A stretch of DNA of 24,708 nt, taken from IMG/VR virus record IMGVR_UViG_3300048121_000384, positions 1 to 24,708 of that record. One strand, given 5' to 3'. A program made the position numbers and the translations under genes. Positions 1-24,708 of this stretch are shown piece by piece; positions within the stretch are counted from its first letter, which is position 1; each line of letters opens with the position of its first letter. This DNA is from a virus. The notes below the pieces were generated by a model that made no database searches, was not told where the DNA came from, and saw only the letters and a list, made by a program, of their open reading frames with translations.

Positions 1-86
1 TGTGGCACGATCTTGACGTGATCGAGCGGTTGTGGCACGCGCGCACGCGCACGCCAAGCTGCGTCGGTGTGCGATTTCGCGCTCAA
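1..86 (-). CDS. Partial 5' end of a gene, probably terminase large subunit
   Basis: Downstream of the small terminase gene the minus strand stays open to the window edge. The most gene-like frame starts at a TTG (84-86) that overlaps the upstream TGA by the pattern TTGA, matching the 4-nt overlaps used throughout this genome. It reads about 28 residues, ending near DHVKIVP at the edge, and has GC-rich third codon positions. A competing frame starts at an ATG at 91-93 but has poorer codon positions and a Cys/Ala/Arg-rich product. The large-terminase identity is inferred only from position after the small subunit, the usual order in tailed phages. No ATPase or nuclease motif is reached. Confidence 0.4.
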   Translation of the reverse strand, partial: MSAKSHTDAAWRARARVPQPLDHVKIVP

Positions 87-538
87 TCGTCATCCTCCAC
101 CTCGACTGCCTCGCCCTCGATGACGTCGCCTTCCACGCTGTTGAGCAGCAGCGCAGCCTGCGCGTGCAGGTCATTCACGCTGATGTTGACCGCGACATCA
201 CGCTGCCTCGTGTCATACTCTGACGACGCCTTCGCCGCCTTCCACTTGAGCACGTCGACCGCCAGCTTCGCGCTGTTCACGCTCGCCTCGTGCTGGTGTA
301 TCTCGTCAGCAATCTTCTGCGCCTGAGACGCGTAGAAATGCCCCGCCATCTGCTTGGCCTCCTCGTACCGCTGCGCACGTCCCTCGCCGGCAGCGATCCA
401 CTTGTGGAACAGGTGCCAGCCCACATCGTAGTGCTTGATCACGTCCGACGCGTTCTTGCCGTCCGCAATCATCCCGAAGATCTCGTCCTCGCCCGCCTCT
501 TCCAGCGCTGCCAGCTTCACCTTGCCAATTGTACCCAT
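83..538 (-). CDS. Terminase small subunit-like protein
   Basis: This 151-residue acidic-ended protein has the look of a phage terminase small subunit, the DNA-recognition part of the packaging motor. Residues 1-50 form a helix-turn-helix-like segment (ALEEAGEDEIFGMIADGK, then a second helix pair around VIKHYDVGWHLFHKWI). The middle is a helical stretch rich in Ala, Gln and Glu (about 55-110) suited to oligomerisation, and the tail is strongly acidic (ends EVEDDD). Length is typical of the family. The ATG at 538 has a good ribosome binding site, AGGAG six to seven bases upstream. The next gene overlaps its stop and should be the large subunit. The call rests on fold pattern and context, since small terminases are poorly conserved. 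Confidence 0.68.
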   Translation of the reverse strand: MGTIGKVKLAALEEAGEDEIFGMIADGKNASDVIKHYDVGWHLFHKWIAAGEGRAQRYEEAKQMAGHFYASQAQKIADEIHQHEASVNSAKLAVDVLKWKAAKASSEYDTRQRDVAVNISVNDLHAQAALLLNSVEGDVIEGEAVEVEDDD

Positions 539-553
539 GTCACACTCTCCTGC

Positions 554-1159
554 TCAAAACGGTATCTCGTCGCCCAGTTCAACGTCAAACGTGCTGTTCG
601 CCGGACCGATGCACCGCGCCACCTTCGCATCGGGAAACTGAGCCAGCGTCTTCTCGATGAACTCGGTGCTAAAGTTATTCCCCAGCACGACTGCTGCGTC
701 GACCATATCATACACCAGCCAGTCCGGATGTTCACGCCTTATACCGACAGCGTCATGCAGCGCGATACACACGATGTTGCCAGAAGCGATCTCGATGCAG
801 TATGCGTGCCGACCGACCGGCTGGTGCCCGTTAGCCTCCGCCTCCGCTTCCAGCACGTCCCACGCCCGAATGAGCTGCGTCGCGATCTGGTGCACCGCCA
901 CGACGTCATCCTCCTCGATCTTGATCCGCAGCGCGTCGTACGCCGCCTCAAACCTTCCCGCCAGCTCCGGGCTCACGAGAGACGGCAGAGTGTCACCCCA
1001 CTTCAGCGTCTTCTCCCGCGCCTTCCGATCCAGCGGAGCCAACTGACCATCGACCTGACGTGAGATCGGCTTGCTCTGGTTGCCAGTCTCAAACGTCCCC
1101 TTTTCCTTCCTCGCCTTAGCGTACCCCGCCTTTGCCTTGCCACTCACCTTCTTTGCCAT
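554..1159 (-). CDS. Conserved-looking phage protein of unknown function
   Basis: I do not recognise this 201-residue protein. The N-terminus (1-22) is very basic with repeated Lys-Ala, like a nucleic-acid-binding or disordered arm. Residues 50-110 are helical and charged (EAAYDALRIKIEEDD, then VAVHQIATQLIRAWDVLEAE). The second half looks alpha/beta with hydrophobic strands (YCIEIASGNIVCIAL, WLVYDMVDAAVVLG) and ends acidic. The ATG at 1159 has GGGAG about seven bases upstream. It lies 15 nt before the terminase small subunit gene on the same strand and is the first gene after the repeat-rich gap, so it probably heads the packaging transcript. A role in packaging or DNA transactions is possible from place only. 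Confidence 0.85.
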   Translation of the reverse strand: MAKKVSGKAKAGYAKARKEKGTFETGNQSKPISRQVDGQLAPLDRKAREKTLKWGDTLPSLVSPELAGRFEAAYDALRIKIEEDDVVAVHQIATQLIRAWDVLEAEAEANGHQPVGRHAYCIEIASGNIVCIALHDAVGIRREHPDWLVYDMVDAAVVLGNNFSTEFIEKTLAQFPDAKVARCIGPANSTFDVELGDEIPF

Positions 1160-1183
1160 GTCACAACTCCCTTTTCGTTCCCA

Positions 1184-1192
1184 ATGTTAACC
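1184..1192 (-). promoter_or_regulatory. GTTAACA box 26 nt upstream of a start codon
   Basis: The minus strand reads GTTAACATT here; the palindromic core GTTAAC (1186-1191) ends 26 nt before the ATG of the gene starting at 1159. The same core with the following A-n-T occurs at equivalent places before the genes starting at 6715 (28 nt) and 11971 (30 nt). It may be a promoter element or an operator. No convincing -35 hexamer is seen here. Confidence 0.45.
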
Positions 1193-1219
1193 ACACCCAA
1201 TCGAACCCACTGCCACACA

Positions 1220-1260
1220 CCACACCACACCACGCTATATAATAGCGGGTGGTGGTGTGG
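1220..1260. repeat. Long inverted repeat, 19-nt arms around a 3-nt loop
   Basis: The arms 1220-1238 and 1242-1260 pair at 16 of 19 positions, including a perfect inner CGCTAT/ATAGCG stem, with loop ATA. No run of T follows on the minus strand, so it does not look like a classic intrinsic terminator. A cruciform or protein site is equally possible. Confidence 0.6.
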
Positions 1261-1279
1261 AACGTGAAATGGCCTTATT

Positions 1280-1328
1280 CTCCACACTCTCCACACCGCC
1301 CCACACCACAAGTGTGGAAGGTGTGGAG
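1280..1328. repeat. Second inverted repeat, 17-nt arms
   Basis: The arms 1280-1296 and 1312-1328 pair at 15 of 17 positions (outer CTCCACAC with GTGTGGAG; inner CCACAC with GTGTGG) around a 15-nt C-rich loop. It begins four bases after the stop codon of the upstream minus-strand gene (stop at 1332-1334), so it may act as a terminator-like hairpin for that transcript, though no T tract follows. Confidence 0.5.
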
Positions 1329-1331
1329 GCA

Positions 1332-1583
1332 CTAATGCAACAACTCCGCATCGCTGCGCACCTCCACAAGTTGGCCGTCCAACCGCACCAGCGCCTGCTC
1401 CATGCATTGCATGGCTGCCACGATAACTTCCTGCACGCGCTTGCGCTCCTCGATAGTGCGCGGATGCATGAGGCCCGGAGTAAACTCGACGGCGCAGGCT
1501 CTAAATATGTCGGACCAGTATATCGCCATGATCAGGTCGTCGTCCTCGAGATCCATTTGCCCGCTTTCGTCGAACTCGATCAC
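1332..1583 (-). CDS. Small acidic hypothetical protein
   Basis: An 83-residue protein I do not recognise. It is acidic at the N-terminus (FDESGQMDLEDDDLIMAI) with a helical second half (ERKRVQEVIVAAMQCMEQAL), consistent with an all-helical small phage protein. It starts with GTG at 1583, overlapping the TGA of the HNH gene (GTGA), with AAGGGGG about ten bases upstream. It is the last gene of the replication block before the repeat-rich gap. Confidence 0.75.
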   Translation of the reverse strand: MIEFDESGQMDLEDDDLIMAIYWSDIFRACAVEFTPGLMHPRTIEERKRVQEVIVAAMQCMEQALVRLDGQLVEVRSDAELLH

Positions 1584-2173
1584 AGCACCGTCGCCCCCTT
1601 AGATAAGTTGTCCTCGGCCCACAGTGGCTGCAAATTCGTGTAATTGAAACACTCGCGCTGCTGATCTGCGTTTGTTAGATCAAACGAGGCGCACGGCTTG
1701 ATGTGGTCTATGTGCCAATCGCCGTGGTTGTCCCACGTCATGCCATCTGTGAATTGCGCCTCAAGGTGCTGGCGCAGGTGCTCGACTGAGCAGCCAATTA
1801 GTATAATTGTGCGACTTGACTTAGCACCGCGCCCCTTTAGAGCACTTCTAACCCTAGACCTCTGCGAAACCATCAGCCTATACTGAATGTCTTCGCTGTA
1901 TCTTCTTGCGTGGTCTTCGCGCTGACGCTGCCTCCTCCTCTCCACATCTAAGCCAGCCATAGACTTCTGGCCTTTAAGCCACCTATCCTTTACGGTCATT
2001 TCCACCCAAACCTCCCTGCGACGCTTGTTTATAGCGTTCACTCTTTCCTTCGGCCTGTTTGGGTAGTTTTCTATATGGCGCTGCCTTGTGTTACATTTTG
2101 TTGAGCAAAACATCCTTTTGCCCTTCTTCGTAAAGAAGTTGCAGCACGTCTTGTATCCGCACGCCTTAATCAT
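1580..2173 (-). CDS. HNH endonuclease with N-terminal zinc-binding segment
   Basis: The 197-residue product ends with a standard HNH nuclease core: HIDHIKPCASFDL (about 154-166), a helix, then YTNLQPLWAEDNLSKG (about 178-193), giving the His-Asp-His, Asn and Asn-Lys positions of the family. The N-terminus has Cys5, Cys10/11, Cys23 and Cys27, a likely zinc ribbon. A basic middle region (50-95, many Arg/Lys) probably contacts DNA. I chose the ATG at 2173 because it overlaps the helicase TGA as ATGA; an in-frame ATG at 2200 would overlap by 31 nt. Freestanding HNH genes are often homing-type selfish genes, though some assist packaging. It sits between replication genes, not beside the terminase. 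Local base composition looks slightly more AT-rich than its neighbours. Confidence 0.88.
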   Translation of the reverse strand: MIKACGYKTCCNFFTKKGKRMFCSTKCNTRQRHIENYPNRPKERVNAINKRRREVWVEMTVKDRWLKGQKSMAGLDVERRRQRQREDHARRYSEDIQYRLMVSQRSRVRSALKGRGAKSSRTIILIGCSVEHLRQHLEAQFTDGMTWDNHGDWHIDHIKPCASFDLTNADQQRECFNYTNLQPLWAEDNLSKGATVL

Positions 2174-4368
2174 AGCCCCGCCTCCTCGCCAGTGATCCAC
2201 TCACCCACGACCACCACCGGCACGTCACGCCCGGTACGCAGATCCTTCTCACGCTCGATGCGCAGCACGTCGGTCTCGATCCACTTCTTCACGATTGCGT
2301 TGACCTTGGCCTTCTCGTGCTTCTTGTCGACGTCCAGCTCGAGGTGCATCGCCACGACGTTGCCCACCCAGTGCTTGGCCTGCGGGTTTTGGCGCATGAA
2401 CTCGCCGCTCTGGGCTGCCTGCCCGACGTCACGCTGCACCTTCATCGCGTCCTTGGCGCTTACGCCGTCGAAAAGGTCAGGCATTGCAAACTCGGTCGCG
2501 ACCCCGACGTATTCCCCGTTGGGCAATTTTACGCCGACCATGCGGCGGAAAACCGCCTTCGCTGCCGGCGGAGCCATATTCGATTTTCCATCATCTACCC
2601 TAAAAATACCTAAAGCCTCAGTCTCCGACACGCCCAGCTTCATCGCGTCCTCCATCGACACGCGGTTTATGACGCGCGCCGCTCTTGCTGCACTGAGTAG
2701 GGATCCAGCGCCACGGATACTGTCAGCCGTTGCGTCATCAGAACCGTTGCCCTTGCGGATGTGGTGCACGAGAGACGCCGCACAGTCGGTGACGTCACAC
2801 ACGGCGCGCACAGCCCCGACTGCGGCGTTCATCGCGACATTGTCATTCTCACCCACAGCCGTAGCAGCAACCCATGGGTCCACAGAAACCAAACCTATGC
2901 GGTTTTCCGTGATCTTGGCCGTAAGGTAGTCGACCAGCGCGTCGTCGACTGTGATGCCCTCTCGGTCCTGCCTGGCAAAGATTATGTTCATGTCGCGGCC
3001 CGCATCCAGAAACAACTTACCCCGGATCTCGTCTGCCGTGACGTTGTAGTGCATCATCGCCGCGGCCACACGCCGCTCGAGCTCCTCGTATGGATCTTCC
3101 AAGTTGATGATCCACACATTGCACGGCTCGTGCACGGGCTCACCCAGCAGCGGCCTGCCGGTGCAAATTGCCAGCGCCTCCACGATCTGCATTGACGTCT
3201 TGCCCACGCCCCCGGCGGATGCCAGCACAGACACGTTTGACCGGATGTAGTGCTGGCCGTAGATCCAGCGCCGCGCCGGTATGCTTGCCGGATCGACGGG
3301 ATCGTATGGCGTCGGGTAGCTGCGCTCGGACTGCGCGATCTCGGCCTGCACCTGCGCGACCGGCTTGGCCATCGCCAATGCCTCACGCAATTTTTCGGCG
3401 GACGTCTCCCGCAGGTAGTCGTTTGCGTCCTTGACGCCCTCTACGCCCAGCATGTCAAAGCGCACGACGTGCACGTCGGTGCTGCCGTCGCCGCGGAGCA
3501 CATCCGCCACCGCATCCACGTCTAAGTCAGGGTCAGCGCAGATCGTCACGTCGGAGGCACGCGGCACGGGATATGTGGACATGCCGGCCTTGCCAAACGT
3601 GCACACGACCGTCGCCTCGTCTCCGACCGCCTGATAGACGCTCAGTGCGTCCTCCGGACCCTCGGCCATGATGATGACGCCACCCTCGTGCTCGTCGCCG
3701 ATCCGCATGACGTTGCCGGCGATCACGCCGCGACTGTATTTGCTGATGCCGTTGTGCTCGCGCTTGTGCCCCTCGGGTGTCAGCAGCACGCTCTGCACGC
3801 CGCACACTTCTCCGCTTGGACTGAGCGCGGGAAACATGATTGCGGGGCCGTCGTATATATTCGGGCTAAACCGCGCTGCATGTGAGGCTGTACTGGCTCT
3901 CAGACCCCGTGAGTTGAGATAGAGAAGTGCCGGGCGCACGGCGTCGATGTTGTCACGGGAAATTGTGACGCCACGCTCCCAGATCTCGCGCGCCTTCTGC
4001 ATTTTCTGCGCGCGGCTCTCGTCGTCTCGGATTAGGATATCCTTGGCCGCGAGGCGCGTCATCAGGCGCTCAAACTCGCTCGGCGTGTACGGCATGTCGC
4101 TGGAGTTTTCCAGCTCCTTCGGGTTGTCGCCGCCGCGCTTAAATCCGCTGCCAATGGTGGCCCGGATCTCGTGCTCTTGTAGCCCCATCGCCTTCGCCGC
4201 GCTGTGTAACTCTCCCAAAGCGGCATCCAAATTTGCCGGCGCCAAGTGCGCGTGCCTCCCCAGACTAAACGCGGCCTTGTTTAAAATTTCGTTGCGGCTC
4301 CCCTTGATCGCGTTGGCCACGTCGGCCACAGCGCTCTCCGCGACTTTGCTGAAGTATCTTTCGCTCAT
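2170..4368 (-). CDS. Fused Toprim primase and RepA-like helicase
   Basis: This 732-residue protein should prime and unwind DNA at the phage fork. Residues 25-85 match the small helical module seen ahead of many phage primases (NEILNKAAFSLGR; HEIRATIGSGFKRG). A Toprim domain follows, with the conserved Glu in EGPEDALS (about 236) and the DPDLD acidic motif (about 279-283). The C-terminal half is a RecA-fold helicase of the RepA/AAA_25 type: Walker A SAGGVGKTS (about 384-392), INLEDP (about 421), Walker B LVSVDPW (about 493-499) and a His-His sensor in SLVHHIRKG (about 535). No zinc-binding domain is seen at the N-terminus. I chose the ATG at 4368, preceded by AGGGTGG; an in-frame ATG at 4413 has no clear ribosome binding site. 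The gene is followed by the HNH gene with a 4-nt overlap. Confidence 0.9.
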   Translation of the reverse strand: MSERYFSKVAESAVADVANAIKGSRNEILNKAAFSLGRHAHLAPANLDAALGELHSAAKAMGLQEHEIRATIGSGFKRGGDNPKELENSSDMPYTPSEFERLMTRLAAKDILIRDDESRAQKMQKAREIWERGVTISRDNIDAVRPALLYLNSRGLRASTASHAARFSPNIYDGPAIMFPALSPSGEVCGVQSVLLTPEGHKREHNGISKYSRGVIAGNVMRIGDEHEGGVIIMAEGPEDALSVYQAVGDEATVVCTFGKAGMSTYPVPRASDVTICADPDLDVDAVADVLRGDGSTDVHVVRFDMLGVEGVKDANDYLRETSAEKLREALAMAKPVAQVQAEIAQSERSYPTPYDPVDPASIPARRWIYGQHYIRSNVSVLASAGGVGKTSMQIVEALAICTGRPLLGEPVHEPCNVWIINLEDPYEELERRVAAAMMHYNVTADEIRGKLFLDAGRDMNIIFARQDREGITVDDALVDYLTAKITENRIGLVSVDPWVAATAVGENDNVAMNAAVGAVRAVCDVTDCAASLVHHIRKGNGSDDATADSIRGAGSLLSAARAARVINRVSMEDAMKLGVSETEALGIFRVDDGKSNMAPPAAKAVFRRMVGVKLPNGEYVGVATEFAMPDLFDGVSAKDAMKVQRDVGQAAQSGEFMRQNPQAKHWVGNVVAMHLELDVDKKHEKAKVNAIVKKWIETDVLRIEREKDLRTGRDVPVVVVGEWITGEEAGL

Positions 4369-4418
4369 AGTTTCCACCCTATAGTTTGGCCGCCCACCGA
4401 GGCAGGCGGCCATGTTGC

Positions 4419-5015
4419 TTAGAAGCCGAAGTTATTGTCGGCTGCGGGTGCTGCGGCTGGCGCTGGTGCTGGTGCCGGAGCCGGAGCTGGCGCCATTTCT
4501 GGTGCCGCTGCCGCCGCCGGGTGGGCTGCGCCGTTCTCCGGGCGGTTGATCCACTTAGCAATGTTGAACGCAACATCGTAAGACGTGCCCTTGCCGATCA
4601 CCACCGGCGTGCTGCCGGTGACTTGCACAATCGGGATCTGCGTCGCAAATTCCGGCGCCTGCTCGGCCTGATTGTACAGCTTGGCAATGAATTGGCCGAG
4701 GCCGTACGAGTTGCCGCTGAACGACGCCTCACGACCGTCGACCAGCCAGCAATTGACCTCGAAGCCCTGTTTATAAACCTCGCTTGGGCGCGGGATCTGC
4801 TCGGAGGGTGACGGCCAAGGCTGCCAGTCGCGCACGCCGATGTCGATGTGCAGCCAGCCAAATTGCACGTTCTTGATGTCTACCGCGAAGCCGCGAGACA
4901 TGTCGATGTTTTCATCGCCGGTCTCAGTCTTCACCCACCAGCGATTTTGCGGCAGATTTGAACGAATAAAAAGTGAGTTTCCAGAACCTTCTGAACTTCC
5001 GAATGATATTGGCAT
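4419..5015 (-). CDS. Putative single-stranded DNA-binding protein
   Basis: The 198-residue product has an N-terminal beta-rich domain (about 1-145) with many Trp, Phe and Tyr (NRWWVKTE, FGWLHIDIG, DWQPWP). An Ala-Pro linker (about 165-190, alternating AP repeats) follows, then a short acidic and aromatic tip, DNNFGF. A compact fold, flexible linker and acidic-aromatic tip is the plan of phage and bacterial SSBs, where the tip recruits partner enzymes. Its place between the primase/helicase and the exonuclease genes fits. The ATG at 5015 has GGAG seven bases upstream. Sequence identity to a named SSB family was not established, so the call is an inference from layout and neighbours. Confidence 0.6.
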   Translation of the reverse strand: MPISFGSSEGSGNSLFIRSNLPQNRWWVKTETGDENIDMSRGFAVDIKNVQFGWLHIDIGVRDWQPWPSPSEQIPRPSEVYKQGFEVNCWLVDGREASFSGNSYGLGQFIAKLYNQAEQAPEFATQIPIVQVTGSTPVVIGKGTSYDVAFNIAKWINRPENGAAHPAAAAAPEMAPAPAPAPAPAPAAAPAADNNFGF

Positions 5016-5045
5016 TGTTGTCTCCTAGACTAAAGTTGCCGTTTC

Positions 5046-5840
5046 TCAGTCAATCTGACTGAACTTGAAAGAGTAGCGCGGAATTTGGATCGTTTTCAAG
5101 TCCCCAAAATCGTAGCCCCACTCGTTGCTCTCGCTCGCCGTGCGGTATTTCTCGAGAGCGTACTGCACTGCTGCCTTCCCCTCATCGAGGCTAGCCCAGT
5201 CCAATTCGTAAACGCCCACAAGGTGTGGACGTGTCTTTTGCACCGCTATGAAGATGAAGCGGTCGACCTCAAACCCGGCGTTCTCCATACAGCGCCGGTA
5301 GAATTGGTCTTGTATGTGATACCCCAAATTGGCGCATTGCTTGGCAAAGCCCGACGGGTCTGACGCGATAGTCGTCTTCAAATCTATCAGCGCGCCAATG
5401 TCCCGGCGCCACCCGTCCGGGCGGCAGCGCATCTCGACGCCGGTCGACGGATCTTTGCTAAATATGCTGGCCTCGCAGACCAGATCGCCGCTCAGTAGCT
5501 CCGCGGCTGCACGGTTTGATCGCACCGCTTCTGCCATGTCAGCCGCCAGGCGGTAGTCCGCCTCCGTCAGTAGCAAGGCGCCAGCCTCGTCGGCTTCCAG
5601 CTTCTTGCGCTTCCAGTCGAGCCCCCGCCGCGTCTCCGGCCCGCACCAGATGCTGGCCGCGTTCTGCGGCTCGAACACCAGAGTGTGCGTGGCTGTGCCC
5701 ACGTCAAATGCTGGACTGCTCTTAAACTCTCCGTATTTGTATTCGGCCGGCGAGCCCAACGCTATCGTCTTGGCGCCGCTCGCGCTGAGTGACGGCTCGA
5801 GGTGATATGCCTCGTTGGTCATGTCAAGTTTTACAGTCAT
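5046..5840 (-). CDS. RecE-like PD-(D/E)XK exonuclease
   Basis: This 264-residue protein matches phage exonucleases related to the RecE/exonuclease VIII nuclease domain. The opening (MTNEAYHLEPSLSASGAKT) and the FDVGTATHTLVFEP segment are family hallmarks. The active site is visible: Glu123 in CEASIF, Asp142 in RPDGW, Asp153 and Lys155 in LIDLKTT, then the Gln/Tyr helix YHIQDQFY (174-181). It should resect double-stranded DNA ends for recombination or concatemer formation. No clear single-strand annealing partner is seen in the window; the SSB-like gene is directly upstream. The ATG at 5840 overlaps the previous stop (ATGA). Confidence 0.87.
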   Translation of the reverse strand: MTVKLDMTNEAYHLEPSLSASGAKTIALGSPAEYKYGEFKSSPAFDVGTATHTLVFEPQNAASIWCGPETRRGLDWKRKKLEADEAGALLLTEADYRLAADMAEAVRSNRAAAELLSGDLVCEASIFSKDPSTGVEMRCRPDGWRRDIGALIDLKTTIASDPSGFAKQCANLGYHIQDQFYRRCMENAGFEVDRFIFIAVQKTRPHLVGVYELDWASLDEGKAAVQYALEKYRTASESNEWGYDFGDLKTIQIPRYSFKFSQID

Positions 5841-6115
5841 CTCTTGCCCGCCAAAATCTCCGACACGCGGCCGATGTTTATGTTGAACATATTTCCAATG
5901 CTCTGCATGGATGCGTCTGGATTTTCTGCGGCATAGTCGTGCACCATAGACTTGACCTCTGGAGTGACGCGGCCTGACGTCACATCAGCCTTCCGAGTGT
6001 ACGTCTGGCGCGTCATGTACCCCAGCGCCAGCTCGATAGCTGCGCGGACGTCTCGGGCATCATCCATCGCCAGCGCTGACTTCAATACTTCTCGTGCGTA
6101 CGGAATGTTGCTCAT
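5837..6115 (-). CDS. Small protein with C-terminal helix-turn-helix
   Basis: A 92-residue protein whose C-terminal third reads as a helix-turn-helix of the resolvase/Hin type: MQSIGNMFNINIGRVSEILA followed by a short basic end (GKR). The N-terminal half is helical and without a motif I know. It has a strong ribosome binding site (GGAGGGGAGAG) and sits in a chain of ATGA overlaps between the resolvase and exonuclease genes. It may be a transcription regulator or a DNA-binding helper of the recombination genes; the sequence does not decide. Confidence 0.75.
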   Translation of the reverse strand: MSNIPYAREVLKSALAMDDARDVRAAIELALGYMTRQTYTRKADVTSGRVTPEVKSMVHDYAAENPDASMQSIGNMFNINIGRVSEILAGKR

Positions 6116-6561
6116 CTCTCTCCCCTCCCAAATGTTGCTATGAGCAGGCTCTCGGCTCGATGCTCATCCTTCTTCCTCTTCAGCCGCAGCGCTAGATCCG
6201 GGAACCACTGCTGCGCCTGCCTGCGCGCCGCGTCCTTATCCTTCGGCAGGTTCATGCTTGACTTCCACTTAGCCGGCCGCACCTCGCTGTACGGGTGGCC
6301 AGACAGAGCGGCTGTCGTCAGTATCTGGCCGTAGGCAAAGCCCAGCTTGAACACTGACACCACGCCCTGCTTTGGCATAGCCTGTTGTTTTTCAAGCCAA
6401 ATATGATGCACCGGGCCGGCGCTGTTGATGATGTCGAGCAGCGCGATCACGTCGACGCCGCCCTCAGTGTAGACCGGCAGGTCGTGCACCTCGGCGAAGC
6501 CGTCACCCAGTAGCGCAACGCCGCCGGTGCGGTAGCCCGGATCAATGCCGATCGTGATCAT
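6112..6561 (-). CDS. RuvC-like Holliday junction resolvase
   Basis: The 149-residue product has the RNase H fold signature of RuvC-type resolvases: MITIGIDPGYRTGG with Asp7 at the first strand, IWLEKQ with Glu58 at the fourth strand, and the C-terminal helix DEHRAESLLIA supplying the last acidic pair (Asp132, Glu137). The segment VRPAKWKSSMNLPKDKDAA is typical of phage members. It should cut branched DNA made by replication and recombination before packaging. Length is near the usual size for phage RuvC-like proteins. Its 5' end overlaps the ribbon-helix-helix gene by 20 nt. Confidence 0.88.
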   Translation of the reverse strand: MITIGIDPGYRTGGVALLGDGFAEVHDLPVYTEGGVDVIALLDIINSAGPVHHIWLEKQQAMPKQGVVSVFKLGFAYGQILTTAALSGHPYSEVRPAKWKSSMNLPKDKDAARRQAQQWFPDLALRLKRKKDEHRAESLLIATFGRGER

Positions 6562-6715
6562 ACTCGACCTCGCGCCCGGCGGCAGACATCATCTCGATGA
6601 CGGCGTTCTCGACGAGCAGCGAAATGCTCATGCGCGTGTCGCGGCTGTGCTCACGCAGCGCGTCGGCCACCTCTGCGCGGATGCGCGGGCCTATTTGTTT
6701 CAGTTGGTATCGCAT
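6542..6715 (-). CDS. Ribbon-helix-helix (Arc/CopG-like) protein
   Basis: A 57-residue protein with the size and pattern of an Arc-type regulator: a short strand (RYQLKQIGPRI), then helix A (AEVADALREHSRDT) and helix B (SISLLVENAVIEMMSA). I chose the ATG at 6715, preceded by AAGGGGA; an upstream in-frame start at 6769 lies inside the divergent control region. As first gene of the leftward replication block beside that region it is well placed to regulate its own promoter and that of the lysis cassette. That role is inferred from position. Confidence 0.75.
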   Translation of the reverse strand: MRYQLKQIGPRIRAEVADALREHSRDTRMSISLLVENAVIEMMSAAGREVEYDHDRH

Positions 6716-6837
6716 TAGTTTCCCCTTCGGTTGTTTACGCAGTGTTAACAGGCTGTGCGCTAGGGTCAAGTGTGTGCCCGATATTTCTTTTCGGACGTCA
6801 CCGTGTTAAAGTGGCCAAGAGTAAAATGGAGCGCGCA
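6716..6837. promoter_or_regulatory. Divergent control region between replication and lysis blocks
   Basis: These 122 bp separate the leftward replication genes from the rightward lysis genes, so promoters for both should lie here. On the minus strand TTGACC (about 6760-6765) is followed by a GTTAACA box (core 6744-6749, 28 nt before the ATG at 6715), with a weak -10 between them. On the plus strand GTGTTAAAG (about 6803-6811) is a poor hexamer match and no clear rightward promoter can be named. Base composition is AT-richer than the flanks. Confidence 0.5.
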
Positions 6838-7062
6838 ATGGAAATGGATGTTATGTGGTCTGGGCTATTGTCAATAATTATTACGGGCATTGGCTTTTGG
6901 GTCAAATCCGTGACTAATGAGATCACGCGCTTGCAAATTTTGCTCAATCGCACGCGCGAGGAATACATCACCAAGCAGGACAGTTGGGATCAGATGAACC
7001 GATTGATGACGCGACTGGATGGTCTCGACGCCAAGATCGACAGACTGATCGAAAGAAAATGA
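6838..7062 (+). CDS. Small membrane protein with cytoplasmic or periplasmic coiled coil
   Basis: A 74-residue protein with one N-terminal membrane helix (about 6-24, MWSGLLSIIITGIGFWV) followed by a charged helical tail (25-74) with a coiled-coil look (LMTRLDGLDAKIDRLIERK). I chose the ATG at 6838, which has GGAG six bases upstream; other in-frame ATGs at 6826 and 6844 are possible. It is the first gene of the lysis cassette. Spanin-like, holin-regulating or haemolysin-XhlA-like roles are all possible; none is shown by the sequence. Confidence 0.72.
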   Translation: MEMDVMWSGLLSIIITGIGFWVKSVTNEITRLQILLNRTREEYITKQDSWDQMNRLMTRLDGLDAKIDRLIERK

Positions 7063-7532
7063 TAGAAGTTCTCGCCCTTGCAAGTGCCGTAAGCACAATC
7101 GCAGGCGGGATCAGCTCGGCTGTGCAGGCTGGCAAGGACGTCGGCTCTGTGCTTCCGCAGTTCGGCAAGCTGGCCAAGCTAGAGGCGGACATACACTTAG
7201 CAGAGCAAGGCCGACACAAAGGCCCGCTCGGCAGGTTGACCTCGACAGAGGAAGAAGGCTTCGCAATTGCAAACGCCAAGATGAAGCACAAGGAGGCTAT
7301 GGACACCCTCCGCAGCCATTGCAGGCTGTATGGCCCGCCGGGCATGTGGGAGACTGTGCAGCGTGAAATGGGCGCAGCGAGAGCGCGGCAGAAGAAAGCT
7401 CTCGAGGAAGAGGCGGCGAAACGTGACCGCATCTTTTACTTTATTACCATTGCAATTGCCTGCACAGTGTTTGCACTTGGCAGTGGTGGACTGATTTGGA
7501 TTGCGGCGCTGCTGGCTGAAGAGGTGCGGTAA
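7059..7532 (+). CDS. Hypothetical protein with C-terminal membrane helix
   Basis: A 157-residue protein with a mildly hydrophobic N-terminus (1-25), a charged helical middle (60-122, many Lys, Glu, Arg) and one strong membrane helix near the C-terminus (about 125-152, ending GGLIWIAALLAEEVR). The start overlaps the previous stop as ATGA. Proteins of this plan are common beside holins in marine phages, but I know no function. Tail-anchored topology would put the large helical part in the cytoplasm. Confidence 0.8.
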   Translation: MIEVLALASAVSTIAGGISSAVQAGKDVGSVLPQFGKLAKLEADIHLAEQGRHKGPLGRLTSTEEEGFAIANAKMKHKEAMDTLRSHCRLYGPPGMWETVQREMGAARARQKKALEEEAAKRDRIFYFITIAIACTVFALGSGGLIWIAALLAEEVR

Positions 7533-7702
7533 TGTGGGTTCTTGTCTGGCTGCAGATTGCTGGTGGCGTTGCTCACTTTGAGGTTGGGCAATATACATCT
7601 GAGAAGATTTGCTTTGAGGAAAAGCTACGAGCATCTATTCTTGTGACTAAGAACAACGAGTATCTTTATTGTTTTAAAGTTAAGATAGGAGAAAGCGAAT
7701 GA
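7532..7702 (+). CDS. 56-residue cysteine-containing small protein
   Basis: A short gene joined on both sides: its ATG shares a base with the upstream TAA (TAATG) and its TGA overlaps the next ATG (ATGA). The N-terminus is hydrophobic (MWVLVWLQIAGGVA), perhaps an uncleaved signal. The rest holds Cys27 and Cys47, ending YCFKVKIGESE. The C-terminal half resembles that of the secreted protein at 8605-8793: both have a Cys, 20-22 residues later a Tyr-Cys-Phe-Lys-Val, then Gly-Glu. The final codons also supply the ribosome binding site (AGGAGAA) for the next gene. Function unknown; extracytoplasmic location and a disulphide are likely. Confidence 0.75.
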   Translation: MWVLVWLQIAGGVAHFEVGQYTSEKICFEEKLRASILVTKNNEYLYCFKVKIGESE

Positions 7703-7899
7703 CTATAGCAATGGAACGAGTGTTGGCTTGGAAAATCCTTCCTCGAGTAATGATGTTGATGATGTCTGTGTCAGCTTGGAGGGTGGTCGAATGGTTCATG
7801 ACGCTACCTGACCCCACGACACAGCAGTCTGCGCTTGTGAGCGTGGTTACAGGGGCTATGACGGGTGCTTTTGCAGTGTGGTTAGGGCATGAGAAATGA
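7699..7899 (+). CDS. Putative two-helix holin
   Basis: A 66-residue protein with two predicted membrane helices (about 12-33, MMLMMSVSAWRVVEW, and 44-63, LVSVVTGAMTGAFAVWLG) joined by a short loop (TLPDPTTQQ). Size and topology are those of small class II holins, which permeabilise the inner membrane and time lysis. It precedes a second holin-like gene with an ATGA overlap and lies 1.3 kb before the endolysin. The ATG at 7699 has AGGAGA seven bases upstream. No family-defining residues are known to me. Confidence 0.7.
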   Translation: MTIAMERVLAWKILPRVMMLMMSVSAWRVVEWFMTLPDPTTQQSALVSVVTGAMTGAFAVWLGHEK

Positions 7900-8240
7900 T
7901 AGGCCAGATTATAGGATCGCTGGGCGGCCTAGCTGCGAGTTACATTGACGGCAAGACTGCTGTGAAGAAGGCGGAAGCAGAAACGAGGGCTAAGATCGCT
8001 ACGGGCGAAATTAGCTGGGAGCAAGCTGCCATCGAGGCCAGCAATAATTCGTGGAAAGATGAAGCCTGGACATTGTGCTTTATTTTCATAGTGTTAGGCA
8101 GCTTCATTCCGGGCATACAGCCATATATGGCACAAGGTTTCGATAATCTGAGCGCTGCGCCGCAGTGGTTTCAGTGGGCGATGTATGCCTCGATTGCGGC
8201 GAGCTTTGGCATCCGCACAGTTAAGGGCTTGAAAAGATAA
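7896..8240 (+). CDS. Holin-like protein (resembles 3-TM gene-transfer-agent-type holins)
   Basis: A 114-residue protein beginning MIGQIIGSLGGLAASYIDGK, then a charged amphipathic helix (21-55), and two clear membrane helices (about 56-75 and 90-108) with a short basic end. This resembles the holin family first noted in gene-transfer agents, in which an N-terminal Gly-rich segment and two later helices are present. It likely works with, or regulates, the two-helix holin just upstream. The start overlaps the previous stop (ATGA) and the stop overlaps the next start (TAATG). Confidence 0.68.
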   Translation: MIGQIIGSLGGLAASYIDGKTAVKKAEAETRAKIATGEISWEQAAIEASNNSWKDEAWTLCFIFIVLGSFIPGIQPYMAQGFDNLSAAPQWFQWAMYASIAASFGIRTVKGLKR

Positions 8241-8602
8241 TGGAAAACGTCAAACTCCCCTTAGCCCTCGTGGCAGCGATGGCTGCACAGCTTGCCGCTG
8301 GTGTGTGGTGGGTTTCTCAGCAAGCCGCTACTATCGCAAGTCTGGAAGAGACTGTAGGCCAGATCGGTTCCAAAATGGCGATTGAAGACAACGTGAACCT
8401 GAAGCGGGACGTTCAGGACAACGCCATGGAGTTGGAAAACATATGGGATGATGTGGATGATCTTTGGGATGAACACGCGAGTATGGCGATGACCATCAAC
8501 GAGATCAACAAAATTAAACAGCGAGTAGCTTTGATCGAAAATGACTTGAAGTATATTGGCCGAGATCACAACGGCCTTATGGATATAAGGGGCGAAAAGT
8601 AG
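8240..8602 (+). CDS. Single-pass membrane protein with coiled coil, spanin-like
   Basis: A 120-residue protein with an N-terminal membrane anchor (about 6-27, LALVAAMAAQLAAGVWWV) and a long charged helical domain (30-120) with heptad-like spacing (LENIWDDVDDLWDEH; EINKIKQRVALIENDL). Type II topology with a periplasmic coiled coil is the plan of inner-membrane spanins, which disrupt the outer membrane in Gram-negative hosts. The following gene encodes a secreted small protein but has no clear lipobox, so a standard two-component spanin pair is not proven. Confidence 0.65.
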   Translation: MENVKLPLALVAAMAAQLAAGVWWVSQQAATIASLEETVGQIGSKMAIEDNVNLKRDVQDNAMELENIWDDVDDLWDEHASMAMTINEINKIKQRVALIENDLKYIGRDHNGLMDIRGEK

Positions 8603-8604
8603 CC

Positions 8605-8793
8605 ATGTTTCTCGCGGCACTCCTTATATGCTCAAGCGCGCAGGCGCAGTCGTGCATGGTGGTCGCAAACACTAAGAATATATGGTATAGCGAAGCCGAA
8701 TGTCAGGCCGACGCAATGACTTTAGCCCTTGATCTGGTTGACAAAGGTTTTGCTGTGAGGCCGTATTGCTTCAAAGTTGGAGAAAACACATGA
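8605..8793 (+). CDS. Secreted cysteine-containing small protein
   Basis: A 62-residue protein with a signal peptide (MFLAALLICSSAQAQS, likely cleaved after Ala-Gln-Ala) and three further cysteines (17, 33 and 55). Its C-terminal half (YSEAECQADAM to RPYCFKVGENT) parallels the product of 7532-7702, suggesting gene duplication within the cassette. The motif near Cys17 (AQSC) is a poor lipobox, so it is more likely a soluble periplasmic protein than a lipoprotein. Its last codons provide GGAGAA as the ribosome binding site of the next gene. Possible roles are accessory lysis or inhibition of a periplasmic host factor; neither is shown. Confidence 0.75.
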   Translation: MFLAALLICSSAQAQSCMVVANTKNIWYSEAECQADAMTLALDLVDKGFAVRPYCFKVGENT

Positions 8794-9050
8794 GTAGAGC
8801 AACACCAGCAAAGGGCAAGGCCCGCGTCAAGGTCACATCCAGCGGTCGCAAGGTTAGCTATGGTCAGGCTGGCAAAGCAAAGGGCGGCGGCCCACGGGTC
8901 AAGCCCGGCACATCCAAGGGCGATGCGTACTGCGCACGCTCAGCCGCGCAGAAGAAAAAGTTTCCCAAGGCTGCGGCTGATCCAAATAGCCCGCTAAATC
9001 TTTCACGCAAGCGCTGGAAATGCTCCGGCACTAAATCGAAGAGGACTTAA
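8790..9050 (+). CDS. Basic small phage protein (DUF6321-like)
   Basis: An 86-residue, strongly basic protein rich in Lys, Gly and Ser. The segment PGTSKGDAYCARSAAQ and the ending NLSRKRWKCSGTKS match a small protein family common in marine cyanophages and other T4- and T7-like phages (DUF6321, as I recall). Two cysteines (about 48 and 78) may bind metal. The start at 8790 overlaps the previous stop (ATGA); a start at 8766 would extend it by eight residues with no advantage. Function unknown. Confidence 0.78.
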   Translation: MSRATPAKGKARVKVTSSGRKVSYGQAGKAKGGGPRVKPGTSKGDAYCARSAAQKKKFPKAAADPNSPLNLSRKRWKCSGTKSKRT

Positions 9051-9054
9051 TGAA

Positions 9055-9204
9055 ATGGCAAAGCTTACACCTGCACAAAAGGCTAAGGCCAAAGCAATGT
9101 CTGCTAAAAGGGGCGTTAAGTATCCAAACGCTTGGAGCAACCTTGCCGTGGCCAAGGGCCAAAAGCCCAAGAAAGAGACAACAGCGAAAAAGACAACAGC
9201 ATGA
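9055..9204 (+). CDS. 49-residue basic small protein
   Basis: A short gene whose TGA overlaps the endolysin ATG (ATGA). The product is Lys/Ala-rich with the pattern KRGVKYPNAWSNLAVAKG, a motif seen in small phage proteins related in style to the gene just upstream. The C-terminus is a Lys/Thr tail. A competing frame from an ATG at 9050 gives an unnatural His/Arg/Gln-rich peptide and was rejected. Function unknown; nucleic-acid binding is possible from charge. Confidence 0.68.
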   Translation: MAKLTPAQKAKAKAMSAKRGVKYPNAWSNLAVAKGQKPKKETTAKKTTA

Positions 9205-9821
9205 GCAAGGCAATGGCAACGCTCCAAGCTAAAATCGGCACAACAGCCGATGGCGAGTTTGGCCCAAATACAGCGCGAGCAATCGCAAAGCACTTCAACC
9301 TATCCCCGGCGCGTGGCGCACATTTGATGGGTCAGGCATCGCATGAGAGTGGTGGCTTCAAGCGCACCCGTGAAAGCCTGTATTACAGCACGCCAGAACG
9401 CATCCAAGCTGTCTGGCCCTCACGCTTCCCAACCGTTGCCGATGCAGAGCCTTATGCCAAAAACCCAACCGGGCTTGCTGGCAAGGTTTACGCTGGCCGC
9501 ATGGGCAATGAGAATGAAGCACAGGCCAGCCTGTACATTGGTCGGGGATTTCTTCAGTTGACTGGGCGGAATAATTATCGGGCGTTTGCGTCTGACATGG
9601 GTGTGCCAGAGGTTATGACCGACCCAGACTTGGTGGCTGAAGAATATGCCTTTGAGACTGCGCTGTGGTTCTTCAACAAGAATGGCTTGTTTGCCATTGC
9701 CGATGAGGGCGTGACGGATGACGCCATCAAGCGCATAACCAAGCGCGTGAACGGCGGCTATCACGGTCTGGATGATCGAAGCGACCAGAGCAAGAAAATC
9801 CACACTTGGCTCATGGCTTAG
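9201..9821 (+). CDS. Endolysin, GH19 chitinase-like lysozyme
   Basis: The 206-residue enzyme should cleave the glycan strands of peptidoglycan once holins open the inner membrane. Residues 4-34 resemble a peptidoglycan-binding repeat (LQAKIGTTADGEFGPNTARA). The catalytic domain follows: the HLMGQASHESGGF motif with catalytic Glu49, YIGRGFLQLTGRNNY (112-126), the WFFNKNGL helix (156-163) and the closing RVNGGYHGLDDR (182-193), all typical of phage GH19 lysozymes. There is no signal peptide, so export depends on the holin. I chose the ATG at 9201, overlapping the upstream stop; an in-frame ATG at 9132 would extend into the previous gene. Confidence 0.93.
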   Translation: MSKAMATLQAKIGTTADGEFGPNTARAIAKHFNLSPARGAHLMGQASHESGGFKRTRESLYYSTPERIQAVWPSRFPTVADAEPYAKNPTGLAGKVYAGRMGNENEAQASLYIGRGFLQLTGRNNYRAFASDMGVPEVMTDPDLVAEEYAFETALWFFNKNGLFAIADEGVTDDAIKRITKRVNGGYHGLDDRSDQSKKIHTWLMA

Positions 9822-9839
9822 TTTAGCCAAGTTAGCTAA

Positions 9840-10223
9840 GTGGCCAAGCAAGACCAAAAAGCCAGTGCGGCAGTAGGTAGGGCGGGGGAGCATTTGGCTT
9901 TGTCCCGCCTGTCCCTTGCTGGATACACTTGCACGTTGTGTCAAATTAAGGATCACGACGCGTATATACAGATGGATGCACGCACCCTGACCTTGCAGGT
10001 TAAGACTGCCAGCAGAACGTACACTGGCGGCAGAAAATACAAATTTTACACACCGAAAAGAAACGTAGAAGTTTCGGACGTTTTTGCGTTCGTGGCGATT
10101 GATCTTGGAGCGGTATTCTTCCGGCGCGGCGATGAGCTGACCACTGTTACAACATATGTTACAACCGAAGATTTTTTGGACGAAAAGCTGTCAATGCAAA
10201 AAACATTTGACAGCTTTAAATAG
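9840..10223 (+). CDS. PD-(D/E)XK endonuclease-like protein
   Basis: This 127-residue protein has the core of small PD-(D/E)XK nucleases related to Holliday-junction resolvases and to the PDDEXK_5 family: a first helix with Glu17 (GRAGEHLALSRLSLAGY), Asp40 before a strand, and QVKTAS (53-58) with the Gln-x-Lys catalytic pair. The remainder is beta-rich (YKFYTPKRNVEVSDVFAFVAI), as in that family. It starts at a GTG at 9840, 18 nt after the endolysin, without a strong ribosome binding site. Standing at the end of the lysis cassette, away from the replication genes, it looks like an added cargo gene. Real substrate unknown. Confidence 0.72.
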   Translation: MAKQDQKASAAVGRAGEHLALSRLSLAGYTCTLCQIKDHDAYIQMDARTLTLQVKTASRTYTGGRKYKFYTPKRNVEVSDVFAFVAIDLGAVFFRRGDELTTVTTYVTTEDFLDEKLSMQKTFDSFK

Positions 10224-10385
10224 TCTCTTGCGGGTCGGTGTGCGGTTGATTAGAAAGTTTGAGTGGGTGGCTATCATCGCAAGTAAAATCGACTTACTAC
10301 GGGAATAGTGGTTGTTTAGCCTCGGATGACGTTGCTACCAAAAAGCGCCCAAACTTTTAAAATATCAACGGCCACCCACACGATC
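10224..10385. other. Convergent gene-free gap with interleaved inverted repeats
   Basis: Plus-strand genes end at 10223 and minus-strand genes at 10386. No gene or tRNA is seen here. Three inverted repeats share the gap: GTTGAT (10245-10250) with ATCAAC (10364-10369), AAAGTTTG (10254-10261) with CAAACTTT (10350-10357), and GTGGGTGGC (10263-10271) with GCCACCCAC (10371-10379). The last two are interleaved, so an RNA copy could form a pseudoknot-like fold. It may be a bidirectional terminator or a small RNA. A short T tract (in CAAACTTTTAA) follows the second arm on the plus strand. Confidence 0.45.
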
Positions 10386-10481
10386 TTAGCACATAAAGCC
10401 AGTTAAAGTTGCAATCATAAGCGCGCCCGCAGCGAAGCCTATTCCGGCGCCAATGAGGCCGGCCAAGTCAATCCTGTTCAT
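10386..10481 (-). CDS. 31-residue membrane protein
   Basis: A very short gene with strong start signals: the ATG at 10481 overlaps the upstream TGA (ATGA) and has GAGGAGG seven to eight bases upstream. The product is almost entirely one membrane helix with small-residue spacing (LAGLIGAGIGFAAGALM, then IATLTGFMC), flanked by MNRID. Gly/Ala-rich helices like this pack tightly and may bind another membrane protein. It closes the leftward regulator block. Function unknown. Confidence 0.6.
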   Translation of the reverse strand: MNRIDLAGLIGAGIGFAAGALMIATLTGFMC

Positions 10482-11254
10482 TCGCAGTCCTCCTCAAATA
10501 ATCCATCATACAGCGGCTTAATTGGCTGCTTGCAATACACCCACCGCCACTGCGGGCTCTTCGCCCCAGTGATCTCTACGTTATCGCGCACGCGGTACAG
10601 TTTTCCAGCTTGCGCCATTGTGTTAAGATATGACGCCGTGCGCGGTATGCTCTCACCGAGCATGTCAGCCCCCTGTGCGGCTGTTACGCGCTGATCGGGC
10701 AAGAGCATGCTAAACAGCTCTTCGCCCTTCCTGATGCCGTACTGCCTGCGCCTCTCGGCCATCTCCATGGCGCTGGGGTGCATGGTGGACGCCCTGCGAC
10801 CGCTCGCCGGCAGTGGGCCACGATTTCCCAGCTTGTGCTGCAAGCGCTCAAACTCCATTAGGCAGTGCGCGTATGTGATCTCGTACCGCTGGTGCTCGTC
10901 GGTGACGCCCTCGAGGTTAGCCATCAGTCTGGCCTCTGGGGATCTTCCAGCGCGAGTTTCAGCCGCTCGAGTAGCAAAGCCTGCTCCTCCAACCTCTGGT
11001 GCAGGTTGTACCGGGTTGTCGTTTTCGGGTCGGACAGCATGATCTGCGTTACCCGCTGAAGCCTTTTGACGATAGTATTGACTGTTGGGTCCATGTTCGC
11101 GTTTCTTTCGTTTTAGAGTTATATTTAGTTTGTTGCATATGTGTCTGACGCTGGACGGCGCGACGTGCAGCAAGTCTGCAATTTCCGTTTGTGACATGCC
11201 CTGCTCCGCGCAAAACATGACGTGACGGCTCAGTGCTTCGGGGTCATATTTCAC
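10478..11254 (-). CDS. Helix-turn-helix DNA-binding protein, putative phage regulator
   Basis: A 258-residue protein with an N-terminal HTH (about 12-45: FCAEQGMSQTEIADLLHV, then APSSVRHICNKL) followed by a basic stretch (LKRKKR). A Pro/Ala-rich linker (75-105) and a conserved-looking helical middle (YEITYAHCLMEFERLQHKLG) come next. The C-terminal segment reads like a winged helix (VTAAQGADMLGESIPRTASY to AGKLYRVRDNV). Two DNA-binding units on a linker suit a phage transcription regulator or a replication initiator-like protein. It starts with GTG at 11254, overlapping the previous TGA (GTGA). Confidence 0.72.
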   Translation of the reverse strand: MKYDPEALSRHVMFCAEQGMSQTEIADLLHVAPSSVRHICNKLNITLKRKKREHGPNSQYYRQKASAGNADHAVRPENDNPVQPAPEVGGAGFATRAAETRAGRSPEARLMANLEGVTDEHQRYEITYAHCLMEFERLQHKLGNRGPLPASGRRASTMHPSAMEMAERRRQYGIRKGEELFSMLLPDQRVTAAQGADMLGESIPRTASYLNTMAQAGKLYRVRDNVEITGAKSPQWRWVYCKQPIKPLYDGLFEEDCE

Positions 11255-11544
11255 GATGACTTCTCCGGGCGCTGCGCCACCAACTCCGCGGCACAGGCTG
11301 CATATCCAGCCGCGTCGATATAGTTGTCGGCGTGCTTCGGATTTGATTTGGCTCTGGCTGCCTTTAGTAGCAGCATCATCGTCCCGACGTCATGCGGCAT
11401 CACCTCAACGCCTAAGTGCACGCTCCAATAAATGGCAATGGTCTTAAAGTTATCCTCCATCGACCCATGATCGGCGGCGCGGTCTTTGGTGACGTATTCA
11501 GTCGCCGTCGACAAAATCTCAGCGCGCGAGTAGCTATTGTCCAT
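11251..11544 (-). CDS. DUF6378-like phage protein
   Basis: The 97-residue product fits a widespread phage family (DUF6378, as I recall): an opening helix with DRAADHG, then NFKTIAIYWSVHLGVEV, DVGTMMLLLKAARAKSNP, and HADNYIDAAGYAACAAE. The conserved Trp, the Asp-Val pair before the MMLLLK helix and the final Asp-x-x-Gly-Tyr are present. The fold looks all-helical and resembles MazG-type nucleotide hydrolases in helix order, but that is only an impression. The ATG at 11544 has GGGAG eight bases upstream, lying inside the preceding gene's end. Confidence 0.82.
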   Translation of the reverse strand: MDNSYSRAEILSTATEYVTKDRAADHGSMEDNFKTIAIYWSVHLGVEVMPHDVGTMMLLLKAARAKSNPKHADNYIDAAGYAACAAELVAQRPEKSS

Positions 11545-11683
11545 ATGTGGTCTCCCAGTGTGCTGGACGCGCCTTGGGGCGCATTGGTTCGTCGGAATGG
11601 GTGGTCACTGTACAGGCGACTAGCAGCCCGCACAGTGTAGTCCAAGCGATCAGGATCGCCCAGTCTTGTTTCGTTGGCATCAT
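11534..11683 (-). CDS. 49-residue lipoprotein-like or single-helix membrane protein
   Basis: A short gene with a good ribosome binding site (AAGGAGA before the ATG at 11683). It overlaps the DUF6378-like gene's start by 11 nt. The product has a short polar start (MMPTKQDW), a hydrophobic stretch (AILIAWTTLCGLLVAC) ending in Leu-Val-Ala-Cys at residue 24, and a Pro/Arg-rich tail. Leu-Val-Ala-Cys fits a lipobox, so it may be a small lipoprotein; a simple membrane anchor is the alternative. An internal ATG at residue 2 could also start it. Function unknown. In phages such proteins can be outer-membrane spanins or exclusion proteins, but this one is far from the lysis cassette. Confidence 0.6.
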   Translation of the reverse strand: MMPTKQDWAILIAWTTLCGLLVACTVTTHSDEPMRPKARPAHWETTYGQ

Positions 11684-11722
11684 AGTATTGTCTCCTTCGT
11701 TTTCTTTTTGGGTTGGTGTGGT

Positions 11723-11736
11723 GGGGCCGAAGCCCC
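11723..11736 (-). terminator. UUCG-capped hairpin after a small gene
   Basis: The minus strand reads GGGGC-TTCG-GCCCC, a five-pair GC stem closed by the very stable cUUCGg tetraloop. It starts seven bases after the stop codon of the gene at 11744-11971. No T tract follows on the minus strand, so it may be a factor-assisted terminator, a pause site or an RNA-stabilising end. Confidence 0.45.
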
Positions 11737-11743
11737 GGTTGAG

Positions 11744-11971
11744 TTAAACTTTTTCAAAGCGCTTGGCGTGTACAGCGCCTCTAGGGCCAAGCTGCGCGAT
11801 CAGCCACAAATTTGCGCCATCCTTGACGCGGACGGTTGGGTAGCTATTGCTCAAAATATCGTCAACAATTACCATGCCAATCTCACGTCCGTTCCACAAT
11901 GACTTCATGGTAGCGCGCTGATATTTGTTCAACTTGTTGATTTCTGACGTTTTTTGCTCGATAGCTTGCAT
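11744..11971 (-). CDS. Small hypothetical protein heading the regulator block
   Basis: A 75-residue protein with a basic helical N-terminal half (MQAIEQKTSEINKLNKYQRA) and a beta-rich C-terminal half (REIGMVIVDDI; TVRVKDGANLWLIAQLG). I do not recognise it. I chose the ATG at 11971, preceded by AAGGAAG about seven bases upstream; an in-frame start at 12100 would run through the promoter region. Being first in the leftward regulator block and next to the divergent region, it may be an early gene. Confidence 0.7.
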   Translation of the reverse strand: MQAIEQKTSEINKLNKYQRATMKSLWNGREIGMVIVDDILSNSYPTVRVKDGANLWLIAQLGPRGAVHAKRFEKV

Positions 11972-12100
11972 GTCCGTGTCTTCCTTGTTTCTGTCTATAT
12001 TGTTAACATAAGGGTAACACCCACCACTTACAAGCGCTAAATGTTCACAAAGGCAAAGAAATGCTATATCGTCTCCAAGTGACATTTTATGGAGGATCAC
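11972..12100. promoter_or_regulatory. Divergent promoter region
   Basis: This 129-bp AT-rich gap separates leftward and rightward genes. On the minus strand TTGTAA (12027-12032) stands 17 nt before TATGTT (12004-12009), a fair sigma70-type pair, and the -10 overlaps a GTTAACA box (core 12002-12007), 30 nt before the ATG at 11971. The nearby GGTAAC (12013-12018) makes an imperfect repeat with it and could be part of an operator. On the plus strand the ATG at 12101 has a strong GGAGG, but no clear promoter can be named. Confidence 0.5.
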
Positions 12101-12301
12101 ATGTTAGACGACGACACAAAGGAACTGGTGCGCAATTTGAACAATCCGCACCGCGTAGTAAACATCATGGCGCTGTTCAAATTCTGCGAGAAGGCGGCCA
12201 CGATCATCCAAGATCAGGCGGCGGAGCTGCACCGCGCAGCCGCAGACGCAATTGAGGCGCAGCCAGCGAAGGCCGCGCCTAAAAAGTCTGCTAAGAAGTA
12301 G
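12101..12301 (+). CDS. Lone small helical protein with basic tail
   Basis: A 66-residue protein: an acidic start (MLDDDTKELVRNL), a helical middle (VVNIMALFKFCEKAATIIQD, then AAELHRAAADAIEA) and a Lys/Ala/Pro tail (PKKSAKK) typical of flexible nucleic-acid-binding ends. I chose the ATG at 12101 because GGAGG lies six bases upstream; an ATG at 12089 lies before that site. It is the only plus-strand gene between two leftward blocks and ends three bases from the end of the virion gene block. Function unknown. Confidence 0.75.
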   Translation: MLDDDTKELVRNLNNPHRVVNIMALFKFCEKAATIIQDQAAELHRAAADAIEAQPAKAAPKKSAKK

Positions 12302-12304
12302 CGG

Positions 12305-13984
12305 TTACTGGGGTATACTGAGCAGCCCGCCTGTTTGGCGTGCCCCAGACCGCAGCGCGTCCAGAAGCATTTGCGTTGCAGCGCTGTTTTGCGTCGGCAT
12401 AAGTAGGCTTTGCATGGGGCGTGATTGAATAGCCTTCCGGCCCGCTGCCGGTATAGCGGCTCCGGCGGCCATACCCAAGGGAACCGCCAGCATGGGGTCC
12501 ATGCCTGTTTGCGCTGAGGCGTAAGCGCCACCGCCTGCTCCAAGCAACCCTCCGCCACCAGTCATTGTCCTGCGACCACCAGCCTGTACGGCCGGCATCG
12601 AGCTGACGACCTCCTCCGCGGCACGGCCAAGGCTGGCCAATTCGGAACCAGTCCCTAAGATGTACTGGTTGCCCTCTCTGTTGCGCAGCGCTCCTGCCAG
12701 CATTGCCGGTGAGATGTACCCTCCAGCGCTGTCTGACCCGCGAGTTTTCAGCGCCCGCATTGCAGTCAGGTAGCTTCTGTACTGGTCTCTAGCTTCCATT
12801 AGCTCTGGAACCAACTTTGGCTGAGTGCGACGCACGCTCTCGATCATAAAGTCGTCAACCACGCCATTCATCAAGAAGGCGCTTTCATAGACCAGCGGAT
12901 CGTCGGTCCCGTTCATCACCTTGCGAAGCCGAGAACGCATGTTCTGGATCTTTTTATTCGATATAGGCTTTCCGGCCGCGGCCGCGTTAAGTATCTCGTC
13001 ATTTACGTCCATTAGAAACGGCGGCACGTCTCCTGTTGCCGAGGTGCCAAGGTGGTCCTCGATGACTTTATTGGCGCGCACAGCCGTTTCGGTTGGCGGC
13101 ACGTCGTTGATGACATTGTCCGCTCTGTCGAAAACCTTCCCAAGGCGATCCTTAACGTCTCGCATGGCCGCTGGAGTTGCCAGCGTGCTATCCGACCCCA
13201 TAGTCTTCATGGTGGCGGTCGTTAAGGTGCGCTTAGTCTCAAGCGGCACTTCCATGCTGCCCTCTAGTGCCATCAGACGCGGTGAGCCAGACTTTAGGCC
13301 AGTGGTCATGGATACGTTGGCGTCCTCTAACGTCTGCACAGCCTCGCCTCTAGCCGTTCCCGGCTGCGTCAGGCGCGCGTCGGGCCCAAGCACCGCGCGC
13401 TGCGTTCCCTGACGAATTGCGCTGGTTGCAAATGGCGTCCCGAGCGCCGCGGCCAGTCTAGCTGGCCCCTCCATCTCGGTTCCTTTTGTCATCTGCCCAG
13501 CGGTTTCACTTGCAATCGCGGGAAGCACTACCGACCCTGCGGCACGAAGCGGGCCTCCGTATGGCATTGCTAAAGCTCCTCCGACAAACTCTCCGGTGGT
13601 TTTTGCATACTCGCCGGCCGTCGTCTGTGGCTCATACTCTGTAAAGCCGCCGGTCGCTCTTGAGGCGAGGGGTAGTATTTGCGGATCAAGGTTCATCTCT
13701 GGGGCGTCTTCCATGCCGCCAAATAGCATGCGTGACAGCATGGATGGGCCTTCTTGAATTAGCGTGGCGCCCTGACCCAGCATGTCAACGGTTTTAGCAA
13801 AGCCACCTAGACCCCCAGATGCGCCAGATTTGATGACGTCCTCGGTCTTTGATGGCTTAGAAGCCTCCATCCCGTCTCGATACATTTGCAACAAGCGGTC
13901 GCGATCAGCGTTGCCTTGCTCAGTGCCAAGCGCGTCCATCTCTTGGGCCTTGGCTAGTATCCTGTTCAGCTCTTGCTCAGTCAT
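12305..13984 (-). CDS. Large virion protein, putative ejection (internal) protein
   Basis: A 559-residue protein at the end of the virion gene block. It has a helical charged N-terminus (1-45), long Gly/Ala-rich hydrophobic stretches (GEFVGGALAMPYGGPLRAAG, about 128-150; GMAAGAAIPAAGRKAI near 515-530) and a helical middle (250-430). Membrane-active Gly/Ala segments in a soluble virion protein are typical of podovirus ejection proteins that form the DNA channel through the host envelope. Size and place, last of three such genes, agree with that. No lysozyme motif is seen. The start shares a base with the upstream stop (TAATG). Confidence 0.6.
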   Translation of the reverse strand: MTEQELNRILAKAQEMDALGTEQGNADRDRLLQMYRDGMEASKPSKTEDVIKSGASGGLGGFAKTVDMLGQGATLIQEGPSMLSRMLFGGMEDAPEMNLDPQILPLASRATGGFTEYEPQTTAGEYAKTTGEFVGGALAMPYGGPLRAAGSVVLPAIASETAGQMTKGTEMEGPARLAAALGTPFATSAIRQGTQRAVLGPDARLTQPGTARGEAVQTLEDANVSMTTGLKSGSPRLMALEGSMEVPLETKRTLTTATMKTMGSDSTLATPAAMRDVKDRLGKVFDRADNVINDVPPTETAVRANKVIEDHLGTSATGDVPPFLMDVNDEILNAAAAGKPISNKKIQNMRSRLRKVMNGTDDPLVYESAFLMNGVVDDFMIESVRRTQPKLVPELMEARDQYRSYLTAMRALKTRGSDSAGGYISPAMLAGALRNREGNQYILGTGSELASLGRAAEEVVSSMPAVQAGGRRTMTGGGGLLGAGGGAYASAQTGMDPMLAVPLGMAAGAAIPAAGRKAIQSRPMQSLLMPTQNSAATQMLLDALRSGARQTGGLLSIPQ

Positions 13985-15171
13985 TATAACCCCATGCGCT
14001 TTTTAAATTCTTCCACGGTCTCGCCCTCGCGCTGCCCTCCTGACGGCTGCGAAGATCCGCCGGCCCAAGACGGCCGCTTATCGAGACCCAAGAACGCAGT
14101 GATTTTTGCCGCGTCGTCCTCGCTTGCGCCCGCATATAGGTCGGAGATGACCCGGCGATAGTGACCCTGAACCTTGCCGAGCTGATCTTTAACGAACTCA
14201 GGGCCAGCGGCAAGATCCACTCTTGCCAGCTCCGTTTTCAGGATCTCTAATTCTGACTGATTGAGCGCGCCCATAGTGGCACCTGTGGCCTTTAGCGCTT
14301 TCAAACTATCAAGGGCCAAAGATGACACGACGCTGTCGATAAGGGCTTGAGTTTTCCCAGCCGGGAGCATTGGCAGCCCCCGCGTCATCCAAGCCCAAGT
14401 GCCGGTGGTCATGGTCGGATCTTCGTCAATCATAGATATAATGCTATCTATATCACGCAGCGTTGATACTGCGGCTTGGCCTCTGCCTTTTTCACCCATT
14501 TCGGCTTTTTCTTGCCGCTCAATCTCTGACATCATTGCAGTAAAAACTGGGGCTTCTATCGCTCCTGAAGCCAAAGCTTGCTGTAATCTTTGACGCCTTT
14601 GATCAAATGTCAATTCTATATCTTGTGCGCCCAAAACGCCTTGCATTATATCTCTCTGCGCCTGCACCGCCTGCGCCTTGCGACGCATGTCGCTCTGCGC
14701 GTTGATCTGCTTGAGTGTGTCCGTGAACGCGCTGCTCTGCTTGCCCTGCAACGCCATACCGGCGTCGCGCATGGCACCGAATGCCAGCATCATGCGCTGG
14801 TTGCGGTTCAAATTGGAGAACTGATCCGTTTCGCCTTTTGGACCGAATATCGTGTCCATAATGCCGCCGCCCTCGGGCTGCTGTAGCTGCGTCTGCGTGA
14901 CAGGCGCTGGCGCTGGAACTGCGCCCACCGCGGCTGTTGCTGCTGCCGGGTCCATTGTGGGCGCAGGGACCACCGGCGCAGTCGGAACATTATTCACTAA
15001 ACTTGCCAAAGCCTCTGGCGCGCTCGCGTCGTCGGACACGTTTGGCCCTACGTCCGGCTGCAACTTTAATGCTTCCATTTCCTCGGCGGTGGCCTCTGAG
15101 CCTTCCGCAACCCCGTTCATGGAGAAACCCATAGATACGAGCTTGTTTATTTGATCCATAGTTAGCTGCAT
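13984..15171 (-). CDS. Virion protein, putative ejection (internal) protein
   Basis: A 395-residue protein with a Pro/Ala/Thr-rich disordered stretch (about 45-95, including VPTAPVVPAPTMDPA). A long Gln/Arg/Ala-rich helical section follows (120-235, e.g. QRDIMQGVLGAQDIE and FDQRRQRLQQALASG), then a helical C-terminal domain (240-370) and an acidic-basic tail (GETVEEFKKRMGL). High Gln and Ala content and long helices are typical of phage internal or ejection proteins. The ATG at 15171 has GAGGG seven bases upstream and lies three bases after the previous stop. The call is inferred from composition and place. Confidence 0.55.
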   Translation of the reverse strand: MQLTMDQINKLVSMGFSMNGVAEGSEATAEEMEALKLQPDVGPNVSDDASAPEALASLVNNVPTAPVVPAPTMDPAAATAAVGAVPAPAPVTQTQLQQPEGGGIMDTIFGPKGETDQFSNLNRNQRMMLAFGAMRDAGMALQGKQSSAFTDTLKQINAQSDMRRKAQAVQAQRDIMQGVLGAQDIELTFDQRRQRLQQALASGAIEAPVFTAMMSEIERQEKAEMGEKGRGQAAVSTLRDIDSIISMIDEDPTMTTGTWAWMTRGLPMLPAGKTQALIDSVVSSLALDSLKALKATGATMGALNQSELEILKTELARVDLAAGPEFVKDQLGKVQGHYRRVISDLYAGASEDDAAKITAFLGLDKRPSWAGGSSQPSGGQREGETVEEFKKRMGL

Positions 15172-15174
15172 ATC

Positions 15175-16263
15175 TTAGCCCTCGTATCCCATACTGCGCC
15201 GCTTCGCGTCCATGAATGGCTTGATGACCGCCTTGAGCGCCGGCACCTTCCTGATAACCGCCGCGGCACGCTCGCCGTATTTGATATACGCGTCGCGGAA
15301 CCAATCTGGCGACTTGGTAAGTAGCCACTCGCGGAACTCCATCCACTGCGGGTTGTCTTCGCCGTAGACTTCTCGTGCGACCCAACAGACGCCCATTGCA
15401 CCCAAGCCCTGACCAAACGATCCAAGCGCCGCTAAGGTGTTGCCGGGGCCGCCGGCACTGGATGTCCCCATTGACGTGCCAGACACGTTGGTTGTGCCAA
15501 ATCCCGCCGGGATCGTAGCCGCGCCGCCCTGCAATGCGGTGAGCTGTGTGAGCGGGAATTGCATCTCCATAAGATATTGCTCGTATGCGGCGTCCAGCTC
15601 CGCCTGGTCTTTAGCCGTCTGAATGGATCCGGCGGTGAGCTGCGAGCCCAAGCCCGCCATCGTGCTCTGCAAGCCTGCGCCTGCGTTTGCCGCCATAGCG
15701 CCAGCGGCGCCCATGCGGAGCTGATCCTCAACGTCCGCACGCTGCGTGCCGTACTGCAAACCCTGCTGCTGTAGTCCAGCCAGCGTCTGGCCCATGCGGG
15801 CGTCATATTCGCCTGCGCGCTCACCTTGGAAGACGTCGCGGCGTGTATTCCCAAATGCGCCGGCGCCAGTGATCTGGCCCTGCTCGCCGACAATGTCCTT
15901 AGCGCGCTGCCGCTCCATCATGGCCATCGTCGGGTCGATCACGCCGGCAGTGAACTGCCCCTGATAGTCAGCAATTTGCGCCGCACGATCCTGCGGGGTG
16001 CGTGCCGCGAGCCCGCCGTAGACGTCGCCCGCCGCCTTGTACGCCTCGCCGCCAAAGTCGAGCGCGCCGTAGCCGCCCATTGCCTGCCGCTCGAGGCCGC
16101 TCAGACCGGCGACGCGCTCGCCGCCGTAGGGGGTGTATTCAGCGCCGCCAATGGCGGTCGCCTTCGGGAGAACTACGTTTCGGATGTAGTCCTCTTGAAA
16201 TTGCGGCATCGTCGCTTCGGTTGTGTTGTCGATGACTTCTGTCGTCTTGGTCGTGCTGCCCAT
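15175..16263 (-). CDS. Virion protein with conserved C-terminal domain, putative ejection protein
   Basis: A 362-residue protein. The first 280 residues are Gly/Ala/Gln-rich with Arg-Asp repeats (GAFGNTRRDVFQGERAGEYD, QGLQYGTQRADVEDQL), a pattern I associate with internal or tail proteins of marine podoviruses. The last 75 residues form a distinct domain, CWVAREVYGEDNPQWMEFRE, WLLTKSPDWFRDAYIKYGE and RKVPALKAVIKPFMD. It recurs at the C-terminus of otherwise unrelated phage structural proteins, as far as I recall. I chose the ATG at 16263 with GGAG eight bases upstream; an in-frame start at 16332 overlaps the previous gene. Exact role unknown. Confidence 0.6.
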   Translation of the reverse strand: MGSTTKTTEVIDNTTEATMPQFQEDYIRNVVLPKATAIGGAEYTPYGGERVAGLSGLERQAMGGYGALDFGGEAYKAAGDVYGGLAARTPQDRAAQIADYQGQFTAGVIDPTMAMMERQRAKDIVGEQGQITGAGAFGNTRRDVFQGERAGEYDARMGQTLAGLQQQGLQYGTQRADVEDQLRMGAAGAMAANAGAGLQSTMAGLGSQLTAGSIQTAKDQAELDAAYEQYLMEMQFPLTQLTALQGGAATIPAGFGTTNVSGTSMGTSSAGGPGNTLAALGSFGQGLGAMGVCWVAREVYGEDNPQWMEFREWLLTKSPDWFRDAYIKYGERAAAVIRKVPALKAVIKPFMDAKRRSMGYEG

Positions 16264-16264
16264 T

Positions 16265-16714
16265 TTATAACTCCATCTCGAAGTGCACATAGGTCTTCTT
16301 GAAGAAGCCGCACTTGTCCAAATATTTCTCAAACCCGAGGCGACCGTCCGCCTCGATCCCGCTCAGATCTGCCTTACGAGCTAACTCCACAATCGCCCCC
16401 AAAGCCTCTTGCATCCACTCAGCAATTCGAGAGCCGCCCAGATGCTCAATGAATAAAGTTTGCCGCATAGGGTGCTGCATGACCGCAGTAGTGAACGCAG
16501 CGACAGGCTCACCCGCAATAGAAACGATCCACACAACGGACCGTCTTTCTCGAATGTTCGCCAAAACGCGCTCCAAAGGAACATTTCGCTCGTCTCTCTC
16601 TATACTGGCCGCCAGAAACGGCATTCCAATCTCAATCCCGTAGTCTATCTCGTCACCCACGGCGGGCAGCACCTCAACGTGCTGCTCTTCGTGCAACTTT
16701 ACCACGTTGCTCAT
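16265..16714 (-). CDS. GNAT-like phage protein
   Basis: A 149-residue protein with features of a Gcn5-type acetyltransferase fold: a strand pair (SVVWIVSIAGEPVAAFTTAV), a later helix (IAEWMQEALGAIVELARKAD) and a terminal FEKYLDKCGFFKKTYVHFEME, in which the Tyr-Leu...Gly-Phe...Tyr pattern matches the end of GNAT domains. The acetyl-CoA loop is degenerate, so it may be structural, not enzymatic; GNAT-like proteins do occur among virion genes of podoviruses. I chose the ATG at 16714; an in-frame ATG at 16735 is possible and would overlap the upstream gene by 8 nt. Confidence 0.55.
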   Translation of the reverse strand: MSNVVKLHEEQHVEVLPAVGDEIDYGIEIGMPFLAASIERDERNVPLERVLANIRERRSVVWIVSIAGEPVAAFTTAVMQHPMRQTLFIEHLGGSRIAEWMQEALGAIVELARKADLSGIEADGRLGFEKYLDKCGFFKKTYVHFEMEL

Positions 16715-16727
16715 ATTTAGTGAACCC

Positions 16728-17381
16728 TCACCCATGGATGCGCGTAATCCCTATTGTCGACGCCGGCGCGGCGGGCGCAAAGGCGGTGGCCGTAGTGGCG
16801 TTAAGCGAGCCTGACGTGCTGTCGACGGCCCACATCGCCTCTAAATAGTCTCCGGCGCTGACTGTAAATAGCGCAGACCTCGACACCACCAGCACGGCGC
16901 CGTTTTGGTGCAGCGCATTCTTCATTGTCGATCCGACGACGTCGGTGCCGTTTAGGCGGGGCCAGAACCAGAAGTTGACTGTCGACGACGACGTAGATGA
17001 GATCTGGGCCGAGAAGCTGACCATGTATTCTCCACCCTCCTCGAAAACGATCCGAGACGCCGGAGTGCCGTTGGTGATGCCGGACGCGGTGCCGGCGGTG
17101 TACGTTAAAGCGTACGCCGTGTTTATCGCTGCGGCCGTCTGATCTGCAGTTATGCCGCCAGAGTAGTGGCCGTCCTCGAGGACGATCTGGCGCCATTCGC
17201 CACCTTTTGACACCACCGGGTAGCCGTTGGCCTCGTCCCACAGCATTGTGCCGTTCTCGAGCGCCGCGGCGTTGGCGGGCTTGAAGATGAGCTGAGACAG
17301 CGCCCGGCGCGTCCATGTGGAGAAGTCACGCGCCCATTCGAAGATGTTTGGCCCGACGTGTGGCGGGATGGGGGCCGTCAT
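16728..17381 (-). CDS. Structural protein with jelly-roll-like C-terminal domain
   Basis: A 217-residue protein. Residues 1-75 are mixed helix and strand (IFEWARDFSTWTRRALSQL, then MLWDEANGYPVVSKGGEWRQ), resembling a short attachment domain. Residues 85-215 are beta-rich with TNF/C1q-like jelly-roll pattern (GGEYMVSFSAQISST; VNFWFWPRLNGTDV; RSALFTVSAGDYLEAMW), common in phage head-decoration or fibre-tip proteins. The start at 17381 overlaps the preceding TGA (ATGA). It probably trimerises as a decoration or fibre protein. Which part of the virion it sits on is not shown. Confidence 0.6.
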   Translation of the reverse strand: MTAPIPPHVGPNIFEWARDFSTWTRRALSQLIFKPANAAALENGTMLWDEANGYPVVSKGGEWRQIVLEDGHYSGGITADQTAAAINTAYALTYTAGTASGITNGTPASRIVFEEGGEYMVSFSAQISSTSSSTVNFWFWPRLNGTDVVGSTMKNALHQNGAVLVVSRSALFTVSAGDYLEAMWAVDSTSGSLNATTATAFAPAAPASTIGITRIHG

Positions 17382-18856
17382 CTGCGGCCGCCCTGATTTG
17401 CGTCGACCCTCATTACGCCCACGCGCCAATCCGCTGGGCGTGCCGCCTCAACGCGCATCCGAGCCTGACGACCAGAGAAGCGGACCGAAGTCGGGTTGGC
17501 CATGTCGAATGGCCCGTGGGACGTTTCCGCGCCATTGGGATACAGACGGGTCTTAAATGTCGCCGTGACGTCACCTTGCGTCAGCTCGTCTGGGATCAAC
17601 TTGGTGACGCGAGTGATGTTATCACCGGCGCCAATCGAGAAGGGTCCGGTTTCCGCAAATACGGTGGCGCCCTCGTAATCCAATCCAAACTCGTGATCAT
17701 AGAGAGCGCCGGCGGGCGTCGCCATGATCGGTTGGCGGAAGACGCCGCGATCCACGCCGCAAGTGCGTGACAAGTTGCCAGTGACCCAGTGACCCTGCTT
17801 GTAGTCGAATGAGACGTAGCGGTCGATCTCGTTTGAGCTGGAGCTGCAATAGAACCACCAGACCTCGCCATGTTGGCCGACTGTCGTGGCCCAGCACTTC
17901 GAGATCTGCGAGTGGTTAATGTCGCCAAAGACGTAGTCATCAACATCACAGGCCAGCTCCTGCACCGCGCTCCCGTTATATACAAAGAACGACTTCAACC
18001 CCATCCAGAATGTCCCGGCGTCAGACGTCGCGACCGCCTTTCGAGAGACGAGGCCGCAGTTGGTGCCCACGCGCTCAGTGGAGTAAATAAACGGCGCGCC
18101 AACGTACGTCATTCGGTGCATATCTATGGAGGTGAAGATTAGGCTCTGGCCGCGTCCGCGCTGGGCAGCCATGATATTTCCGGATGTCTGCAAAGTCTGC
18201 GCGCCAGCTTGATTTGTGCTGGCCGGGGTCCATGTGGTGATGTCTTCTTGGTCGCTCCACTGCACGACCCGCGGATCTCCGCCGGCGCCGAGGCAGAATA
18301 GGAAGCGCTCCTCGCTTACGAACACGCCTAAGTTGCCCGTCGGGGCGTTTGTGATCACGGCTGCCGCGGTGGCAATGTTTCCTGTCCACTGGTATACCTT
18401 GCCGTCCGCATTACTACAGGCGACCAAATAGTTGCCGTAGTTGTCCAGCGTCCAAGTAGTGGCTTCCTCTGGCGTCGACACGTCGAGGCGCTCGGTTCCG
18501 TAGAAGCCGTTTCCATAGGTTCCGTAGCCGTAGCCGGTCAGGATTTGCGCGTCCTCGTATCCTGCGGCTAAACCTGTGGGCGTAATGTCGTATGAAGTGC
18601 CGCTCGGAGACACGACTTTTAGGGCGTCGTAGGTTCCAAGGCCGATCCAGCGCGACCCATTACTCTCGAGCCAAGTGTGCATGCCGCGTGCCGGGTCGGC
18701 AGTCGCAGAGGCTGCGCGCTCAACCCACCCGCCGATTGGGCGCAGGGAGGTTCCCAACCAGCGCACCAAGTTGCCGTCGCGCCAGCGCCCGGCGGCTTCA
18801 TACTCTGTGCCGTTCCGAAAGAAGCCGGCTGGAATTTTTAACGGTATGAGTGCCAT
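17378..18856 (-). CDS. Tail/head-closure protein, P22 gp10-like beta-propeller
   Basis: A 492-residue beta-rich protein opening MALIPLKIPAGFFRNGTEYE and GRWRDGNLVRWLGTSLRPIG. This matches a large group of podovirus head-closure or tail-needle-base proteins (P22 gp10 and relatives) that keep packaged DNA inside. Repeating strand and turn blocks (TWTLDNYGNYLVACSNADGK, VYQWTG, WSDQEDITTWTP) suggest a beta-propeller. I chose the ATG at 18856, with AAGGG eight bases upstream; an in-frame start at 18907 overlaps the next gene upstream. Its position between adaptor/fibre genes and internal-protein genes supports the role. Confidence 0.68.
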   Translation of the reverse strand: MALIPLKIPAGFFRNGTEYEAAGRWRDGNLVRWLGTSLRPIGGWVERAASATADPARGMHTWLESNGSRWIGLGTYDALKVVSPSGTSYDITPTGLAAGYEDAQILTGYGYGTYGNGFYGTERLDVSTPEEATTWTLDNYGNYLVACSNADGKVYQWTGNIATAAAVITNAPTGNLGVFVSEERFLFCLGAGGDPRVVQWSDQEDITTWTPASTNQAGAQTLQTSGNIMAAQRGRGQSLIFTSIDMHRMTYVGAPFIYSTERVGTNCGLVSRKAVATSDAGTFWMGLKSFFVYNGSAVQELACDVDDYVFGDINHSQISKCWATTVGQHGEVWWFYCSSSSNEIDRYVSFDYKQGHWVTGNLSRTCGVDRGVFRQPIMATPAGALYDHEFGLDYEGATVFAETGPFSIGAGDNITRVTKLIPDELTQGDVTATFKTRLYPNGAETSHGPFDMANPTSVRFSGRQARMRVEAARPADWRVGVMRVDANQGGRR

Positions 18857-18878
18857 TCGCGTGCCCTTAAAGTTTTGA

Positions 18879-19199
18879 CTATGCAATCGTCCCAGCGGTG
18901 TTGACATTACCCACGACAGTCAGGTTGCCACTGGCGTCCAGTGACATCTTATTAACGCCGCCAGTGGCGAATTTTAAGACGCCGGAGGCTTCAGTTATTG
19001 TCCAGTCTCCGAAGTCAACGGTGGTGACGTTTGCGGTCGGTATTGTCGCGGTGCCGGTGAACGTCGGACTGGACTTCGGGGCGAAGTCTATTAGCGTGGC
19101 GTCAAGGCTAGTCCAGTTGGCATTTAAATTCGTGCCCCACTGATCCTCGCTTCCCCCAACCGTTGGTAGTGTGAAGCTATAGTTTGTGGTAGTTGCCAT
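18879..19199 (-). CDS. Short tail fibre-like protein
   Basis: A 106-residue protein beginning MATTTNYSFTLPTVGGSEDQ followed by WGTNLNANWTSLDATL, a common N-terminal module of marine phage tail fibres. It continues with short beta-repeats (TFTGTATIPTANVTTVDFGD; KMSLDASGNLTVVGNVNTAG) typical of trimeric fibre shafts. It ends there, without receptor-binding tip or chaperone, so it may be a collar or connector fibre, or the remaining N-terminus of a longer fibre. The ATG at 19199 has GAGG about nine bases upstream. Confidence 0.72.
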   Translation of the reverse strand: MATTTNYSFTLPTVGGSEDQWGTNLNANWTSLDATLIDFAPKSSPTFTGTATIPTANVTTVDFGDWTITEASGVLKFATGGVNKMSLDASGNLTVVGNVNTAGTIA

Positions 19200-19295
19200 G
19201 GTGCCGGTCCTCTGTCACTGCGCCGATGTGTTGATTATACACGCATTCTGTTATGATGCCACCTGCGCAAAAAGCGGTGCAGGTGGAGTGCTTGC
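19200..19295 (-). promoter_or_regulatory. Internal promoter/terminator region in the tail genes
   Basis: This 96-bp gap lies between two minus-strand tail genes. It holds an inverted repeat with perfect 8-nt arms CCACCTGC (19259-19266) and GCAGGTGG (19279-19286). Downstream on the minus strand is a perfect TATAAT (19234-19239), about 35 nt before the ATG at 19199. The -35 position (near 19257-19262) is poor. It may both end part of the tail transcript and restart transcription for the following genes. Confidence 0.45.
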
Positions 19296-19769
19296 TCATG
19301 GCTTCGTCGGCCAGTCGCCACCGCTGCCATCCATGTCAGGATAAACAAGGTTGGGCCAGTTTGCGTGGGTTGTGATGTCCCGCAGAGCCTGACGATAGGT
19401 TGTCATGGCGGCGGACATTGTTGCATCTGACATCCCGTGGAAATCAGTCTCAGCCAGCCGTCGATCACGTTCTGCACGGTTGCGCTTTGCCGCTGCATCG
19501 TTAGCCGCCGTGACCACAGCCGCCTGTTCGTCAGATGAAAGGTCAACCACCCGGCGAGTGTAAACCTTACCGTTGTCCAGATATGGATCGGCAGGATCAC
19601 TGCGCTGCGTAGCACTGTCAAATGCAAGGAAGCGAACAACCTCAGCACACGAGTTGTCCGAGAGCCAAGTTGCGTCTGGGCCGCTGGCGGGGAATGACAC
19701 GTTGGGGAACATGGCTTTGTGGTCGTCAATCTCACCAACTGTTGATCCATTTAATCTTGCGATCTTCAT
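19296..19769 (-). CDS. Tail fibre assembly chaperone-like protein
   Basis: A 157-residue protein whose last 60 residues match the phage tail assembly chaperone family (Phage_tail_APC): RNRAERDRRLAETDFHGMSD, then AAMTTYRQALRDITTHANWP and a Trp-Pro-x-x-Pro ending. The N-terminal 90 residues form a small beta-rich domain (KIARLNGSTVGEIDDHKAMF; VYTRRVVDLSSDEQAAV) typical of such proteins. It lies just downstream of the large LamG tail protein, the usual position of a fibre-specific chaperone. The ATG at 19769 has AGGA seven bases upstream. Confidence 0.82.
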   Translation of the reverse strand: MKIARLNGSTVGEIDDHKAMFPNVSFPASGPDATWLSDNSCAEVVRFLAFDSATQRSDPADPYLDNGKVYTRRVVDLSSDEQAAVVTAANDAAAKRNRAERDRRLAETDFHGMSDATMSAAMTTYRQALRDITTHANWPNLVYPDMDGSGGDWPTKP

Positions 19770-19771
19770 CT

Positions 19772-21781
19772 CTATCGTCCTTTGTCTGCGAATGTTTCTG
19801 TTGGCGGTGTAAAGTTTGCGGTGTAACGAGCAAACTTACTAAACCGTATGTCGTCGTAGTAAGCATTTATAAAACTCTCAACACTATGGCGACAGCCAAT
19901 ATATCCTTCATGACCTGTGTTACGATAATCAGCGGAGTCACTAGTATTGATTGCAGATTGAGTGCCATCATAAAACATGCGAGTGGTAGTTCCAGAACGG
20001 CATATAGCTATATGCACCCATTGATTTAGAGAAGGATAATCCGCAGTCAGAATAGCGTTTGGAGTTGTATTATTGCTTGCCCATTGCAGCTTGTCAGTTG
20101 TCGTATTCATGTAGTTAAAAGACAACGCCCATGTGTATTCTGTTTGACTAGTGTTTCTCATGTCAAATATGTAATCAAAAGTACCGGGCGTCCCGTCTAA
20201 ATATAGCCAAGTTTCAACAGTAAAGTCTCCAGTGCCAAACGCCCAAGCATCACTGTCGTTAAGTACAGCATAATCACCAGTGCCATCTAAATACAAAGAC
20301 GTACCACCGAACTTAGCCTGCGTATTGCTGACCTTAGCATTTCCATACAAAGTCAGATTGTTCTGCGCTGCGCTGTCTATCGCCTGTCCGTCTGCCATGT
20401 TTAACAAGAGCTTGGTGTTGGTGACTGCTGTGAGTGGGGCTGTTGGTGGGGTAAAAGCAGAAGTATATATTGCAGTTCCATTTACTACTCGGAAATTTGA
20501 TATATAGCCATCTGTATTGCTAGTTTGAAAGCGCACGGCGCTTGCCGCTACTGTTATCTGCGTATCAGAGTTATCAGGATAAGTGGTGGTTGTTCCTTGA
20601 CTTACGCCATTGATCCATAAAGTAATTGTGCCACTGTTTGACACTAATGCAAAATGCGTCCACTCACCTGCGAAAGAAATATTATTAGACGTAGCAATTA
20701 AGCTACCAGAGCCAACATGATTGTAGTCAAACTTTGGATCTGTGTTAGGGCGAATTAGAGAATAAGTATTTGATCCCCCCTCTATAGAAAATACTCTGTT
20801 ATTTGCTGCGATAACTTTGTTGTTAACCCAACCGTCGATAGTCCAGTCGCCAGAACTAAGATTAAAATCTGAATTAGATGGAGTATTTAAATAATCCCCC
20901 GTGCCATCAAAGTATGCACTCGCACCATTTACCCCTGCGTCATACACCTTTCTGGTCAGGAAGGGGCCGAAGGCAGAGACCGCTGGGTTGCCAATTGTTG
21001 TAATCGTGTGGTCTGACGTAGAGTTGTCAACAAAGCGATTGCTCTGGCAAGTCAGGAGCTTGGTGTTTGTGACTGCTGTTGGAGGAGACGTTGGAAGGCC
21101 TGAAGGTTCTACTGCTGTTCCTTTAATAACTCTTACACTCGCAATGGTTCCAGTAAAGAATTGAGTATCGCCAGCGTGTTGGACGCCAATATTTAAACTG
21201 TTGCTGTTAAAGTTACTGCTGTCACTGACGTCACTGCCGCTTTGAACACCATTGATAAAGAACTTGTTTACACCGCTTGCCCGTGTCCAACAAAAGTGTG
21301 TCCACTCGCCTTCTGGAAAAGTACCACTTTCAAATAAGTAAGAAGATGTAACCTCATTGTATACTTGAAATTGATTAGAAGCGTCTCGACCCAGTTTCCA
21401 ACCAGATGCCTCTGCACGATTGTCTATAATATTTTGAACAGTACCAGACGCTGTTGGAAACGCCCAGTATTCAACGGTTAGATCACCTGTGCCAAACTCA
21501 TAGTCCGTGCTTGCAGAAGAACTAAGGCCATCACTCCCATCAAACGACACACCCCAATAACCATCAGACCTTGCAAACGGGCCAAAGCTGCCCTGTGTCA
21601 CATCGCCATTTGCTGTGATCGTGTGGTTGCTGGTGGAGCTATCATCGAAGACGTTGTTGACACCGTTGTTGTCCCCATCAAAGTGCGACAGGAACGAGAC
21701 AGTGTTGAACTCATCGTCTGAGGGTAATTCTACTCCACCACCCGCAGCACCCATGAGTAATGCTTCAAATGACTTAGCCAA
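19772..21781 (-). CDS. Tail protein with three LamG/concanavalin-like lectin domains
   Basis: A 669-residue likely receptor-binding protein. After a short anchor (AKSFEALLMGAAGG, then DEFNTVSFLSHFDGDNNGVN) three jelly-roll lectin domains repeat. Each has a FDG or YLDGTGDY strand, a GTGDFTVE- or SGDWTIDGW-type strand and an EWTHF or QWVHI strand, centred near residues 120, 330 and 560. The linkers between them share AVTNTKLL. I chose a TTG start at 21781 because GGAGG sits eight bases upstream. An in-frame ATG at 21823 has no clear ribosome binding site and would overlap the previous gene by 50 nt. Part of the gene is clearly AT-richer than its neighbours, a sign of module exchange. Confidence 0.8.
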   Translation of the reverse strand: MAKSFEALLMGAAGGGVELPSDDEFNTVSFLSHFDGDNNGVNNVFDDSSTSNHTITANGDVTQGSFGPFARSDGYWGVSFDGSDGLSSSASTDYEFGTGDLTVEYWAFPTASGTVQNIIDNRAEASGWKLGRDASNQFQVYNEVTSSYLFESGTFPEGEWTHFCWTRASGVNKFFINGVQSGSDVSDSSNFNSNSLNIGVQHAGDTQFFTGTIASVRVIKGTAVEPSGLPTSPPTAVTNTKLLTCQSNRFVDNSTSDHTITTIGNPAVSAFGPFLTRKVYDAGVNGASAYFDGTGDYLNTPSNSDFNLSSGDWTIDGWVNNKVIAANNRVFSIEGGSNTYSLIRPNTDPKFDYNHVGSGSLIATSNNISFAGEWTHFALVSNSGTITLWINGVSQGTTTTYPDNSDTQITVAASAVRFQTSNTDGYISNFRVVNGTAIYTSAFTPPTAPLTAVTNTKLLLNMADGQAIDSAAQNNLTLYGNAKVSNTQAKFGGTSLYLDGTGDYAVLNDSDAWAFGTGDFTVETWLYLDGTPGTFDYIFDMRNTSQTEYTWALSFNYMNTTTDKLQWASNNTTPNAILTADYPSLNQWVHIAICRSGTTTRMFYDGTQSAINTSDSADYRNTGHEGYIGCRHSVESFINAYYDDIRFSKFARYTANFTPPTETFADKGR

Positions 21782-22160
21782 GTGCTGCACCTCCAAGGAA
21801 GCCGTAGTAAGTCGTACCGCCATCGCGTGTCATGAAGCCGTAGGCATTGACCTCAGAGTCTCCCGGCGCATCAGGTGCAGTAGCCGCAGCCCAATCGACT
21901 GAACTAGGCCATGCGATTGTCACCGCCGTTGAGGGCTGCGTAATGACGAGAGTAAACGCATAAGCCGTCCCGCTCGAAGGCGGATTGCTGAAGGCAAATG
22001 TTGTGTTGGTTGTTAAAGTGACAGAGAAGTTTGTGCCAGTTGACAGGTCAAGCGTTGTTGTTGCGCCTGTTGAGTTGGCGACGTATGTCTCCTGATAAAC
22101 AAGAGGCTTGATCGCCCTGCTGTTATCAATAACGGTTGTACCGTTTACCTGTATAGCCAT
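21774..22160 (-). CDS. Beta-rich tail fibre-like protein
   Basis: A 128-residue beta-rich protein beginning MAIQVNGTTVIDNSRAIKPL, an N-terminal module I associate with phage fibre and baseplate-attached proteins. It continues with regular strands (TTTLDLSTGTNFSVTLTTNT; AYAFTLVITQPSTAVTIAWP) and ends in a Gly/Tyr-rich strand (GGTTYYGFLGG). It may be a fibre connector for the LamG protein encoded next, with which it overlaps. The ATG at 22160 has AAGGA eight bases upstream. Confidence 0.75.
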   Translation of the reverse strand: MAIQVNGTTVIDNSRAIKPLVYQETYVANSTGATTTLDLSTGTNFSVTLTTNTTFAFSNPPSSGTAYAFTLVITQPSTAVTIAWPSSVDWAAATAPDAPGDSEVNAYGFMTRDGGTTYYGFLGGAALG

Positions 22161-22178
22161 CTTCGTGTCCTTCCACTA

Positions 22179-23702
22179 TTAGCCGTTAAGTCTTTTTGTC
22201 AGCGCGTCGATCTGCGCCTGCTGCTCTTTGACGGCCTCGATCAAAAGGCCCACCATGTTTCCGTACTGGACGGTCAAATTTCCTGCGTCGCTCATCTGCA
22301 CCAGCTCTGGCAGAACCGCTTGCACCTCCTGTGCTATCACACCTGACGACTTTTCGCCACTGCCTTTGAATGTGAAGCTGTAGCCTCCAAGCTGCTGCAC
22401 CTTGCTCACCGCGTCTGAGATCGGCGCAATGTCTGTCTTAGCTCTGCGGTCCGATGTGGTGTTGAACGTGGTCGCGGTCACTGTGGTGAACGTCGGGCTC
22501 GCCGTTACGTTGAGGGTGACGGAACCGCTTGAGCCGCCACCCGTGAGATTTGTGCCTGCGGAGACGTTGGTGATGTCGCCCACGTTGGTCGTGTAACCAG
22601 CTCCGTTGGCGAGCTGATTGTTGTTGGTGATGTAGTTAGCGTTTGTCGCGCCGGTGTACCCCAGGTCTGCCAATGTCAGAGTGCGAGTTGCCACCGAGCC
22701 ATTAGCGTCCGTAACGTGACCAAGGCCGTCAGTGGTGACGTTGATGTCTATGTCGGATACCACAGTGGCGCCTGTCAGCGCTCCGGTGTCTACGCTAAAG
22801 TCGTCTCCGGGATGTGTGGGGTGCGTGTATACGGTATCAGTGTCAGTCGAAGAAATTGTTCCATTCGCCGCAATAGTAACATTTGTCCCGGCTGTCAGCG
22901 CTGCGACCACGTTGGTGGTGTCGGTGACGTCCGCTGAAGTCTCGATGCCTGCCAACTTCGTCTCTTCGGCAGTCGTGTACGAAGCCGTCGTTGCCGCGAG
23001 GACTGCAGAGTATGCCTGCACGTTAGTCCCGATAACCAGCCCTAGATTTGTGCGTGAGGCGGCAGCATCAGATACGTCAGACAGATTGTTGGCAGCGAGC
23101 AAGGCGCCAGACAGTGAGGCGTAAGCCGCAACCCATGAGCTGCCTTCATACACCTTCATTACATCGTCAGTCGTATTAAAATATAATGCGCCAGCCACAA
23201 GAGCATCGCCATCATTATCGACTGTGGGGTCGGCGGATTTCTGACCTAAGTAGCGGTCGTCGAAGCTATCCAGAGCAGCCAGAGCCGCGTCCTTAGACGC
23301 AGAAGCGGACGATGCAGAAGTCGCGGCGGAGGTGGCCGATGTAGCCGCCTCGCCAGCTTCGGTCGTTGCTATGCCGGCCTGCGTCGTCGCCGTTGAAGCA
23401 GATGCCGCCGCATTTGTCTCTGCGGTCTCCGCAGCAACTTTTGCAACGCCGGCGGCGACATTTGACACTTCCGATGCCGTGGCGCTAACAGCACTAGCCG
23501 CGGCGCTCGCTGCGCTCTCGGTTGCTTTGGTGGTCGCTGCAGTCTCGGAGCCAGATGCCGCCGTCGCGCTGGCCGCGGCCGCCGTGGCAGACGTCGCAGC
23601 GGCTGTCTTTGAAGCCTCGGCTGCCTCGGAGAAGTTTTCTACGTTGTCCGCCTCGGTGGGCGAACTCATTCCGGCGTCTTGGGTCCAAATAGTCGTTGCC
23701 AT
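22179..23702 (-). CDS. Tail fibre with C-terminal S74 self-cleaving chaperone
   Basis: A 507-residue fibre. Residues 25-150 are a low-complexity Ala/Ser/Thr helix, a probable trimeric coiled coil. A short linker (DSFDDRYLGQKSADPTVDND) leads to beta-rich shaft repeats (200-400). The C-terminus is an intramolecular chaperone domain (Peptidase_S74): SDRRAKTDI holds the catalytic Ser417 and Lys422 five residues apart, followed by VIAQEVQAVLPELV and MVGLLIEAVKEQQAQI. Self-cleavage before Ser417 should release about 91 residues after trimer folding. The start shares a base with the adaptor stop (TAATG), and the ribosome binding site GAGG is inside a small hairpin (23705-23719). Confidence 0.87.
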   Translation of the reverse strand: MATTIWTQDAGMSSPTEADNVENFSEAAEASKTAAATSATAAAASATAASGSETAATTKATESAASAAASAVSATASEVSNVAAGVAKVAAETAETNAAASASTATTQAGIATTEAGEAATSATSAATSASSASASKDAALAALDSFDDRYLGQKSADPTVDNDGDALVAGALYFNTTDDVMKVYEGSSWVAAYASLSGALLAANNLSDVSDAAASRTNLGLVIGTNVQAYSAVLAATTASYTTAEETKLAGIETSADVTDTTNVVAALTAGTNVTIAANGTISSTDTDTVYTHPTHPGDDFSVDTGALTGATVVSDIDINVTTDGLGHVTDANGSVATRTLTLADLGYTGATNANYITNNNQLANGAGYTTNVGDITNVSAGTNLTGGGSSGSVTLNVTASPTFTTVTATTFNTTSDRRAKTDIAPISDAVSKVQQLGGYSFTFKGSGEKSSGVIAQEVQAVLPELVQMSDAGNLTVQYGNMVGLLIEAVKEQQAQIDALTKRLNG

Positions 23703-24307
23703 TATCGAGGTATCCTCATTGAAAGTGGCCCAGACACAACAGCGCTCTCAGTCTCAGAGTTTAGCGCCTCGATGCCGGATGCGTATAAGCTGCCCCAAAC
23801 TGCCAGCCGGCTGTCTTCGCCGAGGTATGGGGCGGAGTGCTTTAGGGCTCCATAGAGCAAAAGGTCCGGAGCATATTCCAGAAGCCAGTTAGATGGCGCT
23901 GCGTCGGTCAGAGCCGGCGTCTGTGCAAGGTACGTCACTTCGACAACATATGCCTGATCTGGGACCGGATACAGCTCGATCTGATTTGAATTTAGACGCA
24001 TGTACCGCGGCTTACCAGTAGTGGTGGTGGCTGCGCGAAGACTTTGAAGTTCCGACGCGGACACTGACGAAATCAAGCCGCCTCCGGCGTGCTGCACGCT
24101 GTTGATGCGGAGCCAGTCGGTAGGCAGGTTTTCGTACTGCTCGTTTACGCTAGTATTGATGCGCTTCTCCTGACGCCAGTGGCGCAAGTCGCGGGAAATT
24201 TCAGCCTCAGCAAGAGAAATGAATGTGCCCGTTTTCGACGTCAGGTCATCGCGATCTAAGAAGTCTGCAATGGATGTCTTTAGCTCCGCATAAGTTGTAA
24301 TGCTCAC
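23702..24307 (-). CDS. Head-to-tail adaptor protein (P22 gp4-like)
   Basis: A 201-residue helical protein typical of podovirus adaptors below the portal: MSITTYAELKTSIADFLDRD, FISLAEAEISRDLRHWRQE, then LPTDWLRINSVQHAGG, IELYPVPDQAYVVEVTYLA and the C-terminal helix LLEYAPDLLLYGALKHSAPY. The opening helices and the PTDW motif are standard for this group. It starts with GTG at 24307, overlapping the upstream TGA (GTGA). With the capsid at the window edge and the gp10-like protein further along, it fits the usual podovirus order. Confidence 0.82.
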   Translation of the reverse strand: MSITTYAELKTSIADFLDRDDLTSKTGTFISLAEAEISRDLRHWRQEKRINTSVNEQYENLPTDWLRINSVQHAGGGLISSVSASELQSLRAATTTTGKPRYMRLNSNQIELYPVPDQAYVVEVTYLAQTPALTDAAPSNWLLEYAPDLLLYGALKHSAPYLGEDSRLAVWGSLYASGIEALNSETESAVVSGPLSMRIPR

Positions 24308-24606
24308 AGTCTGCCGCCTCTCGTCCTAAACACGCGATTGTCGCCATCGTTCAGCCACTTCGCCAGTCGCTTGGGATCGTCTGCGATCCCTTCACGTTTG
24401 AGGCGATAATACACTGAAAGCGGCAGTGATGCCACCCTATTGAGTTTTTCGCCCCAGCGGTCATCCGCGCTATTGTATGCGCGCTTATTCGCGTCGACGA
24501 TCTGATCCATCTCTTGGACAGTCTCGACGACATATTCTCCCTTGTCAGTAACGTGCCAGAACTTTTTTATCCCGGTTGCCATGTCTTCGCTGAAAAGTTT
24601 TTTCAT
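24304..24606 (-). CDS. Small phage protein found after the capsid gene
   Basis: A 100-residue protein with an N-terminus typical of a group encoded just after the major coat protein in many podoviruses: MKKLFSEDMATGIKKFWHVT, then EYVVETVQEMDQIVDANKRA. Later WGEKLNRVASLPLSVYYRLK and a terminal FRTRGGRL are present. It is helical and charged; function is not known to me, perhaps a head assembly factor. The ATG at 24606 has GGAG seven bases upstream. It begins 47 nt after the coat-protein stop, across a hairpin. Confidence 0.8.
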   Translation of the reverse strand: MKKLFSEDMATGIKKFWHVTDKGEYVVETVQEMDQIVDANKRAYNSADDRWGEKLNRVASLPLSVYYRLKREGIADDPKRLAKWLNDGDNRVFRTRGGRL

Positions 24607-24626
24607 TCACCCACTCCAAAGTAGAT

Positions 24627-24646
24627 GGGGCGACCGAAGCCGCCCC
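24627..24646 (-). terminator. UUCG-capped hairpin after the putative coat-protein gene
   Basis: The minus strand reads GGGGCGGC-TTCG-GTCGCCCC: an eight-pair stem (one G-U) with a cUUCGg tetraloop, eight bases after the tandem stops of the partial upstream gene. No T tract follows. Such a hairpin after the coat gene could cut down transcription of later genes or protect the abundant coat mRNA 3' end. Confidence 0.55.
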
Positions 24647-24653
24647 GCCTTTA

Positions 24654-24708
24654 TTATGACACGTTGAGGTCGAAGACGCCGCCGTGCGCTTTTTGTTGGG
24701 ACACCTTG
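24654..24708 (-). CDS. Partial C-terminus, probably major coat protein
   Basis: The minus strand is open from the window edge to a TAA at 24654-24656, which is followed directly by a second TAA. The final residues read KVSQQKAHGGVFDLNVS. Most of the gene is outside the window. The coat-protein identity is inferred from the following 100-residue gene, which is often next to the coat gene, from the adaptor further on, and from the strong hairpin after it. Confidence 0.5.
   Translation of the reverse strand, partial: KVSQQKAHGGVFDLNVS

Follow-up and report, generated by a model that had tools for sequence, protein, structure and literature searches.

A hexamer array between the replication and terminase genes of an uncultured phage as a probable replication origin coupled to two primase-helicase residues

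Why is a single hexamer crowded into one gap of a phage genome, and which protein, if any, reads it? The stretch of DNA analysed here (hereafter the window: 24,708 nucleotides of virus record IMGVR_UViG_3300048121_000384) raises this question, a preliminary description having reported ten copies of CCACAC/GTGTGG in 140 bp that form two imperfect inverted repeats (16/19 and 15/17 pairs). Recounting gave the same picture, with ten exact copies in both orientations within 1191-1326 (136 bp; CCACAC starting at 1191, 1213, 1220, 1225, 1282, 1291 and 1301, GTGTGG at 1255, 1312 and 1321) and inverted repeats of 84% over 19 nt (1220-1238/1242-1260) and 88% over 17 nt (1280-1296/1312-1328). The rest of the window held 13 copies, about 0.07 per 138 bp. 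The maximum for any hexamer in first-order shuffles of the window (n = 200) was 7 copies per 138 bp, and shuffles of the gap itself (n = 5000) contained 1.0 copy on average and 6 at most. As single-stranded DNA, positions 1185-1335 had a folding energy of -35 kcal/mol, shuffles giving -18.6 ± 2.6 (z = -6.3). The elements of the array are as follows:

1191-1326, no strand: ten-site CCACAC/GTGTGG array, proposed replication origin with candidate primase-helicase sites, delimited by the copies, the inverted repeats and the concerted switches in relatives
1220-1260, no strand: central inverted repeat around an A+T-rich core, possible unwinding element, with sites 1220 and 1225 facing 1255
1280-1328, no strand: outer inverted repeat, with sites 1282, 1291 and 1301 facing 1312 and 1321, in a layout alike among the relatives listed
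1185-1196, no strand: last site with the adjoining GTTAAC (minus strand GTGTGGTTAACA), kept in 28 close relatives

The A+T-rich core of the central inverted repeat reads CGCTATATAATAGCG (1233-1247, plus strand). In relatives the central dyad was kept even where its letters differed (GCTAT/ATAGC versus CCTAT/ATAGG), and over 117 arrays the arms of the best perfect palindrome averaged 7.9 bp versus 4.6 in mononucleotide shuffles, a count in which some of the best palindromes are other than the central one.

The array occupies a gap (1160-1331) bounded by two minus-strand ORFs (554-1159 and 1332-1583), so that its description as lying in a gap without a gene holds for these neighbours, though two further ORFs cross it (1144-1407, minus, 87 aa; 1257-1643, plus, 128 aa). 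Its reported place between the replication block and the terminase genes was also borne out, with one 201-aa gene separating it from the terminase small subunit (TerS); on the minus strand the order is primase-helicase, endonuclease VII-like gene, small ORF 1332-1583, array, 201-aa gene and TerS. The named genes are:

2170-4413, minus: primase-helicase, 747 aa, with DUF7146, Toprim_3, AAA_25 and a C-terminal winged-helix domain (profiles, a match to the RSF1010 RepA profile, and structural model)
1580-2200, minus: endonuclease VII/HNH-like gene between primase-helicase and array, present in only some relatives
554-1159, minus: 201-aa protein directly downstream of the array (ORF, with homologues in relatives)
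83-538, minus: TerS, Sf6 type (PF20901 Sf6_terminase, E = 7.5e-13), used as a control protein and without hexamer tracking

The 201-aa protein had no match in Pfam or PHROGs and none in the phage collection (tblastn, E up to 0.01). The endonuclease VII/HNH-like gene was found in the window and in L002, L007, L015, L017, L020, L022, L062 and L063, and had no match in others; a mobile endonuclease beside a putative origin recalls the origin-directed nuclease of ICP1. Farther away, window positions 10478-11254 encode a 258-aa helix-turn-helix protein weakly resembling D5-like transcription regulators (phrog_323, E = 2.2e-5), a region outside most of the loci fetched.

The array proved to be a nearly constant feature of related phages, as the preliminary description had suggested checking. 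Our first search returned 34 loci, and all 30 with a readable gap carried an array at the same place, CCACAC in 28 close relatives and CCGCAC in two distant ones, so that the refuting outcome named in the preliminary description, relatives without the array, did not arise in this set. In the wider set, 136 distinct regions preceding a homologue of the 201-aa gene were compared, and 131 of them contained an array of at least four like sites; among the remaining five, L073 has another array, L106 retains 3 copies, and L145, L146 and L147 are short contigs without a primase homologue. One of these short contigs, from a distant relative and without a recognised primase, contains a CCCACC/GGTGGG cluster (L145:1265-1423). 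Each of ten near-complete contigs (35.5-37.8 kb) had one dense array, other clusters of a single CCNCA-type hexamer reaching at most 5 copies, and in the rows tested, apart from the exceptions named in this report, the array lay at most 3.5 kb downstream of the primase-helicase stop codon, the position expected of an iteron origin.

The hexamer itself differed among the relatives from wider searches, to which the genome collection contributed one locus (L229), and in which we found CCACAC, CCTCAC, CCGCAC, CCACAG, CCTCAG and CCGCAG. The switch was concerted, nearly all the copies of an array changing together, and some groups had mixed arrays (CCTAAC and CCTCAC in L094-L097, for example). Through these changes the layout stayed similar over about 130 bp in the relatives listed: outer sites, facing sites, an A+T-rich palindrome with flanking sites, and a last site. 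Bases 3 and 6 of the hexamer vary from phage to phage, and the columns of neighbouring proteins could be scanned for residues that vary with them. The parts of the primase-helicase that emerged are:

2173-2508, minus: C-terminal winged-helix domain, residues 636-747, proposed hexamer reader (AlphaFold2 and fold ranking)
2233-2235, minus: Thr727 codon (ACC), the X of the wing motif R-X-G-R, whose counterpart predicts base 3 (covariation)
2380-2382, minus: Gln678 codon (CAG), whose counterpart predicts base 6 (covariation)

The coupling was assessed on 204 entries with a match to the C-terminal domain (the window and L152 included), which gave 111 rows after duplicates had been merged and three entries dropped, namely L152 (different C-terminus), L191 (141 bp available downstream) and L167, in which the domain is present and an array was absent from the 1521 bp downstream. 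Omission of L106 (array partly missing) and L136 (frameshifted) left 109, of which the 104 with at least 180 residues entered the tree and the column scans.

In these 104 distinct primase-array pairs, base 3 followed residue 727 (the X of R-X-G/A-R/K) in 102, with Thr, Ala or His accompanying A (51), Gln accompanying T (34) and Asp accompanying G (17). The two exceptions (L199 and L200) combine Gln727 with C at base 3 in the sites CCCCAC and TCCCAC; nearby, they read FYAKRQAR where relatives show FYDKRQAR. Column 727 was the best of the 731 primase alignment columns for base 3, leaving 0.107 bit unexplained against 0.570 for the next. Base 6 followed residue 678 in 104 of 104 pairs (Gln with C in 59, Arg with G in 45), the runner-up column, three residues from 678, making errors in 2 of 104. 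Residue 732 (P, Q or T after R-X-G-R-D-V) had been a candidate reader of base 6 and was abandoned in favour of 678 when L062 and the CCGCAG group broke the rule. The pairings agree with textbook contacts to the opposite strand (Gln-A, Asp-C, Thr/Ala-T methyl, Arg-G).

Other proteins of the neighbourhood predicted the hexamer less well. For base 3, their best columns left 0.415 bit (201-aa protein), 0.574 (TerS), 0.481 (exonuclease) and 0.743 (198-aa gene) and, in smaller samples, 0.320 (RuvC, 39 rows) and 0.499 (RHH protein, 33 rows); for base 6, the values were 0.318 (201-aa protein), 0.325 (TerS), 0.443 (exonuclease) and 0.417 (198-aa gene). An 83-aa ORF was uninformative, as 28 of its 29 rows share one base. 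Because column scans left 0.107 bit for the helicase wing and 0.574 bit for TerS, the hexamer switch follows the primase-helicase and not the terminase. Close relatives illustrate this: L061 and L062 have nearly identical 201-aa proteins, TerS and small ORFs, yet their arrays are CCACAC versus CCTCAC and their primase-helicases end in RTGRDVP versus RQGRDIQ. Likewise, similar C-termini with different wings (RHGR in L295 and L309, RDGR in L306, RQGR in L227) accompany A, G and T arrays, respectively.

Related rows share characters by descent, and a mere clade marker would associate with the hexamer as well, so shared ancestry without any contact has to be weighed as an explanation of the coupling. 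In a tree that leaves out the C-terminal domain, base 3 required 10 changes, as did residue 727, and base 6 required 5, as did residue 678. The independent switches are few, yet they recur with agreement: phylogenetically independent pairs concurred in 6 of 6 cases for A versus the rest at base 3 (p = 0.031) and in 5 of 5 at base 6 (p = 0.0625, the lowest value reachable with five pairs). On a tree that omitted only the last stretch of the protein, T versus the rest gave 4 of 5 pairs (one not differing) and G gave 3 of 3. The 730 other primase columns and the other proteins have the same ancestry and did worse for base 3, and the RHGR, RDGR and RQGR wings pair with different arrays within similar C-termini. 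We therefore consider it very unlikely that the hexamer and the two residues are markers of descent alone.

The rule was also written down before two further scans, and both bases fitted it in 26 of 26 testable new contigs, a figure whose effective number is well below 26 since eleven of them (L274-L279, L283-L286 and L308) are close relatives of one type. This held-out set comprised 29 contigs chosen as new by contig name, among which L288 and L314 (truncated) and L304 (147 bp downstream) were untestable; the C-terminus of L291 is identical to a known one, and base 6 of L287 is a 2:2 tie that was scored as a match. Altogether, these data showed a statistical coupling of residues 727 and 678 to bases 3 and 6, from which we infer that the C-terminal domain binds the hexamers.

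The window primase-helicase combines Toprim_3 (E = 4.5e-6) and AAA_25 (E = 3.3e-36) in one polypeptide, as a P4-alpha-type protein does, and its only sequence match in the PDB up to E = 0.01 was RSF1010 RepA (1g8y, E = 1.9e-8). Three relatives have, upstream of the primase match, a second short stretch resembling the first 32-43 primase residues (L005:2236-2346, L023:2439-2567 and L032:2206-2301). Residues 636-747 were predicted to form a winged helix with a helix-turn-helix and a wing (AlphaFold2, mean pLDDT 82.9, from alignment A5, which includes the frameshifted row L031), with helices at 18-34, 48-55 and 63-78 and strands at 82-88 and 95-101 in model numbering. The model places residue 727 (model residue 92) at the turn within the wing, and residue 678 (model residue 43) immediately N-terminal to helix 48-55, ahead of the helix-turn-helix. 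The best-ranked folds for this model were RecQ-family winged helices (Z = 7.9, a middling score), and Foldseek returned no match for it at E up to 0.001; the P4 alpha origin-binding domain was absent from the best 50 structure matches, which excludes nothing. By sequence, the domain gave nothing meaningful in the PDB, nothing credible in Pfam and no tblastn match in the phage collection (E up to 1). An Rfam search of the array likewise yielded no match near its gathering score, and the original remark that the array matches no known site thus seems fair. The full-length model was of modest confidence (mean pLDDT 73.7).

A natural swap separates the C-terminal half of the primase-helicase from the rest of the locus. 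The relative L073 keeps the 201-aa protein (52% identity) and TerS (49%), and ORFs for the exonuclease and the 198-aa gene are also present by inspection. Its primase-helicase (L073:1275-3413) is 63% identical to that of L178 over residues 1-393 and shows, among the matches listed, a weaker match in the helicase core to about residue 575; from residue 561 on, it has no match to the window protein, and its C-terminus is unrelated. Its array is also different, consisting of CGTCATAA/TTATGACG copies over about 130 bp in a layout similar to the usual one, around the palindrome TATATGCCT...AGGCATATA, the first repeat overlapping the end of the primase gene. A different C-terminus together with a different array indicates, in this one case, that the array is tied to the C-terminal half rather than to the terminase or the 201-aa protein.

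The reading that we consider probable, with good confidence, is that the array is the replication origin and that the winged helix of the primase-helicase binds its hexamers, residue 727 reading base 3 and residue 678 base 6. The C-terminal winged helix would bind the hexamers that flank the A+T-rich palindrome, the wing residue 727 specifying base 3 (Thr, Ala or His for A, Gln for T, Asp for G) and residue 678 specifying base 6 (Gln for C, Arg for G). Several primase-helicase molecules would thus gather within about 130 bp; opening of the palindrome, helicase loading and priming would follow, without a separate initiator protein. Melting, helicase loading and the origin function of the array itself are, like the binding, inferred. 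GC skew showed no sign change at the array in 10 phage contigs and nothing in two plasmids, and neither supports nor refutes an origin. Counting against the origin reading, the 201-aa protein is linked to the array almost as tightly as the primase-helicase, as the 131 of 136 upstream regions show. Host DnaA boxes were set aside by argument, a host protein offering no explanation for hexamers that follow a phage residue.

Other functions of the array must be weighed against this origin. The C-terminal domain could bind the array as an operator that controls transcription of the 201-aa and terminase genes, or of its own operon, while replication starts elsewhere. The array does immediately precede the 201-aa gene and TerS, which share one strand and are followed in relatives by a 473-aa ORF taken by inspection for the large terminase subunit (TerL), and the array contains a single weak sigma-70-like match (TTCACG-18-TATTAT). 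However, the -10-like TATTAT is altered in most relatives (TATTGT, CTATGTATAG), the candidate binder is a primase-helicase, and a single dense array was present per genome in 10 of 10 contigs, so that we judge regulation in place of replication unlikely; the same sites may nevertheless serve as operators or in partition. That the inverted repeats act in RNA, as a terminator or a processed hairpin, would accord with the strong folding of 1185-1335 and with the compensatory changes at the base of the central stem, but no terminator-like site was found at the array, Rfam gave no near-threshold match, and copies outside the stems also switch in concert, which makes this explanation hardly plausible.

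The preliminary description had named an origin, a packaging site or a transcription boundary as usual occupants of such a place, and had proposed the small terminase or the RHH protein as binders. The origin gained from this analysis, since the array tracks the C-terminal domain of the primase-helicase; packaging lost, since the TerS columns do not track the hexamer. As a pac or cos site recognised by the small terminase, the array would be in a usual neighbourhood, about 650 bp upstream of TerS. Nevertheless, neither proposed binder has columns that follow the hexamer as the helicase wing does, and the CCACAC and CCTCAC arrays of L061 and L062 stand next to almost the same TerS. The ends of the ten near-complete contigs, inspected as the suggested check on genome ends, were scattered at varying distances from the array and came no closer to it than 1.7 kb; five of the ten had short end repeats of 59-141 bp. 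Such variation fits assemblies that are circularly permuted; it does not fit a fixed genome end at the array, a candidate that we rejected on these grounds, which do not bear on a pac site. All in all, we hold a packaging function of the array to be very improbable. Contig ends less than 1 kb downstream of TerS occurred in the window (1-82) and in 8 of 34 loci (L003, L004, L005, L010, L011, L013, L017 and L035), and possibly mark a break in assembly or the vicinity of the packaging start.

Distant homologues of the primase-helicase were also encountered on plasmids. A tblastn search among plasmids gave nine records, and four among the eight listed matched well into the C-terminal domain; in all four, repeats (weak in one) occupied the gap that directly follows the helicase gene. 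The repeats were CCCCAC in Methylobacterium indicum pVL1_6 (L327; 13 copies) and in an M. lotononidis plasmid (6 copies), GCGTCA in a Rhodoplanes serenus plasmid (8 copies), and a weaker mixture with no hexamer above 4 copies in Microvirga terrae pR24_3 (L324). The residue aligned with 678 was Gln in all four, and their hexamers end in C where they could be aligned by eye; the wing is too divergent in these plasmids for a comparison at residue 727. The circular, 31.5-kb pVL1_6 carries ParA, toxin-antitoxin genes and a phage tail gene, and neither its gene table (incomplete) nor a Pfam scan of ten of its 39 proteins (the helicase and ParA included) listed another replication initiator, which indirectly supports the origin reading. 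The M. lotononidis plasmid need not use its array as an origin because it has its own repB and repC, and a 424-aa protein of pR24_3 with weak winged-helix matches could be another Rep, so that these two plasmids lend weak support. The Methylobacterium, Microvirga and Rhodoplanes plasmids (L324-L327) share this kind of replication module, and they look like phage-plasmids because phage genes are annotated on two of them, a tape measure gene on pVL1_6 and capsid, portal and terminase genes on the Rhodoplanes plasmid.

Known replication systems offer partial parallels. In P4, the alpha protein unites a Toprim-type primase, a helicase of SF3 and an origin-binding winged helix, and it acts on repeat sites without a separate initiator, an arrangement that the window protein would share apart from the helicase type; P4 has an ori plus a second repeat region, crr. 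In contrast, the helicase here is of the AAA_25 type, its nearest profile match being RSF1010 RepA, and the ten near-complete contigs have one dense array per genome and no second repeat region; moreover, the hexamers here stand in both orientations around a palindrome, in an array downstream of the gene. The accessible part of one article describes C-terminal winged helices in the P4 alpha and pRN1 replication proteins (PMC4234260). In the same excerpts, pRN1 resembles our phage in its primase-helicase with a C-terminal winged helix and in an origin downstream of the gene, a stem-loop of 100 nucleotides behind the Rep gene without iteron structure (PMC4234260). As far as that text goes, the pRN1 primase is archaeo-eukaryotic and its origin has no iterons, whereas repeats carry the specificity here. 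RSF1010 shares with our phage a RepA-type helicase and a repeat origin (PMC4234260, in the portion available), but, on that account, uses a separate iteron binder, RepC, whereas the proposed site reader here is fused to the helicase. Overall, the system is similar to iteron origins and to initiators of the P4-alpha type, except that its helicase is RepA-like.

A parallel for diversification is offered by the PLE satellites, which, in the part of the study available, have matched RepA-iteron pairs that diversify, the initiator specificity being exploited by a nuclease of ICP1 (PMC8263062). The iterons of PLE1 are described there as three semi-palindromes of about 30 bp, and the changes as module exchange or origin restructuring (PMC8263062). 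Here, in contrast, two residues predict single bases. Our literature search found no residue-to-base code for such a protein, with subscription journals thinly covered and absence accordingly unproven.

The origin and the primase-helicase of these phages thus appear to evolve as lock and key. We propose, tentatively and with somewhat more doubt than assurance, that a two-position code links the primase-helicase to the origin, such that the protein sequence alone would give the origin sequence, and that frequent switching of this code has divided these phages into origin types that are mutually incompatible. Nucleases aimed at the origin, satellites or co-infecting relatives might have driven such a conflict, in which the endonuclease gene, present in some relatives only, could take part. 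A large group of uncultured ocean phages would gain a likely origin, its reader and a specificity mechanism in one step, and would provide a natural series for how initiator-origin pairs shift specificity though about ten sites must change together. In metagenomes, origins could then be located, and the compatibility of co-infecting phages could be guessed.
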